64,000 bases of DNA from an uncultured Bacteroidales bacterium (GTDB lineage: Bacteria; Bacteroidota; Bacteroidia; Bacteroidales; Paludibacteraceae): assembly GCA_900319105.1 (NCBI GenBank), contig ONND01000003.1, positions 124,001 through 188,000 of the forward strand, in the 5' to 3' direction. Position 1 is the first letter of the stretch, and each line of letters starts with the position of its first letter. The notes beneath the pieces are model-generated. The model was not told the DNA's origin and did no database searches. It worked only from the letters and a program-made list of their open reading frames with translations. The translations under genes and the position numbers were made by a program. Positions 1 to 64,000 of the stretch are shown piece by piece.

Positions 1-1968
1 GTTGACCCGGGTGACGAGCCGGTTGCTGAGTGGGCTGAGATTACGTTTACCAAGGCTACTGCTGCCGGTGTTTTCAATGACACAGTATTCACTGTAGAAG
101 GCAGCGAGTTCTCGCTCAAGTGCGTGGATACAGACGGTAAACTCAAAACGACAGCTAACAACGCATCCTTCGGCACCGTAGAGGATCGTCACGATTATGC
201 GTTCCGTCTCCAGACAGGCGGTAAGTCTTCTTCCAAGAACAACATGGAGCTGAATATCCCGGCTGACGGTCAACTCCGTTTCGCTGTTCGTACTGCTACT
301 GCTTCTGACGAGACTCGTACGGTTGTCCTCGTTCAAGGCACAGATACTATCTACAACAAAGTTGCTGTGGATAAAGACACTGTTAAGGGTGCTTCCGATC
401 CGAGAATCTTCAACTTCGCATATGTAAATGTAAAAGCAGGTAAAGTAGCTGTTTCCTATCCGGTTAACGGCGTTAACTTCTACTCCTTTGCATTCAAGGC
501 TGATGTCGTTCCGCCGACACCTGAGCATACTTACACTGTTGCTGGTGCTCCAGCTACGCTCTTTGGTACCGCTTGGGCTCCGGCTAACGAAGCTAACGAC
601 ATGAAGCCGATCACCGGTTCTAAGTACCTCTATGCATGGGAAAAAGATTCCGTTGCACTCACTGCTGGTGACATTGAGTTCAAGGTTTGCGAGGATCACG
701 CTTGGACAAAAGCTTGGCCCGCACAGAACTACAAACTCAACATTGCCGAGGCTGGTCTCTACAAAGTATCTATCTTCTTCAATCCTGAGTTTGGTGATTC
801 TGCAGTTTATGCTATGGCTGAGAAGAAGGGCGAGGCTAAAGTGCTCCCGAATATCATTCTCCATGGTAACTTCACCGGCACTTGGGCTGACACCGATCCG
901 TTCGTAGCTGCTCAGGATTCGCTGACCGCTTCCCTGACGCTCGCTTTGGCTGCCGGTAACTATGAGTTCGGCTTCAAGTTCGATGGTACATGGAAAGCTA
1001 ATGGCGCTAACCTCACCCGTGAGGATAACACAGCTAACCTCTCTACCGGCGAGGGCAACATGCACATCACTGCTGACGTTCCGGGCAACTATGTATTTAC
1101 TTATACATATGAAACGCAAGGAGTAGTGGTTACTTATCCGGAACCGATCATCGTTCCTGACACGATCGATGTTACAATGAGTTCTCTCACCGCTCCGGGT
1201 TCACTGATTTGGGACGACGAAGTAACAACTGAAGGTTGGTGGCAGATCATGGGTGGTAATGACACCTGCGCATTCTCGCTCTCGAATGGTAACCAAATTA
1301 CTACAGCTGCCGGTACCTACACCGTTGATGATCTCGACGCTAAGTACTCCTATTTAACCATAGTGAAAGCTAACGATACCATCGAAGTCGCTTTCGTTGA
1401 CGGTTCTATTACTGTTGCTGTTGACGAGGTTGGCGTAGTAACTGTTGTAGGCGCACTCCTCGGCAATGATGGTAACGTATATAAGTTCAACCTCACTTAT
1501 GTTGAACCGAAGGCTGAGACGACGGTTAACGTAAACATTGCTGAAGGTAAGATGAATGACGTATATGCAGGCTATGGCCTGTACGGCGTTTATGGTACGG
1601 ACACAACGGCTAACGTATTTGTTCAACTCGCTATCTGGGCAGAGGATGGCTTCCAGGGTAACTTCACGGAGAAGGATCTGGACTTCAAGTATGTGGGTTC
1701 TGGTATCGTAGAGGGTCTGACAGCCCCGAAGATCTACACAGCTGCTATCACGGTTACTCCGGGCAACCTCGAGGGTGAGTATAGCATCACCGCTGATCTC
1801 CTCTGCTACAACAATACCTTGTACAAGGTTACAATGACCATCAGCGCTGCTCAAGGTATCGACGCTGTTGAGGCGGCTACAAAGGCTATCAAGTCTCTCC
1901 AAAACGGTATCCTTACCATTGAGAAGGCCGGCAAGACCTACAATGTTAACGGTACTCTGATTCGTTAA
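1..1968 (+). CDS. Secreted multidomain surface protein, 5' end outside window
   Basis: The frame is open from base 1, so this is the 3' part (at least 655 residues) of a larger gene; the GTG at 124 is only the first start codon in the window. Around residues 280-390 is a beta-sandwich module (HGNFTGTWADTDPF, later NYEFGFKFDGTWKANG) that resembles the SusE/F or CBM-like starch-binding modules of Bacteroidetes and recurs in the gene at 4267. The C-terminal half has paired WWQI and IWAEDGF modules that are also present in the gene at 2328. The last ~30 residues (NGILTIEKAGKTYNVNG, then TLIR) form the C-terminal motif shared by six proteins here, probably a secretion signal of type IX kind (inference). 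It is followed by a terminator-promoter module. The function is probably cell-surface glycan or protein binding; no catalytic motif was seen. Confidence 0.8.
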   Translation, partial: VDPGDEPVAEWAEITFTKATAAGVFNDTVFTVEGSEFSLKCVDTDGKLKTTANNASFGTVEDRHDYAFRLQTGGKSSSKNNMELNIPADGQLRFAVRTATASDETRTVVLVQGTDTIYNKVAVDKDTVKGASDPRIFNFAYVNVKAGKVAVSYPVNGVNFYSFAFKADVVPPTPEHTYTVAGAPATLFGTAWAPANEANDMKPITGSKYLYAWEKDSVALTAGDIEFKVCEDHAWTKAWPAQNYKLNIAEAGLYKVSIFFNPEFGDSAVYAMAEKKGEAKVLPNIILHGNFTGTWADTDPFVAAQDSLTASLTLALAAGNYEFGFKFDGTWKANGANLTREDNTANLSTGEGNMHITADVPGNYVFTYTYETQGVVVTYPEPIIVPDTIDVTMSSLTAPGSLIWDDEVTTEGWWQIMGGNDTCAFSLSNGNQITTAAGTYTVDDLDAKYSYLTIVKANDTIEVAFVDGSITVAVDEVGVVTVVGALLGNDGNVYKFNLTYVEPKAETTVNVNIAEGKMNDVYAGYGLYGVYGTDTTANVFVQLAIWAEDGFQGNFTEKDLDFKYVGSGIVEGLTAPKIYTAAITVTPGNLEGEYSITADLLCYNNTLYKVTMTISAAQGIDAVEAATKAIKSLQNGILTIEKAGKTYNVNGTLIR

Positions 1969-1983
1969 TCCAACGAATTTTAT

Positions 1984-2024
1984 AAAAAAAATGGCATGCG
2001 CACTTGCGCGTGTCATTTTTTTTT
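1984..2024 (+). terminator. Intrinsic terminator (copy 1 of a repeated terminator-promoter module)
   Basis: The hairpin ATGGCATGCGC-ACTT-GCGCGTGTCAT (1991-2016) is followed by a run of nine T and preceded by seven A, just after the TAA at 1968. Near-identical hairpins occur at 3852 and 4133. Confidence 0.85.
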
Positions 2025-2034
2025 ACTACCTTTG
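2004..2034 (+). promoter_or_regulatory. Bacteroidetes-type promoter overlapping the terminator
   Basis: The -33 box TTG (2004-2006) lies in the terminator hairpin and the -7 box TACCTTTG is at 2027-2034, with 20 nt between them. It would start a transcript with a ~290-nt leader containing element B1 before the gene at 2328. Confidence 0.7.
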
Positions 2035-2056
2035 CACCCGATTTTGAAAAAGATCC

Positions 2057-2234
2057 ACCACCCGCATGGATTTTCGGTATTTTTGTAAGCAAAGCGCATT
2101 TTTGTAAGGCGGGCGGGCAACTCTTGAGTTGGACGTAATGGTTAGCGGGTATTGGGCTCTGGGAGCTTGCTCACGAGGAACCAATAGACGATAAACATTA
2201 GACCGCCAGGTCGTACCGCCGCGTTTTTGATTTA
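2057..2234 (+). repeat. Structured intergenic element B, copy 1
   Basis: It starts with the box CCCGCATGGATTTT, then TATTTTTGTAAGC, shared with copies at 17531 and 48309. GGCGG near 2109 can pair with CCGCC near 2217. An inner stem ATTGG/CCAAT closes a core CTGGGAGCTTGCTCAC, also found in B3 and in elements A1 and A2. It could be a structured RNA (here it would lie in the leader of the gene at 2328) or a palindromic mobile repeat. No coding potential was seen. Confidence 0.6.
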
Positions 2235-2239
2235 CTAAA

Positions 2240-2288
2240 ACACACCATACACCGTACACCGTACACCATACACTGTACCCCGTACACT
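2240..2288. repeat. TACACCG tandem tract
   Basis: About six imperfect 7-8 bp units (TACACCG, TACACCA) are followed at 2286-2302 by TTTATTTATGTTTAT. The same pairing of tract and motif occurs at 3922-3948 and 48850-48912. Confidence 0.75.
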
Positions 2289-2327
2289 TTATTTATGTTT
2301 ATGTTCTCAATCAAATAATTAACGCTT

Positions 2328-3836
2328 ATGAAGAAAATTTTCTCCCTTCTCGCTGCTCTGCTTCTCGCAGGTAGCATCATGGCAGGTGAACTGGTCTTCA
2401 CCGCCGCTGATTTCTCCGGTAAAGGCGCTGCATCCCCGGGTGCCGCTATGGAAGTGACCAAACAGGGCGTTACTGTCGCGGTCAATCTTGGCCTCGGTTC
2501 CGGTACCGACATCCGCGTTTTTGCCGGAAGTACGCTTACCGTAACCGCAGACGTGAATATCCTGAAAATCACGCCGGAGTTCGCGCCGAACAACAAAATG
2601 ACGTTTGATCCCGCGCAACCCAATGCTACTTCCTGGAGCATAAATGCCACCAAGCAGATACGTCTGTCTAAACTGACGGTTGAGGTGGACAAAGAGGTAA
2701 CGCCAGAGGCGGATCCCGTGAACCTGGGCACTAAAACCATCGCTGAGTTTATCGATCTCGCCAACACCAAGGACACCTGCGTCATCACCGGCAAGGTGTC
2801 GGGAGTCAAGAGCGCTACGGAGACCTTTGCTAATTTCTACCTCAATGATGGAAATAAGAAGGTCAAAATCTATGGCCTCAAGGATGCGAATGGCAACCAG
2901 GCGAACTTCTCGGAGTTTGGTATCGCTAACGGAGACTCGCTAACCGTCAAAGCTGTTTATACGCTCTATCAGGGAGAACCCGAGGCAGCGTATCCTCATT
3001 TCGTCTCCCTCAAGAAAGCCCCTATTGAACCGGCGGACACCGTTTCCATTGAAATCACCACCGGCGTGGTGCTCTTAGATGAGGTTCAGTCGGCTAACTG
3101 GTGGCAGATAATCGCTCAAAACGATAAGTACAGCGTATATATCTGCAGCGATGAAACAGCTACCGCTGTGGCGGGTACCTATACCATGGCAAATCTGGAT
3201 CCGGACTACACCGGGCTGGATATCTATTCTGGTACCGATACCACCAGCGTCTCCTTCGTTTCCGGATCGGTGGTAGTAACCCAAGATGCCGCTACCGGTA
3301 ACGTAGAGGCAGTCGGTTCGTTCTTTGGTGACGACGGTAATCTCTATCAGATCCGCTTGCTCTTCGTGCAACCGAAAGCAGATACAACGGTTCAGGTAAC
3401 GATCGCGGATGCAGAGTTGGATGATACCTACCTCGATTATGGCGTCTTCGCGGTCGCCGGTTGCAATGCAGAAAACACGGCGTGTGTACAACTCGCTATG
3501 TGGATGTCGGAAGAGGCGGAATCCATCGCAGGACATTACACCGAGGCGAATCTGGATTATAGTATCTTTGGTACCTTTATCGATGATGGAGAAGATCAGG
3601 AAATCTATACCGCTTCCATTGACGTAATTGCCAATAATGACGGTTCTTATACTGTCAATGCAAATGTCCTTTGCTATAACAACACCCTCTATCAGATTCA
3701 GATGACGGTGCCTGTAGCGCAAGGCATCGACGCTGTTGAGGCGGCTACCAATGCTTTCAAGTCTCTCCAAAACGGCATCCTTACCATTGAGAAGGCCGGC
3801 AAGACCTACAATGTTAACGGTACTCTGATTCGTTAA
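2328..3836 (+). CDS. Secreted OB-fold/beta-sandwich surface protein
   Basis: 502 residues. The signal peptide MKKIFSLLAALLLAGSIMAG is close to that of the next gene. Residues ~130-225 (TKDTCVITGKVSG, NFYLNDGNKKVKIYGL) look like an OB-fold domain of the kind common in Bacteroidales surface proteins. Residues ~245-470 hold two modules (WWQIIAQND and LDYGVFAV regions) homologous to the C-terminal half of the upstream partial gene. The final ~30 residues are nearly identical to that gene's C terminus (NGILTIEKAGKTYNVNG), at DNA level too, so the two are tandem paralogues sharing a recent duplication or gene conversion. It is preceded by its own promoter and element B1 and followed by a second copy of the terminator. 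No enzyme motif was seen; a surface binding protein is likely. Confidence 0.85.
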   Translation: MKKIFSLLAALLLAGSIMAGELVFTAADFSGKGAASPGAAMEVTKQGVTVAVNLGLGSGTDIRVFAGSTLTVTADVNILKITPEFAPNNKMTFDPAQPNATSWSINATKQIRLSKLTVEVDKEVTPEADPVNLGTKTIAEFIDLANTKDTCVITGKVSGVKSATETFANFYLNDGNKKVKIYGLKDANGNQANFSEFGIANGDSLTVKAVYTLYQGEPEAAYPHFVSLKKAPIEPADTVSIEITTGVVLLDEVQSANWWQIIAQNDKYSVYICSDETATAVAGTYTMANLDPDYTGLDIYSGTDTTSVSFVSGSVVVTQDAATGNVEAVGSFFGDDGNLYQIRLLFVQPKADTTVQVTIADAELDDTYLDYGVFAVAGCNAENTACVQLAMWMSEEAESIAGHYTEANLDYSIFGTFIDDGEDQEIYTASIDVIANNDGSYTVNANVLCYNNTLYQIQMTVPVAQGIDAVEAATNAFKSLQNGILTIEKAGKTYNVNGTLIR

Positions 3837-3851
3837 TAACACGAATTTTAT

Positions 3852-3891
3852 AAAAAAAATGGCATGCGCACTTGCGCGTGTCATTTTTTTT
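3852..3891 (+). terminator. Intrinsic terminator (module copy 2)
   Basis: The same hairpin as at 1984 (ATGGCATGCGC pairing with GCGCGTGTCAT) is followed by eight T, directly after the TAA of the gene at 2328. Confidence 0.85.
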
Positions 3892-3901
3892 ACCACCTTT
3901 G
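3872..3901 (+). promoter_or_regulatory. Weak or decayed promoter upstream of element A1
   Basis: TTG at 3872-3874, then 19 nt, then CACCTTTG (3894-3901), one mismatch from TAnnTTTG. It is the equivalent of the promoters at 2004 and 4153. With the terminator at 4133 it would make element A1 a separate transcription unit. Confidence 0.4.
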
Positions 3902-3933
3902 CACTCGATTTTGAAAGAATGTACACCGTACAC

Positions 3934-4090
3934 TTTATTTATGTTTATTGCTTTTGAAGGCTTTTACTCGTCAGAGTGCGGAGTTTGGTGATTGAAGCCA
4001 TCTGGGAGTTTACTCACAAGTGGGTTTTAAGCACCAAGGTACGCATAGAGCGAAGCTCAAAAGCATTCAAAAGTGTTTATCTATGTTTAT
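3934..4090 (+). repeat. Structured intergenic element A, copy 1
   Basis: The outer arms CTTTTGAAGGCTTTT (3951-3965) and AAAAGCATTCAAAAG (4059-4073) pair with one mismatch. A second stem TTGGTG/CACCAA and an apical core CATCTGGGAGTTTACTCAC lie inside. The motif TTTATTTATGTTTAT on the left and TTTATCTATGTTTAT on the right flank it as direct repeats. Copies are at 36601 and, diverged, 48898. It lies between two terminator-promoter modules and contains no ORF. Confidence 0.65.
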
Positions 4091-4132
4091 ATTCTTAATT
4101 TGTTTATATTCTTAATTAAATAAAAAAAATGT

Positions 4133-4173
4133 AAAAAAAATGACACGACTTCTTGCGCGTGTCATTTTTTTTT
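4133..4173 (+). terminator. Intrinsic terminator (module copy 3)
   Basis: The hairpin ATGACACG (4140-4147) and CGTGTCAT (4158-4165) is preceded by eight A and followed by nine T. It would end a transcript from element A1. Confidence 0.75.
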
Positions 4174-4183
4174 ACTACCTTTG
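4153..4183 (+). promoter_or_regulatory. Promoter for the gene at 4267
   Basis: TTG at 4153-4155, 20 nt, TACCTTTG at 4176-4183. The -33 box lies in the terminator hairpin, as in copies 1 and 2. Confidence 0.75.
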
Positions 4184-4266
4184 CACCCGAATTTGTGAAA
4201 AATAGTATCGGCCAAACTTGGACGATCAACTATATAACTAACATTATTAACTAAAATCAAAGTATC

Positions 4267-7200
4267 ATGAGAAAGATTTTTTCTTTTTTGACTGCAATTC
4301 TGTTTGCAGGCTCCATGATGGCAGAGGTCGGAGAGGTATTCTATACCTTTGTTCCGCAAAAGCCTAAGGGAGCCATTTCGGACTACACCAAAACAGGCGA
4401 CCAGACCATCGATGACATGACTTGGACTGTACCGGGCAACCAGTATGGAACAGGAGAGCTTCGTCTCGGTGGCAAATCTCTCGATGCAGTAGATCGTACC
4501 ATTACCGGTAAAACCGCAATGGGCGATGCTATTTCGCAAATCGTTATTACTCACGCAGGAGTAACTGCGGATAAGTTGCAACTGAATTCTGTTAAAGTAA
4601 CAGTTGCTTCGGACGCTGCTTTCTCTGCGGATGTGGAGACCGTAACGCTTGCTTCCGGCACGGATTTTACCATTGCCAAAAACACAAGCGGTACGATTAC
4701 GTTAACCCCGGCAAATGACTTTTGGGCAAAAGATTCGTATTATAAGTTTGATTTCAATATTACAAATCCCAATAGTACCAACTATGCTTGGGTGTTAAAT
4801 AAGATTGAGTTCTATTCCTATGCAGCAGGCGGCGAAACTCCTTCTACTACCAAAACCATCTATTGCAAGAACGAGCAAGCTTGGTGGCTCGCTGATGGCG
4901 CTACAGTAGGCGTATACGCTTTTGCTGATGGCGATGTGAAAAATGCAGCTTGGCCGGGCGTTCGTATGACCGCAGTTGAAGGCGAAACCAATCTCTGGAA
5001 AGCAGACATCGATACCGCGAAGTATGAGAAAATCATCTTTGTGCGCGTGAACGGTACCGGCGACATCGCAGACTGGGGCGCTCAGACCGAAGACTTGGCT
5101 GTTCCCGCAGACAAAGATCTCTACACCATTACTTCTACTTCTGCTCAATGGAGCGGCGAGGGTAACAAAGTTACCGGCACTTGGTCCGTTTATAAAGCAG
5201 GCGACGATCCTGTTGTAGATGAACCCGCTGTAATCAAGCTCCACGGTAACTTCACCGGCGACTGGGCTAATACCGCTGCTTTCACCCTCTCTGAGGACAA
5301 GAAAACCGCTACTCTCAAACTGACCCTCAATAAGGGCAACTATGAGTTCGGTATGCGTATCGGCGCTGACGACAACTGGACTTCCAACGGCGTGGCATTC
5401 ACCCGTGAAAACAAATCGGCTGCTGTTGCTGCTGGCACAGGCAACCTCACGTTAGCAGCTGACACCAAGGGTGACTATACCTTCACTTGGACCTATGCTA
5501 CCAACACCCTCGCAATCGAATTCCCCGAGTACGTTGAGACCCTGCCGGTAATGCAGATTGCTGGTGCTTGGGATGTAAAAGACGAGGCATGGGTTAAGAA
5601 CGATATGACCGCCGCCGAGGACAAGAAAACAGCTTCTTACGAAGTAGAGCTGAAGGCGGGCGACTATGAGTTCAAAGTTATCAAAGATGGTGCTTGGCTG
5701 ACCAAGGCAAATGAGGGTAACGCTTACGGTCTGCATCGCGAGTGGACTGGTGTAGCCAATGTAAAAGACGAGGCTACCGAGAACCTAAAACTCACGGCTG
5801 ATGTAGATGGCAAATATACCTTCGTTTGGACCTTCGCTAACGACTCCCTCGGTGTCATCTTCCCCGAGAAACCGGCAGAGCTGCAAGCAGTTAGTGCTGC
5901 TACTGCTTGGGACTTCTCCAAGATCACTGCCAATACCGGAAATGCACTCTATAACAAAGAAGGTATTCAACTGACCGATGAATCAACGCCGAGCAAGAAT
6001 GACGAAATGGTCTATGCGAATTACTCTGCTGACTTCATGACTTTCGCTGAGGGCTTTGATGCAGCTACTATGGCGTTCAAGGGTGAGTATCCAATCCGCA
6101 AGAATCAGTACTGCCAGGCTGGTACACTCCATTTCAAGACCACTGTTGCCGGTACGATTACCGTTAAGTTCTCCGATACCGGTTCGTCCGCAAGCGCAAC
6201 TGCTGTTAAGCGCTACCTCGTTGTAAACGGCGAGCAGACAGAGTACTGGACCTCTCGCGAGAACAATGGTGAGGAGCCATACGAGGCTCGACTCAATGTA
6301 ACTTCCGGCGAGATTGCAGTTCCTGCTGGAGATGTAACCATCACCGGTTCGTCCGCAATCGTTGTGTATAATGTTACCTTCACTCCGAAGGTAGAGGAGC
6401 CGGCTAAGTTCTATATTACCGGTGACTCCGCGCTCGTTACTGACGCAGGTTTCGCAGGCAAGGCTTGGAGTGCTGATGCTATTAAGTCTGAGACAGATAC
6501 CTTTACTCTCAACCTCAAGGCTAATCAGGATTATGTTCTCAAAGTCGTTGTTGGCGAGAATTGGCTCGGTTATGACAAACTGACTGAGAAAACAGAGGGC
6601 CTGAAGGATCTGGATGGCGACAACCATAACATCGGTTTCAAACTGACCGAAGCTGGTGCTGTTAAGGTGATCTACATCGCAGGTGAGACACCGATCTTCA
6701 AACTCATCGGTAACTTCTACGTAGATCCGACGCCGGTTGTTCCGACGGCTGCTGTTACAGGTGACATGACAGAGTGGGGTGAGCCTATTCCGTTTGAACT
6801 CTCTGAGGATAGTACGTTTGCTACGCTCTACAACGACAATATCAAGAAAGGTACCTATGCCTTCAAGATGATTATCAATGGTAATTGGCGTTCGAACGGC
6901 TATGAGTTCCATCGTGGCTTCCCGGGTTGTGCAGGTATTACCGGCAATACGGAGGCAAACATGACTGTTGTAATCGACGTAGAGGGTGCTTATACCTTCA
7001 AATGGTACTTCGCTAACGACTCACTGGCTATCATTTATCCTGAGAAACCCGAACCTGCATTCAAGGACGGCTTCTATCTCGTGGGCAAGTTCGGTGGCGT
7101 GGACGCTTGGAATATCGACAAAAACAAGATCTTCACCTCTAATCCTTCCGCTGAAGGCGAATACATGCTGGAGAACGTAACGCTCGCTGCTGGCGACTCG

Positions 7201-7488
7201 CTCAAGGTCGTTTGGGTAGAGAACGATGAAATCAAGACTTGGTATCCGGAAGGCGCTAACTACGGCGTTGACACCAACCATGCCGGCGTGAAGACCATTT
7301 ACTTCCGCGCTGACGGACTAGGTGGCGAAGGCTGGTTCGCAGGCTGCATCTATATCGCGCCGAATGAGCCGACCGCTATCACCAATGTCAATGCCGATGC
7401 TAAGGCTGTTAAGAGCCTGAAGAACGGCATCCTCATGATCGAGAAAGACGGTAAGGTTTACAACGTGATCGGTCTTCAGATCCGTTAA
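4267..7488 (+). CDS. Secreted protein with repeated starch-binding-like modules
   Basis: 1073 residues. The signal peptide MRKIFSFLTAILFAGSMMA is followed by an array of beta-sandwich modules. At least four share a pattern (IKLHGNFTGDWANT, MQIAGAWDVKDEAW, AVTGDMTEWGEPIPF, FYLVGKFGGVDAWN), each followed by a GNYEFGMRI or GDYEFKVI strand and a YTFxWxFANDSL strand ending near FPEKP. This resembles SusE/SusF or CBM-type glycan-binding modules (recognised by eye only). A segment near residues 195-315 (WWLADGATVGVYAF) resembles starch-binding 'CBM26-like' modules. The C terminus (NGILMIEKDGKVYNVIG then LQIR) is the motif shared with the two upstream genes. Likely role: cell-surface or secreted glycan binding. 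It is transcribed alone, from the promoter at 4153 to the terminator at 7525. Confidence 0.85.
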   Translation: MRKIFSFLTAILFAGSMMAEVGEVFYTFVPQKPKGAISDYTKTGDQTIDDMTWTVPGNQYGTGELRLGGKSLDAVDRTITGKTAMGDAISQIVITHAGVTADKLQLNSVKVTVASDAAFSADVETVTLASGTDFTIAKNTSGTITLTPANDFWAKDSYYKFDFNITNPNSTNYAWVLNKIEFYSYAAGGETPSTTKTIYCKNEQAWWLADGATVGVYAFADGDVKNAAWPGVRMTAVEGETNLWKADIDTAKYEKIIFVRVNGTGDIADWGAQTEDLAVPADKDLYTITSTSAQWSGEGNKVTGTWSVYKAGDDPVVDEPAVIKLHGNFTGDWANTAAFTLSEDKKTATLKLTLNKGNYEFGMRIGADDNWTSNGVAFTRENKSAAVAAGTGNLTLAADTKGDYTFTWTYATNTLAIEFPEYVETLPVMQIAGAWDVKDEAWVKNDMTAAEDKKTASYEVELKAGDYEFKVIKDGAWLTKANEGNAYGLHREWTGVANVKDEATENLKLTADVDGKYTFVWTFANDSLGVIFPEKPAELQAVSAATAWDFSKITANTGNALYNKEGIQLTDESTPSKNDEMVYANYSADFMTFAEGFDAATMAFKGEYPIRKNQYCQAGTLHFKTTVAGTITVKFSDTGSSASATAVKRYLVVNGEQTEYWTSRENNGEEPYEARLNVTSGEIAVPAGDVTITGSSAIVVYNVTFTPKVEEPAKFYITGDSALVTDAGFAGKAWSADAIKSETDTFTLNLKANQDYVLKVVVGENWLGYDKLTEKTEGLKDLDGDNHNIGFKLTEAGAVKVIYIAGETPIFKLIGNFYVDPTPVVPTAAVTGDMTEWGEPIPFELSEDSTFATLYNDNIKKGTYAFKMIINGNWRSNGYEFHRGFPGCAGITGNTEANMTVVIDVEGAYTFKWYFANDSLAIIYPEKPEPAFKDGFYLVGKFGGVDAWNIDKNKIFTSNPSAEGEYMLENVTLAAGDSLKVVWVENDEIKTWYPEGANYGVDTNHAGVKTIYFRADGLGGEGWFAGCIYIAPNEPTAITNVNADAKAVKSLKNGILMIEKDGKVYNVIGLQIR

Positions 7489-7524
7489 CCGATTCTTGCA
7501 CTGACCATCATTGGTCAATGCCAC

Positions 7525-7562
7525 AAGAGAGAGATTTTCCCAACCGAAAATCTCTCTTTTTT
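7525..7562 (+). terminator. Intrinsic terminator
   Basis: AAGAGAGAGATTTTC (7525-7539) pairs with GAAAATCTCTCTT (from 7546), followed by a T run. It ends the gene at 4267. Confidence 0.9.
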
Positions 7563-7611
7563 GCGCATTTTACGTAAAAATGTAAAAAATTATACTTTTC
7601 TTGTAGAAAAA

Positions 7612-7643
7612 TTTGCATGTTCGGAATAAATGTTGTAATTTTG
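7612..7643 (+). promoter_or_regulatory. Promoter for the 119-aa/four-helix/giant operon
   Basis: TTTG at 7612-7615 and TAATTTTG at 7636-7643, with 20 nt between TTG and TA. It starts about 20 nt before the ATG at 7665. Confidence 0.75.
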
Positions 7644-7664
7644 TAGCGCATAATAGATTAAGCC

Positions 7665-8024
7665 ATGAAACGCACAATATTATATTTCTTACTCACCATA
7701 GGTTGTTCCTATGCGCACGCTATATCGCCGAACAGGTATGAAATGCCGGCGATACAGAATTTCCAGAGTCAGCAGATCATGACAAGCAGCACCGGATATC
7801 GTGGTGTTGTCTATACGCCGTTCACCTCTTCCCTACCCTCAGAGTTGAACTCAACCGGCGCAGGCAGTGAGACGTCCAACCGCCCTCATGGTCACGTCCG
7901 GACCTTTATCGGCGGTAGTGAGACCGGTCAAGGTCCGTCCCCCATCGGCGAGCCCTGGATCCTAACCCTCTTCGCCGCAGCCTTCGCCGGAGTAGTAGCC
8001 ATTAGGAAAACTAAGAAATCATAG
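7665..8024 (+). CDS. Small secreted protein with C-terminal hydrophobic tail
   Basis: 119 residues, no recognised domain. The N-terminal signal peptide (MKRTILYFLLTIGCSYAHA) is followed by a Ser/Thr/Gly-rich middle. The C terminus is tripartite: a PIGEPW motif (~residues 92-97), a hydrophobic stretch LTLFAAAFAGVVAI, and a basic end RKTKKS. This layout resembles sorting tails of the PEP-CTERM/sortase kind, although no such family was identified. It is the first gene of a probable operon with the four-helix-bundle gene and the 2177-aa surface protein. Its stop codon (TCA TAG) is the first unit of the downstream 10-bp tandem array. Confidence 0.7.
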   Translation: MKRTILYFLLTIGCSYAHAISPNRYEMPAIQNFQSQQIMTSSTGYRGVVYTPFTSSLPSELNSTGAGSETSNRPHGHVRTFIGGSETGQGPSPIGEPWILTLFAAAFAGVVAIRKTKKS

Positions 8025-8084
8025 GTCTACCTAGGACTACCTAGGTCAACATAGGTCAACATAGGACTACCTATAACAACCCCA
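8022..8084. repeat. 10-bp tandem array upstream of the four-helix gene
   Basis: Five to six units of a 10-mer (GTCTACCTAG, GACTACCTAG, GTCAACATAG) start at the stop codon of the 119-aa gene. A related larger array follows the next gene. Confidence 0.85.
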
Positions 8085-8106
8085 AAACTCTAAAACACCA
8101 ACTACC

Positions 8107-8679
8107 ATGAGTAAGAACACCACACACTATTTTGTGCAGAGTGTGCCGAACTATAAAGAACTATTATTTTATCGCAAGTCGGTGGCTTTATACGATGTGA
8201 CGTTTGATTTTTGTGAGAGGTTTTTAACAAAAGGTGACCGAACGATAGACCAGATGATACAGGCTGCGAGAAGCGGCAAACAAAATATTATTGAAGGCTC
8301 AGAAGCCGCAGCTACGTCTAGCGAGACGGAAATCAAACTCCTGAACGTAGCGCGCGCAAGTCTCAAAGAGTTACAAGCGGATTTCGAAGACTATCTGCGG
8401 GCAAGAAAAATGGCAACATGGAACGAGAAACACCCAAGGTACGAAGCGCTTCGCAAGTTCTGCCGCGAGACGAATGACAGTGAACCATTCATGGCGCAAG
8501 TGGCGAAGATGAACGATGAGGAGATAGCAAATATGGCAATCACAATGTGCCACCAGGTAGATGTAATGATGAATAAATATATAGGAGTAAAGGAGCAGGT
8601 TTTTGTTGAGAATGGAGGCATCCGCGAAGCGATGACACGCGCACGCCTCCAGTACCGCAACACCCACCCGGAGTCATAG
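8107..8679 (+). CDS. Four-helix-bundle (IVP/bAvd-like) protein
   Basis: 190 residues. The pattern YRKSVALYDVTFDF, DRTIDQMIQAARSGKQNIIEG, LNVARASLKELQADFEDYL is that of the four-helix-bundle family first seen in 23S rRNA intervening sequences and related in fold to the Avd protein of diversity-generating retroelements. This subtype has an extra C-terminal half (from about residue 100, KHPRYEALRKFC onward). The family's biochemical role is unknown; Avd binds RNA and the reverse transcriptase, but there is no reverse transcriptase or template repeat here. A paralogue lies at 49379, also next to a giant surface-protein gene. Both are flanked on both sides by short-period tandem arrays. RNA binding is plausible but inferred. 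Confidence 0.85.
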   Translation: MSKNTTHYFVQSVPNYKELLFYRKSVALYDVTFDFCERFLTKGDRTIDQMIQAARSGKQNIIEGSEAAATSSETEIKLLNVARASLKELQADFEDYLRARKMATWNEKHPRYEALRKFCRETNDSEPFMAQVAKMNDEEIANMAITMCHQVDVMMNKYIGVKEQVFVENGGIREAMTRARLQYRNTHPES

Positions 8680-8835
8680 GACTCCCAAGGACTACTTAGG
8701 ACTACCTATGACTACTTAGGACTACTTAGCTACTTAGGACTACTTAGCTACTTAGGACTACCTATGACTACTTAGGACTACTTAGGTCTACTTAGGACTA
8801 CTTAGGACTACCTATGACTACTTAGGACTACCTAT
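8677..8835. repeat. 10-bp tandem array (GACTACTTAG)n
   Basis: About 15 units of GACTACTTAG or GACTACCTAT, with two 8-bp units (CTACTTAG), fill the whole gap between the four-helix gene and the giant gene. The period is close to one helical turn. It starts at the stop codon TAG. There are no spacers, so it is not a CRISPR array. Confidence 0.9.
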
Positions 8836-8854
8836 TAAAAAAAAAGCAACAACA

Positions 8855-11800
8855 ATGAAAAATAATAATGCTATGAAAACTATACTTGCTAGCAGAGTGA
8901 AAGAAGAGATAAACGACTGGTTAAGCACTGGTAAACGACTGATCCCGATTTTAATTCTTGCCTTCCTCACCCTCGGTGTCGGACAGGCGTGGGGTGCAAC
9001 ATCGACAACGTTGTACTATGCCATACCTGCTTCAAATCTGAAATCCGGCAATGACTGTTACACAGTCAAATGTAACGTCAATCGTAAAGGCGATGGAGAT
9101 GATTGGGCAACGTACACCATGACGTTAGAGGATAACACTAAAGATGGCAAACTCATTTATAAAGCCTCATTTACCGATCTATATAACGGATTAGGGTGTA
9201 TCCAATTTCAATTGTACAACGGAAGTGACTTTGTAAGTCAAGTGCAGCCATTCGGTACAAAAACATGGACAAGTGCCAGCACCTATAACGGAAAAATGTG
9301 GATTCATGGTGGCAGTTCATGGAGCACTAAAACAACGGACGCTGCTATTACCGTTTATTTTGTTAACACTAACAGCTGGACAACACCTAAAGCTTTCGCT
9401 TGGAGCGGATGTACGAACAATGCTGCATGGAGTGGACAAGCAATGACATCTACAGGAAAGACCTATAAAGGAAAAGACATTTACTCTATTAGTTTCAACA
9501 AGCGTTTTGAAAATATCATCTTCAGCAATAATGGTTCTTCTCAAACTTCCGACCTGACACTTGGTTCCACTAATGCAGGTAAGATGTATAATAGTGGTAG
9601 TTGGATCTCTTATGCATACGACCACAAAGTAATATTCAATGCGAATGGCGGTTCTGGTGAAATGACCGACCAGACCATGCCATACAATACGGCAACAGCG
9701 CTGAAGGCGAACACGTTTACACGTGACGGCTATAGATTTAATGGTTGGGCAACCACCGCTGAAGGATCTGTTGCATACGCAGATGGGGCAAATGTTACAG
9801 TAACAAGTTCCGACCTTAACCTCTACGCGAAATGGGTTGCCGAAGAGACACATGATGTTACCGTATATTACAAATATGGTTCTACCACAGTAAAAACAGA
9901 AACTATAGAAAGCGCAGTTGGTGTAACTACAGAACGTACGTTTACAGCCCCTGTTATTGATGGATACAACTTCTACTCATATACATTTGGTAGCGGTCTA
10001 ACCAGAAAAACTGCTTCAACAAATACTAACCCTTGTCGTTTTGTCACAAAGTCTACTGGATCTTACGAACTAACTGTAAATTACGACATTGCTCCGGTAA
10101 AACTGCTTTATGGCATATCTACTCCGCTAAACAGTCCATCCAATACCGCCATGACCTATGATGCCACAAAGAAGGCATACTATGTAGATGTCACTACGAC
10201 TGCCTCTCCGTACTATTTCCGTTTTGATTTCAACAATGGTACGGATCAATATTCTGGAGATTGGAATGCATACCCTGATGTGAATGCTGTCACAGCTAAT
10301 GGAGACAAGGCATCTTGCTCTATACACGAAATAGGAGACTGGACGAACAAACCCTCGCTCAAATTCACGGGTCTCAGCGGTTCTACAATCCGTATTTGGT
10401 TTAGCTACAAAGACAAACAAGCATGGATAACTGAAACAACCTACACCGTAACGATTACCAATGATGGTAATGGTACTACTTCGCCAGCTTCGGTTACGGC
10501 AGGTAAGAACACTCTTTCCGGGTCCTTCAGTGCGACAGCCAACACGGGCTATTACTTTAATAATTGGACCAAAACAAGTGGTTCCGTAACTATCACCAAC
10601 GCCAACGTATCACCTACTACCACTAAAGCAACTGCCGCGTCAACTATTCAGGCTAATTTCAATCCTAAATGGCAGGTTCTTGGAAATGGGGAGTTTGGAG
10701 GCTGGACAGCATACGGTTCTAACCTATTCACCGGCTATATTACGGAAGGTGGAAAAGACAAAGGATACTACAGTATAACTCTTTCTGCAAATACAACTTA
10801 TGAGATCCAAGCATATGATCGCCAAGCAAGCAAATTATATGGAGGTACCGCAGTTCAAGATGTATATTATAACACAAGCGGTTTCGAGAACCCATATACA
10901 TTAGCGACACAATCAACAGGAAAGAATCTCTACATACATACAGCCGCAGGTGGAACATACCAATTAGAATGGAATCTAACCGATAAGAAAATCGCTATTC
11001 AGTACCCCACCTCATGGTTCATTACTTCCGGACAGAAGACGGAAGGTCAGGACGATAACGCCGGAGGTTCGTTTACGGCGGAGGACAATGATAGCCGAGA
11101 TGTTACGGGCGGTAAGTTCGTTACCAATAATGCCTCCGTTATTTTTACCGCGACACCGAATACCGGATATACTTTTGATGGTTGGTACACCAACGAGGCT
11201 TGCACCGAAGGCAGGGATGCAACTAACCCCAAGACAATTAGCAGCATTAGAGCCAACCAAACCGTTTATGCGAAATTTGTACCCAAGACCTACACCGTCA
11301 CGCTGACCCAAACGGGCGCTGCATCTGCAGGAACGGCTAGTGTAACGGCATCGTATAATGCAGACGCTCCGACTATCGCCACACTGCCTACAGCGGCACA
11401 AGGCTATGCATTCATGGGCTATTACACAGCGGCAGACGGTGAAGGTTCGCAACTTGTAGCAGCCAATGGCACATGGCAAAATGTTACCGGTTATACTTCA
11501 GGTGGCAAATGGATTCGCAACGGCGGCGCAGAATTATTCGCCTATTTCAAGAAAGCAGAAATCACGAATATTGCGTTCACACCGGGAAATATTGTTGCGC
11601 CAGGCGCAACTGTCAGTGTGACAGCGACTATAGAGCCGACGCCTGTAGGACCGACAATTATCTGCTGGCGCGTACTGTATAGCAATGATAACCCGTTGGA
11701 TCCCCAACCGACCTTTACACCGGAGGCTTCAGGAGCTACAGTTTCCTTCCCCGCCCATTCGGCAAGCGGCTCGTACAAAGTAGAAGCCACCTTACGCAAA

Positions 11801-14800
11801 GGTACAGGTTGTGGCGGAGAGGAGATTCATACATTCACCGCACCGTTCCAAGTAGCCGGCGACCACACTGTAACCGTGCAGTATAAGTGCGGAAGTGAAG
11901 TCATTGCTCCATCTACGACCGTCACCGGAAAGCCTTTACAGTGGACAGAGATAACTGCTCCGGAAATTGTAGGCTACTCCTTCTCAAAATGGGTAGAAGG
12001 AGATGGTATTACCATTGATGGTGCAACAGAGGGTGAGAAAGCAGAAGAGACCATCAACTTCAAAGCTATCTACGATGGCAAACTGACCGCTGTTTACACC
12101 CAGAAGCGAATGATATATTTCTACAATACGCTGAATTGGGAGAATGTATATGTTTACTTCTATAAGGATGGTAATTATTGGAATAATAGTAACGGTACAG
12201 GAACGGATCCAAGTTATTATAGTGGAAGTCATAATAGCGCTCATAAGGGACAAATGTTACCGGTAACCGAAGGTTCGAAAATTTATTACTTTGATGCAGA
12301 AGAAGCGTCCATTCCGGCTGGTTATACCAATGTGGCATTTACAGAGAAACAGCAAGATAACTGTTGGTATTTCTATGAGAACAACAAAGTCGTCAGACGC
12401 TCAGATTATCAGTCAACAACAATGCCGTTGTTCGTTCCGTTAAGCGACCAACCGGCTGTTAGCAAAAATGGCGGTACTGCCAACTATTATTGCGAAGGTT
12501 ACTGGATGAACTACCCGGCAAATAGCGGTTACACGCTGAGAATTTATGACACTCCTAGTGCTAATAATGCTACAGGCGCATCAAGAGAATTCTTGATTCC
12601 ATTTAGCGAAGATGTCAAAATGCCTTTGAAGCAAGAGGTAGAAGTGAACTTCTCCGGCGAATCTTGGTTCATCATCTATCGCAATGATGGCAAATACCTG
12701 GAAGGATCGCATACTTTCAAGCAGACAGATCATGGAGACAAGAAGATTACAAGCACTGCTGATGCAAGTAAAGCGAGCAAAATGCGACTGATCTCTGACG
12801 GTAGCGGAATATATACCTTTACGCTTACTTTCCGTGGCGATGGAGGTTCACCTGAGAATTACGACTATTATCTCAATGTGGATTTCCCGGCCGCTGTAGG
12901 TGATTATCGCATTGTATATTCCGATAATGCTACTTGGTCGAACGGAGCACATAGCTCCGGTTGGTATCACCCCTCTGATATTATCGGTAAGAATACCAGC
13001 GAAACAGATGCAAAAGAAGACATCGTTTCGTTCTTTATCTCCCACGGGTCATCGCCATCTATGAAATTCCAACGCATTAGCGCTATCAGCGAATCGGCAG
13101 GATCGTACGGTCAAATCACATGGGAAGATGTACCAAGCGGATCGATTACCATTCCTACGTCAATAACAGCCTCGGGTGTATATAACTTTATTGTTACGCA
13201 ACCGGCTGGAGGCGCATCTATCTCTTTGGTAAAAGCAGAACCCTACACCGGAAATTATTACATCCGTACCGACTGCGCCGGTGAGACGAAATGGAATAAC
13301 TTCCGTTCGCCAGATCATTTAATAACCTACTCGGAGTATTCAATTACTCATGGTGGTTATAGCCACTATTATACTCATTGGGTTCAAACAGATGATAAGA
13401 AGAATATTCAGTTCTGTATAGCCAATGACTATAGTTCTGCAATATCTGATACTTTGATTCGCGAAAATAATAGTGACCCGGCGTGGACAAATATAAACAA
13501 TTACATCGATGAGAAGGGAAATATTCTGCGCAATGCAAACGTACGCTTCATGTGGAACCAGAGCACCAATAAAATCAGCCGCGCATACGTGGATGGTGCA
13601 CAAGGAACAGGCTCGAATAACTTCCTCTACATGCTGAGTGAAGATAATAAGATTCGGAAAACGGACGAATCTGCATTGGATGATCACAAAGTTTTCTTTA
13701 GCGATAACGAAAACTGGATCTACGAGGCTAATATCCAAGCACAACCGAAAGCAGCCATCAAGCTTCTCTCCAACTGGGGTACAAGCAACACGATTACTCA
13801 ATACTTCAAGGGTTCCGCTACCACAACGGAAGACCTGATTGATGGTAGCGGATCTAATTGGTATAATATCCGTCTGCTCTACGATTTCAAGACCAACCGT
13901 CTGGTAGCCGCGATGGTACCGACCGGAAACATCGATGCCACCACGCCTATCCATGCCGATGTGATGTTTATCCGTGAGCATCAGGGCGATATCGACCAGC
14001 TGACCTTCACGAATGACGGTTCTATCACCAATATCGAAACCGCGTACGCCGTAATGCGATTCAACAAGTGGACGCTCAATAACAAAGAGAAGACAGGTTC
14101 TCACAGTCCTCTGGCTTCACCGAAGTCGATTTACGAGCGCTCGCTGTACTACGTATCCTTCCCGTTCCGCGTCAAACTGAGCGAAGTGTTCGGTTTCGGC
14201 ACCTACGGACAACACTGGATTATCCAGCGTTACCGCGGAGACCTCCGTGCACAACAGGGTTACTGGGCAGAGTCTGATGGCTTCTGGGAGTTCATCTGGA
14301 ATCGAAACGGAGAGGTTTATCTGGAGCCGAACGAGGGATATATCCTGACATTGGAGACCGATCTTTTGGGCGAAACATCGGCTGTCTGGGGGCCGGATAG
14401 TCGTTCCAACCAGATCGAGTTGTTCTTCCCGTCGTATGGTACCATGCCGACTATTACTAACACAAGCATCACGCAGACTCTGCCGGCTCACAAATGCACC
14501 ATCAATAGAGCTGCGACAGAAGGTCTGCCTGACACTCCCGACCCGAGTACATCGTACAACCGTACGATCTTTGATAGTCACTGGAACATCATGAGCGTAC
14601 CGACATACCTCAACGCGGAAAACCCAAGTCTGGTTACTACCACCTGGTTGTCCAATGACAGCTGTCCGAAATTCCTCTATACCTGGAACCCGGATGACAA
14701 CACCCTGACCGCGACTTCGGGAACCGGCTTTGTATATCACGCGATGCACGCTTATACCGTTCAGTATTACGGCAACGTGACCTGGACAACCAGCGTCTCC

Positions 14801-15388
14801 CCGGCTGCAGCGCCGCAACGCAACACCGAGTACCGCGGCGAATATGAGTTCTGCCTTGAGGTACAACAAGACGAGCAGATGATCGACCGTACTTTTGTTC
14901 GCCTCTCGGACGACGAGAACGTCACCACCGGCTTTGAGTTCGGCGAAGACATGACCAAGCAGTTCAACTCGCGCAAGGCGAATATCTTCACCATCGCTGG
15001 CAACACGAGTCTGGGCGGAAACAGTCTCCCGCTCTCGACGACTCAGACAACAGTAGTACCAGTGGGCGTATCAATCAGGAACGCAGGCGATTACACCTTT
15101 GCTATCCCAGAAGGAACGGAGGGTATCGGCGTCACGCTCGTGGATAACGAGACAGGCGTACGGACATCCCTCAGCGCGCTGAGTTACACCGTGACGCTCC
15201 AACCGGGCAACATCACCAACCGCTTCTTCCTCGAGATCTCGCCGATCAAGACGACACCGACAGGAATAGAGGATGTACAAGAGGGCAATGTACAAAGTAC
15301 AAAGGTACACAAAGTCATGATCGACGGCATTCTCTACATCGTCAAGGACGGTAAGATCTTCGATGCCCGCGGCGCTCGCTTACGCTAA
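8855..15388 (+). CDS. Giant surface protein with Listeria-Bacteroides (InlB-type) repeats
   Basis: 2177 residues. The N terminus is unusually long before the hydrophobic signal core (LIPILILAFLTLGVGQAWG, ~residues 29-47), as in the giants at 42541 and 49979. InlB/Listeria-Bacteroides repeats are visible at about residues 257-328 (VIFNANGGSGEM, GYRFNGWATT) and 725-830 (TGYTFDGWYTNEACTEG, VYAKFV), with degenerate ones near 529-607 (TGYYFNNWTK). Much of the rest is beta-rich with no recognised family. The C terminus KVMIDGILYIVKDGKIFDARG then ARLR is the motif shared by six proteins. Just before it a short segment (VQEGNVQSTKVHK) is encoded by a GTACAAAG-type tandem tract. Likely role: surface adhesin or cargo displayed by the outer-membrane secretion machinery (inference). 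Confidence 0.85.
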   Translation: MKNNNAMKTILASRVKEEINDWLSTGKRLIPILILAFLTLGVGQAWGATSTTLYYAIPASNLKSGNDCYTVKCNVNRKGDGDDWATYTMTLEDNTKDGKLIYKASFTDLYNGLGCIQFQLYNGSDFVSQVQPFGTKTWTSASTYNGKMWIHGGSSWSTKTTDAAITVYFVNTNSWTTPKAFAWSGCTNNAAWSGQAMTSTGKTYKGKDIYSISFNKRFENIIFSNNGSSQTSDLTLGSTNAGKMYNSGSWISYAYDHKVIFNANGGSGEMTDQTMPYNTATALKANTFTRDGYRFNGWATTAEGSVAYADGANVTVTSSDLNLYAKWVAEETHDVTVYYKYGSTTVKTETIESAVGVTTERTFTAPVIDGYNFYSYTFGSGLTRKTASTNTNPCRFVTKSTGSYELTVNYDIAPVKLLYGISTPLNSPSNTAMTYDATKKAYYVDVTTTASPYYFRFDFNNGTDQYSGDWNAYPDVNAVTANGDKASCSIHEIGDWTNKPSLKFTGLSGSTIRIWFSYKDKQAWITETTYTVTITNDGNGTTSPASVTAGKNTLSGSFSATANTGYYFNNWTKTSGSVTITNANVSPTTTKATAASTIQANFNPKWQVLGNGEFGGWTAYGSNLFTGYITEGGKDKGYYSITLSANTTYEIQAYDRQASKLYGGTAVQDVYYNTSGFENPYTLATQSTGKNLYIHTAAGGTYQLEWNLTDKKIAIQYPTSWFITSGQKTEGQDDNAGGSFTAEDNDSRDVTGGKFVTNNASVIFTATPNTGYTFDGWYTNEACTEGRDATNPKTISSIRANQTVYAKFVPKTYTVTLTQTGAASAGTASVTASYNADAPTIATLPTAAQGYAFMGYYTAADGEGSQLVAANGTWQNVTGYTSGGKWIRNGGAELFAYFKKAEITNIAFTPGNIVAPGATVSVTATIEPTPVGPTIICWRVLYSNDNPLDPQPTFTPEASGATVSFPAHSASGSYKVEATLRKGTGCGGEEIHTFTAPFQVAGDHTVTVQYKCGSEVIAPSTTVTGKPLQWTEITAPEIVGYSFSKWVEGDGITIDGATEGEKAEETINFKAIYDGKLTAVYTQKRMIYFYNTLNWENVYVYFYKDGNYWNNSNGTGTDPSYYSGSHNSAHKGQMLPVTEGSKIYYFDAEEASIPAGYTNVAFTEKQQDNCWYFYENNKVVRRSDYQSTTMPLFVPLSDQPAVSKNGGTANYYCEGYWMNYPANSGYTLRIYDTPSANNATGASREFLIPFSEDVKMPLKQEVEVNFSGESWFIIYRNDGKYLEGSHTFKQTDHGDKKITSTADASKASKMRLISDGSGIYTFTLTFRGDGGSPENYDYYLNVDFPAAVGDYRIVYSDNATWSNGAHSSGWYHPSDIIGKNTSETDAKEDIVSFFISHGSSPSMKFQRISAISESAGSYGQITWEDVPSGSITIPTSITASGVYNFIVTQPAGGASISLVKAEPYTGNYYIRTDCAGETKWNNFRSPDHLITYSEYSITHGGYSHYYTHWVQTDDKKNIQFCIANDYSSAISDTLIRENNSDPAWTNINNYIDEKGNILRNANVRFMWNQSTNKISRAYVDGAQGTGSNNFLYMLSEDNKIRKTDESALDDHKVFFSDNENWIYEANIQAQPKAAIKLLSNWGTSNTITQYFKGSATTTEDLIDGSGSNWYNIRLLYDFKTNRLVAAMVPTGNIDATTPIHADVMFIREHQGDIDQLTFTNDGSITNIETAYAVMRFNKWTLNNKEKTGSHSPLASPKSIYERSLYYVSFPFRVKLSEVFGFGTYGQHWIIQRYRGDLRAQQGYWAESDGFWEFIWNRNGEVYLEPNEGYILTLETDLLGETSAVWGPDSRSNQIELFFPSYGTMPTITNTSITQTLPAHKCTINRAATEGLPDTPDPSTSYNRTIFDSHWNIMSVPTYLNAENPSLVTTTWLSNDSCPKFLYTWNPDDNTLTATSGTGFVYHAMHAYTVQYYGNVTWTTSVSPAAAPQRNTEYRGEYEFCLEVQQDEQMIDRTFVRLSDDENVTTGFEFGEDMTKQFNSRKANIFTIAGNTSLGGNSLPLSTTQTTVVPVGVSIRNAGDYTFAIPEGTEGIGVTLVDNETGVRTSLSALSYTVTLQPGNITNRFFLEISPIKTTPTGIEDVQEGNVQSTKVHKVMIDGILYIVKDGKIFDARGARLR

Positions 15389-15547
15389 GGCTCGCGTGGA
15401 GTAAAAAAGGTCAAATCGGGACCCCAACCGGACGGTGACGTCCGTAATGGTCACGAAATGGTCACGTAAATGACCCACGATTAACAGCCAAATAACTCAC
15501 GAATAACGGCTAAGACCATACACCATCGCCCAACTACCATCTTCCAG

Positions 15548-15573
15548 AAAAAGCGCACGAAAATGCGCTTTTT
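15548..15573 (+). terminator. Intrinsic terminator of the giant gene
   Basis: AAAAAGCGCA (15548-15557) pairs with TGCGCTTTTT (15564-15573) around a CGAAAA loop. Confidence 0.85.
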
Positions 15574-15615
15574 CTTATCTCACATTCGTTCGAACGATTA
15601 ATTTTACAATTTTTC

Positions 15616-15646
15616 TTGCATATCTCAAAAAAAAGTACTACCTTTG
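15616..15646 (+). promoter_or_regulatory. Promoter for the lipoprotein-ABC operon
   Basis: TTG at 15616-15618, 20 nt, TACCTTTG at 15639-15646; about 55 nt before the ATG at 15702. Confidence 0.8.
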
Positions 15647-15701
15647 CAGCCAAATTGGATAAACCGAAAAAGCAAGAACTCATAAAAAAACAATAAATCC
15701 T

Positions 15702-16106
15702 ATGAAAAAGATTCAGATTCTTTTGGCGGTTTTAGTAGCCGTATTGATGTGTAGTTGTCGCAGCAAGACAGAAGCAACCGTGGATGTCACAGTGATGAAG
15801 AACGGTAAGCCCCAGGCTGGAATAGAGGTCTATAAGGCGGTGGCAAAAGGCGATGTAATCCCTTCGTATTACAAGGCTAATTACAAGGACGCTCCGGTGA
15901 AGACCAATGAAGCCGGTGTGGCTCATTTCAAACTCAAATCGCCGGATGATTTTGCCCCGAGTAGCGTAGGCGCAGACGATATGATCACCGTCTATTTCGC
16001 GGTCTTCAACGCACAAGAGGAATGTCTCGCTTTTGAACCACTGAAGGTCAAGACCGGTGAGAAAAACAAGCCGCTCACCCTGGAGCTCAAAGAGCCGAAT
16101 GACTAA
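15702..16106 (+). CDS. Small lipoprotein with a beta-sandwich domain
   Basis: 134 residues. A lipoprotein signal (MKKIQILLAVLVAVLMCSC, probable lipid-bearing Cys near residue 17-19) is followed by a short domain (VDVTVMKNGKPQAGIEVYK, TNEAGVAHFKL) that looks like an Ig-like or carboxypeptidase-regulatory-like fold, as in many Bacteroidales lipoproteins. Its TAA overlaps the ATG of the ABC ATPase (TAATG), so the two are translationally coupled. It may be the envelope partner of the ABC protein; this is inferred from coupling only. Confidence 0.8.
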   Translation: MKKIQILLAVLVAVLMCSCRSKTEATVDVTVMKNGKPQAGIEVYKAVAKGDVIPSYYKANYKDAPVKTNEAGVAHFKLKSPDDFAPSSVGADDMITVYFAVFNAQEECLAFEPLKVKTGEKNKPLTLELKEPND

Positions 16107-16843
16107 TGTGCGCATTAGTTAAAATAGCACATATCAACAAATCGTTCGGCTCGCAGCAGGTGTTGCGCGATGTTTGTCTGGAGATACCGCAAGGGCAGGT
16201 GATCGGTCTGCTGGGACCTAACGGTGCGGGCAAATCCACGCTGATGAAGATCCTGATCGGTCTCTGGCGTGCCGACAGCGGCACCGTGGAGGTGCCGGAA
16301 CGGATCGGTTACCTGCCGGAGAACAACCCTCTCTATGAGGAGATGTACGTCACCGAGTACCTCGAGTTCATGGCGGGTCTTACGTCTGCCGGTTCGAAAG
16401 ACGGTCTGTCAGCGCTCATCGAGCTCGTGGGTTTGACGCCGGAGAAGCACAAGCACATCCGCGAGCTGAGCAAGGGCTACCGCCAACGCGTAGGGCTGGC
16501 GCAAGCGCTGCTGGGCGACCCGCAGTTACTCATCCTCGATGAGCCCACCACCGGTCTCGACCCCAACCAACTCGTCGAGATCCGTGCCCTGATTAAAAAT
16601 CTAACATCTAACAGGCAAAGCCGGTCTGTCAGTGAAACGGTCTGTCAGGCCGAAGACCGGTCTGTGCTCTGTCAGCGAAGCGGTCCCTCTATCATCCTCT
16701 CCACGCATATCATGCAGGAGGTGCGGGAGATGTGCGACCGCGTCGTCATCTTCGATCACGGCGAGATCAAAGCCGACCGAAACATCAACGAAATAGATAA
16801 TCTGGAAACTTTATTCCATGATTCGACCCAAATGGCCAAATGA
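16106..16843 (+). CDS. ABC transporter ATP-binding protein (GldA-like) with a repeat-derived insertion
   Basis: 245 residues. Walker A GPNGAGKST (~residues 37-45), signature LSKGYRQRVGLAQ (~127-139), Walker B LLILDEPTTGLDP (~146-158) and the H-loop histidine in STHIMQEV are all present. The sequence is of the GldA/YhaQ-like export ATPase type. Between the Walker B/D-loop and the H-loop, where relatives have only a few residues, there is a ~28-residue insertion (after IKNL) encoded by a tandem tract of CGGTCTGTCAG units. No permease gene follows, so the partner membrane protein is elsewhere. The ATP site is otherwise intact, so it may still work if the insertion loops out. It is coupled to the lipoprotein upstream. 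Confidence 0.85.
   Translation: MCALVKIAHINKSFGSQQVLRDVCLEIPQGQVIGLLGPNGAGKSTLMKILIGLWRADSGTVEVPERIGYLPENNPLYEEMYVTEYLEFMAGLTSAGSKDGLSALIELVGLTPEKHKHIRELSKGYRQRVGLAQALLGDPQLLILDEPTTGLDPNQLVEIRALIKNLTSNRQSRSVSETVCQAEDRSVLCQRSGPSIILSTHIMQEVREMCDRVVIFDHGEIKADRNINEIDNLETLFHDSTQMAK
16603..16690 (+). repeat. Tandem tract CGGTCTGTCAG inside the ABC ATPase gene
   Basis: At least three imperfect units (CGGTCTGTCAG, CGGTCTGTCAG, CGGTCTGTGCTCTGTCAG) are preceded by CTAACATCTAACAG. A single unit also occurs upstream in the same gene (near 16405), a possible source. The reading frame is kept through the tract. Confidence 0.85.
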
Positions 16844-16894
16844 CCTTTGAATTTTTAAATCGAAAATGCGCAGCCATTTTGGCCTACGCGGCCT

Positions 16895-17010
16895 GAGCGT
16901 AAATGACTACTAATTCGCGTTTTGGAGCGAGCTCAACACGCGCCTTAATATTCCTTTCCGCCGTTGAGACCCTTGGTAGGGCTCAACATGGCTGCTTCCA
17001 AAAATACGGG
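16895..17010. repeat. Inverted-repeat intergenic element C
   Basis: TTTTGGAGC (16920-16928) and GCTTCCAAAA (16993-17002) pair with one bulge. Inside, GTTGAGACCC and GGGCTCAAC form a hairpin at 16963-16987. Only one copy was found. It is similar in layout to elements A and B but not in sequence. The ORF crossing it is not supported as a gene. Confidence 0.4.
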
Positions 17011-17044
17011 ATTTCATCCCTCACAAAAATAAAGAAAATATACT

Positions 17045-17497
17045 ATGCAGACGAAAGAACGGGAGAGTATTCATATCGTGGAAGAGCCGAAAAGGCAAGA
17101 ACTGATACAAACCTGCTATGGGCTTATCGGTTGCATGCAAGAAGTGCATAAGCAATTAGGCCCCGGTCTGCCGGAATACATCTACCAAGAAGCATTGACT
17201 ACAGAACTAAATGCTAATGGGTTTAATGTCCATAAAGAATTAGAGTACCACCCGCAGTATAGAGGCCAGCAAATGAAATCCTACCTAAAGATGGATTTAG
17301 TGGTAGAAAATGCAATAGGAAACATCATTATTGAATGTAAGGCGCTCAACTCGTTGACAGAAAAGGAACATTACCAGACATTTGGATATTTACGAGGAAC
17401 AGGGTGGCCGATAGCCATTTTAGTAAACTTCGGGGCAAGTCCTAAAGCACAAATTGAGCGATACTATTACGAAAATGGAATAATTAAAGTCTTTTAA
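17045..17497 (+). CDS. GxxExxY family protein (PD-(D/E)xK nuclease-like)
   Basis: 150 residues, normal length for the family. The name motif is seen as GLPEYIY (~residues 40-46). The nuclease-like core is KMDLVVEN then IIIECKAL (~residues 81-101; Asp and the ExK triad), followed by the LRGTGWPIAILVNFG strand. Members are common orphan genes in Bacteroidetes, with the fold of restriction-type nucleases but no proven function. The gene stands alone: element C precedes it and element B2 follows, an unusual setting that hints at acquisition as an islet. Start at the ATG at 17045, preceded by an A-rich stretch. Confidence 0.85.
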   Translation: MQTKERESIHIVEEPKRQELIQTCYGLIGCMQEVHKQLGPGLPEYIYQEALTTELNANGFNVHKELEYHPQYRGQQMKSYLKMDLVVENAIGNIIIECKALNSLTEKEHYQTFGYLRGTGWPIAILVNFGASPKAQIERYYYENGIIKVF

Positions 17498-17530
17498 ATA
17501 ATTTTTGGTACTTTTTGACTAATCATAAAA

Positions 17531-17715
17531 CACCCCGCATGGATTTTTGATATTTTTGTAAGCATTAGCGCATTTTCGGAAGGCGGTAGTACGGCTATCA
17601 AGCCGGACAACGGATAAGCGGTTGAAGGCGATCGTCGGGCTTGCACGAAAGAACGACTTAAAACGATTAGACTAAGGCGCATTGGACGCCGTTCCGCCGC
17701 ATTTTCGATTTATAA
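17531..17715 (+). repeat. Structured intergenic element B, copy 2
   Basis: It begins with CCCCGCATGGATTTTT and TATTTTTGTAAGC as in B1 and B3. The closing arms are GGCGG-TAGT-ACGGC near 17581 and GCCGTTCCGCC near 17689, different in sequence from B3 but still pairing. The apical part is GGGCTTGCACGAAAG. It ends just before the ruvB start. Confidence 0.6.
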
Positions 17716-17729
17716 ATAAATTACGACCT

Positions 17730-18743
17730 ATGGATTTTGATATACGACAACAGATGAGCGAGAAGGAGCAGGACAATGCCCTGCGGCCTTTGTGCTTCGC
17801 GGATTTCGCGGGACAGAGCAAGGTGACGTCCAACCTCAAGATCTTCGTCGAGGCAGCCAAACTGCGCGGCGAGAGCCTGGATCACGTCCTGCTCTTCGGT
17901 CCTCCGGGACTCGGAAAGACCACCCTCAGCAATATCATTGCCAACGAGTTAGGGGTGGGCTTCAAGGTCACCTCGGGCCCGGTGCTCGACAAACCCGGCG
18001 ACCTCGCGGGACTACTGACCTCCCTCGAACCGAACGACGTGCTCTTCATCGATGAGATCCATCGTCTCAGTCCGATCGTGGAGGAGTATCTCTATTCGGC
18101 GATGGAGGACTACCGCATTGATATCATGATAGATAAAGGTCCGTCCGCGCGCACGATACAGATTGACCTCAACCATTTCACGCTCATCGGCGCGACGACG
18201 CGTTCGGGTCTGCTAACCTCGCCTCTCCGCGCACGGTTCGGTATCAACTGCCATCTCGAGTACTACGACGCCGACATCCTCGCCGGCATCGTAAAGCGCT
18301 CGGCACGACTCTTAGGCGTGGAGATCAACGATAAAGCGGCAGGCGAGATAGCACGCCGCAGCCGCGGTACGCCCCGTATAGCGAACGCGCTGCTACGCCG
18401 AGTACGCGATTTTGCGCAAGTGAAAGGCGACGGCACGATAGACCTCGACATCGCCCAGTACGCCCTCGAGGCGCTGAATATCGATACTTTCGGTCTCGAC
18501 CAGATAGACAACAAACTGCTGACCACCATTATTGATAAGTTCCGCGGCGGACCGGTAGGTCTGAATACGATTGCCACGGCGATGGGCGAAGATGCCGGCA
18601 CGATTGAAGATGTCTATGAGCCCTACCTCATCAAGGAAGGATTCATCAAACGCACTCCGCGCGGCCGTGAGGCAACCGAACTGGCGTACAAGCACCTCGG
18701 CAAAACACCGCTTGCCGCCGACGGTCAGCAGTCCATATTCTAA
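17730..18743 (+). CDS. ruvB: Holliday junction branch migration helicase RuvB
   Basis: 337 residues from the ATG at 17730; the frame is open 16 codons further up, but that stretch is element B2 and unlike RuvB. Walker [10 protein letters not shown] is at ~residues 57-65 and Walker B with sensor residues FIDEIHRL at ~105. The [18 protein letters not shown] block and the C-terminal winged-helix ([23 protein letters not shown]) are all present. Function: AAA+ motor of the RuvABC resolvasome driving branch migration in recombination and repair. Single gene, with no ruvA or ruvC nearby. It ends before a terminator hairpin shared with the convergent gene. Confidence 0.97.
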
Positions 18744-18763
18744 AGGCAGCGGATGGATGATAC

Positions 18764-18800
18764 AAAAAAAAGAGGACTTCCAGCAGGAAGCCCTCTTTCG
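18764..18800. terminator. Bidirectional terminator between ruvB and the 97-aa gene
   Basis: AGAGGACTTCC pairs with GGAAGCCCTCT, with A- and T-rich flanks on both sides. It serves the convergent transcripts. Confidence 0.85.
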
Positions 18801-18820
18801 TTTGGTTTTTCTTGTGCCTT

Positions 18821-19114
18821 TTACCGAAGCTCGATTCGGCGAGCTACGGTCTCTCCGTTGACTTTGGCATACAGGCGGTATGTACCGCGATTTAATTCAA
18901 ATTCTGCTAATTTACCACGCTCTTTCTGCAGCAGTTTACCCTGCATCGAGTAGATTCGTGCCTCCTCCATCTTAGTGGATGTCACGACCAGCGTGTTTTC
19001 GCGGAAACGCACGCTCAGTTCTTCTTTGTTATGCGCAGCGTTCGCAAATGTAAAACCTGCCAAGAGGCAGCAAAATGTCAACAGATAACTAACTTTTCTC
19101 AAATACGTTCTCAT
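18821..19114 (-). CDS. Small secreted protein resembling a stand-alone sorting domain
   Basis: 97 residues: a signal peptide (ending near TFANA), then only ~70 residues. These (LSVRFRENTLVVTSTK, ARIYSMQGKLLQKERG, FELNRGTYRLYAKVNGETV) match the beta-strand pattern of the type IX secretion C-terminal domain or the related DUF3244 fold. There is no cargo domain in front. It could be a decoy, a structural subunit, or a DUF3244-type periplasmic protein. Its own promoter is at 19229-19260 and it ends at the shared terminator. Real gene by promoter, signal peptide and terminator; function unknown. Confidence 0.75.
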   Translation of the reverse strand: MRTYLRKVSYLLTFCCLLAGFTFANAAHNKEELSVRFRENTLVVTSTKMEEARIYSMQGKLLQKERGKLAEFELNRGTYRLYAKVNGETVARRIELR

Positions 19115-19164
19115 AGTTAGTCCTTTCTTTTAAACAGTCTAATACTAATTTCTCGTTCACATCA

Positions 19165-19205
19165 ATAATACTTTGTACATTGTACCTTGTCCTTTGTACT
19201 TCGTA
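19165..19205. repeat. GTACAAAG-type tract
   Basis: Units of TTTGTACATTG, TACCTTGTCC, TTTGTACTTCG. The same unit is used inside tatD (37083-37112) and at the 3' end of the giant gene (15287-15315). Confidence 0.65.
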
Positions 19206-19228
19206 TCAGGTGTCATCGAAAAACGGTG

Positions 19229-19260
19229 CAAAGGTACAGCCTTTTTAGGGACTAACCAAA
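19229..19260 (-). promoter_or_regulatory. Promoter for the 97-aa gene
   Basis: On the minus strand TTG, 20 nt, TACCTTTG (19229-19236). It gives a ~110-nt leader that runs through the GTACAAAG tract. Confidence 0.75.
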
Positions 19261-19382
19261 TAATTTTGGCAAAAAGTGAAGAATTTCTTCAAAATGAGCA
19301 GTCGATTTGACAAAATGTCAGCAAGTGACTGTATTTGCTGATATTTTGCTATTTGCGGTTTGCAATCAGCCCTAATCGCCCA

Positions 19383-19421
19383 AACCACTAACCCCTAACC
19401 ACTAACCACTAACCCCTATTT
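19383..19421. repeat. CCACTAACC tract at the lptG 3' end
   Basis: Units CCACTAACC, CCTAACCACTAA and CCCCTA. The lptG stop codon (TAG on the minus strand, 19416-19418) lies inside it. The same unit is found at 26611-26645 and 36090-36133. Confidence 0.75.
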
Positions 19422-20489
19422 ACTTGCTCGGATGTATAGCGGGATGGAAATAGCGAGGAAGACAAAATTAGGAAGCCATGCCGCACTGAAAGAGGACATG
19501 ACATTATTGACTGAGAATGTGGTACTTACGGTAGAAAAAAGGATATATCCTGCGGTAAGAACGATGCCGATACCGAGGTTCTTACCCATTCCGCCCCGTA
19601 CCTTGCGGCTGGACATAGTGACGCCGAGCAGCGTCATGATGAATGCACCTACGGAGGATGCCCAGCGCTTATGGTACTCTACCTCAAAAGCCTTGACGTT
19701 TCCGCTGCCTCGTTCGCGCTGACGTTCCATGTAGCGCCTCAGTTCAGGGGTCGTCATTTGCTGGGCCTGTTCGCTGGTGATGAACATCTCATAGGGCGTG
19801 ATGGACAGGGTGATATTGAGCGTATCGCCGCGAGTGAGGCTCTCACGCATGCCGGAGAAAATACGGCGGGTATAGGTGTCCAGATGCCAGTTATAGAGCG
19901 AATCGTAATAAATACGGTCCGCCGTGATTCGTTCAATGAGCGATTTGCCTTCAAAATGCTCGATGGAGCAGCGATAGCCGATATTACTGCGCCGTTGGAA
20001 TGACTCGATATACAGGATCGTACCGGGTTCAACCTCCAACTGCATATTACGGGCATGTTCGCTCGTGAAATGATCGATGTATTTGTCGGTGAAATTGAGC
20101 ATGCGCTCACTACTGCGAGGGATGATCCATCCGCCTAATACAATACTGAGCACGCATAGCAGCGTAGCGGAGAAAGCATAAGGCACCATCAGACGGTGAT
20201 AACTCATGCCGGCCGCCTGCATCGCAATGATCTCCGAGTTGCCCGCCAGCTTGCTCGTAAAGAAAATGACGGAGATGAAGATGAACAGCGAACTGAACAT
20301 ATTCATGTAATAGGGGATGAACGGCAGGTAATAATCGAGGATGATCTCCGAGAGCGGAATCTGGTTCTCGAAGAAATCGTCCATCTTCTCGGTCAGGTCA
20401 AAGACGATGGCGATGGACAATACCAGCACAATGGAGAAAAAGAATGTCCCCAGAAACTTCCGAACTATATACCAATCAAGCTTCTTCAA
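19416..20489 (-). CDS. lptG: LptF/LptG family lipopolysaccharide export permease
   Basis: 357 residues. Six membrane segments are visible: ~12-32, ~50-75 and ~98-120 at the N terminus and three after ~270 (GAFIMTLLGVTM, GIGIVLTAGYILFSTV, LPNFVFLAISIPLYI). Between them lies a beta-jellyroll periplasmic domain, the YjgP/YjgQ architecture. Function: inner-membrane part of the LptB2FG complex that extracts lipopolysaccharide and passes it to LptC. It starts 17 bp after the tgt stop, so it is co-transcribed with panD and tgt. F and G are not separable by eye; the Bacteroidales gene next to tgt is usually called LptF/LptG. Confidence 0.92.
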   Translation of the reverse strand: MKKLDWYIVRKFLGTFFFSIVLVLSIAIVFDLTEKMDDFFENQIPLSEIILDYYLPFIPYYMNMFSSLFIFISVIFFTSKLAGNSEIIAMQAAGMSYHRLMVPYAFSATLLCVLSIVLGGWIIPRSSERMLNFTDKYIDHFTSEHARNMQLEVEPGTILYIESFQRRSNIGYRCSIEHFEGKSLIERITADRIYYDSLYNWHLDTYTRRIFSGMRESLTRGDTLNITLSITPYEMFITSEQAQQMTTPELRRYMERQRERGSGNVKAFEVEYHKRWASSVGAFIMTLLGVTMSSRKVRGGMGKNLGIGIVLTAGYILFSTVSTTFSVNNVMSSFSAAWLPNFVFLAISIPLYIRASK

Positions 20490-20506
20490 TTTTCAATTAT
20501 CAATTC

Positions 20507-21640
20507 TTACAGCCTCGCCGTTATTCCCGGCATCACGAAGGCTTTCCATGCGCTGAAATCGCCTGCGAGGATGTGTTGGCGGGCCTGCGTGACGAGATCG
20601 AGATAAAAAGCGAGGTTATGAATGGAGAGAATCTCCAAACCCAGCATCTCCTGCGCGTGAATAAGATGTCTGGCATACGCGCGGGTATAGGCATGATCGA
20701 CATACGAAGTACCGGACGGGTCAAGCTCCGTAAAATCATCCTCCCATTTCTTGTTACGCAGGTTCATCACGCCGTTCCAGGTGAAGATCATGCCGTTTCG
20801 TCCGTTGCGGGTGGGCATGACGCAGTCAAACATATCCACGCCGCGCTCGATCGCCTCCAGGATATTCCACGGCGTACCGACGCCCATGAGGTAGCGGGGC
20901 TTGGCGGTAGGCAGGATATCATTGCATACCTCGATCATCTCGTACATCACCTCGGTGGGTTCGCCTACGGCGAGACCGCCTATCGCGTAGCCGTCCCGGT
21001 CCAGGTCACGCAGCCGTTTGGAGGCCTCCTGACGCAGGTCGGTATAGGTACAACCCTGCACGATGGGGAACAGATGTTGCTTGTAGCCGTACAGATCGTC
21101 CGTGCTGTCGAAGCGCGCAATACAGCGGTCGAGCCAGCGGTGGGTGCGATCCATCGAATCCTTGGCATATTTCTTATCAGCCGTTCCGGGACAGCACTCA
21201 TCGAACGCCATCATGATATCGGCGCCGATCTCGCGCTCTATATCCATCACGCTCTCCGGCGTGAAGAGCAGCTTGCGGCCGTCTATATGCGAAGAGAAAC
21301 GTACCCCTTCTTCGGTCATCTTACGGATATCAGTCAGGCTGAAGACCTGGAATCCGCCCGAATCGGTCAGGATAGGTCTCGTCCACCCCTCGAAACGATG
21401 GAGTCCGCCGGCTTGGCGGAGGATCTGCGTGCCGGGGCGGAGGAAGAGGTGGTACGTGTTGCCCAAGATGATCTGCGCCTTGATATCATCCTCGAGTTCC
21501 TTGCGCTGTACGCCCTTGACGGTACCAACGGTACCGACGGGCATGAAGATAGGTGTGAGGATATCCCCGTGATCGGTATGAATAACACCGGCTCTCGGGC
21601 CGACACCCTTGGCCTCGCTATGTAGTTCAAAAAATGCCAT
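20507..21640 (-). CDS. tgt: tRNA-guanine(34) transglycosylase
   Basis: 377 residues from MAFFELHS; the open frame above this is panD DNA. It exchanges G34 for a queuine precursor in GUN-anticodon tRNAs. Catalytic and binding blocks are seen: LTDSGGFQVFSL, GGLAVGEP, LMGVGTP, DMFDCVMPTRNGRNG. The zinc-binding Cys cluster of the E. coli enzyme (CxCxxC before YSRAYLHHL) is not present: here the segment reads LDPSGTSYVDHAYTRAYARHL. The final His (LSIHN) remains. From memory the Bacteroides enzymes are similar in this, so the loss is probably lineage-wide. Co-directional with panD upstream and lptG downstream; queA, a later step, lies at 37539. Confidence 0.95.
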   Translation of the reverse strand: MAFFELHSEAKGVGPRAGVIHTDHGDILTPIFMPVGTVGTVKGVQRKELEDDIKAQIILGNTYHLFLRPGTQILRQAGGLHRFEGWTRPILTDSGGFQVFSLTDIRKMTEEGVRFSSHIDGRKLLFTPESVMDIEREIGADIMMAFDECCPGTADKKYAKDSMDRTHRWLDRCIARFDSTDDLYGYKQHLFPIVQGCTYTDLRQEASKRLRDLDRDGYAIGGLAVGEPTEVMYEMIEVCNDILPTAKPRYLMGVGTPWNILEAIERGVDMFDCVMPTRNGRNGMIFTWNGVMNLRNKKWEDDFTELDPSGTSYVDHAYTRAYARHLIHAQEMLGLEILSIHNLAFYLDLVTQARQHILAGDFSAWKAFVMPGITARL

Positions 21641-21642
21641 AA

Positions 21643-21670
21643 TTACTAGTTTGTCTAGTCTACTAGTTTG
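21643..21670. repeat. TCTAGTTTG tract at the panD-tgt junction
   Basis: Three or more units (ACTAGTTTG, TCTAG, TCTACTAGTTTG). The panD stop codon (TAG) and last codons lie within it. The same unit flanks the four-helix gene at 49379. Confidence 0.75.
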
Positions 21671-22005
21671 TTTCCCGCTCCGGGAAACACTATTGCAGGC
21701 TTGAAAACTTTGGCCTCGTCCGGCGTCATGAGGGCATACGCCATGATGATAATAGTATCGCCCACGTGGATCAGATGAGCGGCCGCGCCGTTCATGCAAA
21801 TGCATCCGCTATTGCGTTTACCGGGAATGACATACGTCTCTAATCGTGCGCCGTTGTTATTATCGACCACCTGAACGCGTTCGCCGGCGTAGATATTAGC
21901 CGCCTCCATAAGGGCCTCGTCTATCGTGATGGAGCCGATATACTCGAGATTCGCCTCAGTCACCTGAACGCGATGAATCTTGGATTTTAATATATTCAAA
22001 TACAT
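21655..22005 (-). CDS. panD: Aspartate 1-decarboxylase
   Basis: 116 residues from the ATG at 22005, which lies just downstream of a good promoter; the open frame above is not PanD. It makes beta-alanine for pantothenate and CoA. The pyruvoyl enzyme is made by self-cleavage between Gly24 and Ser25, seen as EYIGSITID. The active-site surroundings ([25 protein letters not shown]) are intact. The last residues (KLVD) and the stop come from a TCTAGTTTG tandem tract. First gene of the panD-tgt-lptG unit. Confidence 0.96.
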
Positions 22006-22025
22006 GTTTATAACCTTTGCGGCTG

Positions 22026-22056
22026 CAAAGGTACTGCTTTTTTTCGACATACACAA
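22026..22056 (-). promoter_or_regulatory. Promoter for panD-tgt-lptG
   Basis: Minus strand TTG, 20 nt, TACCTTTG (22026-22033), ~20 nt before the panD ATG. Confidence 0.8.
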
Positions 22057-22074
22057 CAAAATGTGGAAAAAAAT

Positions 22075-22105
22075 TTGCATATGTGGAAAAATTGTTGTAT
22101 CTTTG
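22075..22105 (+). promoter_or_regulatory. Promoter for rfbA
   Basis: TTG at 22075-22077, 20 nt, TATCTTTG at 22098-22105. It is divergent from the panD promoter. Confidence 0.8.
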
Positions 22106-22128
22106 CAGCCGAAATATAGTCCATTATT

Positions 22129-23004
22129 ATGAAAGGTATCATTTTAGCGGGCGGAAGCGCGACGCGCCTATACCCATTGAGCAAAGCGATCAGCAAGCAG
22201 ATCATGCCGGTTTATGACAAGCCGATGATTTATTATCCCTTGAGTGCATTGATGTTAGCGGGCATCCGCGAGGTGCTGGTAATCAGTACGCCGCGTGACC
22301 TGCCGATGTTCGAGGAGCTGTTAGGCGACGGCAGCCGCATCGGAATGAAACTGAGTTACAAAGTGCAGTTGGTGCCCAATGGCTTGGCGCAGGCCTTCGT
22401 GTTAGGCCGCGAGTTCCTCAACGGCGAGCCGGGGTGCTTGATATTAGGCGATAACATGTTCTACGGCCAGCATTTCGGCCATATGCTCAAGGAGGCGGTA
22501 GAGAGTGCAGAGCAAGGCGGAGCTTGTATCTTCGGATACGAAGTAGCAGACCCGCGCGCGTACGGCGTGGTGGAGTTTGACGCAGAGGGCAAAGTGCTGA
22601 GCCTCGAGGAGAAGCCGGCTGAACCGAAGAGCAACTATGCCGTACCCGGTTTGTATTTCTACGACAAGACCGTTTGCGAGAAAGCCGCCGGGCTGCAACC
22701 CAGTGCGCGTGGCGAATATGAGATCACGGACCTCAACAAACTCTATCTACAGGAAGGTACGCTCAAGGTGAAACTCTTCAGCCGCGGCTTCGCATGGCTC
22801 GATACCGGTAACTGCGACAGCCTCCTCGATGCCGGTAATTTTATCGCTACCATCCAGAACCGTCAGGGTTTCTACGTCAGCTGCATCGAGGAGATCGCTT
22901 GGCGGAATGGCTGGATCAGCACAGACCAACTCGTCGCGTTAGGCAAAGAGATGAAGACAGCCTACGGCCGCTACTTGGAGCGCATCGCCGCAAAAGGGAA
23001 TTAA
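22129..23004 (+). CDS. rfbA: Glucose-1-phosphate thymidylyltransferase
   Basis: 291 residues, the usual length. It makes dTDP-glucose, the first step towards dTDP-rhamnose and other deoxysugars of O-antigen and capsule. Visible are the nucleotide-binding loop ([17 protein letters not shown], with Ala in place of the usual Gly after Ser), [36 protein letters not shown] and GFAWLDTG. The other rfb genes (B, C, D) are not next to it. Its own promoter is at 22075; the hybrid two-component gene starts 24 nt downstream. Confidence 0.95.
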
Positions 23005-23027
23005 TAGTAAATTAAATAGTAAATGGC

Positions 23028-26000
23028 ATGAAACGTCTCTGTTCCTTACTTATCGTTATCGCGTGCGCATGTAGCGCATGGAGTCATGAGCATTACATCG
23101 TTCAGCACTACTCGATCAAAGACGGATTGAGTCAGAACACCGTCATGTCTATCCTGCAGGACAAACAGGGATATATGTGGTTCGGTACCTGGGATGGTCT
23201 GAACCGGTTTGACGGATATACGTTCCAGGTCTTCAAAGCCATGAACAATGGCGTGGAAGCACGGGTAAACAACCGTGTGGATCTGATCTACGAGGATGCA
23301 AACGAGTGTATCTGGTGGGGCACGTACGACGGCCATTACTACCGTCTGGACGCTTCGCGCACCAACACGGTGGAACAGCCCTACGATAGTCTGCCGGACG
23401 GTATGCTGGCGAAGATGACGGAAGGCAGTTCCAATACGAAAGTGGACTCCCGAGGAGTGGTATGGCAGGCCGACGAGCAATATGGTATCATGCGGTACCG
23501 GTTCGGCCAATGGAAACGTTTCACACCGGATTTGGACAGCCGTTATGCGGGCCGGTTGCGGGAGAACTTCTTCCTCATTGAGGACGCACAAGGTCGTACA
23601 TGGGTGAACCCGACGGGCGGCGGATGGAGTTACTACGACTACGACAAGGATGAGTTGGTCTATCCGATAGACGGCCTGACCAACATGATCCATACAGCAT
23701 ATATCGACCGCGACGGACAGATGTGGATATCGTCCTACGACGGCGGTGTCGATTGCGTGAACATGGAGCCAACGCCGTACAAACTATACGACATGCGGCA
23801 TTCGGCGAAGGATAACGGCGAAGTACGTGCCTTCGCGCGCCGCAAGAACGGCGAGGTGCTGACGCTCGTCAAATCGGAAACCAACGTCTATTGCGCCCTC
23901 GAGACCCAGCATGGGATGCTCTATGGTACGAAAGGAATGGGGTTGGTAAAGGCGAAAGGCGACGGGCAAGTGGCGAAAGGAGAGAAGATCCCGACAACCC
24001 ATCCGGATATCTATGATATCGAGGAAGGTCGCGACGGGACCTTGTATGTCGCTACGTACGGTGGAGGCGTGAACATCCTCCGTTGGAACGAGGCAAAGCA
24101 TACCTGGGACGAGCCGGTCGTAGTTGGTAACGGTATGAAAGTGCGCGACATAGAGATCGTCGATGAGACACTGTGGTGCGGTACGACGACCGGTGTGCTG
24201 CGGGTGAACTTGGAGAACAACGATGTGTTAGTGCTGCCGAGTTTCGATATCCGTGCTATCTACTACAGCCACGACAAGTTATGGTTAGGATCGTTCGGCG
24301 GCGGACTGATGAGCCTGGATCCGAAAGACCCGAAGATGGAGATCAACCGTATCGAGACCTACCACGATATCATCCTCAGCATGGTCGGAGACGGCAAGAA
24401 CCTATGGTTCACCTCCGAGAGCGATATCGCGCAGCTGAACTTAGAGACGGGCTTTTTGCACTACTACGACGCCTTGGATGGCGAGCATAACACCTATTTC
24501 ACAGAGGCAGAAGCCCTGCGTACGCCGGACGGCACCATCCTCTTCGGCTACTCCAACGGCTACTGCGCTTTCTCTCCCGCCCGTATCCATCGCTCGACCT
24601 CCGTGCCGCCCATGCGTATCACGCGTATCGAGGCGGAGGACAGCGATGTGGAAGGAAACACGATCACCGTCACCAACGGCAGTAACATCGCCATCGAATA
24701 TGCAGCGATGGACTACGTAGGGGTGGATAAGATCGTCTATTTCTACAAGATGGACGGCATCGACACCGATTGGAAAGCGGCGCAGAATGTGCGTCGCGTG
24801 ACGTATAACAACCTGCGGTACGGCACATATGTTTTCCATGTGCGCTCGACTAACAGGGAAGGTACCGAGGTCGATAACGAACAGAGCGTGACAATCTTCG
24901 TCTCCAGACCATGGTGGATGCAATGGTGGGCATGGGTGCTCTACGGATTAGGGGTGTTGCTGATTCTGGCGCTGACCGTCTATATCATGAATATCTACAA
25001 TAAGCTCCGCCGCAAAGTGCAGGTAGAGCAGGAAGTGACGGATATCAAACTGCGCTTCTTCACCAATATCAGCCATGAGTTGCGTACGCCGCTCACGCTC
25101 ATCGTCAGCCCGATAGAGAATATCCTACATACAGAACGTATCAGTCCGAGCGTCCGCAGCCAGTTGGAGATCGTTCAGAGCAACGGCCAGCGTATGCTGC
25201 GCATGGTGAACCAGCTCCTGGAGTTCCGCAAGGTGCAGAACCAGAAGATGAAACTCAAAGTGCAGAAAATGCTACTCAGCGACCTGGTGAACGAGACCTG
25301 CTCCAATTTCCAGAAAGAGGCATACGACAAACATATTCATTTTACCATTGAGAACAAAGCCGAAGACTCTACCGTCTGGGCTGACCGCGGAAGGATGGAC
25401 ACCATCCTGTGGAACCTGCTGAGCAATGCGTTCAAGTTCACGCCCGCCGGCAAGAGTATCCGCGTCATCATCGATTCGAAGCCCGGCTTTGTGACCCTCA
25501 CCGTCCAGGACGAGGGTATCGGCATCCCGCCGGAGAAACGCAGTATGCTCTTCGAGCGTTTTAGCAGCAATAACGAACTCAATAACAATAACACTACCGG
25601 CACGGGTATCGGTCTGAACCTAACCAAAGAGCTGGTCGATCTGCACCACGGACATATCGAAGTGGTGAGCGCTGTCGGTGCCGGCACATCCATCACCGTC
25701 ATGCTGCATACCGGCAAGGAGCATTTCGGCGCAGAAGTGGACTTCATCACGGACGACGAAACAACGGAGACGCCGCCGGTGGACAATAGTCTGGAGGACA
25801 AGTTAGACCAATTGGCGCAAGAGCAGCAGGACAACCGCAATACCATCCTCATCGTGGATGACAACGCCGATATGCGGCAGTTCCTCAGCGGTATTTTCAG
25901 TCGCGAGTACACCGTTGAGACCGCCGAGGACGGCGAGAAAGCCGAAGAGATTATCCGCAGCAAGCAGATCGATATCGTCATCACCGATCTCATGATGCCG

Positions 26001-26612
26001 AACGTGGACGGCCTGGAACTGACCCAATTCATCAAGCAGAACCCCGAGACCGACCATATTCCGGTAATCCTGCTGACCGCCAAAGCCGCGATCGAGAGCC
26101 GTCTGCAAGCCCTGCAGTTCGGCGCCGACGACTATATGACCAAACCCTTCGAGCCCGAGTATATTCGTGCCCGCGTGCATAATATCCTCAAGCAACGATC
26201 CCAACTCGAGCAGAGTTACCGTCAGCGACTGATGCGTCTGGAGACGCAGAAAGGCGATGAGACGATTCCTGGCGACTCTTTCCTCGCCAAACTGCTCGAC
26301 GTGATGGACAAGCAGATGGATAACAACACGCTGACGGTAGATGAGTTGGTCGAAGAGATGGGAATGGGACGGACGGTCTTCTTTAACAAGTTAAAGACGA
26401 TGACCGGCATGAGTCCTGTGGAGTTCATCCGCGAGATGCGTATCAAACGTGCGGCACAACTGTTAGAAGACCGCCGCTACAACATTACCGAGGTGACCTA
26501 TATGGTCGGTATGAATGACAGCCGCTATTTCTCCAAATGCTTCAAAAACACCTATGGTGTCACGCCGAGCGATTATCGCAAGCAGCGTTTGGGGGAAGAG
26601 ACGAAAAGCTAA
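23028..26612 (+). CDS. Hybrid two-component system regulator (HTCS)
   Basis: 1194 residues, all parts of a two-component system in one chain. In order: a signal peptide (MKRLCSLLIVIACACSAWS); a periplasmic sensor of two-bladed-propeller (Reg_prop) repeats such as LSQNTVMSILQDKQGYMWFG, then a Y_Y_Y domain; a membrane segment ~640-662; HisKA with phospho-His in NISHELRTPLT (~683); HATPase (DEGIGIPPEKR, TGTGIGLNL); a receiver with phospho-Asp in DIVITDLMMP (~986) and Lys in YMTKPF; and a C-terminal AraC-type helix-turn-helix. In Bacteroides such proteins sense glycan fragments and switch on polysaccharide-utilisation genes. No susC/susD or glycoside hydrolase is nearby, so its regulon lies elsewhere. 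Confidence 0.96.
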   Translation: MKRLCSLLIVIACACSAWSHEHYIVQHYSIKDGLSQNTVMSILQDKQGYMWFGTWDGLNRFDGYTFQVFKAMNNGVEARVNNRVDLIYEDANECIWWGTYDGHYYRLDASRTNTVEQPYDSLPDGMLAKMTEGSSNTKVDSRGVVWQADEQYGIMRYRFGQWKRFTPDLDSRYAGRLRENFFLIEDAQGRTWVNPTGGGWSYYDYDKDELVYPIDGLTNMIHTAYIDRDGQMWISSYDGGVDCVNMEPTPYKLYDMRHSAKDNGEVRAFARRKNGEVLTLVKSETNVYCALETQHGMLYGTKGMGLVKAKGDGQVAKGEKIPTTHPDIYDIEEGRDGTLYVATYGGGVNILRWNEAKHTWDEPVVVGNGMKVRDIEIVDETLWCGTTTGVLRVNLENNDVLVLPSFDIRAIYYSHDKLWLGSFGGGLMSLDPKDPKMEINRIETYHDIILSMVGDGKNLWFTSESDIAQLNLETGFLHYYDALDGEHNTYFTEAEALRTPDGTILFGYSNGYCAFSPARIHRSTSVPPMRITRIEAEDSDVEGNTITVTNGSNIAIEYAAMDYVGVDKIVYFYKMDGIDTDWKAAQNVRRVTYNNLRYGTYVFHVRSTNREGTEVDNEQSVTIFVSRPWWMQWWAWVLYGLGVLLILALTVYIMNIYNKLRRKVQVEQEVTDIKLRFFTNISHELRTPLTLIVSPIENILHTERISPSVRSQLEIVQSNGQRMLRMVNQLLEFRKVQNQKMKLKVQKMLLSDLVNETCSNFQKEAYDKHIHFTIENKAEDSTVWADRGRMDTILWNLLSNAFKFTPAGKSIRVIIDSKPGFVTLTVQDEGIGIPPEKRSMLFERFSSNNELNNNNTTGTGIGLNLTKELVDLHHGHIEVVSAVGAGTSITVMLHTGKEHFGAEVDFITDDETTETPPVDNSLEDKLDQLAQEQQDNRNTILIVDDNADMRQFLSGIFSREYTVETAEDGEKAEEIIRSKQIDIVITDLMMPNVDGLELTQFIKQNPETDHIPVILLTAKAAIESRLQALQFGADDYMTKPFEPEYIRARVHNILKQRSQLEQSYRQRLMRLETQKGDETIPGDSFLAKLLDVMDKQMDNNTLTVDELVEEMGMGRTVFFNKLKTMTGMSPVEFIREMRIKRAAQLLEDRRYNITEVTYMVGMNDSRYFSKCFKNTYGVTPSDYRKQRLGEETKS

Positions 26613-26645
26613 TGGTTAGCGGTTAGTGGATTAGTGGTTAGGAGA
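26611..26645. repeat. GGTTAGTGG tract overlapping a start codon
   Basis: Units GGTTAGCGGTTAGTGG, ATTAGTGG, TTAGG. They lie between the HTCS stop and the next gene, whose GTG start is inside the tract. It is the reverse complement of the CCACTAACC family. Confidence 0.75.
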
Positions 26646-27146
26646 ATTGTCTATATTGTGGCGATAATGCTGCTGGCGGCATGCAGTCAGACTGCCCCTC
26701 AGCGGCCGAGTCAGCGCAAGCGTGAAGCGCCCAAACCGGACAGCACCCAGTTGGCACTATTGGCGCTTAACCAGCAGCTGACGGAATCTGCCGACGCACA
26801 GTTGGCTTACATCGCCCGCGAGGACACCTTGCCTTTCGCGCTATACGAACACGGCACATGGGCGGCTGTACTCACACCCGGCCAAGGAGAGACGGTCCAA
26901 ACCAAAGAGAACTGTACCATCCATATACGCGTCTATAGCCTCAGCGGAACGCTCTACACCGATAGCCAACTCACCGCCCGGATAGGCGCACAGGAACTGC
27001 CGGCGGCGATTGAGGAGAATATCACCGAATGGCAGCATGGCGCCAAAATGGTACTGCTCGCTCCATGGTACGCCGCATATGGCATCAAAGGAACAGATCA
27101 TATACCGCCCTACGAGAATATACGAATCGAATTAACAATACAATAG
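26634..27146 (+). CDS. FKBP-type lipoprotein (GldI-like peptidyl-prolyl isomerase)
   Basis: 170 residues with a GTG start inside a GGTTAGTGG tract; this start gives a complete short lipoprotein signal (VRRIVYIVAIMLLAACS, lipobox LLAAC). Residues ~75-168 match an FKBP domain (ENCTIHIRVYSLSGTLYTDS, then MVLLAPWYAAYGIKGTDHIPPYENI). Bacteroidetes lipoproteins of this kind include GldI. Role: periplasmic or outer-membrane folding catalyst, though active-site residues were not checked. The next gene follows with no gap (TAG then ATG), so they are co-transcribed. Confidence 0.8.
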   Translation: MVRRIVYIVAIMLLAACSQTAPQRPSQRKREAPKPDSTQLALLALNQQLTESADAQLAYIAREDTLPFALYEHGTWAAVLTPGQGETVQTKENCTIHIRVYSLSGTLYTDSQLTARIGAQELPAAIEENITEWQHGAKMVLLAPWYAAYGIKGTDHIPPYENIRIELTIQ

Positions 27147-27680
27147 ATGAAAAGAACTGTTTTTTTCCTTCTGATAGGAATAGCGCTGATAGGTGCCGGA
27201 TGTCAAGGCAATACCTATTCGAACCTGCGCAATAAAGAAAAGAAACTGATTAAGAACTATATCAGTCGTAATAACCTCAATATCCTCACGGAAGAACCGG
27301 ACGAGGACTATGTATGGGGTGAGAAGGACTACTACAAGGTAGAGGGCTATGACGACCTCTATTTCCATCTGCGTCATCGCGGCGACTCCGGCGAGGTTGT
27401 AGCGAACGATCTGATCGTGACGCGCTATAAGAAATTCGAGCTCACCGAGGGAGCGGACACGCTCAGCTATTGGACGACCCTGGACCAAGCCCATCCGTAT
27501 GAGTTCCAGTACGGCAACCTGAGCAGCTGCGAGGCGCAAGGATGGCACATGGCGGTCAAGCTGATGAAGAACACGAATTCTGAATGTGAGGTGATCGTGC
27601 CCAGTAAGCTGGGGTTCGATGCGGAACAGATGTCCGTCACCCCGTACGTATATATCATGAATATCAAAGTAAAGCAATAA
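27147..27680 (+). CDS. DUF4827 family lipoprotein
   Basis: 177 residues. The lipoprotein signal MKRTVFFLLIGIALIGAGC is followed by a domain (NLRNKEKKLIKNYISRNN, YYKVEGYDDLYFHL, YWTTLDQAHPYEFQYGN, CEVIVPSKLGF) of the DUF4827 type, which in Bacteroidales is found next to the phosphoglucosamine mutase gene as here. It may be a further FKBP-like fold. Function unknown. Start ATG directly after the previous stop; glmM begins 2 nt after its own stop. Confidence 0.85.
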   Translation: MKRTVFFLLIGIALIGAGCQGNTYSNLRNKEKKLIKNYISRNNLNILTEEPDEDYVWGEKDYYKVEGYDDLYFHLRHRGDSGEVVANDLIVTRYKKFELTEGADTLSYWTTLDQAHPYEFQYGNLSSCEAQGWHMAVKLMKNTNSECEVIVPSKLGFDAEQMSVTPYVYIMNIKVKQ

Positions 27681-27681
27681 T

Positions 27682-29052
27682 ATGAGTTTAGTTAAATCTA
27701 TTTCCGGTATCCGCGGCACGATCGGTGGTCGCGTTGGTGAAGGATTGAACCCCGTGGATATCGTTCGTTTTACCGCTGCATACGCTACACAGCGCCGTGC
27801 GGCGATGCCGGATAACAATGTGATTGTAGTGGGACGGGACGCCCGTCTGAGCGGACACATGGTAGAGTCCATCGTGTGCGGCACCCTCATGGGAATGGGG
27901 TACGACGTGGTGAATATCGGGTTGGCATCCACGCCGACAACCGAGTTAGCCGTGACCGGAGAAAAAGCAGCCGGAGGTATTATCCTCACCGCCAGCCATA
28001 ACCCCAAGCAGTGGAACGCCCTCAAGCTGCTCAACGAAAAAGGCGAATTCCTCAATGACGCCGAAGGCAAAGGTGTACTGTCCATCGCCGAGGCGGAAGA
28101 TTTCACGTTCGCCGAGGTGGATGCTTTGGGCCATATGACCACCAAAGACTACCTGCCCTACCACATAGAGCAAGTGCTGAAACTGAAACTCGTCGATGTA
28201 GAGGCGATTAAGAAACGCGGCTTCACCGTAGCTATCGACTGCGTCAATTCAGTCGGTGGTCTGGCTATTCCGGCTATCCTGCGGGCAGTAGGAGTGGAGA
28301 ATATCATCGAACTCAACTGCACACCGAACGGTCAGTTTCCCCATAATCCGGAACCCCTGCCGCAACATCTGACCGAGATCAGCGACCTGCTCAAATCCGG
28401 TAAAGCGGATGTGGGTTTCGTCGTTGATCCGGATGTGGACCGCTTGGCGATCATTTGTGAGAACGGCGAGATGTTCGGGGAGGAATATACGCTCGTCAGC
28501 GTAGCCGACTATATCCTGCGTCATACGCCGGGCAACACGGTGAGCAACATGTCTTCCACCCGCGCGCTGAGCGATGTGACCAAGGCACACGGCGGCGAGT
28601 ATAGCGCCAGCGCGGTAGGCGAAGTGAACGTGGTAGCCGAGATGAAGCGCACAGGTGCCGTCATCGGCGGAGAAGGAAACGGCGGTGTGATCTACCCCGA
28701 GTGCCACTATGGCCGTGATGCACTCGTCGGGATTGCGCTCTTCCTCAGCCATCTCGCCCATCTGGATATGAAAGTGAGCGAACTGCGCAAAACCCTACCC
28801 GACTATTGCATCTCCAAGAACCGCATCGACCTCACTCCCGAAACGGACGTGGACGCTATTCTGGCAAACGTGAAAGAGCACTACAAGAACGAACGCGTCA
28901 ACGACCGCGACGGCGTGAAGATTGATTTCGCGGACGGATGGGTACATCTGCGCAAATCCAATACGGAGCCGATCATCCGCGTCTATTCGGAGGCTGCCAC
29001 GATGGACGAGGCGAACGCTTTGGCGCAGCAGGTCATCCAAATGGTCAAATGA
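27682..29052 (+). CDS. glmM: Phosphoglucosamine mutase
   Basis: 456 residues. It interconverts glucosamine-6-P and glucosamine-1-P for UDP-GlcNAc, and so for peptidoglycan and lipid A. The catalytic phosphoserine is Ser105 in LTASHNPKQWN; the metal loop is DPDVDR (~246-251), the sugar loop GEGNGGVIYP, and the phosphate site RKSNTEPIIRVYSEA. The TAxHNP form and length fit the bacterial GlmM/phosphomannomutase family; phosphoglucomutase activity cannot be ruled out. It sits in a tight run of four genes with surE following. The 3' end (CAAATGGTCAAATGACC) is almost the same 17-mer as at the 3' end of the ABC gene (16833). Confidence 0.92.
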   Translation: MSLVKSISGIRGTIGGRVGEGLNPVDIVRFTAAYATQRRAAMPDNNVIVVGRDARLSGHMVESIVCGTLMGMGYDVVNIGLASTPTTELAVTGEKAAGGIILTASHNPKQWNALKLLNEKGEFLNDAEGKGVLSIAEAEDFTFAEVDALGHMTTKDYLPYHIEQVLKLKLVDVEAIKKRGFTVAIDCVNSVGGLAIPAILRAVGVENIIELNCTPNGQFPHNPEPLPQHLTEISDLLKSGKADVGFVVDPDVDRLAIICENGEMFGEEYTLVSVADYILRHTPGNTVSNMSSTRALSDVTKAHGGEYSASAVGEVNVVAEMKRTGAVIGGEGNGGVIYPECHYGRDALVGIALFLSHLAHLDMKVSELRKTLPDYCISKNRIDLTPETDVDAILANVKEHYKNERVNDRDGVKIDFADGWVHLRKSNTEPIIRVYSEAATMDEANALAQQVIQMVK

Positions 29053-29095
29053 CCCATACGGCAAAGCAGATCGTATGAACGAAGTGAATAAAGAA

Positions 29096-29851
29096 ATGGT
29101 AAATGGCTTGAATATAGTAGTAGTCAACGATGATGGCTGGGGGACGGCAGGGATTCGTCTGTTAGCTAAAGAGATGACCAAGCTGGGTAAGGTAACGGTC
29201 ATAGCGCCCGACGGTCCGCGAAGTGGCAAAGGAGCGTCTATCAGTGTGACCGACCCGATCTACCTGCGTCATATCGAGGAGCATGATCTCAATGGCGCCG
29301 AGGTTTATACGACCAACGGCACTCCGGCAGACTGCGTCAAGATCGCCAGAGAGGTACTCTTCCCCGATACGGCAATCGACCTGCTCGTCTCCGGCATCAA
29401 TCATGGCAGTAATGCGTCCGTCAATGCGATGTATTCCGGTACGATCGGAGCCTGCTTCGTGGCGGCAGAGAAAGGGATTCCCGCTATCGGATGGTCTATC
29501 AACAGCCATGAGATGGACGTGGATCTGCATTGGCTCCAACCCTTCCTCGCCGATGTGACACAGCATATATACGAAGAGGGTATCGCGCCCCGTACGGTGT
29601 TTAATATCAATGCGCCGGTGGGTGAGATAGAAGGAATCCGCTGGACGCGTGAGTGTCTGGGACACTGGGCGCATGAACTGGTGCCGAGTGCCGATCCCAA
29701 GCCGGACGGCGTGATCAGTAGCTTCAAACTGGCGGGTGAGTTCGTGAATGACGAACCGGCCTCGACCGATACGGACATCTGGGCGATGGAGCACCAACTG
29801 CTCGCTATCACACCCCTCACAATAGACTGGACCGCTTATGGATCGCTTTGA
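29096..29851 (+). CDS. surE: 5'/3'-nucleotidase SurE
   Basis: 251 residues from the ATG at 29096 (an in-frame ATG at 29075 would add 7). The family metal site NDDG (residues 11-14), the APDGPRSGKGAS loop and SGINHGSN are present. It removes phosphate from nucleoside monophosphates and is induced in stationary phase in other bacteria. It begins 43 nt after glmM. Its last 14 nt overlap the next gene. Confidence 0.93.
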   Translation: MVNGLNIVVVNDDGWGTAGIRLLAKEMTKLGKVTVIAPDGPRSGKGASISVTDPIYLRHIEEHDLNGAEVYTTNGTPADCVKIAREVLFPDTAIDLLVSGINHGSNASVNAMYSGTIGACFVAAEKGIPAIGWSINSHEMDVDLHWLQPFLADVTQHIYEEGIAPRTVFNINAPVGEIEGIRWTRECLGHWAHELVPSADPKPDGVISSFKLAGEFVNDEPASTDTDIWAMEHQLLAITPLTIDWTAYGSL

Positions 29852-30116
29852 CCGTTATTGGATAGGAATACTGATCGGCTTGCTCCTGCCGGCCGCTTTC
29901 GGATTGACGTATATCGAGGTGATGAACCTCTGGTATCCGCTGCGCACCTTGCAGTTCGAGGCCGGAGGCGTACTGAGCAAACTGCTACTCGTCAGCGTCT
30001 TTCCGGACCTGGCGCTGATCTTCGTCTTCTATACCACAGATACGTGGCGTCTAAGCAAGGGCTTGTTAGTCGGCGCTATGCCGTATGTCCTGGCTTCGCT
30101 ATGGGTGTCGATGTGA
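29838..30116 (+). CDS. Small integral membrane protein
   Basis: 92 residues with three hydrophobic segments (IGILIGLLLPAAFGLTYI, LLLVSVFPDLALIFVFY, LVGAMPYVLASLWV). It overlaps the surE 3' end by 14 nt, so it is translationally coupled. In Bacteroides a gene of this sort sits between surE and lpxB; here lpxB is present but faces it, and the two coding regions overlap tail to tail by 41 bp. A role in the envelope or lipid A pathway is possible only by context. Confidence 0.7.
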   Translation: MDRFDRYWIGILIGLLLPAAFGLTYIEVMNLWYPLRTLQFEAGGVLSKLLLVSVFPDLALIFVFYTTDTWRLSKGLLVGAMPYVLASLWVSM

Positions 30117-31227
30117 TGATTTCGGCTGCGCGTTCGGCTGCCGGACGCGTACCTAATAAAGAACGGATATGCTCGTATGACGCGAGCATATTTTTTGTAT
30201 ATTCCTCGTCGTGCAAGAGCCGGTCTAACTCCCGTGTTACGTTCGCCACAGTAAACTCATTGGCGATACACTCGCGGATGACCAGCTTGCCCGCAATGAT
30301 ATTGACTAAGGTAAAATACGGAATGGTGAACAGCAGCGGGCGTGCCCATCGAATGAGTGCGATCGCCCATGACAGTGCCAGATGATAAACCGCCACTTGC
30401 GGACACCCCAAGAGCGCGGTCTCGAGTGTGGCGGTACCGGAGTTGACAATCGCCGCTTTTGCCTGCTGCACCGCTGTATAAGTATCCCGCGTCAGAGTCT
30501 CGTCCTCCTGCAGATAGGGAGCGTAGAAAGTATCCTCGATACCGGGTGCGGCACATACGACACGCTTATACTCCGGGTACTGCCGCGCAGCCTCTAACAT
30601 ACGGCCTAAACAGTTCGAGATCTCCGTTGGACGGGATCCCGGGAGAATAGCAATGACCGGCGTTGCCTGTAAGACCGCTGCGCTGCCGGATCGCTGCGCT
30701 GTAAGATCGCTGCGCTGTAGGATCTCCTCCGCCGTCGGGTTGCCGACGTAGGTGCAGCGGTACCCGTACCGGGCATAGAAAGCCGGCTCGAAAGGAAAGA
30801 TACCCAACACCTCGTCGCATAGACGGGCGATGCGATGGATGCGTCGGCGCTTCCATGCCCACACCTTGGGCGGGATGTAGTAGTAGATCTTCGTTTGTGG
30901 AAGATGCTTGCGGCAGAAAGCCGCCATTTGGAGGTTGAAAGAGGGATAGTCAATGAGGATCAGTACGTCCGGCCGATCCGTCAGCAAGGCCTCTTCGGCG
31001 ATACGGAAATTACGGCGTATCTGACCTAAGTTCTTCAGTACCGCAGCAAAGCCCATGAAGGCCATCTTCCGGATATGCTGGTGCAGGAGGCACCCGGCGG
31101 CTTCCATCCGGTCGCCGCCGAGTCCTGTACATTGTGCCTGGGGATCGCGGTGCTTCAACTGCTCTATCAATGCCGCCCCATGCAGATCCCCCGACGCCTC
31201 TCCTGCTATGATGAAATACTTACTCAA
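30076..31227 (-). CDS. lpxB: Lipid-A-disaccharide synthase
   Basis: 383 residues. It joins UDP-2,3-diacylglucosamine and lipid X to form the lipid A disaccharide at the inner membrane. Seen: FIIAGEASGDLHGA at the start, LIDYPSFNLQMA, YYIPPKVWAWK, VGNPTAEE, AILPGSRPTEI and NSGTATLETALLG. Between VGNPTAEE and IAILPGSR there is a short Arg/Ser/Ala-rich stretch (LQRSDLTAQRSGSAAVLQ) coded by a tandem GATCGCTGCGCTGTA tract (30664-30725). Last gene of rsfS-ftsH-M16-lpxB, 6 nt after the peptidase. Its 3' end overlaps a converging gene. Confidence 0.95.
   Translation of the reverse strand: MSKYFIIAGEASGDLHGAALIEQLKHRDPQAQCTGLGGDRMEAAGCLLHQHIRKMAFMGFAAVLKNLGQIRRNFRIAEEALLTDRPDVLILIDYPSFNLQMAAFCRKHLPQTKIYYYIPPKVWAWKRRRIHRIARLCDEVLGIFPFEPAFYARYGYRCTYVGNPTAEEILQRSDLTAQRSGSAAVLQATPVIAILPGSRPTEISNCLGRMLEAARQYPEYKRVVCAAPGIEDTFYAPYLQEDETLTRDTYTAVQQAKAAIVNSGTATLETALLGCPQVAVYHLALSWAIALIRWARPLLFTIPYFTLVNIIAGKLVIRECIANEFTVANVTRELDRLLHDEEYTKNMLASYEHIRSLLGTRPAAERAAEIITSTPIAKPGHTA
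30664..30725. repeat. GATCGCTGCGCTGTAA tract inside lpxB
   Basis: Three to four units of ~16 bp (GACCGCTGCGCTGCCG, GATCGCTGCGCTGTAA, GATCGCTGCGCTGTAG, GATC), in frame, in a loop-like position between two conserved LpxB blocks. Confidence 0.8.
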
Positions 31228-31233
31228 TCTCCT

Positions 31234-34035
31234 TTAATGCTCCGGAAACATGACTACCTCGAATACATTGCCGGCCGAGACGAGTTGTTTCAGAGTCTGC
31301 TGAACCGTCTGAGCGGTGATAGCCTCGACTGCCGGCTTGTAGTCACGGATGTTATTGATGCCGTACATGTAATACAGGTACAGCGCCGAACGCCAGTACT
31401 TGTTGTTCTCCAGATCCTCCTGATAGTCCTTGAGCATCGACTCTTTTTCCTTCTGCAGGTCGGTAGCCAGCGGGCCATCCTTGATGATGGTCTGCACCTC
31501 CTCGTGGATGATCTCCATCAGTCGTTCCTGCTTCTTCGGGTCGGTATCAAACTGCATGATCAGGCTCGCGCGGGGTACCGGAAGGATGGACATATCGCCG
31601 TAGGTAGCTACGCCGTACGAACCGCCTTCGCGCTCACGGATGGACTCCAAGTAACGGGTCGAGAGGATACGTCCGATCATCTCCATATTCAGGTCATTAG
31701 CGAGCGAATAAGGCATATCGTAGGAGGTATATTGGATACGGTTCGACGCCGTGGTAGTCTCCATCTTGCGGGTGAAATAGTTCTTCTGCATACCCGGTGT
31801 AATGCGTACATGATGGTCAATAACCTCCTCGCGGGCTTTCTTGGTTTTCAGACCGCCTAACCACTGGCAGATCAGTTCCTGCACTTTGGCGTCCGTCGGG
31901 TCGATATTACCTACGAAGATGAAGGTAAAATCACCCGGATTGGCGAAGCGCTCTTTGTAGATCTCAAGCGCTTTGTCGAGCGACACTTTCTCCATAAGTT
32001 GCAGGTTCACGATCGGCGTACGGTCGGAATGGTTCGAAGCCATCATCTGTACGGAATCCGAGAAGATGGTCTTGGGGTTCTTGTCGCGGTTAACTAGTTG
32101 GTTATGAAGCAGGTTCATCGTCGTCTGATAAGCCTCCTCGTCGCGACGCGGTGCCGTGAAATAGAGGTAGGTCAGTTGCAGCATGGTCTCAAGATCCTTG
32201 ACGGTTGAAGAACCGTTCATGCGCTCCATGTTCTCTGCGATCTCCGGCGATACGGAAACAGTCTTACCTGCCAGCGCTTTCTCCAACTGCGGCATGGTAA
32301 ACGTGCCGATACCGGACATCCCGACGATCGTGGTAGCCAGTTTGGCAGACGGCAGATCTTCGGTCTTCACCTGCGTCATTCCGCCTTTCGAGAAGCCCTG
32401 CATCAGGATCTCGTCGGCCTTGAAGGTGGTTGGTTTGATCACTACCTTGATGCCGTTATTCAGCGTCCATTCGGTATATCCGAGCTCCTCGTTCTGCTTG
32501 GTTGATTTGATCTTGCCTTTGTGCGGAGCTTTCTTCACCAGCTCAGTGTCAATCTTCTCCTCTTGCGGCGCTTCGATAGCCAGTTCGCCCTGAGCGGCGA
32601 TAGTGGCTACGATAGCCTCCGGCGAAGGGATGTGTACCCCTTCTTTCGCCGGCGCAGAGATGGCGATGGTCGGGTTGGCATGGGTGAGCGACTGCGCCAA
32701 CTGGTTCACTTTCTCCAGCGGGATCAACGGCAGGAAAGCCTGGGTCATCTCATATTCCCATTGCGCGCCCGGCATGGTCTCTCCGTTCTCGAAATGGCGG
32801 ATGCACTCGCGCGCCAAGGTGATGTTCTTACGGGTATTACGCTCGTTGTAGTAAGTCTCCATCGCTGTCATCTTGTCGTTCTTCACGCGCTCCAGCTCGG
32901 CATTCGTGAATCCGTAGCGATGCATTTTCTCCAACTGGTAAACGAGGTCGTTATAGGCCTCTGTCTCGCGCCCCTCTTTCGGGATGATGACCGCCATGAA
33001 GGCGTCCATCTTCTTCACTACCTCGCCGTAGTAACAGCCGGCACCGGAGAACGAAGCGTTGGGATCATGCGAGAGATCCGACATACGGTTGTTGAACATA
33101 TCGCAAGCCAGACCGCGTACCATGTTGAGCGTATATTCTTTCGCCGTCTGTTGCAGCGCCTCGGGCAGCTGGTCAAACTTGTACTCCAACGTGATACGTG
33201 TACCCTGCGCCTCCGGATCGGTCACTATCGCCACCAACGGTTTGTCGTTATGGTTCACCGTATAGATCGGGCGCTCGCCATAGTTGGTACGGCGCGGTAC
33301 GTCTGCCCAGAGAGCCTTGATCTTCGCCTCGATCGTATCAACATTGATATCGCCGACCACGATGATAGCCTGATTGTCCGGACCGTACCATTTATGGTAG
33401 TAGTCACGCAGGGCCTGGTACTCAAAATTATTGATCACCGCCGTATCGCCGATCACGTCGCGCTTGGCGTACTGGGTGCCGGGATACATGAGGGCACGCA
33501 TCTCCTTCCACATACGGCGCTGCGCAGTACGACCCGTGCGCCATTCCTCTAAGATCACGCCGCGCTCGGCATCGATCTCTTCGTCCAAGAGCAACAAGCC
33601 GCAACTCCAGTCGTGCATCACGAGTAGCGCACTGTCCACAATGCCTGCGCGATAGGTCGGCACGTCTGACAGGCGGTAAACGGTCTCGTCGATCGAGGTG
33701 TAGGCATTGATATTACCGCCGAAATTGACACCAATCGACTCAAAATAATTGATGATGCCCTTACCCGGGAAATGTTGCGTACCGTTGAAGGCCATGTGCT
33801 CCAGGAAGTGCGCCAGACCGTTCTGGTTGTCCTCCTCGAGGATGGCACCTACAGCCTGCGCGATATGAAACTCCGCACGTTGTTTGGGCTGCTCGTTATG
33901 ACGGATGTAATACGTCAATCCGTTATCCAATCGGCCGTAACGAACCTCCGGGTCCATCGGCAGTTTCTCCGGCGCTTCTTGCGCCGACACCATCGCTGCG
34001 CAAAGCAGCGTAATGCTAAGCAGTAGTTTTTTCAT
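31234..34035 (-). CDS. M16 family zinc peptidase (insulinase-like)
   Basis: 933 residues from [19 protein letters not shown], a signal peptide; the frame is open 15 codons above, but that part overlaps ftsH and lacks signal character. The inverted zinc motif HFLEH (~residues 77-81) is followed by the distal Glu in the EIDAERGVILEEW region. Four M16 repeats fill the length, as in the pitrilysin/PqqL type. Role: periplasmic degradation of peptides. The first codons overlap the ftsH 3' end by 20 nt, so the two are coupled. Confidence 0.92.
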   Translation of the reverse strand: MKKLLLSITLLCAAMVSAQEAPEKLPMDPEVRYGRLDNGLTYYIRHNEQPKQRAEFHIAQAVGAILEEDNQNGLAHFLEHMAFNGTQHFPGKGIINYFESIGVNFGGNINAYTSIDETVYRLSDVPTYRAGIVDSALLVMHDWSCGLLLLDEEIDAERGVILEEWRTGRTAQRRMWKEMRALMYPGTQYAKRDVIGDTAVINNFEYQALRDYYHKWYGPDNQAIIVVGDINVDTIEAKIKALWADVPRRTNYGERPIYTVNHNDKPLVAIVTDPEAQGTRITLEYKFDQLPEALQQTAKEYTLNMVRGLACDMFNNRMSDLSHDPNASFSGAGCYYGEVVKKMDAFMAVIIPKEGRETEAYNDLVYQLEKMHRYGFTNAELERVKNDKMTAMETYYNERNTRKNITLARECIRHFENGETMPGAQWEYEMTQAFLPLIPLEKVNQLAQSLTHANPTIAISAPAKEGVHIPSPEAIVATIAAQGELAIEAPQEEKIDTELVKKAPHKGKIKSTKQNEELGYTEWTLNNGIKVVIKPTTFKADEILMQGFSKGGMTQVKTEDLPSAKLATTIVGMSGIGTFTMPQLEKALAGKTVSVSPEIAENMERMNGSSTVKDLETMLQLTYLYFTAPRRDEEAYQTTMNLLHNQLVNRDKNPKTIFSDSVQMMASNHSDRTPIVNLQLMEKVSLDKALEIYKERFANPGDFTFIFVGNIDPTDAKVQELICQWLGGLKTKKAREEVIDHHVRITPGMQKNYFTRKMETTTASNRIQYTSYDMPYSLANDLNMEMIGRILSTRYLESIREREGGSYGVATYGDMSILPVPRASLIMQFDTDPKKQERLMEIIHEEVQTIIKDGPLATDLQKEKESMLKDYQEDLENNKYWRSALYLYYMYGINNIRDYKPAVEAITAQTVQQTLKQLVSAGNVFEVVMFPEH

Positions 34036-36079
34036 TTGTATGTGTATTTTGTGTTTCTTCTTTCTTCTTACGCGGCGCACGTTTTTTCTTCGTCGCCGCT
34101 TTCTCTGCCTCCGCGATCGCGGCGTTCACCTCCAGCAACTCGTCGCCGCGGCTCTTCCACGGACGCGGACCTAAGATACGCTCTACATCCTCGCTGGTGA
34201 TCACCTCATGCTCGATCAGCAGTTGGGCGATCTGATGATGCCCGTCGGCGTACTGGGTCAGGATCTCTTTGGCGCGTTTCATCTGCTCGGCAATGATACG
34301 CTTGGTCTCTTCGTCAATCAGGTTCGCCGTGTCATCCGAATAAGGTTTCACGAGTCCGTAGTCATATCGGCCGGTGGAGTCGTAGAAACTGATATCTTTC
34401 AGTTTGTCGCTCATGCCGTAGTATGCCACCATCGCGTACGCCTGTTTGGTAGCGCGTTCCAAGTCGTTCAGTGCCCCGGTTGAGGTCTGGTTCAGGAAGA
34501 GCTGCTCTGCCGCACGGCCGCCGAGTAACGAGCATAACTCATCGAGTATATGATCCTCGTTGGTCAGCTGGCGTTCTTCCGGCAGGTACCACGCAGCGCC
34601 TAACGCCATTCCGCGAGGAACGATCGTCACTTTGACTAACGGATTCGCCCAGCGGAGCATCCAACTGATGGTCGCATGACCTGCCTCATGGTATGCAATC
34701 GATTTCTTCTCCTCATCGGTCATGATCTTGTTCTTGCGTTCCAGACCGCCTACGATACGATCCACCGCATCCATGAAATCCTGCTTCGTCACTTTCTTCC
34801 GTCCGCCACGCGCTGCGATCAATGCCGCCTCGTTACATACATTGGCGATATCGGCGCCCGAGAAACCCGGGGTCTGCTTGCTCAGGAAATCGACGTCCAC
34901 ACTCTCGTCTAACTTGATCGGACGGAGGTGTACCTGAAAGATCTCCTTACGCTCCTGCAGATCCGGCAACTCGACGTGGATCTGTCGGTCAAAACGTCCG
35001 GCACGCAGCAGCGCAGCGTCCAATACGTCAGCGCGGTTAGTCGCCGCCAGGATGATCACACCCGAGTTGGTTCCGAAACCGTCCATCTCGGTCAATAACT
35101 GGTTAAGCGTACTCTCACGCTCGTCGTTACCGCCCGTCATCACGCTCTTGCCACGCGCACGACCAATAGCGTCTATCTCATCGATGAAGATGATGGCCGG
35201 CGCTTTCTCTTTCGCTTGGCGGAAGAGGTCACGCACACGGCTCGCACCCACACCCACGAACATCTCTACGAAATCGGAACCGCTCATCGAGAAGAACGGC
35301 ACGTCTGCCTCTCCGGCAACCGCCTTGGCGAGCAAGGTCTTACCCGTACCCGGAGGGCCTACTAACAAAGCGCCCTTGGGGATCTTCGCTCCGATCTCTG
35401 TATATTTCTTGGGGTTCTTGAGAAACTCCACGATTTCTTGCACCTCTTGCTTGGCGCCATACAGACCCGCTACGTCCTGGAACGTCACCTTGTCTTTCTT
35501 GTCCTTGTCGAAGAGTTGCGCCTGCGCTTTACCGACACCGAAGATACCGCCTACGCCACCTGCTCCGCCTATTCCGCGACTCAGATAAACGAAGAAAAGG
35601 ATCATCAGCGCGAACGGCAGGATATTCACCAGTATCAGATACCAGTAATCCCGCGATTTATCGTACTTCACGTCTATCGCCGCTTGTCCGTTCGCCTTGC
35701 GCGTTGCGTTCACGCCGTCGATATATTTGGAAAACTCATCGATGGACGGCACTTGGGTATGCAGCGTTCCTTTCGCGCGCTCGCCCTCACCCTGGGTACC
35801 AAACACCAGAGTATAACTCTGCGGACGAACAAAAGCGTTCGCTTGCAGATCATCCGTCACTTCGATCTTTTCAATGGCGCCCGCCTCGATGTATGCCGTA
35901 AGCTTGGTATAACTCAACTCCTTGCTTGCTCCTACTCCCTGTTTGTCACCAAAGAAATAGAAGCCCAGGATAGAGAAAGCCACTGCGTAAAACAGGATGT
36001 TCAGCCATCGGCGCGGACCACTCGGCTGACCCTGAGGAGGCATATTGCCTCTCGGTCTGTTATTTTTTCTTTCTGCCAT
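34016..36079 (-). CDS. ftsH: ATP-dependent zinc metalloprotease FtsH
   Basis: 687 residues from MAERKNN, after the CCACTAACC tract. Two membrane segments ([19 protein letters not shown] and [19 protein letters not shown]) bracket the periplasmic domain. Then come the AAA ATPase (GPPGTGKT ~residue 240, [13 protein letters not shown], second-region GRFDRQIHV) and the zinc site HEAGH (~463). The C-terminal tail is rich in Lys/Arg/Glu. It degrades misfolded membrane proteins and regulators such as LpxC in other bacteria; its operon with lpxB fits a lipid A link (inference). Confidence 0.97.
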
Positions 36080-36089
36080 ATTCTTATTT

Positions 36090-36133
36090 CTAACCACTAA
36101 TCCACTAACCACTAACCACTAATCCCCTAACCG
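36090..36133. repeat. CCACTAAC tract between rsfS and ftsH
   Basis: Units ACCACTAATCC, ACTAACC, ACTAACC, ACTAATCC, CCTAACCG. The rsfS stop codon (TAA) is at its edge. Confidence 0.8.
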
Positions 36134-36499
36134 TTAAACGATCTCCGGCAACTCCGTTACCTTTCCGTCTGCCCAGAGATGCTCGATGTCATAGAAGGCA
36201 CGGGGCTCACGCTGCATCACATGAACAAAAATCGTACCATAGTCCATCGCGATCCATTCTGCGTTCTCCTGACCGGACACACTCAGCGGGTGAACATGCG
36301 TCGTGGTACGCACAAAATCATCGATCTCGTCAGCAATAGCCGCTACCTGGGTGTTGCTCTGACCCTCGCAGATCAGCATGTACTCCACCGGCGCCTCTTT
36401 GATCTTGCGCAGGTCGATCGTTACAATTCGTTGCCCTTTACGGTTCCGGATACCTTCAATAATGGTATCCATCAGTTTTTTTGTACTTACTTCTTTCAT
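36134..36499 (-). CDS. rsfS: Ribosome silencing factor RsfS
   Basis: 121 residues, full length for the Iojap/RsfS family. It binds ribosomal protein L14 and blocks subunit joining when nutrients are short. Seen: IRNRKGQRIVTIDLRKI, YMLICEGQSNTQVAAIADEI, WIAMDYGTIFVHVMQREPRAFYDIEHLW. First gene of the rsfS-ftsH-M16-lpxB run. No clear promoter was picked out upstream; the region holds a TAATTCTC tract. Confidence 0.95.
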   Translation of the reverse strand: MKEVSTKKLMDTIIEGIRNRKGQRIVTIDLRKIKEAPVEYMLICEGQSNTQVAAIADEIDDFVRTTTHVHPLSVSGQENAEWIAMDYGTIFVHVMQREPRAFYDIEHLWADGKVTELPEIV

Positions 36500-36504
36500 A
36501 TATT

Positions 36505-36556
36505 TTTCTAATTCTCTAATTCATCAATCCCTTCACTCTCTAATTCTCTAACTCAT
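36505..36556. repeat. TAATTCTC tract upstream of rsfS
   Basis: Units CTAATTCT and CTAACTC are interspersed with TCATCAATCCC, in the rsfS leader. Confidence 0.6.
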
Positions 36557-36600
36557 TAAATATTAATTAATATTTTGAGTAATCGGACTTGAAATAAAAA

Positions 36601-36753
36601 TTTATTTATGTTTATCGCTTTTGAAGGCTTTTACTCGTCAGAGTGCGGGCTTAGGTGTTAAAAGCCATCTGGGGGCTTGCACACAAGTGGGTTTTAGCAA
36701 CTAAGTACGCATAGCGCGAAGCGCAAAAGCCTTCAAAAGTGTTTATCTATGTT
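36601..36753 (+). repeat. Structured intergenic element A, copy 2
   Basis: The outer arms CTTTTGAAGGCTTTT (36618-36632) and AAAAGCCTTCAAAAG (36725-36739) are perfectly complementary over 15 bp. The inner stem CTTAG/CTAAG replaces the TTGGTG/CACCAA region of A1, with at least one compensatory pair. The apical part GGGCTTGCACACAAGTGGG contains CTTG-CACA-CAAG. It is flanked by TTTATTTATGTTTAT and TTTATCTATGTTT. The right end carries the tatD stop codon. Confidence 0.7.
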
Positions 36754-37546
36754 TTTGTTCTTCCTTCAATCCGAACAACGCCCTTGCATTCGCGCTCGTC
36801 TGGGCAATGATCTGCTCCGGCGTCGTATGATAGAGTCTCGCCAGAAAATCCACGACGTGGATCATCAGCCGGCTCTCATTGCGTTCGCCGCGGTGAGGCG
36901 TGGGAGCCATGTACGGAGCGTCTGTCTCTAATAGGATGCGCTCCAGAGGAACAACCTCCAGGGTCTCGTACAGCTTGCAGTTCTTAAATGTCAACACGCC
37001 GCCGATACCTAAATACAGGCCCATTTTCAATATCCGTTGCGCCGTTTCCTTGCTGCCGTTGAAGCAATGGAACACTCCGCGCAACTTTGTACTTTGTACA
37101 TTGTCCCTTTGTACTTCTTCCAAAATGCGCAGCAGGTCTTCCGTCGCTTCGCGGTTGTGGAGGATCACAGGCAGATTAAGTTCCCGCGCTAACGCTATTT
37201 GCTGACGCAACACCTCTTGCTGCTCTGTTTTATAAGTCTTGTCCCAATAGTAGTCCAGCCCTATCTCGCCTACTGCCACCAGTTCGTTTTGGTACTTCCG
37301 GATGGCTTGTTTTATCTCCTCTAACCGCTCTTGCCAATCCGCTTTCACGTCCTCCGGGTGCAATCCTAACGCCGGATAGCAATACCCCGGATGGGCATGA
37401 CACACCTCCATCACCGTCCGGACAGACTCGCTGTTCACGCCCGGCACGATCATCGCCTCCACACCTGCCTCCCGCTGCCGGGCTATCACTTCCTCCCTGT
37501 CCGCCGCGTAAGCTTCTTCGTCTATATGACAATGCGTATCAATCAT
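36743..37546 (-). CDS. tatD: TatD family metal-dependent deoxyribonuclease
   Basis: 267 residues. MIDTHCHID at the start carries the first metal ligands; GEIGLDYYW, VILHNREA, GVFHCFNGS and LETDAPYMAP follow. Family members are 3'-5' DNases or tRNA-editing-type hydrolases. Between ILEEV and GVFHCFNG an extra QRDNVQSTKLR is coded by a GTACAAAG-type tract (37083-37112). The final codons (EEQKHR, TAA) lie in the end of element A2. Its start overlaps the queA 3' end by 8 nt. Confidence 0.93.
   Translation of the reverse strand: MIDTHCHIDEEAYAADREEVIARQREAGVEAMIVPGVNSESVRTVMEVCHAHPGYCYPALGLHPEDVKADWQERLEEIKQAIRKYQNELVAVGEIGLDYYWDKTYKTEQQEVLRQQIALARELNLPVILHNREATEDLLRILEEVQRDNVQSTKLRGVFHCFNGSKETAQRILKMGLYLGIGGVLTFKNCKLYETLEVVPLERILLETDAPYMAPTPHRGERNESRLMIHVVDFLARLYHTTPEQIIAQTSANARALFGLKEEQKHR
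37083..37112. repeat. GTACAAAG tract inside tatD
   Basis: Minus strand: GTACAAAGGGACAATGTACA, then AAGTACAAAG. Related to 15287-15315 and 19165-19205. Confidence 0.7.
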
Positions 37547-38831
37547 CCTGTTTAGCTCTCGTCAAAATACTACTATCGCCATAACTCAAAAAGCGGAAAT
37601 CATGCCCCAGCGCATAGTCGTATATCGTTTTCCAGTCTCCGCCGACGAACGCACTGACGAGCAGCAAGAGCGTCGATTGAGGCTGATGAAAATTGGTAAT
37701 CAGCTGATCAACGACGCGGAACTGGTAGCCGGGCTTGATCATGATTTGCGTAGCGGCGTGCAAGGTCTGCTGCCCCGTTGCATCCAGATAGTCCACTATC
37801 GCCTGCAATGCCTCTTTGACCCCTAACCACTCACCGCTAACCGGTGCTTCATAGGGTTCAAACTGCCCCACGTGGATCTCGCTGATTTCTGATCTCTGAT
37901 TTCTGATTTCTGATTTCTGACCTCTTATTTCTGCTATCTGCCTTCCTATGAAATACAGGCTCTCCAGCGTCCGCATACTGGTCGTTCCGACGGCTACTAT
38001 CTTGCCTAATTTGGCGATGATATGCTCGATCGTCGTTTTAGGCACAGCGATGATCTCCGAGTGCATGGTGTGCTCATTCGCGTCGGCAGTCTTCACCGGC
38101 AGGAAGGTGCCCGCACCCACATGCAGCGTCACCTCATCGGTCTCGATACCACGTGCGTGGATATCGTCCAGCACCCGCTGCGTGAAATGCAAACCGGCGG
38201 TCGGAGCTGCCACACTGCCCTTGATACGCGAATAAACGGTCTGATAAGTGATCTTGTCGCTTTCCTCCGTCTTGCGGTTCAGGTACGGAGGGATCGGCAA
38301 TTCGCCTACCGCATCCAGTATCTCCGCAAACGATATCGTCTCGTCGTCCCACTCGAACCGCACCGCGTAGGTATTGCCTAACACCTGCTCTTTATAGGCA
38401 CGCCAATTCAACTCCCTTCCCTTTAGGGGAGGGCCGGGGAGAGGCTCCTCCCCCTTCCATTTTTTCGCGTTGCCTACCATACATTTCCACACGCACCCGC
38501 GCGTAGAAGAAAGCGATAACTGGTAGTCATTGGGCTGCAACGGTTCCAGACAGAACACCTCGATACGGGCGCCCTGTGCCGGCGCATTTCCGTCGGCGGA
38601 TGCTATCCGTTTATGAAATTCGAGACGCGCCTGAATGACGCGGGTGTTATTATAGACCAGCAATGCATCGGGTAATATGTACTTCCCCACATTGTAAAAA
38701 TGGTCCTCCGTAATAGTCCCTTGCCTGTAAACCAGCAACTTGCTCTGGTCTCGTTCCGCCAGCGGATATTTCGCAATCCGCTCATCCGGCAACGGATAAT
38801 TATAATCAGCTATATATATCGGTTCCATCAT
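37539..38831 (-). CDS. queA: S-adenosylmethionine:tRNA ribosyltransferase-isomerase (QueA) with two repeat-derived insertions
   Basis: 430 residues against about 350 in most bacteria. It makes epoxyqueuosine in tRNA from the preQ1 nucleotide. Core blocks are clear: YPLPDERIAKYPLAERDQSKLL, NNTRVIQARL, YQTVYSRIKGSVAAPTAGLHFT, VGAGTFLPVK, GTTSMRTLES, LITNFHQPQSTLLLLVSAF. Two stretches do not belong: near residue 125, GEEPLPGPPLKGRE, coded by a palindromic GC-rich element; and near residue 305, QKSEIRNQRSEISE, coded by a TTCTGATTTC tract. Both keep the frame. It is 5 nt from the methyltransferase gene upstream and overlaps tatD downstream; all three are one operon. Confidence 0.94.
   Translation of the reverse strand: MMEPIYIADYNYPLPDERIAKYPLAERDQSKLLVYRQGTITEDHFYNVGKYILPDALLVYNNTRVIQARLEFHKRIASADGNAPAQGARIEVFCLEPLQPNDYQLSLSSTRGCVWKCMVGNAKKWKGEEPLPGPPLKGRELNWRAYKEQVLGNTYAVRFEWDDETISFAEILDAVGELPIPPYLNRKTEESDKITYQTVYSRIKGSVAAPTAGLHFTQRVLDDIHARGIETDEVTLHVGAGTFLPVKTADANEHTMHSEIIAVPKTTIEHIIAKLGKIVAVGTTSMRTLESLYFIGRQIAEIRGQKSEIRNQRSEISEIHVGQFEPYEAPVSGEWLGVKEALQAIVDYLDATGQQTLHAATQIMIKPGYQFRVVDQLITNFHQPQSTLLLLVSAFVGGDWKTIYDYALGHDFRFLSYGDSSILTRAKQDD
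37878..37930. repeat. TTCTGATTTC tract inside queA
   Basis: Five units (TTCTGATCTC, TGATTTCTGATTTCTGATTTC, TGACCTC, split here for length). In frame on the minus strand, giving repeats of the residues QKSEIR. Confidence 0.85.
38405..38462. repeat. GC-rich palindromic element inside queA
   Basis: CTTCCCTTTAGGGGAGGG followed by GGGGAGAGGCTCCTCCCC: two nested palindromes. In frame it codes for a Pro/Gly/Lys-rich peptide. A related sequence (CTCCCCTTCATGGGGTGAAG) lies between genes at 42464-42483. Confidence 0.75.
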
Positions 38832-38836
38832 TTCAT

Positions 38837-40012
38837 CTATCTACGTTTATGCTCATTCCGGCTTCCGGCAAACAGATCATATCGGTTGAACTGGCAATCC
38901 AACTCTCCGTTCAGCAGCCTGATCTTCTTACTCGGCCGCAGCCCGATACATTTCATCGCCGCCTCGTTGGACGATATGATCCAAGCGGTCGCACCGGCAA
39001 ACTGATGTTTCAGGGCCGTACCTATCTTGCCGTATAGATCCTCCATATCTTTATTGCTCGCCAATCGCTCGCCGTACGGCGGATTCATCATCACTAAGCA
39101 GCCATCTGACATCTGACTTCTGACATCTGAATTCTTTATCTCCTCCAATCGTATCTGCCGCAGCGATACATTGGAAGCCACTCCCGCCGATTTCACGTTC
39201 TTCGTGGCCTGCTGGATGGCGTAGAACGAAGCGTCCGAACCATATATCGTATGGCTAAACTCGCGCTCATTGCTGTCGTCATTATAGATATCGCTCCATA
39301 GATCCGCATCAAAATCTTTCCATTTCTCAAAAGCAAAAGACTGCCGGAAGACACCCGGCGCAATGTTGCGCGCGATGAGTGCCGCCTCGATCAGCAGCGT
39401 GCCCGAACCGCACATAGGATCATAGAAATCGCTCTGCCCTTTCCATCCGGCGAGAAGTAACATTCCTGCCGCCAAGGCCTCGTTGATCGGCGCCTCGGTT
39501 GTCGCCACGCGATACCCGCGTTTATGCAAGCTCTCGCCGCTGCTATCCAGACTGATCGTCACTTGCTCGGCGGCTATATGCACATTGATATACATATCCG
39601 GCTCGGTGATCTTGACGCTCGGCCGCTTGCCCGCCTTCTCCTGCCAGTAGTCCGCAATCGCATCCTTCACGCGGTACGTCACGAAACGGCTGTTACGGAA
39701 GGTCTCGCTATAGGTCGTCGCATCGATGGCGAAGGTGGTATTTTCTGTCATGTACCGGCTCCAATCTATCCCTTTCACTGTCTCGTACAACCAATCCTCC
39801 GGTTTTCTCTTGTCTTTCGTCTTCCGGTTTTCCTTCAACAGCGGCACCAGCACGCGCGAAGCCGTGCGCAGACACAGGTTCGCACGATAAAGTAAGGACT
39901 TATCGCCCTTGAAAGAAACAGCCCGACGCTCAATCTGTACATCGTTCGCTCCCAACTCAATCAACTCCTGTGCCAGCACCTCTTCCAGACCCTTAAACGT
40001 CTTCGCCAGCAT
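38837..40012 (-). CDS. THUMP-domain RNA N2-guanine methyltransferase (RlmL/TrmN-like)
   Basis: 391 residues from MLAKTF, ~30 nt below a promoter; the much longer open frame above runs through tRNA-Ser and tmRNA and is not coding. The N-terminal ferredoxin-like/THUMP part (GLEEVLAQELIELGANDV) is followed by the methyltransferase domain with FYDPMCGSGTLLIEAALIA and the catalytic MMNPPYGERL. Just before NPPY relatives have a short strand (ADVVVTNPPY); here an extra KNSDVRSQMSDGCLV is coded by a TCTGACATC tract (39103-39132). Likely substrate: 23S rRNA G2445 or a tRNA guanine. First gene of the operon with queA and tatD. Confidence 0.9.
   Translation of the reverse strand: MLAKTFKGLEEVLAQELIELGANDVQIERRAVSFKGDKSLLYRANLCLRTASRVLVPLLKENRKTKDKRKPEDWLYETVKGIDWSRYMTENTTFAIDATTYSETFRNSRFVTYRVKDAIADYWQEKAGKRPSVKITEPDMYINVHIAAEQVTISLDSSGESLHKRGYRVATTEAPINEALAAGMLLLAGWKGQSDFYDPMCGSGTLLIEAALIARNIAPGVFRQSFAFEKWKDFDADLWSDIYNDDSNEREFSHTIYGSDASFYAIQQATKNVKSAGVASNVSLRQIRLEEIKNSDVRSQMSDGCLVMMNPPYGERLASNKDMEDLYGKIGTALKHQFAGATAWIISSNEAAMKCIGLRPSKKIRLLNGELDCQFNRYDLFAGSRNEHKRR
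39103..39132. repeat. TCTGACATC tract inside the methyltransferase gene
   Basis: CATCTGACATCTGACTTC then TGACATCTGAATTC: four units, in frame, eight codons before the catalytic NPPY. Confidence 0.8.
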
Positions 40013-40043
40013 CAAAAATTCACTCTTCTCTTCTTTCACGCTG

Positions 40044-40074
40044 CAAAGGTACAAAAAAAATATGATATGTGCAA
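40044..40074 (-). promoter_or_regulatory. Promoter for methyltransferase-queA-tatD
   Basis: Minus strand TTG (40072-40074), 20 nt, TACCTTTG (40044-40051). Confidence 0.8.
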
Positions 40075-40090
40075 AAAAATGCGCAAAAAT

Positions 40091-40121
40091 TTGCGTATAT
40101 AAAAAAAAAGCAGTACCTTTG
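40091..40121 (+). promoter_or_regulatory. Promoter for tRNA-Ser and tmRNA
   Basis: TTG at 40091-40093, 20 nt, TACCTTTG at 40114-40121; tRNA-Ser begins 15 nt later. Confidence 0.85.
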
Positions 40122-40135
40122 CACGCTTTTTCGCT

Positions 40136-40220
40136 GGAAAGATGGCAGAGTGGTCTATTGCGTCGGTCTTGAAAACCGAAGTACGGAAACGTACCGGGGG
40201 TTCGAATCCCTCTCTTTCCG
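40136..40220 (+). tRNA. tRNA-Ser (UGA anticodon)
   Basis: 85 nt. The acceptor arm GGAAAGA (40136-40142) pairs with TCTTTCC (40213-40219), followed by discriminator G. The anticodon loop CTTGAAA gives UGA, reading UCA and relatives. A long variable arm (TACGGAAACGTA), as expected for serine. T-loop GTTCGAATC. No encoded CCA. Confidence 0.95.
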
Positions 40221-40228
40221 CTCTCAAC

Positions 40229-40620
40229 GGGGCTATTTGGTTTTGACAGCAGGTAGAATGGTTGGGTAAGCACGCCGAGCAATGAGGCAACGCTCGTTAA
40301 TCTCGCTTCGAAACATAACTGGCAACAACTATGGTTATGCTCTCGCTGCTTAATCGAAGTATAGTAGATTAGTTTATTCGGGTGCAAGGCGCCTGAACGA
40401 GACATCGCTCCAAGCCGAGTCTGTGGGCTGAAAGGATATAGCGGTGCGGAAATTCACAGAATAGGTGTCGCAGGCTGCGATACGACACCGAAAATTAAGC
40501 AGATAAGCCGGTAGTTGGTGGCTTGGGTCTTGCTGCCGGACGAAAATAAAGGCCAAGATAAACGTGTAGAAAGCACAAGTATTCCTTGTTTGGACACGGG
40601 TTCGACTCCCGTTAGCTCCA
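40229..40620 (+). ncRNA. ssrA: tmRNA (SsrA)
   Basis: 392 nt, one-piece form. The 5' end GGGGCTA pairs with the 3' TAGCTCC to form the Ala-type acceptor, with a T-loop GGGTTCGACTCCC at the 3' end. The tag ORF is read at 40321-40353 as GNNYGYALAA then TAA, with the usual ALAA degron; known Bacteroides tags read close to GENNYALAA, so this one has changed and is one residue longer. The resume codon (GGC at 40321) is inferred. It rescues stalled ribosomes and marks the nascent chain for proteolysis. It starts 8 nt after tRNA-Ser and is probably processed from the same transcript. Confidence 0.95.
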
Positions 40621-40757
40621 CAAAATGGTAGCATGGCTATCCTTGTGAAAAATCCTCGGGATTTAAAACTTGTTTTGAAGCCCGAAAAGCGTAGCATAGC
40701 ACGCAGGCGTAATTGAGCGGTTGTACCGCGAGTCACACGTAGTGCTAATGCAAGCGC

Positions 40758-40830
40758 GGGGCACTAGCTCATCTGGTAGAGCGTAACGTTCGCAATGTTA
40801 AGGTAAGGGGTTCGAGTCCCCTGTGCTCCA
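40758..40830 (+). tRNA. tRNA-Ala (CGC anticodon)
   Basis: 73 nt. The acceptor GGGGCAC pairs with GTGCTCC and contains the G3:U70 pair that marks alanine. The anticodon loop TTCGCAA gives CGC. T-loop GGTTCGAGTCC. No encoded CCA. The 137 nt between tmRNA and this tRNA hold no recognisable gene. Terminator at 40834. Confidence 0.92.
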
Positions 40831-40833
40831 CAC

Positions 40834-40862
40834 AAAAAAAGCTGCGATTGCAGCTTTTTTTG
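40834..40862. terminator. Bidirectional terminator after the RNA cluster
   Basis: AAAAAAAGCTGC-GATT-GCAGCTTTTTTT. It serves tRNA-Ala on the plus strand and the kinase gene on the minus strand. Confidence 0.9.
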
Positions 40863-40865
40863 TAT

Positions 40866-41435
40866 TTATCCGCCTATCTTGCGATGCACGCAATCGGCGA
40901 TGAAGCGCGCTACTTCTTTGGGTTCAAGGCCTGCTACGTTCAGCACGAGATCATAGTTACGTGCGTCGTAGCGGGTCTTGCCGCTGAAGGTCTTCGTGAA
41001 GTTCTCTCGTGCCTCATCTACTTTGTCGATCAGCGCGTCGGCAGAACCCTCGTTGATATTGAGACGGCGGGCTACTTTGTCGCGGCGATAAGCCTTGTCT
41101 GCCATCAGGAACACCTTAAACGCGTTCGGCTCGTCGCGGAAGATATGAAATCCGGTACGGCCGAGAATCACGCACGACTCTTTGTGTGCTAACGAACGTA
41201 CCAAAAACTCCTCGTCTTTGTACATATCCTCCGATACGTTCTCATACCACCAACTAGGCTTGGTCGCTTTGATCTTATCCACCTCTTCCTGCGATAAGTT
41301 ATAGCGCTCTTTGATGGGGTCCAATAACTGTTTGTCGTAGAGCTGTACGCCCAATAACTGTGCCAACTCGGTAGCAATCTGACGGCCGCCGGTTCCGAAC
41401 TCACGGCCGATCGTCACAATGAATTTCTTTTCCAT
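40866..41435 (-). CDS. Cytidylate kinase-like family protein
   Basis: 189 residues from MEKKFIVTIGREFGTGG, preferred over the upstream in-frame ATG at 41513, which lies in the HigA gene. The P-loop-like start IGREFGTGGRQIA, the LYDKQLL block and the lid region RRDKVARRLNI place it in the cytidylate-kinase-like family (PF13189). Members differ from Cmk and their nucleotide substrate is not settled. It lies 38 nt downstream of higA and may be read through from it. Confidence 0.85.
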   Translation of the reverse strand: MEKKFIVTIGREFGTGGRQIATELAQLLGVQLYDKQLLDPIKERYNLSQEEVDKIKATKPSWWYENVSEDMYKDEEFLVRSLAHKESCVILGRTGFHIFRDEPNAFKVFLMADKAYRRDKVARRLNINEGSADALIDKVDEARENFTKTFSGKTRYDARNYDLVLNVAGLEPKEVARFIADCVHRKIGG

Positions 41436-41473
41436 ATAGTGTCTGATCTGTTTCTTGTATTTGTTCCGCTTTC

Positions 41474-41785
41474 TTACAGCATCGCCGCCACATGAGGAAT
41501 GCGAGAAAGCCATGATAAAATTGTTGCATCTTGACGTGCCGTCTGCATTGTATATTTAGTTTGAATACTCATCAATGCATCCGCTGGAATATCCAATGCA
41601 GCTTCAAACATCAGAGCCGTTGTCGGAGATAATGAGCGTTTGCCGTTCAACAACTCATTCAACGCGGTATAAGATATATTGACTTGCCGCGCAAACTCTC
41701 GTTGCGAAATATGACGTGCTTCCATTTCGTCTTTCAGCACCTCGCCCGGATGAACCGGATAAAATCCATAACCTAACGTAGCCAT
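41474..41785 (-). CDS. higA: HigA family antitoxin (XRE helix-turn-helix)
   Basis: 103 residues. The HigA hallmark HPGEVLKDEMEARHISQREFA is followed by the helix-turn-helix VNISYTALNELLNGKRSLS. It neutralises HigB and represses its own operon. Second gene of the pair, 4 nt after the toxin gene, in the toxin-first order typical for higBA. The perfect palindrome in the promoter (42141-42159) is the likely operator. Confidence 0.9.
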   Translation of the reverse strand: MATLGYGFYPVHPGEVLKDEMEARHISQREFARQVNISYTALNELLNGKRSLSPTTALMFEAALDIPADALMSIQTKYTMQTARQDATILSWLSRIPHVAAML

Positions 41786-41789
41786 AGTT

Positions 41790-42098
41790 TTACTGATAAT
41801 GATTTGTAATATCCTCTAATTTACAAATAGTAAGCGCTATCTCGCCTGTTTTGGCTTCCATTTGGAATATCAGGCGAAAGTGATAGTCTATACGCACAGA
41901 ATAGTATGTATCATTCAGTGCCTCAAAATGCAGCGAATTGAAGCGATATAAATCCTCTATACGATTTACAGCCTCCAAAATGCCTACTACCCGCACGTAC
42001 TTGCGTACTACTTCTGGTTGGTAGCGATGTTGTTTGTCGCTACTTTTACCCTTGTAATAGAGTTCGCTTAGGTAGTTTTTTTGAAATATGATATCCAT
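41790..42098 (-). CDS. higB: HigB/RelE-type toxin
   Basis: 102 residues with the RelE-fold pattern: YLSELYYKGKS, RKYVRVVGILEAV, RFNSLHFEALNDTYYSVRIDYHFRLIF. In the family this is a ribosome-dependent mRNA endonuclease. First gene of higBA. The promoter at 42118-42148 starts the transcript ~20 nt above the ATG. Confidence 0.88.
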   Translation of the reverse strand: MDIIFQKNYLSELYYKGKSSDKQHRYQPEVVRKYVRVVGILEAVNRIEDLYRFNSLHFEALNDTYYSVRIDYHFRLIFQMEAKTGEIALTICKLEDITNHYQ

Positions 42099-42117
42099 TC
42101 TTTATGCAAATTCTGCG

Positions 42118-42148
42118 CAAAGGTACTACTTTTTTTTGACATTCACAA
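42118..42148 (-). promoter_or_regulatory. Promoter for higBA
   Basis: Minus strand TTG (42146-42148), 20 nt, TACCTTTG (42118-42125). Confidence 0.8.
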
Positions 42149-42159
42149 ATTTTGTGAAT
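42141..42159. promoter_or_regulatory. Likely HigA operator palindrome
   Basis: ATTCACAAA-T-TTTGTGAAT is a perfect 9-bp inverted repeat covering the -33 box of the higBA promoter, as expected for autorepression. Confidence 0.7.
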
Positions 42160-42216
42160 ACTTTCTTTATTTTTTTGCACTTTTAGGTATTTTAAGTTTG
42201 TCAATAAACCAACACA

Positions 42217-42242
42217 CAGCCCTGCCATTTCTGACAGGGCTG
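42217..42242. terminator. Hairpin after the 43-aa peptide gene
   Basis: CAGCCCTG and CAGGGCTG pair around a 10-nt loop; no strong T run on either side, so the terminator role is uncertain. A hairpin with the same CAGCCCTG follows the other micro-peptide (49085). Confidence 0.45.
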
Positions 42243-42269
42243 GATGTTTTCGCATAAGTCGGAAGCGGA

Positions 42270-42401
42270 TTAATCGCCTCCGCCTGGAATAGGATTCGTA
42301 CTAACCGGTAATGTTGATCCCGGGCTTCCTACCATTACAACTGAACCCATCATTAACAACGTGTTCTCTACACTAGGTTGAATATATACTTTCTTTTTCA
42401 T
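42270..42401 (-). CDS. 43-aa micro-peptide, MKKxxYIxP family
   Basis: 43 residues starting MKKKVYIQPSVENTLLMMG and ending NPIPGGGD. The start MKK, YIxP and a Gly/Pro-rich end match the 52-aa peptide at 49152. Such short genes are common in Bacteroidales but unassigned. No signal peptide of standard kind; residues 15-26 are mildly hydrophobic. It lies ~140 nt after the giant gene at 42541, across a TTCATTCG tract, in the same position relative to a giant gene as the 49152 peptide. The run of Gly before the end recalls leader cleavage sites of secreted peptides (speculative). Confidence 0.65.
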   Translation of the reverse strand: MKKKVYIQPSVENTLLMMGSVVMVGSPGSTLPVSTNPIPGGGD

Positions 42402-42415
42402 AATTGCGTTTCCTT

Positions 42416-42448
42416 TCATTCGTTCATTCGTTCATTCGTTCATTCTCT
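42416..42448. repeat. TTCATTCG tract
   Basis: Four to five 8-bp units (CATTCGTT) between the giant gene and the micro-peptide gene, next to a palindrome CTCCCCTTCATGGGG. Confidence 0.85.
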
Positions 42449-42540
42449 AAACCTCCCCAACACCCTCCCCTTCATGGGGTGAAGGGCTTTGCCCGATCGA
42501 GCGTCCAGTGGACGGTCGTAGAACAAAACGGTGGGGCTTA

Positions 42541-45500
42541 TTATTTTACCAACTGACCCTTAGCGTCGTACATCTTCTCGCCGCGGAGGATGAAGAGTTG
42601 ACCGTTAATCAGCACCTTGGTATTTGGTACTTGGTCACTTGGTACTTGGTCAACGCCTGTCGCTACTTGCGGAGCCATCGGCATAGCGCGTACGCGCTTG
42701 CCCGGAGCGAAGTTCTGCGTCTGTGGCACTGTCAATAAATCATAGCGAACATAAGCGCGGTTGGCGTCCAGATAGTTGCCGGCTGTTCTCGGACGAATTG
42801 CGTTGTTGATTAGCAGATAAACAGTGCCTTCAAGTGCCGCAAAATTCGTTTCATTTATACCTGTAAATGTACCACGGAGTGCACCGTTTGCTACTGGGTC
42901 TTCTGCTATTTCTTCGCCATAAACAACCTCTAATTTTGTATCGGTAGCCTGAATGATATACGGTTTACCGGCTTCAGGAGCGGTCTCCTCTACCAGATAT
43001 ACCTCTGTATTGCCTTCATTCTTATATTGGAGGTTCCAGAATGTCGCACCCTTGATGTGGGTAATGTTCTTCGTCAGACAAACGGTATAGTGACGACCTA
43101 CCGTCAATTCCGAACGCACTTCCTCATATACCGGTTCCGGAGCAGGTTTCGGTACGTAGAGAGTGATTGCGGGATTGGTTGAAGTACTCTGATAGCATGA
43201 TATGAGCGCAGGATTATTGTTGTTGTAATTGAAGCGCATATCGTTACGGTTTGTGCTTGTCGCAATAATCGAACTAATGGTGATATTCCACTTGGCATTT
43301 GCATCTAACTCTCCGGCGTATGCTTTAGTGTTCAAATAGTTAGAATTACCAGTTCCTCCTGCATAGAGATACTTGCCATTCGAAGTACGGAGAGCAAATT
43401 TACCATCACTTTGTGCAACAAGTGTGAAGGACATTGTGTTCTCACCCGGAGTAAAGACACCTTCATTAAGAATACCTGCTACAGCAAAGCGGTTATTACC
43501 TCTATCTGCACCCATTGCATAAACAACTCCGTCTTTCGCACCAGTGATGAGCACTTCTGCGCCATCTACAAGGTCTGCCTCAGTTGCTGCAACCCATTCC
43601 GAAGTCGTGCTGACAGCAGTCTCTACATCTTCGACTACCAGAGAGAGATTTACAACTTTAGAAGTTGCGGCCTCTGCATCATCGCTGATGGTGATGGTTG
43701 CTGAATAGTTGCCAATTGCCGCGGTGCTTACAACTGAAATTGTAATTACATCTCCGCCTACGAGAGCGGTTTTGTCAATATCGAATGCCTCCGGATTTGT
43801 ACCTCCGAGCGTTGCAGTTGCATTTGCTACGTTGGTGAGCGTTACGGTAATTGTCTTGTCTTCAACACTTGCATTGGGCGCAACCGTACCAAAGTCCACA
43901 CTCAGTTTATCTACATAAATCTTCGGATCAGCAGAAGCTACTGCTTCGTCAAGAGCAATCTCAATATCATCTGTTTGTCCTTCATATGTAGCCGTAATAG
44001 TTACAGAAGTCTGACCTTCAACAAGTGCGTCATACGACCACTCAACATCCTCTGTCACATCTACCGGAGTTTGGTCTTCACCTGCAAGTTTATATATGGC
44101 GTTTACGGATAGACCTGCCATGTCAAGTGCGCCACCAGCTTTGTAGCCAGACTTAGTGGTCAAGTCGCCGCTAATCTCTATTCTATCGAGTACAGGAACT
44201 GAACCACCTTCTTGGTTCACACCGTATAAGAAGAAACGGTTATCTGCCGAACCTGTGGTTTTTGAGAATGTAACTACTTTTTCAGTCTCTACTGCGTCAA
44301 ATGTCACAGAGAAGTATTGGTCAACAGGATTACCTTGCAAAGTAAAGTCATTACCGTTACCCGCTGCACCTTCTTCACCAGCCAGATTAAACTCAGTAAC
44401 GGAAGGATTCTCTACTCCAGTTATTTGAATTTGGGCAGTCTTACCACCCCATGCGAATGCATGGAAATGCAATGTGTGGGTTTTAGCAGGTATTGTAACT
44501 TCAATAGTTCCCACATTCTTACTAGCTCCTGCTTTTATCAAATCAAAAGGATCGGCAGTACCAATAGTGATTGTTCCTTTTGCTCCGGAAGTCTTCCACT
44601 CCATCCCTACATTACTTGTGTAGGTAGTAGCCCATTTAGAAACTTCTGCCCATTGTGCTTGGATGGTAACTGCGGATGCAGGCATTGTAAATGCACCTGC
44701 TACAACCTCAACTTCCTCAGAAGTCGTTTTATTGATTACTTTCCAACCACTGAAGGTATAACCTGTCTTGGTCCAAGCATTTGCAGGCAGTGTCACTTCT
44801 GCACCGGCTGCCTTGTCAGCGATATCCTCCGGAGCCTCACCGCCATCTGCGCCGTTGCCGTCAAACGTGATTGCATATTTCACTTGCGCAGCAATAACCG
44901 TCACACTAAATGTAGTAGTAGCTGCTTTGTAAATGCCGTCAGCTTTAAGGTTTGCCGTTACAGTAACTGTACCAGCACCAACTGCATGAATAGCATTGCT
45001 AACAATAGTTGCTTTTTCTGCGTCAGCAGGATCATCGATAGAAAGTGTGATTGCACCTTCGCCGTCCTGAGTAATAGCCAAATCAGTTACAGCCAGATCA
45101 GCCGAACCAACCTCGAAGCCAATTACATTCTCTATCTCAAAGTTCGGCGTACGAGCGAGAGATACTACTGTAGGAGTGTTAAGTAATTCAGGAGTGCTGC
45201 TCTGATAATAGATGGCATGACCTTTCACAATCACTTCGTCACCTTCTTTAATATCATCTGCGGAACTTGCAGTACAACGGAATACTTTTATCTGCGCTCC
45301 CGATGTTGTCCCATCATCAGAAATATTATATGTTACATTACCAAATTTTGCTTGATATGCTTCTACTATCTCACTTACGATTCCGTGTACATAAATATCA
45401 TCTGTTGATTCGTCCGCAAATATAGTCTCAATTAGTTGCTTTGCGTCCGCTACTGTGTAAGGATGTGCTGCATCATTGGCGTAATCCTTAACCGTCACCG

Positions 45501-48156
45501 TGTAAGTCGTAGTCTTCGTTGCGCCGCCGAAAATGTAAGATACGGTAATGTTATAAGTACCAACCGTAGTATTGTCAAATACGTTTTCTTTATCATAAAC
45601 AGCCTCAGCAGATACATCGGCAGGCTCACCTTCGGTATAGGTAGCTGTAATTACAGGTTTCGGCAACGCCTGACCTTTATAGACGGTATAAGAATCCGTT
45701 CCTACTGCGATAGATGAAAGCGTCTTAGTCGAAACCTCAATAGCTACATCATAAGCAGCACTGATTACACCGTCTACAGTTGCAGTTACATGAACCGTAC
45801 CCGTAGCAGCCACTTTGTGGCCTGTCAGGTCGTCGTTCCATTCAATACCTTCGGTTACAACTTCAGAGAAGCCGTTGGCATATGTAGCGGTTACCACCAA
45901 ACCGGCGGTCTCAAAAGTCTCATTTGCAGAATAGGTCGTTTTGGTAGCAGTACCCGAAACAGCAACTGAGGTTACTGCACCTTTCGGAATTCTACCACCT
46001 GCAATAATAAAGTTATTCTTGTCGAACTCTTTTACCTCTCCAAATGTTTTCACATTACCTGAAACTATAACGAAATCGCCGACCTCCAAATCGTCTATGC
46101 TGGAGAAATCGGTATTACCCACATTCTTTCCGCTGTAAACCTCCAATTGGTCAGAAGTCGTCTTTCCATCATCGGAAATCCAATAAGTGATAGAATGATA
46201 TGTGCTATTATACTGGTCAATCTGACTGATGTAACCTTTTACTTTGGTTGCTAACGATCCAGCATTTTGTGCAGGTACCAACGGAAGAATCTCAGTTACT
46301 GTATATGCTTCCTTAACGGTGATGTCATATGTTTTCGTTACTGTTGCTCCTTCCGTGTAAGAAACGGTAACGGTCTGCGCTCCGGCAGTATTCATATCAT
46401 AGCCGGTAAAGGTAGCATCGTCCGTTACGTCTGCCGAAGTCTCATCGTCATAGTTGGCTGTAACCGTCATTCCTTCATGCGAGAAAACGTCTCCGGTCAA
46501 GAATACTGTTGGATATTCACCCGTAATAGTAATACCTGTGAGCGTTTTGGTCTCTTCGAATGTTGCAGATACGGTAACATCAAATGCTGGCATTATGAAT
46601 TTGTTATTAGTAACCGTAATTGTCGTTTCTGTATCACCAGTTTTATACACGGTATACGAGCCGAACTTATATCCGGAAACTGGAGTATTTGAAAGCGTAA
46701 GTTCAGTTCCTACTGACACTGATGTTAAATCTGCGGCACCCGTTACATTTACACTACCATTCTCAATAGCATCGTCTATCGTTACTTTTGATTTTACTGG
46801 ATAATAGTAAATCTTAATAGGATTAACGGTAGAATAAGTACCACCATTCTTCAACGTGAAATAAGTCATCCCGCTAGAGAAAGTATATGTAGTCGTTGTA
46901 CCATCAATCTCTCCGGTTACAGAGTTTGTCTGTGGGTGTTCTTCCGTTCCTTGATATACGGTGAAGTTGTTATTGCCTTGACCATTTTTAGTGATTTCTA
47001 TCTTAGCAATTTCACCAAATACCGATTTGCTATATATATAACCGGATGATGCCTTAGCCTGTATCGTTGATGAATTTTGGTAAACATCCTTGACTGCAAA
47101 ATCGAATCCGGATACGGTAATTCCTGCATCATTTTTGGCATATCCTCCCGATAAGAAATTATCCTTGGTTATCTCTAAAATGCTACCAGTAAACGGCGCA
47201 ACATATTTCACCTGCGAAACCGGGATAATAGTTGTTGCTTCTTTGTCGCCACCAGTCGTATATACCTTGATGTAAGCGGTACGAGCTGCATCGTCATTAG
47301 CAGTTACAGAATAAGTAACCGTAGCATAATCATCCGCATCGCTTACGCTTGCGCTTAACCATGCCGGAGAAAGACTTCCTGTTCCGTCTGCATTCGGATG
47401 AACCGATACTTCTGTCACATAATTCTCAATATTTTCATATGTCAAAGAAATGGTCTGATTCTCCACGCCTTCTGCCACAACATCTGTCACCTCTTCTGGG
47501 TCAGCAAAAACGGTCGGATCTGATGTTTCTTCTTTTTCTGCATAAAATTCAACTTTGCTTATTGTTAATAATCCATTAGAAGAACCTTTTGTACATACAG
47601 CCTCTATTTGGTAGTATAGATTTTCCATTGGACTTGTTATTGTAACCTGTTTTGCTCCTGTCGACTTATCAAATGTCCCGGCATCCACCCAAGATGAGCC
47701 ATCAGTAGATGTCTTGAGTGTAATGCTAGTTACATTACTTGCAGTTATAGCATCAATAGTTAAAGCAACTTTTGTGATAGCTTTATCAATTGCAGCGCTT
47801 GTAGTAATAGTTCCGGTATATGCGCCATTCTTTCCACCGATTTTAATAAACGCCCAACCATTGTTGTTGTTATTGGCATTCGCCACATTTACAGTAAAGT
47901 CGCCATTCGTACTAGAAAAAGAAACATTAGTGTAACCGCTTACTTTTTTTGAATTGTAACTAGATCCAAACAAGGCAGTCTTATAGACTTCCTCCGTTCC
48001 CCACACATTCAGACTGCCCAGCAAAAACAGCAGCATAAAAGCAAGGTGTTTTACGACGGTCGAACGACGGTCAAACGACGGTCGAACGACTGCCGAAGCC
48101 AACGTTGAGCCTTCGCTCCCCCTCGCTGACTTTCTAAATAAGTTTAAATTTTTCAT
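42541..48156 (-). CDS. Giant surface protein with Ig-like, OB-fold and InlB-type domains
   Basis: 1871 residues. A long N-terminal region (with a GACGGTCGAAC tandem tract in its DNA) precedes the signal core HLAFMLLFLLGSLNVWG. Then come unassigned beta domains, Ig-like bacterial modules (KTLTGITITGEYPTVFL, LVVTATYANGF; Big_3-like), two OB-like segments (TEILPLVPAQNAGSLATKV, DDIYVHGIVSEIVEAY) and one InlB repeat (ITFDGNGADGGEAP, GYTFSGWKVI) near residue 1110. A strand block DPKIYVDKLSVDFGTVAPN follows, and the shared C terminus LINGQLFILRGEKMYDAKG then QLVK, identical to the giant at 49979. A DQVPSDQVP segment before it is coded by an ACTTGGT tract. Likely outer-surface adhesin or binding protein. 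The promoter is probably at 48724, giving a ~560-nt leader. Confidence 0.85.
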   Translation of the reverse strand: MKNLNLFRKSARGSEGSTLASAVVRPSFDRRSTVVKHLAFMLLFLLGSLNVWGTEEVYKTALFGSSYNSKKVSGYTNVSFSSTNGDFTVNVANANNNNNGWAFIKIGGKNGAYTGTITTSAAIDKAITKVALTIDAITASNVTSITLKTSTDGSSWVDAGTFDKSTGAKQVTITSPMENLYYQIEAVCTKGSSNGLLTISKVEFYAEKEETSDPTVFADPEEVTDVVAEGVENQTISLTYENIENYVTEVSVHPNADGTGSLSPAWLSASVSDADDYATVTYSVTANDDAARTAYIKVYTTGGDKEATTIIPVSQVKYVAPFTGSILEITKDNFLSGGYAKNDAGITVSGFDFAVKDVYQNSSTIQAKASSGYIYSKSVFGEIAKIEITKNGQGNNNFTVYQGTEEHPQTNSVTGEIDGTTTTYTFSSGMTYFTLKNGGTYSTVNPIKIYYYPVKSKVTIDDAIENGSVNVTGAADLTSVSVGTELTLSNTPVSGYKFGSYTVYKTGDTETTITVTNNKFIMPAFDVTVSATFEETKTLTGITITGEYPTVFLTGDVFSHEGMTVTANYDDETSADVTDDATFTGYDMNTAGAQTVTVSYTEGATVTKTYDITVKEAYTVTEILPLVPAQNAGSLATKVKGYISQIDQYNSTYHSITYWISDDGKTTSDQLEVYSGKNVGNTDFSSIDDLEVGDFVIVSGNVKTFGEVKEFDKNNFIIAGGRIPKGAVTSVAVSGTATKTTYSANETFETAGLVVTATYANGFSEVVTEGIEWNDDLTGHKVAATGTVHVTATVDGVISAAYDVAIEVSTKTLSSIAVGTDSYTVYKGQALPKPVITATYTEGEPADVSAEAVYDKENVFDNTTVGTYNITVSYIFGGATKTTTYTVTVKDYANDAAHPYTVADAKQLIETIFADESTDDIYVHGIVSEIVEAYQAKFGNVTYNISDDGTTSGAQIKVFRCTASSADDIKEGDEVIVKGHAIYYQSSTPELLNTPTVVSLARTPNFEIENVIGFEVGSADLAVTDLAITQDGEGAITLSIDDPADAEKATIVSNAIHAVGAGTVTVTANLKADGIYKAATTTFSVTVIAAQVKYAITFDGNGADGGEAPEDIADKAAGAEVTLPANAWTKTGYTFSGWKVINKTTSEEVEVVAGAFTMPASAVTIQAQWAEVSKWATTYTSNVGMEWKTSGAKGTITIGTADPFDLIKAGASKNVGTIEVTIPAKTHTLHFHAFAWGGKTAQIQITGVENPSVTEFNLAGEEGAAGNGNDFTLQGNPVDQYFSVTFDAVETEKVVTFSKTTGSADNRFFLYGVNQEGGSVPVLDRIEISGDLTTKSGYKAGGALDMAGLSVNAIYKLAGEDQTPVDVTEDVEWSYDALVEGQTSVTITATYEGQTDDIEIALDEAVASADPKIYVDKLSVDFGTVAPNASVEDKTITVTLTNVANATATLGGTNPEAFDIDKTALVGGDVITISVVSTAAIGNYSATITISDDAEAATSKVVNLSLVVEDVETAVSTTSEWVAATEADLVDGAEVLITGAKDGVVYAMGADRGNNRFAVAGILNEGVFTPGENTMSFTLVAQSDGKFALRTSNGKYLYAGGTGNSNYLNTKAYAGELDANAKWNITISSIIATSTNRNDMRFNYNNNNPALISCYQSTSTNPAITLYVPKPAPEPVYEEVRSELTVGRHYTVCLTKNITHIKGATFWNLQYKNEGNTEVYLVEETAPEAGKPYIIQATDTKLEVVYGEEIAEDPVANGALRGTFTGINETNFAALEGTVYLLINNAIRPRTAGNYLDANRAYVRYDLLTVPQTQNFAPGKRVRAMPMAPQVATGVDQVPSDQVPNTKVLINGQLFILRGEKMYDAKGQLVK
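42616..42655. repeat. ACTTGGTACTTGGTC tract near the giant's 3' end
   Basis: TATTTGGTACTTGGTC, ACTTGGTACTTGGTC: in frame, just before the shared C-terminal motif. Confidence 0.75.
48052..48100. repeat. GACGGTCGAAC tract in the giant's N-terminal codons
   Basis: Three units (GACGGTCGAAC, GACGGTCAAAC, GACGGTCGAAC), in frame, just before the signal-peptide core. Confidence 0.85.
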
Positions 48157-48308
48157 AATTATTATATTTTAAAGTTAATAAATATTGTTGTTTGCTCATT
48201 TCTGTCCCATTAAAATTGGACATATAACTCCTTAACGCTTGTATTAGTGCCAATTATCAATCATCAATCATCAATCATCAATGTTTTATTTATGTTTATT
48301 TTCTAATC

Positions 48309-48508
48309 ACCCCGCATGGATTTTCGTCATTTTTTGTAAGCGAAGCGATTTTTTTGTAAGGAATCTATCAGTGACAATTTATTGGTACTGATAAGTGGAG
48401 TTGATAAGAAAGCTATCTGGGAGCTTGCTCACAAGTAGATTTATTAGCAATTCCACTAAGTTACATCTGTAACTGTCGATTCCGCATTTTTCTCTTCTTT
48501 TTTTGATT
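48309..48508 (+). repeat. Structured intergenic element B, copy 3
   Basis: The head box CCCCGCATGGATTTT is as in B1 and B2. The closing stem is GGAATC near 48361 with GATTCC near 48478, replacing GGCGG/CCGCC of B1: a compensatory change. The core ATCTGGGAGCTTGCTCACAA contains CTTG-CTCA-CAAG. It is antisense relative to the giant gene at 42541. Confidence 0.65.
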
Positions 48509-48556
48509 ACATCCTACACTATACACCGTACACCATACACCCTACACCCTACACTA
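48508..48556. repeat. TACACC tract
   Basis: Six units (TATACACCG, TACACCA, TACACCC). Confidence 0.8.
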
Positions 48557-48607
48557 AACGCAGTGCGCACCACCTTATATAGATAGCGCGCACGTGTGTA
48601 TGGGGGC

Positions 48608-48667
48608 ACAATTCTTCTTCTCCGTCAGGGACGTTGTTGAATAGATGCTATGGAAGAATTGTTTTTT
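48608..48667. other. Long hairpin, possible terminator or attenuator
   Basis: ACAATTCTTC (48608-48617) and GAAGAATTGT (48653-48662) pair perfectly, followed by six T on the plus strand. It is a terminator for plus-strand RNA from B3, or a leader structure of the giant's minus-strand mRNA. Confidence 0.5.
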
Positions 48668-48723
48668 CATTACGATAGTAGTGTCTTAACCGTTGGTACT
48701 TTCGTCTTTTTCAAAATCCAGTG

Positions 48724-48754
48724 CAAAGATACTACAATTTTCTGACATATGCAA
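48724..48754 (-). promoter_or_regulatory. Promoter for the giant gene at 42541
   Basis: Minus strand TTG (48752-48754), 20 nt, TATCTTTG (48724-48731). Nothing else on that strand before 48156. Confidence 0.7.
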
Positions 48755-48849
48755 GTCTTTTTGCAAATAAATTTATTTTGTTCATCAATCATAGCATTTC
48801 CGCCCCCGATCCACCATTTCGAAAATCCTTTTTATCTTTTTTCCTCCCC

Positions 48850-48897
48850 TACACTGTACACCATACACCATACACCATACACCGTACACCGTACACC
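48850..48897. repeat. TACACCG/TACACCA tract
   Basis: About seven 7-bp units directly before TTTATTTATGTTTAT and element A3. Confidence 0.85.
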
Positions 48898-49055
48898 TTT
48901 ATTTATGTTTATTGCTTTTGAAGGGCTGTTTACCGCTTCGCGGTGAGGGTTCGCTCTGGCGAGCTACGGGAAGTTTACTTACCGGCAGATTGACAGGGCG
49001 GGCACTCATGGCGTTCTTAACGCCACAGCCTTCAAAAGTATTTTGTCTGTTTATT
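48898..49055 (+). repeat. Structured intergenic element A, copy 3 (rearranged interior)
   Basis: The left arm CTTTTGAAGGGCTGT (48915-48929) and right arm ACAGCCTTCAAAAG (49025-49038) still pair, both changed together from the AAGGCTTTT form. The interior is different from A1 and A2 and includes CGCTTCGCGGTGAGGG and GGCGTTCTTAACGCC hairpins. Confidence 0.6.
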
Positions 49056-49084
49056 TTCTACCCACTCAGCGAGCCCTAATACAC

Positions 49085-49114
49085 ATCAAAGGCAGCCCTG
49101 AAGCTGCCTTTGAT
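49085..49114. terminator. Hairpin after the 52-aa peptide gene
   Basis: ATCAAAGGCAGC and GCTGCCTTTGAT pair over 12 bp around CCTGAA; no T run. A transcript end or processing site for the minus-strand operon. Confidence 0.6.
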
Positions 49115-49151
49115 GATCTGTGCATCCCTCGCGGGGTGTAAGTACGGTTTG

Positions 49152-49310
49152 CTAAGGAATGATTTCCCCTTTACGGCCCGGCATTCCGGGAACAGGTGGA
49201 TTCAGCGGATCCGCACCTCCACCTGGTGATACCGTAATTCCCTCCATCAAGTGCTCCGTGTTCACACTCAGCACTTCTGTTTTTGGTTCAATATACATAT
49301 TCTTTTTCAT
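49152..49310 (-). CDS. 52-aa micro-peptide, MKKxxYIxP family
   Basis: 52 residues, MKKNMYIEPKTEVLSVN at the start and a Gly/Pro-rich middle (SPGGGADPLNPPVPGMPG). Paralogue in layout of the 43-aa peptide at 42270. No signal peptide or membrane segment. It follows the four-helix gene across a TCTAGTTAA array and ends before a strong hairpin, so it is probably the last gene of the operon. Function unknown; a secreted or modified peptide is possible but not shown. Confidence 0.7.
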   Translation of the reverse strand: MKKNMYIEPKTEVLSVNTEHLMEGITVSPGGGADPLNPPVPGMPGRKGEIIP

Positions 49311-49316
49311 AACTAA

Positions 49317-49381
49317 TTGTTTTTTCTAGTTAGTCTAGTTAATCTAGTTAATCTAGTTTGACTAGTTCTTCTATTTCTCTA
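49317..49381. repeat. 9-bp tandem array (TCTAGTTAA) downstream of the four-helix gene
   Basis: Six to seven units (TCTAGTTAG, TCTAGTTAA, TCTAGTTTG, ACTAGTTCT). The stop codon of the four-helix gene lies at its edge. Confidence 0.85.
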
Positions 49382-49939
49382 GAAGCCTCTTTGTTGCTTG
49401 CGGGCGGCGGTCATCTGCTCACGCACGCCGCCGTTGGCGAGAAAATCCTCCTCCATAGCGGCTAGGATTTTCATCAGTCCTCTGTCCACCTGATGAATGA
49501 GCGTCAGCGCCGTGTTACACATCGTTTCTACATCCCACTGTTCGTAATAGCGGGCATAGTCTTCCGATTGATCATGTTTACGGCAATAGGCTAACATGCC
49601 GTCATAGCGCTCGTGTCCCTTCGTCCAGCGGACAAGGCTTCTGATGCGTAACTGGTCCTCATAGTCTTCGCGTAGTTCCTGTAAACTACCGCGCGCTACG
49701 TTCACCAGATGCAGCCCTGTATCGCGAGAGGTAATATAATCCTCCAATCCCTCCACTATATTCTGCTTGCCGGACCTTGCCGCCTGCTGCATCTGACCAA
49801 AAGTACGGTCAGATGCCTGCAGATAGCGAGTAATATACCAATAGGTCATGTCATACAGCACCACACTCTTCTTGTAGCAATCGAGTTCTCGGTATGTACC
49901 GGGGTACCGCAGGAAACCATTTGGGTTGAGGGTTATCAT
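49379..49939 (-). CDS. Four-helix-bundle (IVP/bAvd-like) protein
   Basis: 186 residues, paralogue of the protein at 8107. Shared blocks: YKKSVVLYDMTYW, DRTFGQMQQAARSGKQNIVEG, LHLVNVARGSLQELREDYEDQL, and a C-terminal half with KGHERYDGMLAYCRKH and NTALTLIHQVDRGLM. Flanked by TCTAGTT arrays on both sides. It lies between a giant surface-protein gene and a micro-peptide gene. RNA or nucleic-acid binding is plausible from the fold but not shown. Confidence 0.85.
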   Translation of the reverse strand: MITLNPNGFLRYPGTYRELDCYKKSVVLYDMTYWYITRYLQASDRTFGQMQQAARSGKQNIVEGLEDYITSRDTGLHLVNVARGSLQELREDYEDQLRIRSLVRWTKGHERYDGMLAYCRKHDQSEDYARYYEQWDVETMCNTALTLIHQVDRGLMKILAAMEEDFLANGGVREQMTAARKQQRGF

Positions 49940-49942
49940 AAG

Positions 49943-49980
49943 TTCTAGTTTATCTAGTTTATCTAGTTATTCTAGTTTTC
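49943..49980. repeat. 9-bp tandem array (TCTAGTTTA) upstream of the four-helix gene
   Basis: Four units (TCTAGTTTA, TCTAGTTTA, TCTAGTTAT, TCTAGTTTT) filling the gap to the giant gene's stop. Confidence 0.85.
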
Positions 49981-52900
49981 ACTTTACCAACTGACCCTTA
50001 GCGTCATACATCTTCTCTCCGCGGAGGATGAAGAGCTGGCCGTTGATCAGCATTTTAGCCGGCTTATCCGTTGCCGCAGCGTTCTCAACGCCTGTAGCAA
50101 CTGCCGGAGCACCGTTCACGCCAATTAGCATACGTTTGCGACCAGGCAGCGACGTCGACGAGCCAACCGGGTTCTCCATGAACTCAGCATAGTTCACGTA
50201 GCAGCGATAAGCAGGTATGGTGATGGACGCTACCGTGAAGTCCTTCACAGCCCAGATATGCGTGCCGGAGAAGTAGAACATATCTACATCGGTCGTCGGG
50301 TACAGCGGCTTGTCAACGAAAGTACCATACATGCCCTTCAGGCTGCCTGCGTCATCTGCGTGGGTTGCGTTTACTTTCTTGTAGAAGCTTACCTGACTTG
50401 CGTTGGTTGCCTGGAAGAGATACGGTTTGCCGGCTTCAATCTCTCCACTCAGGATCTGATCGAATACCATCTTTCCGTTCTCATCGTGACCTTGGAGCTC
50501 GTAAACATTTGCGCCTACTGCTTTCGCGTCGTCCTCAAGGCAGATTGTTCCAAGCTCGCCTACGCTGTATGCAGCCGTACGACGATGAGCCAATGCCAAG
50601 AACTCGATCTTCTGAACACGAGTCAACGATTTGTTTGCGTCTGTCGATAAGCAGAGGATCTCTACGTCACCTGCCGGAACTTCTACATATTCCGACCATT
50701 GGAAGTTAGAGGTCTTGTTCTTTCCTGCCGGAGTTCCAGCGATAGTTACTTGAACCTCTTTGTTGTTTCCTGTACTTCTGTAGTTAACGCGTACAAGACC
50801 TGCTACTTCCGTGGTAAACTTAATCGCTGTACCTTGGAAGAACTTATTGCCGGAACGCCATACCCATTGTCCCTTACCGTAAAGCATATCCGAACGGAAG
50901 GCTGCGTTATTCGGAACGATAGCATCAGCGTCAGCCAACAACTCGTATGCAGGTGTCAGATCCGTGCCATCTTCTACTTGATCCGTAAATGCAGCTTGTC
51001 CTGATGCCGGCCAAGCACTACTATTCCAATCCCAAACGATGGACTCGGTTACGTTTGCCGGAGTTGCCGGAACGAACTCTTCTACCTTTGCGGTAGCGGA
51101 AGCGTTACCGCAGTCACTTGTTACAACAACCTTATACCACTGGCTCATGCCTTCGGTAATCGTTACGTTGAGCGATGTGCCGGTAGCAGCCGGAACAACG
51201 GCTACAGGATTGTCTCCTGCTTCGTTATCGCAAGTGAACCACGCATAGCTCAGGTTCTTACCCGTAGCAGCTACACTCAGCGTTACTTCTGCATCTTTCA
51301 GACCGCGCTGGTTCAGCGGAGCGGTAGTGATTACTGCGGAAGCGAAATGCTCTACAGTAACCATGTTCGATGCCTTGGAGTTGTCGCTGTAGCCTGCCAA
51401 CTGGTTAGTTACTACTACGTAGTACTGACCATCAGCCGTCGGAGTATAGGTTGCTGCGTCTGTACCTACAGCCTCATCGTCACCCGCTGCCGGATGTTTG
51501 TACCACTGATAATGGAGCGAACCATCATCCGTTACGCTTGCGCTAACCGTCAGAGCCGTGAATGCATCACCCTCGCAGAGACCGATATTCTCCATATCAA
51601 CCACCGTCGGCTTCTGGCACTTCGGAGCGAGGAACTCGATCTTCGTGAACGAAGCAGACGAACCACTGCTCGTTGAACCAAGATACCATGTTCCAGTAGC
51701 AGACAGAACAATTTCCTCATCCTTGTTGTAAGTAGTACCCTTATTTTCCGGATCTTGCGATACATAATAAGTACCACCTGCACGCGTTACTTTCAAAACC
51801 GTATTAGCAACCGCGTTGTTGAATTGAATATAAGACTTCGTAGCGAGGTTGCTATTATTGAGAACCTTATAATCCGAACTAACCTTAATGGATCCGCCTT
51901 CGAACGGATAAGCCGAACCACCGTTCTTAGCGAACATACGACCCTTATTGAAATTCAGCGAGTAACCTGCTTGACCAAATTGTTTCATCGGAGTTGCTCC
52001 ATCGTCAACAACTTTTACTTGCAGAATCTTCACTTTCGCATCACTTACAGTTACGTAGAACGAGCGATTCTTGTCACTATTAAAGGTATAGTATTCGGTG
52101 GTCATACGAGAACTACCTTCTATAGGAATTTCAGTCACAACCGCAGCATCATCACCCTCTGTTAACTTGAACAGATAAATCGTCTTTGCAGCGGAACTCG
52201 TGTTATACATTGTCAACTGGATCTTTGCTTGATTGGTTGTAGCATTGTACTGAACCATTTCACCCAAAGCGCTAACAGCAGTCAAAGCTGATCTTGCTGA
52301 GCTGAAGGAGGCTCCCTTCTCACCATCTACATCAGCTTCAGCAGCAACCGCTGTTGTAAAGTTCGTCGTGTTGATAGCGCCTGTGGACTTATTGATCAGC
52401 TTAATCGATGTATCTGCAACCCAGTTAGCAAACAACTCAATATCGCTTGTGCTCATTACGTCAGAAGCGAAGTCCCACTTGTTCTCGAATGTGCTCTCTT
52501 TGTACCAACCTTCAAGCAACCAACCTTCCGGCTCGGTTACAGACGGCTCAGAAACGAGCGCACCTTCTGCAACTAATTGCGAAGCGATATCTGCGCCTTT
52601 ACCCATCTTATTGAAGGTAACGGTATGTTTCGGAGTAGCCACTTTCAGTTTCAGCGTAACTACTGCATCAGCCGTACCCATCGTAATAACTGCCGGGTTA
52701 GCAGAAGCGTCTGCAATACTTGCGCCAGTACCACTAATCTGCCACTCATCAAACTCATAAGCTGCATCAATTGCGCTATAGGTTGCCGTTGTGGTATGAC
52801 CCTCACGAACAGAACTTGCGCCAAGGGTTACGGTTGCGTAAGCAGGATCATTATCCGGAGTAATTGCGCTCGTCAAGTTGTGGAAGATAATAGGATCACC

Positions 52901-55900
52901 GCAGTTGGTTACTTTGATGGATTGGAGGAATACAGAATTCTGGCGTTGCAAAATAAATATATTCGTGCCTGCAAATCCGTCACCTTCTTCTACAGTATAT
53001 GTAAACTCATCCACATCACCGGAAGCAACTGTTTCATCAGCCTGCCAGCCAAGCAAAGCTTTCTTTGCATTAACTGCATTATACAAGTTCAATCCACGAC
53101 CTTTATTATGAGTCGCTCCGTTTGCCATTATTCTAAGTTTGATAACAGAGCCGTTCTTCAACTCATTATTCAAAGTCACGCGGACACTATCTTTGCCGCC
53201 ATTGCTGAACGAGAGACCATTTGCGTTGTAAGCAATAGAGCCTTCAGCACCAAGGTTAGCAACCTTAATGCTTCCGCCGGTCGAACCTGTTTGCAAATCT
53301 ACAGTTGCACCAACCGTAAGTGCATCACCGCTCAATGCCGGAACTAACAATGTACAGCCGTCGAACGCTGTCCACTTAGCATACAACGGAGTAGCAGCAG
53401 TAATCGAAGTATTGAAATCAAACTCATTACCTGCGGTGCACTCTTCATCGGTATACCAACCGCCGAAGTCATAACCGATTGCACTTGGAGCGGTTGGTTC
53501 GGTTGCCTTCTCACCAGAGATAATATCTTGTTTTGCAATTTCTGCGCCATGTCCTTGGAGATTGAAGGTAACCTCAAATACTTGTGCCCAGACAGCGGTA
53601 ATCGTCTGATCGGTAGTAGCGTCAGTAGCGATCGAAGCAGGACTCCACTCAACGAAGTGCCAACCCGTAATATCTGCCAGTGGATCGAACGAGGCAACAC
53701 CAATACCTTCTGTGTATTCCGTTGGATACGCAGTCATATCTGCGCCCTTGACATTGTCATAAGAAATAGTGTGCGTCGGCGTAGAAGCAGAGGAAACAGT
53801 AATCGTTACACTCGCTTGTGCGTCGCAACTTATTCCATTAGAAATATTACACCAGTAGGTTCCAGCATCTTCTACAGCTGCTGTCTTAGAGAATGTTGCG
53901 CCAGAAGTCGAGGCAGCCTGTACCGGAGTGGTTGCAGAAGCGGTTGCCCAGTCTGCGCCCTTATACCATGTATATACTGTCGAAGCCGAAGTTCCTTCTG
54001 CCGAAGCCGTCAGTGTGATAGTACCGCCTTCTGTATAGTTCTCTGTTGGAGTTGCTGCAACAACAGGAGAAGTCGGAACGGAAATAGGATCCCAAGTCGT
54101 CGAACCCGTCAGATAAGCCGCTGCGTTCTGGAACAACTTCTGACCATTAGCATTCAGTGCATTTAATTTAGCGTTTGACACACTAATCATCAGATATTTA
54201 CCTGCACTTGCACCACGCTGTGCAGGAGTCAGTTCATGAATAGCGCATCCGTTGCCTTCGCCGCTATTCGGAGTGGTTGCCAACGTATAGCCTTCCTTGC
54301 CGGAAGTAAATTCACCAATAGGCTGCATACATTTTGCAGCAGCATCGTCGGTTATTTCAAAGAAGCCGTCTGTTACAGTTACACCGCTAAACAACGGGTG
54401 ACTTGCAATATTGCAATAAGCACTATTCAAAGTAGCTCCTTTAACAGATTGGCCTGCATTCGGAGTACCCCAACCCCAACGGTCACTATTGTAGAAATAA
54501 CTCTTTGTATTCAACACCGGGACATCGCCTGCCTTTGCTGCAGCAACAGCAGTTGCACTATAGCTACCACCGCCGATCGACTCGTGCAATACAACCAAAG
54601 CATAACCCGATTGGTCAACATCCGATGTCGGACCTACAATCTTTACATTGTAAGTGTCTTTTAAAGCAGCATAGAGTTTATCATTTGCCTTAGTTGCATC
54701 AGCCGAATTTGCAGTTACATATAGTACTTTTGTTCGTGCATCTGCCGCAAAGGTAGCATTGACGGTAACCGCATAGGCCGGCATGGTAAACGTATTGTCC
54801 GTTACAGCTACCTTCGTTGACGACTCACCCGTCTTATAAACGTCCCACGCGCTGAATACATAATCCTCATCTGGAGTAGCCGTTAAGGTTACCGTTGCAC
54901 CAGCCACAGCCTCTGCCAAATCTATGGTAATGTCGCCATTAGTGTGCGTACCTTTGGCAATTTCATACAATTGAGACCATTGTGCAGTAAACTCTGTGTT
55001 AGCACTCAAGTGAGCCGTTTTGCCATTAGCAATCTTCGTTCCTGCTGTTACTTCCGCCTCATCAACTGTAACAGTTTGGTTAGCAACCCAACCAGTATGA
55101 GCCCAACCACTTGCAGAGAGTTCCTCCAAGGTTACTTTCGAAGCGTTAATAGCGCTCGGAGCTGTTCCATGACCGCCATTGTTGAATGTAATATCATAAG
55201 TAGCGGCAGGTGTTCCCCACTGTGCTGTCAAAGTTACGTTCTTTGCCGGCATAGTGTACTCATCACCGCCATCATACTCATCATCATCTTGGTCTTTCCA
55301 TTTCAAGAAAGCTTGACTCGTAGGAGGCGTAATACCCGTTACGCCATCATGCAAATCAAACTTAGCGCCCAACGGATGGGCATCTTCCGTCGGAGTTGTA
55401 CCATCACCGCCATTCAAATCATAGGTAACGGTATAAAGCGGATAATAGAATGCTATTTCATAGAAACTAATATTATTTTTATTTTTTGCATCTGTGGCAT
55501 GAATCTCAATAACGTAGTTCTTAGTTTTATCAAGTGTTGCATTAGTTGCTAATGTTTTTGTGCCCGAATCACCATACTCCCCGCTATTAGCAGCAGCAGT
55601 TACTTCTTCGGCTACTTCCGCTCCAGGCTCCCCTGTAATTTCAAACACCTTCAAAGACATTGTAGCCTTTTTGGAGGATTCATGTTTGGTCGCGAAAAAT
55701 ATTTTTACACCAGTACAATTTGTTACACGAAAATATTCATATGCATCTGATGTATTCTTTTTGAATGCATCATAGCGTTGTTTTTTACTTGAAGTATCAT
55801 CACCGCTGGACCAAACTTTCCAAAAACTTGTTCCTTTAAATATGTCTGTTCCGTCCCATGTTCCATTTGCGGAGCCAACGTTGCTGCTAACCTTGGTCGC

Positions 55901-56233
55901 CCATGTTTGAGCGCTTTGACGAATCGCATACGGCGAGAAAATAACATATCCCGACGAAGCAGCTTCACTTATAAAGAGTGTATCAGGGGTCCCCGTCCAC
56001 GTCAGATTTGCACATTGGAAAGGTTGAAGACCGGTTGCCGGCAATGTAAGAGTTGTGCTCGGGATTGTCGGATCTCCCCACATCTGTCCGATGCCGAGGA
56101 CGAGTGCAAGGAGCATAGCGCAAAGGTAGCGCAAGGGTAGCGCAAGGGTAGCGCGTTTAGTTTGCGAATTACCTCCCCCTGTGTTTTGGGGCATCTTCGT
56201 TACCTTTCTTAGAAAATTGTTTTTCATAAGCAT
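49979..56233 (-). CDS. Giant surface protein with multiple InlB-type repeats
   Basis: 2084 residues. The first ~55 residues (MPQNTGGGNSQTKRATLALP, then the signal core LCAMLLALVLGIGQMWG) are nearly identical to those of the unrelated membrane protein at 56575. InlB/Listeria-Bacteroides repeats: VTYDLNGGDGTTP and ITFNNGGHGTAPS (~270-420), VTFNLQGHGAEIAKQ with YDFGGWYTDEECTAG (~900-960), VTFNKMGKGADIASQ (~1160). An Ig-like block (AVEDAGTYWCNIS) and a later one with LHYQWYKHPAAGDDE are also seen. The shared C terminus is LINGQLFILRGEKMYDAKG then QLVK. Likely displayed on the cell surface. In one run with the STAS-like gene upstream and the four-helix and peptide genes downstream. Confidence 0.85.
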   Translation of the reverse strand: MLMKNNFLRKVTKMPQNTGGGNSQTKRATLALPLRYLCAMLLALVLGIGQMWGDPTIPSTTLTLPATGLQPFQCANLTWTGTPDTLFISEAASSGYVIFSPYAIRQSAQTWATKVSSNVGSANGTWDGTDIFKGTSFWKVWSSGDDTSSKKQRYDAFKKNTSDAYEYFRVTNCTGVKIFFATKHESSKKATMSLKVFEITGEPGAEVAEEVTAAANSGEYGDSGTKTLATNATLDKTKNYVIEIHATDAKNKNNISFYEIAFYYPLYTVTYDLNGGDGTTPTEDAHPLGAKFDLHDGVTGITPPTSQAFLKWKDQDDDEYDGGDEYTMPAKNVTLTAQWGTPAATYDITFNNGGHGTAPSAINASKVTLEELSASGWAHTGWVANQTVTVDEAEVTAGTKIANGKTAHLSANTEFTAQWSQLYEIAKGTHTNGDITIDLAEAVAGATVTLTATPDEDYVFSAWDVYKTGESSTKVAVTDNTFTMPAYAVTVNATFAADARTKVLYVTANSADATKANDKLYAALKDTYNVKIVGPTSDVDQSGYALVVLHESIGGGSYSATAVAAAKAGDVPVLNTKSYFYNSDRWGWGTPNAGQSVKGATLNSAYCNIASHPLFSGVTVTDGFFEITDDAAAKCMQPIGEFTSGKEGYTLATTPNSGEGNGCAIHELTPAQRGASAGKYLMISVSNAKLNALNANGQKLFQNAAAYLTGSTTWDPISVPTSPVVAATPTENYTEGGTITLTASAEGTSASTVYTWYKGADWATASATTPVQAASTSGATFSKTAAVEDAGTYWCNISNGISCDAQASVTITVSSASTPTHTISYDNVKGADMTAYPTEYTEGIGVASFDPLADITGWHFVEWSPASIATDATTDQTITAVWAQVFEVTFNLQGHGAEIAKQDIISGEKATEPTAPSAIGYDFGGWYTDEECTAGNEFDFNTSITAATPLYAKWTAFDGCTLLVPALSGDALTVGATVDLQTGSTGGSIKVANLGAEGSIAYNANGLSFSNGGKDSVRVTLNNELKNGSVIKLRIMANGATHNKGRGLNLYNAVNAKKALLGWQADETVASGDVDEFTYTVEEGDGFAGTNIFILQRQNSVFLQSIKVTNCGDPIIFHNLTSAITPDNDPAYATVTLGASSVREGHTTTATYSAIDAAYEFDEWQISGTGASIADASANPAVITMGTADAVVTLKLKVATPKHTVTFNKMGKGADIASQLVAEGALVSEPSVTEPEGWLLEGWYKESTFENKWDFASDVMSTSDIELFANWVADTSIKLINKSTGAINTTNFTTAVAAEADVDGEKGASFSSARSALTAVSALGEMVQYNATTNQAKIQLTMYNTSSAAKTIYLFKLTEGDDAAVVTEIPIEGSSRMTTEYYTFNSDKNRSFYVTVSDAKVKILQVKVVDDGATPMKQFGQAGYSLNFNKGRMFAKNGGSAYPFEGGSIKVSSDYKVLNNSNLATKSYIQFNNAVANTVLKVTRAGGTYYVSQDPENKGTTYNKDEEIVLSATGTWYLGSTSSGSSASFTKIEFLAPKCQKPTVVDMENIGLCEGDAFTALTVSASVTDDGSLHYQWYKHPAAGDDEAVGTDAATYTPTADGQYYVVVTNQLAGYSDNSKASNMVTVEHFASAVITTAPLNQRGLKDAEVTLSVAATGKNLSYAWFTCDNEAGDNPVAVVPAATGTSLNVTITEGMSQWYKVVVTSDCGNASATAKVEEFVPATPANVTESIVWDWNSSAWPASGQAAFTDQVEDGTDLTPAYELLADADAIVPNNAAFRSDMLYGKGQWVWRSGNKFFQGTAIKFTTEVAGLVRVNYRSTGNNKEVQVTIAGTPAGKNKTSNFQWSEYVEVPAGDVEILCLSTDANKSLTRVQKIEFLALAHRRTAAYSVGELGTICLEDDAKAVGANVYELQGHDENGKMVFDQILSGEIEAGKPYLFQATNASQVSFYKKVNATHADDAGSLKGMYGTFVDKPLYPTTDVDMFYFSGTHIWAVKDFTVASITIPAYRCYVNYAEFMENPVGSSTSLPGRKRMLIGVNGAPAVATGVENAAATDKPAKMLINGQLFILRGEKMYDAKGQLVK

Positions 56234-56235
56234 TA
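56103..56235 (-). repeat. Duplicated leader, copy 1 (giant gene 5' end)
   Basis: 133 nt matching 57263-57395 with about four mismatches. It covers the start codon, an 11-bp tandem tract (GGTAGCGCAAG, three units) and the signal-peptide codons. The AT-rich upstream stretch (56240-56267) is also repeated (57419-57446). Confidence 0.9.
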
Positions 56236-56268
56236 ATTTTTTTAGTTAAATGAATAATTTATTTTTGA

Positions 56269-56562
56269 TTAAACTTTTGCTCCTTTTCTCATGCCAATGT
56301 ACATCACTTCATGCATGTACGGAGACACACCACGAATTGCCACTTTGCGAGCTAGTTCTCTATCGGATACAATTGGTCCGAACAAAGCAGCAGAAGCATC
56401 GGTCGTCATAGAAGAAATGCCCTTCATGGACAACGTCACCATTTCACCGTTACTCTTCTTTACGGTTTCAGCAACCTCTTTTGCCAACCGCCGGGACTGC
56501 TCTACGGTTAGAGTGTCAGTTCCGCCAGAGTAATTTTTTGATTCTAAAATTGTCTTTGCCAT
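56269..56562 (-). CDS. STAS-like domain protein (DUF4325-like)
   Basis: 97 residues. The pattern GGEMVTLSMKGISSMTTDASAA (here read as KKSNGEMVTLS, then KGISSMTTDASAALFGPIV) resembles the STAS-like DUF4325 family, whose members often go with signalling ATPases. No kinase is adjacent; the neighbour is a membrane protein with a coiled coil (12 nt upstream), so the two are co-transcribed. Function unknown. The family assignment is by eye and tentative. Confidence 0.65.
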   Translation of the reverse strand: MAKTILESKNYSGGTDTLTVEQSRRLAKEVAETVKKSNGEMVTLSMKGISSMTTDASAALFGPIVSDRELARKVAIRGVSPYMHEVMYIGMRKGAKV

Positions 56563-56574
56563 ATTGATTAAGTT

Positions 56575-57393
56575 TTAATTATTCGATTTTTCTTGGATTA
56601 ACTCCGGATGATTATGATACACATCTACATAATCTTTTAGAAATTTTTGAATATTATTCATTACTTCCGCACTTTGGTCTCCATCTTTCTTTTTCTTAAA
56701 CTGTGCTAATAGATTCGCTGTGACTCTCCCGATCTTTCCCCGAATGTACAGCGTATTTTGTTGATGGAAATCCTCTGCTTCAATAATCTTGTCATTCAAT
56801 TGCCTTTTAAGTTCTGCATCCCCTTCTCCTCCATCCGGCCAAAGAGAGTTTTCATGCGCCGACATGAAATTATCAATGTCTTTCAACTTCTGATACATAT
56901 CAGCCTGCTTCTTAACTTCTACCTCTTGTATATTTTGAGTGCGTATTTCTTTTGTCTCCAAATGTTTAAGTCTTGTTTGCAATACATATGTGAGTATCAC
57001 GACTAAAACGTTAGCAATTATTGATATAATGGCAATAATAACAGTCCAATTTGTTTCCTTATTTTCTTCTATTAACCGCAGAGAATAATCTCCTGATAAT
57101 TTCAAACCAATATTTTCCCCCTCCTTTTTTGCATCCACACTATCATTAACTATATCTATTTTTGTACCTTCTTTTGATGAATCTTTTTCTAGTACAATTA
57201 CTGGATTTTTAGTCGATTTAGGTGTATTTTCTGCTCCCAAAACATTTCCAACGCCCACAAAGAGTGCAAGAAGCATAGCGCAAAGGTAGCGCAAGGGTAG
57301 CGCAAGGGTAGCGCGTTTAGTTTGCGAATTACCTCCCCCTGTGTTTTGGGGCATCTTCGTTACCAAACTTAGAAAATTGTTTTTCATAAGCAT
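56575..57393 (-). CDS. Membrane protein with coiled coil, carrying the shared leader
   Basis: 272 residues. Residues 1-55 are the same leader and signal peptide as in the giant at 49979. Then come a low-complexity linker, a membrane helix (TVIIAIISIIANVLVVILTYVL, here at ~125-146) and a coiled-coil region (RLKHLETKEIRTQNIQEVE, KKQADMYQKLKDIDNFM), ending in a helical domain (NIQKFLKDYVDVYHNHPEL). No family recognised. Topology suggests the helical part is cytoplasmic. It is paired with the STAS-like gene. It could be a sensor or anchor; unproven. Confidence 0.75.
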   Translation of the reverse strand: MLMKNNFLSLVTKMPQNTGGGNSQTKRATLALPLRYLCAMLLALFVGVGNVLGAENTPKSTKNPVIVLEKDSSKEGTKIDIVNDSVDAKKEGENIGLKLSGDYSLRLIEENKETNWTVIIAIISIIANVLVVILTYVLQTRLKHLETKEIRTQNIQEVEVKKQADMYQKLKDIDNFMSAHENSLWPDGGEGDAELKRQLNDKIIEAEDFHQQNTLYIRGKIGRVTANLLAQFKKKKDGDQSAEVMNNIQKFLKDYVDVYHNHPELIQEKSNN

Positions 57394-57395
57394 TA
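57263..57395 (-). repeat. Duplicated leader, copy 2 (membrane protein gene 5' end)
   Basis: Second copy of the 133-nt leader described at 56103. Confidence 0.9.
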
Positions 57396-57465
57396 TATTT
57401 TTGAAATTTGTAAAAATATTTAGTTAAATGAATAATTTATTTTTGAGTATTTGTTTGTAAGCTTT

Positions 57466-57822
57466 TCAATATTTTGTTTTGGGGTTGCCTTGAGATTCAT
57501 CCAACTCAATGATTATCTCGTCCAAAAAGGCATCAGACACATTTGCCATATCTGCCTTGTCATAAATATACAAGAACGACAAGCATGTATCTTCTATCGT
57601 CAGACGGATAATAACGCGCCCGCCACCTCGTTTGCCACGTCCTTTAGACGTAAACGCTATGCGCACCTTGCGCATCCCGTCATGCAACTCATCTCCTTGC
57701 AGAGGATTCTCTTTCAGCGACAACAGCAAACGATTAAAGTCGTTCGGCAAAGAACGATATCTTTTCTTCAACTGCTTAAACGCGCGTTGAAAATCGGTCG
57801 AGAAGCGAACTTGCTCTATCAT
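57466..57822 (-). CDS. RelE/ParE-type toxin
   Basis: 118 residues with the RelE-fold pattern FSTDFQRAFKQLKKRYRSLP, GMRKVRIAFTSKGRGKRGGGRVI and LYIYDKADMANVSD, of the YkkGKSGG subtype. In the family these are mRNA interferases or gyrase poisons. Its ATG overlaps the antitoxin's stop by 4 nt. Confidence 0.82.
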   Translation of the reverse strand: MIEQVRFSTDFQRAFKQLKKRYRSLPNDFNRLLLSLKENPLQGDELHDGMRKVRIAFTSKGRGKRGGGRVIIRLTIEDTCLSFLYIYDKADMANVSDAFLDEIIIELDESQGNPKTKY

Positions 57823-58004
57823 AATTCACGAATGAATTGCAGCGCCTCGTCAACACTCATTGAAGGGGCTGTTTCACATTCTCGCTTAGCTCTTACCACC
57901 GCATTAGCCACGCGATAAGCCTGTTCCAACTCCAGAAAGCGATTCCAACGTCTCGGAGACATTCGAACAGTTATGCTCCTCGTATTTCTCTCTAATACAC
58001 ACAT
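57819..58004 (-). CDS. Antitoxin of the RelE/ParE pair
   Basis: 61 residues, rich in Arg and Glu, with a probable ribbon-helix-helix N terminus (SITVRMSPRRWNRFLELEQAY). Immediately upstream of and overlapping the toxin gene. Assigned by position and composition. The promoter is probably at 58175, with a ~170-nt leader. Confidence 0.7.
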   Translation of the reverse strand: MCVLERNTRSITVRMSPRRWNRFLELEQAYRVANAVVRAKRECETAPSMSVDEALQFIREL

Positions 58005-58174
58005 AGCTTTTATAGTTTGTCGTTTCTATTTATGCAAGCCAAGTCTAGCTAACAGGCTTACCTGTTCTTGCGGTGTACTCAGCGGCCATTTCCCGCATTT
58101 CCTTTTGTTTTCTCAAAATCTCTTTTCTTGACTATTTTAATAGTTCTATGGATATTCTAATTAATTTCACGCTG

Positions 58175-58205
58175 CAAAGATACGAAAAGTTTTTCATATA
58201 CGCAA
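58175..58205 (-). promoter_or_regulatory. Promoter for the toxin-antitoxin and surface-protein run
   Basis: Minus strand TTG (58203-58205), 20 nt, TATCTTTG (58175-58182). Confidence 0.7.
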
Positions 58206-58380
58206 GCGCGAGGGCGCAAGGGCGCGAATAATTACACAAAAAAAGTGATTTTCGTCAATTTTTCTACATTCAGGGAATGACTTGACCCCGACTTGCCCTC
58301 GAGATTACCTCGAGATTAACCCGACTTGCCCCCGATAAGTATTTTACAATCAACTATAAATGAGCTCTTTATAAACACCC

Positions 58381-58416
58381 AAAACCGCCACACCGGGGAA
58401 AGGTGTGACGGTTTTT
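58381..58416 (-). terminator. rpoBC operon terminator
   Basis: AAAACCGTCACACC pairs with GGTGTGGCGGTTTT around TTTCCCC (minus strand), 25 nt after the rpoC stop. Confidence 0.9.
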
Positions 58417-58440
58417 CTACAGCGTTAGGATTCGTATGGA

Positions 58441-61400
58441 TTACTCATCCTCGCCGTTGAGGGCAGCTTCCGCAGCCTCACGGGCAGCCTGGATAGCTGC
58501 GTACTCTTCTGCGTTATGGACGGTGATCTTCGAGAACTCACGCAGACCTGTACCGGCCGGGATGAGGTTACCGCAGATCACGTTCTCCTTCATTCCCTCG
58601 AGGTAATCAACCTTACCGCGGATAGCCGCTTCGTTGAGCACCTTCGTGGTCTCCTGGAAGGAAGCTGCAGACATGAAGGATTTCGTACCGAGTGCCGCAC
58701 GGGTGATACCCTGGAGTATCTGCTTTGCGGTAGCGCACTCTGCGTCACGTGCCTTAACCAGTTTCTTGTCGCGGCGACGCAGCGAAGAGTTCTCGTCGTG
58801 GAGACGACGGGCAGTCACGATCTGACCCTCTTTGAGGTTCTCGGATTCACCGGCATCGGTAACCACCTTGCGACCCCAGATACGGTCGTTCTCCTCAAGG
58901 AAGTCCATCTTGTCAACCACATCGCCCTCCAGATAACGGGTGTCACCCGGATCGAGAATCTCTACCTTGCGCATCATCTGACGCACAATGATCTCAAAGT
59001 GCTTGTCGTTGATCTCCACACCCTGCATACGATATACGGCCTGTGCTTCGTTGACGATATAATCCTGTACCGCTGTCGGACCCTGAATAGCCAGGATGTC
59101 CTCCGGAGTGATAGCACCATCGGAGAGCGCGTGTCCGGCGCGTACGTAGTCGCCTTCCTGCACAAGAATCTGCTTGGACAGAGGAATGAGGTATGCTTTC
59201 TGCTCGCCTAACTTGGAGGTTACAAACAGCTCACGGTTACCACGTTTGATCTTACCGAACGATACCTCACCGTCGATCTCAGCCACAACTGCCGGGTTGG
59301 ACGGGTTACGAGCCTCAAAAAGCTCGGTGATACGGGGAAGACCCGAGGTGATATCACCGCCGCTGTTGGTAGCACGTGCCATCGAGAAGAGGGTATCTCC
59401 GATATGTACCTCTGCGCCTTCGGTGAAGATAAGAGATGCCTTCACCGGCAGGTTGTACGTACGGAGGATATTACCATCCTTGTCCACAATATGTGCCTGC
59501 GGCATCTTGGTCTTGTCCTTCGTATCGGTAATGGATACCTCGCGTTTACCGGTTTGCTCATCGACTTCAGTCTTCGAGGTAACACCCTCGATGACATCTT
59601 CGTATTTGATGAAACCATCAATCTCGATAATCAACGGAGTCTTATACGGATCCCACTCGCAGATAACGGTACCCTTGTCGTATTTCTGACCCGGAGTAAC
59701 GAACAACTTGGCTGCGTACGGGATATCGAAGTTCGAGAGTACAACACCGGTCTTTTCATCCTTGAGCGACATCGCGTTCTGACGGCTGACGATGATAGTA
59801 TCGCCGGCAGCGGTAGTGATCGTACGCAGATCTTCGATCTCGACGATTCCTTCGCGCGTCAGAGCATAAGTACCTTGTGCTGCTGCACCACCTGCCAAAC
59901 CTCCCGAGTGGAAGGTACGGAGGGTCAACTGGGTACCCGGCTCACCGATAGCCTGGGCTGCAATCACGCCGACTGCCTCACCTTTCTGAACCATCTTACG
60001 CGATGCAAGGTTACGGCCGTAGCACTTCGCACAAACGCCATGTTTGCTCTCGCAGGTGAGTACGGAACGGATCTCCACTTCCTCGATACCTGCAGCCTCG
60101 ATAGCCTCGCATTGCGCCTCACGGATCTCTTCGCCGGCTGCAACGATGAGGTTACCCTCATTATCCAGAATATCATGTACGGATACACGACCGAGGATAC
60201 GCAGCGTAAGCGAAGCGATGGTATGACCATTCGCATCCTTGATAGCACGCGCGGTCAATCCACGAAGCGTACCGCAGTCCTCCTCATTGATGATCACATC
60301 GTGCGATACATCGACCAGACGACGGGTCAGGTAACCGGCATCGGCGGTCTTCAAAGCCGTATCGGCAAGACCCTTACGTGCACCGTGCGTGGAGATGAAG
60401 TACTCCAACACGGACATACCCTCTTTGAAGTTAGCGAGGACAGGGTTCTCGATATCAGGACGGGTATCTACGGCTCCTGCCTTCATAGGCTTCGCCATAA
60501 TACCACGGATACCGGCAAGCTGCTTGATCTGCTGTTGGTTACCACGCGCACCCGAATCCATCATCATGTAAACAGAGTTGAAGCCTTGGTCGGCACTCTT
60601 CATATGATCCATAAGGATAGTCGTCATCTCGCCGTCGATCTGTTTCCAGGTATCTACGACCTGGCGGTAACGCTGATCATCGGATACCTCACCCTCGTTA
60701 TAGAGGTCGGTGATCTGATCTACGATGTCGTTACCCTTTTGGATGAGCGATTGCTTCTCCTCAGGAATAATGATATCATTGAGGTTGAAGGACAGACCGC
60801 CGCGGAATGCACGGTAGTAACCGAGGTCCTTGATATCGTCAAGGAACTGAGCTGCACGTGCCACACCGCAGGTCTTGATAACCTTGGAGATGATGGACTT
60901 GACAGCACCCTTCTTCATCAGTACGTTCTGGAACCCAAGCTCCTTCGGCACGTACTGGTTGACGATTACACGACCCGGAGTGGTCTCAATGAGTTCGCCA
61001 TTGACACGTACCTTCACCTTCGCGTGGATATCTACACGGCCTTCGTTAAGAGCAATAATAGCCTCCTCTTCGGAATAGAAAGCGAGACCCTCGCCCTTCA
61101 CGCCTGCGCGTTCCTTAGTAATATAATACAGACCCAGAATCATATCCTGCGAAGGAACAGTGATCGGGTTTCCGTTAGCCGGGTCAAGGATGTTGTGCGA
61201 TCCGAGCATGAGGAGCTGTGCCTCCAGGATAGCCTCGTTGCTCAACGGCAAGTGAACAGCCATCTGGTCACCATCGAAGTCGGCGTTGAAGCCGGCACAG
61301 GCCAGCGGGTGCAACTGGATAGCCTTACCCTCGATCATCTTCGGCTGGAAGGCCAAGATACCATGACGGTGCAGCGTCGGCGCACGGTTCAGCAGAACAG

Positions 61401-62730
61401 GGTGGCCCTCCATTACGTGCTCAAGGATCTCGTAAATAACCGGCTCACGGCGGTCGATGATCTTCTTCGCCGATTTAACGGTCTTGACGATACCGCGCTC
61501 GATGAGCTTACGGATAATAAACGGTTTGTAGAGCTCTGCCGCCATCTCCTTAGGCAGACCGCACTCGTGCATCTTGAGCTCCGGACCTACGACGATAACC
61601 GAACGCGCAGAGTAGTCCACACGTTTACCGAGCAGGTTCTGACGGAAACGGCCTTGTTTACCTTTCAGAGAGTCCGAAAGGGACTTGAGCGGACGGTTGG
61701 CATCCGACTTCATCGCCGTGGTCTTACGGCTGTTATCGAAGAGGGAGTCCACCGCCTCCTGAAGCATACGCTTCTCGTTACGGAGGATGACATCCGGTGC
61801 CTTGATCTCAACGAGTCGTTTGAGTCGGTTATTACGGATAATAACACGACGATAGAGATCGTTGAGGTCGGAGGTGGCGAAACGACCACCATCCAGCGGT
61901 ACGAGCGGACGGAGCTCCGGAGGAGTCACAGGAATAGCCTGCAGAATCATCCACTCAGGACGGTTCTTGCCGTTCGACGCACGGAAAGCCTCTACGACTT
62001 GAAGACGCTTGAGCGCTTCCTGACGACGCTGTACCGACGAAGACTTGTCCGCCGTGGCACGCAACTCATACGAGAGAGCATCCAGATCAATTGCCGCGAG
62101 AAGGTCATAAACAGCCTCGGCACCCATCTTCACAATAACCTTGTTGGGATCGGTGTCCTCCAGCAATTCATTGCCTTCCGGAATGATATTGACTACCTGC
62201 TGATATTGATCCTCATCGAGCAGCATGCAGTTCTCAATAGGAATTCTATTCTTATCGGTCTCATGCTTCTCGCCGATCTCCTGACCCTCGAGAGCACCGG
62301 CACGTACTACGAGATATTTCTCGTAATAGATGACAGAGTCAAGCTTCTTGGTCGGGATACCGAGCAGCGCCGCCATCTTCGAAGGCAGCGAACGCAGGTA
62401 CCATATATGCGCTACAGGAACGACGAGCTTGATATGACCCATACGCTCACGACGCACTTTCTTTTCGGTAACCTCTACGCCGCAACGCTCGCAGACGATA
62501 CCTTTATAACGGATACGCTTGTACTTACCGCAGTGGCACTCAAAATCCTTGGTAGGACCAAAAATGCGCTCGCAGAATAAGCCATCGCGCTCCGGCTTGT
62601 ATGTACGATAGTTAATCGTTTCCGGTTTGAGCACCTCACCCGAAGAGATCTGCATGATCTCATCCGGAGATGCCAGACCAATAGAGATCTTGGTGAAACC
62701 GGTTTTCTTATTTTCTTGTTTAAAAGCCAT
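58441..62730 (-). CDS. rpoC: DNA-directed RNA polymerase subunit beta'
   Basis: 1429 residues, full length. The N-terminal zinc finger ([20 protein letters not shown]), the bridge and active site with [16 protein letters not shown] (three Asp binding catalytic Mg, ~residue 483), the second zinc site ([15 protein letters not shown]) and the trigger-loop region ([16 protein letters not shown]) are present. It forms the catalytic cleft of RNA polymerase with RpoB, encoded 15 nt upstream. A long open frame on the other strand is a shadow of codon bias. Confidence 0.99.
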
Positions 62731-62745
62731 AGTTGTCCTCCAATC

Positions 62746-64000
62746 TTATTCCATGTTGATACTGAGTGCGAGACCCTGAAGCTCGTGCAGGAGCACGTTA
62801 AGCGACTCGGGAAGACCCGGAGTAGGGAAAGGTTCGCCTTTGACGATAGCCTCGTATGTACGCGCACGACCTGTCACGTCATCCGACTTGATGGTAAGGA
62901 TCTCTTGCAGCACGTGAGCAGCACCGTGTGCCTCAAGTGCCCAAACCTCCATCTCACCGAAACGCTGACCACCGAATTGTGCCTTACCGCCCAACGGCTG
63001 CTGCGTAATGAGGCTGTACGGACCAATCGAACGGGCGTGCATCTTATCATCGACCATGTGACCGAGTTTCATGAAGTAGGTCACACCGACCGTAGCCATC
63101 TGGTCAAACGGTTCACCCGTCTCACCGTCGTAGAGCTGGGTCTTACCGGCACGGGGCAGACCTGCTTTGTCGGTCCACTCGTCCAGTTGCTCCATCGTAC
63201 AACCGTCGAAGATAGGCGTAGAGAACTTAACACCCAGTTCCTGACCTGCCCAACCGAGGACAGCCTCGAAGATCTGACCGATGTTCATACGCGAAGGCAC
63301 ACCCATCGGGTTCAATACGATATCCACCGGCTTACCATCGGCGAGGAACGGCATATCTTCTACACGTACGATCTTGGATACAATACCCTTGTTTCCGTGA
63401 CGACCTGCCATCTTATCACCTACGCGGATCTTACGACGCTTAGCGATATAAACTTTCGCCATCTGGATAATACCGTTCGGCAGTTCATCACCGATGGTAA
63501 GATTGAATTTCTCGCGCTTGAGCGCTGCGTCCATCTCCTTATATTTCGCGATATAGTTGATGACACACTGTGCCACAAGCTCGTTCTTGTGCTCGTCTGC
63601 AGTCCATCCTTCGAGCAGAACGGAGAAATAATCGATAGCATCCAGACGCTCTTTGGAGAAATGCTGGCCCTTGCTGATAATCTCGGTACCGAGGATATCC
63701 TTGACGGATACAGCCTGGCGGCCATTCAGGATTGCATAGAGCTTGTTAATCAGCAACTCACGCAATGCCTCTGCCTGCTCGCGGAACTTGAGATCCATCT
63801 TCTGGATAGTCTCCTTATCATCCATCTTCTGCTTGCGGTCTTTATTGGCACGCGCATAGAGTTTCTTGTCGATGATTACACCATCAAGCGACGGGCTGGC
63901 CTTGAGAGAAGCGTCCTTGACGTCTCCGGCTTTGTCACCGAAGATAGCCTTGAGCAGTTTCTCTTCCGGCGAAGGATCGGTCTCTCCCTTCGGCGTGATC
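62746..64000 (-). CDS. rpoB: DNA-directed RNA polymerase subunit beta, 5' end outside window
   Basis: The C-terminal ~418 residues; the frame stays open to the window edge, so the ATG at 63825 is internal. Conserved blocks: [39 protein letters not shown]-type [53 protein letters not shown]. Together with RpoC it forms the polymerase core; the C terminus contacts the beta' clamp. Confidence 0.98.

Follow-up and report, generated by a model that had tools for sequence, protein, structure and literature searches.

The window analysed here comprises 64,000 nt from an uncultured Bacteroidales bacterium of the Paludibacteraceae (contig ONND01000003.1, positions 124,001–188,000; assembly GCA_900319105.1) and carries three copies of a structured repeat, designated element A, which a preliminary description made from the letters alone had proposed as a possible stand-alone RNA. 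What are these copies, small RNA genes or pieces of DNA that move? On balance, we consider that they probably belong to a family of non-autonomous mobile DNA elements that are short, carry no genes and are recognised through the folding of one strand. This reading is based on a fold that persists through changes of its letters, and on copies that appear, vanish and swap between near-identical neighbourhoods.

Architecture and folded strand of element A

The copies starting at 3934 (A1), 36601 (A2) and 48898 (A3) are real, reaching 158.8, 169.5 and 74.6 bits, respectively, with a covariance model built from seven copies that included A1 and A2, with A3 outside the training set; BLAST of the window and the genome recovered A2, A3 and many further copies. 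The unit, of ca. 165 nt, is a cloverleaf with a long outer stem and three arms, situated between two AT-rich ends that are alike and in direct orientation (left, TTTATGTTTAT; right, TATGTTTTTGTTCTTAAAA). A1 (3934–4097, + strand throughout) starts with the left end motif TTTATTTATGTTTAT (3934–3948), followed by the 5′ arm of the outer stem (3950–3965; covariation helix 1), the short hairpin of arm 1 (3966–3977; helix 2), the long hairpin of arm 2 with the conserved tip GGGAG-UUUA-CUCAC (3978–4044; helix 3), arm 3 (GAGC-GAA-GCTC; 4048–4058; helix 4), the 3′ arm of the outer stem (4059–4074) and the right end motif TTTATCTATGTTTATATTCTTA (4076–4097), the stem and arms being delimited by the predicted fold and by covariation. 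Its borders were taken from a conservation profile of 70 copies (copies scoring under 60 and L127 were left out) and are sharp, with conservation fading within about a dozen bases beyond the end motifs. Full copies are built alike. TTTATTTATGTTTAT or a close variant opens the unit and leads into a stem of some 16 pairs; the stem encloses a first short hairpin, the long hairpin, whose tip reads RRRNG-YUUR-CYYRY or similar, and a second short hairpin, and its closing arm is followed by TTTATCTATGTTTATGTTCTTAA or a close variant. The letters of the stem vary widely among them (e.g. CTTTTGAAGGCTTTT, CTGATTATTGATTTT and CCTTAGGTGGTTGTT).

The neighbours of A2 (36601–36762, +) are both on the − strand, a TatD-family gene with its 3′ end towards the element and an RsfS-family gene with its start towards it. 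In A3 (48898–49059, +), found by BLAST and the covariance model, both arms of the long outer stem are altered, as the preliminary description had stated. The A end motif occurs eight times in the window with up to two mismatches, against 0.46 expected. Two solo motifs stand without a cloverleaf: one at 2288–2302 (+), a possible empty or excised site, and another at 48285–48299 (+), immediately 5′ of the B3 unit described below. In 13 full copies the two end motifs are 133–158 nt apart, start to start, three other motif pairs having been set aside as non-elements.

The fold of A1 is more stable than that of 200 shuffled sequences (z = −4.75), and the covariation proposed previously, including compensatory changes in an inner pair, stands well above shuffled background. 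In a model-fitted alignment of 69 distinct copies across the genus, 48 of 49 base pairs have changed on both sides; 91.6% of the cells are paired, against 73.4% in shuffles, with 570 double-change cells (150.5 in shuffles) and a covariation score of 0.507 (0.174 when shuffled, at most 0.100 when slid). The inner pair corresponds to columns 55–117 of alignment A5, which are UA in 36 and AU in 14 of the 69 copies. A structure-blind MAFFT alignment examined by mutual information recovered the same fold as the model: when some 10,400 pairs of columns, separated by three or more positions, were ranked by corrected mutual information, the top 33 were all on the structure or at most one column off, non-structural pairs being mixed in from rank 34, and exact structural pairs made up 30 of the top 60. 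The third-strongest pair is an additional one within the loop of the tip, formed by C-G in 35 copies and by U-A in 32 of the 69, and the tip GCUUGC is present in 29 of the 69.

Base pairing also indicates which strand folds. If both strands mattered alike, G-U and A-C mismatches should be equally frequent; nevertheless, at lone non-standard pairs flanked by standard pairs we counted 50 G-U against 10 A-C (p = 2e-7), or 94 against 26 once the flank condition was dropped, after excluding beforehand pairs 9–171 and 71–99 of A5, which are mostly U-G. This excess shows that it is the + strand that folds, and this strand was the more stably folded one in 71 of 71 copies with DNA parameters and in 70 of 71 with RNA parameters. 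What is maintained is the fold of this strand, with a conserved tip on its long arm, and not its letters. These data fit RNA and single-stranded DNA alike and do not separate them.

The similarity between copies in the shell and in the inner arm is correlated only in part (0.45; 69 copies, 2346 pairs): three pairs share at least 90% of the inner arm with less than 60% of the shell, and 46 pairs at least 85% of the shell with less than 65% of the inner arm. This is suggestive of modular exchange, although it is not proof of it.

Spread, related units and turnover between close species

Searching its own genome with the covariance model produced 34 matches, ten of them antisense to places already matched, which leaves 24 distinct places at E ≤ 1, the weakest two with 16–17 bits. 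Counts in the wider searches are lower bounds, and absences in them are weak evidence, because only the best 20, 12 and 7 candidates per genome were scored in the genus, family and order, respectively, with stricter filters. With these bounds, the element is present at E ≤ 1e-4 in at least 90 of 151 genomes of the genus, with up to 20 matches each among the best 20 candidates; in the family sample, at least 38 of 250 genomes were positive with the best 12 candidates scored, all from its own genus, i.e. 1 of 33 genera. In the order sample, a second model found it at E ≤ 0.01 in at least 6 of 393 genomes with the best seven candidates scored, and three of these positives lie outside the genus (G548 with at least six matches, G549 and G623 with at least one each). 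Named records containing the stem sequence were metagenome-assembled genomes labelled Paludibacteraceae or uncultured Bacteroidales (28 stretches), from roe deer duodenum or rumen, or sheep colon, where the source was recorded. Viral contigs did not match any of three patterns, and plasmids and phages did not match A1 used as a query. In two genomes of other families the sole match is directly behind tRNA-Pro(TGG) (L233:1501–1703, −; L234:399–603, +); in L234 the 3′ end of the tRNA recurs after the match, at 639–657, resembling an attachment-site repeat, and pieces of an interrupted tRNA-Pro copy are found upstream of the match in L233.

The window also contains units with an A-like tip or arms yet with different ends. 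B1 (2062–2240, +) has a cloverleaf-type fold with the shared tip motif and the ends CCGCATGGATTTTCG ... GCATTTTTGTAAG before and GCGTTTTTGATTTAC after the cloverleaf, with a weak model score (13.9 bits, E 0.12). B2 (17535–17725, +) was assigned by its end motif, without a match to the model, and is not predicted to fold into a clean cloverleaf, while B3 (48312–48510, +), with B-type ends, and B4 (16849–17006, −, core as matched) reached 36.5 and 25.1 bits, respectively. In another genome, G114, at least one unit (L139, 3149–3297) has the ends GTTTTCTTATGA and GTTTTCTTGA. Both types occur combined: in L214 the outer stem of an A unit is filled by a B-type unit, the arms of the A unit itself being gone, and both L206 and L197 have an A right arm after a B unit, L197 having in addition a non-matching A-type left arm.

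Other repeats were seen near these units. Tandem repeats resembling ACCGTACACC or ACCATACACC are found in the window at about 2241–2287, 48510–48556 and 48848–48897, the first and the last of them directly preceding a solo end or an A end. A module like TTAAAATTATCGCAACACTACTAAT is situated 3′ of the right end in several copies (e.g. L085, L088, L096, L098 and L108), with an inverted copy at the opposite end of the composite in L272. A 58-nt repeat with TTGACCGTTTGGAGGTGAAACGGTCAAAAAGGTCAAAACGGTCATAACA, at G064:C1:48813–48870 and in more than 15 other places in genomes G059 and G064, is a separate dispersed family.

These two genomes, G059 and G064, represent close species and were picked up by BLAST among the fetched stretches, which allowed us to align eight orthologous sites whose flanking pieces are 87–100% identical. 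Only one site was unchanged, with the same element in both species and few changes (L273:9999); three were swapped or mosaic, three had the element in G059 alone and one retained only the left part of the element in G059 (L285:9978). Among the swapped sites, L268:7233 has matching flanks and G064 carries a clearly different subfamily member. In L268:12006 the long arm is retained whereas the outer stem and both short arms are replaced on both sides, and in L268:16044 about 37 nt of the tip are identical and the remainder, including both end motifs, is replaced. These last two sites are mosaics that simple insertion does not explain. At the three sites occupied in G059 alone (L268:9069, L271:9985 and L272:9950) the difference exceeds the unit each time, with additional repeat sequence at the flank or an intergenic stretch that has been replaced, so that none of them is a clean single-unit insertion. 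A further pair, L270:3140/L285, was left out of the count, being seen as a BLAST gap only (596 vs. 793 expected), and a search for clean empty sites with L004 and its flanks found none in wider relatives, which are too distant.

Recombination between copies could be the cause of part of this swapping. At its fullest, such an explanation would make the copies dispersed repeats that turn over by homologous recombination or gene conversion, plus hairpin loss at replication, with no dedicated mobility now. It agrees with the three sites, including two mosaics, where the element has changed between conserved flanks, and with the solo ends, which could stem from deletion between direct end motifs. 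Yet it leaves unaccounted for the spread to 24 places and to at least 90 of 151 genomes, as well as the matched arms of the fold through an almost complete change of sequence, and we consider it unlikely as the whole explanation. In the preferred reading, of mobile elements recognised as a folded strand, the turnover would include enzymatic transposition beyond recombination between copies.

Orientation, gene neighbourhood and transcription signals

The orientation of the folding strand is biased with respect to GC skew. Using 20-kb stretches, the folding strand was the strand of negative GC skew in 49 of 69 copies and in 24 of 34 regions; this first set comprised 69 of 113 matches, antisense matches and the fragments L265 613–666 and L270 1–163 being left out. 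Since the bias was first noticed after the fact, the prediction was written down before 40 new regions were fetched, and in these the folding strand avoided the G-rich strand in 29 of 40 target copies (p = 0.006), in 38 of 56 copies overall and, in the predicted direction, in 27 of 37 regions. Gene direction showed no relation with the folding strand (32 of 69, first set). The G-rich strand is in general the leading strand, in agreement here with a correlation of 0.67 between GC skew and gene direction; if so, the strand forming the stable hairpin tends to be missing from the lagging-strand template. The bias could result from hairpin loss on that template, as the recombining-repeat explanation would also yield by depleting the stable strand on the G-rich strand, or from strand-specific insertion.

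The orientation relative to genes is free. The genus locus set contained 124 matches, reduced to 75 sense rows and 74 distinct copies by removing antisense duplicates, repeats and weak fragments. According to simple ORF calls, which left one neighbour without assignment in 12 of the 74 copies, 21 are sense and 26 antisense to their neighbours, 11 lie between divergent and four between convergent genes. Locus L129 has four copies amid mostly housekeeping genes, with a glycosyltransferase, a debranching enzyme, a nucleotidyltransferase, GldD, a 7TM-HD protein and Dus near the copies, besides one protein without family and one with a BRO-N domain, and no common gene class was found among the neighbours in this locus and the window. 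The window also encodes, at 8107–8679 and 49379–49939, two proteins like the 23S rRNA intervening-sequence family, below the Pfam cut-off.

The setting of A1 between a promoter-like site and a terminator, noted in the preliminary description, holds for this copy alone. A terminator-like hairpin is present at 4133–4172, and the upstream site (about 3871–3902) is one base off the promoter consensus TAnnTTTG and was missed by our promoter pattern (TTG or TTTG/TGTG, 17–23 bases, TAnnTTTG). Applied to 66 copies, those close to a locus end being left out, this pattern detected a promoter-like site in the 120 nt upstream of just one copy on its own strand and of one copy on the opposite strand; in the downstream direction it did so for 9 of the 66 on the same strand and for 2 on the other. 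Near A1, a promoter-like TTG..TACCTTTG from 4153 stands ahead of the next gene. A terminator-like hairpin plus a promoter-like site occurs twice, flanking A1 at 3851–3913 and 4132–4195, these pieces being 85–90% alike in two longer pieces.

A1 itself may be transcribed. It is rather improbable, nevertheless, that the copies form a family of small RNA genes, each giving rise to a stand-alone structured RNA of its own. GCUUGC is a stable RNA tetraloop context and its frequency at the tip, the RNA-like tolerance of wobble pairs and the location of A1, preceded by a weak promoter-like site and followed by a terminator-like hairpin, would suit RNA genes, but the near absence of upstream promoter-like sites, the varying orientation and neighbourhood of the copies, and their absence, truncation or swapping at seven of the eight sites compared between G059 and G064 argue against it. 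A conserved structured element outside the known RNA families is what stands of the original proposal, but a stand-alone RNA is not supported as its general nature. Indeed, searches of Rfam 15 returned a tmRNA and two tRNAs only in the window, no match in six loci at E ≤ 0.5 and only tRNAs in six further loci at gathering scores, in keeping with the earlier remark that no known family was recognised.

Candidate enzymes, known classes and significance

In the reading that we favour, of a mobile DNA element recognised by its shape, the working form would be the folded + strand, with both ends brought together at the foot of the four-way junction. An enzyme encoded elsewhere in the genome would recognise this strand as its substrate and insert, remove or exchange the unit at AT-rich intergenic sites. 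As the substrate, RNA is about as likely as single-stranded DNA, with a slight lean to DNA because the orientation bias tracks GC skew and not gene direction. Among reverse transcriptases, Y1 transposases, TnpB and tyrosine recombinases, none was found to track the element in the 151 genomes of the genus, where any single absence is weak evidence because most genomes are incomplete (its own genome is 90.8% complete). Reverse transcriptase (PF00078, RVT_1) was found in 29 of 151 genomes, at least 17 of them with the element, and Y1 transposase (PF01797) in 18 of 151, at least 13 with the element, proportions to be set beside the at least 90 carriers among all 151; both are missing from its own genome. 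TnpB (PF07282) was found in 1 of 151 genomes, and tyrosine recombinases (PF00589) in 150 of 151, with three hits in its own genome and no surplus over the XerC/XerD expectation in the element-rich genomes G002 and G063 (two hits) or G102 and G106 (one hit).

Copying of the unit via an RNA intermediate by a trans-acting reverse transcriptase is improbable, more so than a family of RNA genes: the + strand does behave as a folded strand with wobble pairs, and such mobility has been suggested in part for the GC clusters of yeast mitochondria (PMC4478555), but RVT_1 is scarce in the genus and has no hit in the element's own genome, an uncertain absence given its completeness. Least likely is a regulatory or terminator function, by which an intergenic element would be maintained because it acts on adjacent genes. 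Although the copies lie between genes in the loci read, with stems followed by T-rich right ends, and a match follows tRNA-Pro directly in the two genomes of other families, sense and antisense orientations are about equally frequent, the neighbours examined (L129 and the window) share no gene class and presence differs at the same genes between close species.

Several known classes were considered and rejected. A MITE of a DDE transposon does not fit because the ends, alike as they are, face the same way, and what is inverted is the stem, which varies in sequence; moreover, the left and right ends differ systematically in the 70 copies, which excludes a copy-specific target-site duplication of the end motif, short duplications farther out having been judged by eye only. 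A retron or other element made by reverse transcriptase, and a TnpB guide RNA, were discarded by the distribution of PF00078 and PF07282, respectively. An integron attC or gene-cassette array was rejected as well, since the genes of L129 are not cassettes and some carriers have only one or two PF00589 hits.

Other repeats resemble element A in part. ERIC and BOX repeats are likewise intergenic, of ca. 130–150 nt, structured and in many copies, and to our knowledge have no known enzyme; this likeness is by description only, and element A differs by its four-helix fold, by its double-changed pairs (48 of 49) and by the exchange of subfamilies at fixed sites. REP units are single hairpins of 20–40 nt; REP and REPIN elements share with element A short palindromic intergenic units, many copies and a mobility acting in trans, in our case putative, but the rarity of PF01797 in the genus and its absence from the element's own genome led us to reject REP/RAYT and IS200/IS605 elements. 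REP/REPIN elements are mobilised by RAYT (Y1) transposases (on such elements, see PMC3116915). The attC sites of integrons (PMC6393395) are functional as a folded single strand, with one strand preferred, but they belong to gene cassettes and are recombined by IntI, whereas element A has no cassettes in L129, its ends are direct and lie beyond the stem, and several of its carriers encode no additional integrase. The GC clusters of yeast mitochondria are nearest in behaviour, attC resembling element A rather in its logic. According to PMC4478555, these clusters are short, gene-free, hairpin-forming and mostly intergenic, and their units turn over fast, merge and are shuffled, by a mechanism left open; the clusters studied are nevertheless of 42 nt, mitochondrial and with flanking repeats of 2–3 nt, whereas element A is a four-way cloverleaf of ca. 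165 nt in a bacterial chromosome, with end motifs of about 15 nt and pair-by-pair covariation. A description of element A was not found in the accessible open-licence literature, including the available parts of PMC2864571, PMC4478555 and PMC6393395.

The A and B units may, more tentatively, exemplify a class of chromosomal mobile elements of the Bacteroidales in which the single-strand fold of a four-way junction is the heritable identity, families sharing the fold and the tip and differing in their ends, with a shell and an inner arm that are separately exchangeable at a fixed site, and moved by an enzyme that reads the fold; we regard this wider proposal as possible but doubtful. Covariation is usually read as a strong sign of functional RNA, and here it comes from dispersed, swappable elements; as most of these copies have no recognisable promoter, they would be classed as RNA genes by a screen for covariation without being shown as such by their promoters. 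The close pair G059 and G064 offers a natural experiment on the movement of the element. If the folded strand is the substrate, element A would join the few systems that recognise single-strand folds, integron attC being one, and its enzyme would be a concrete target.
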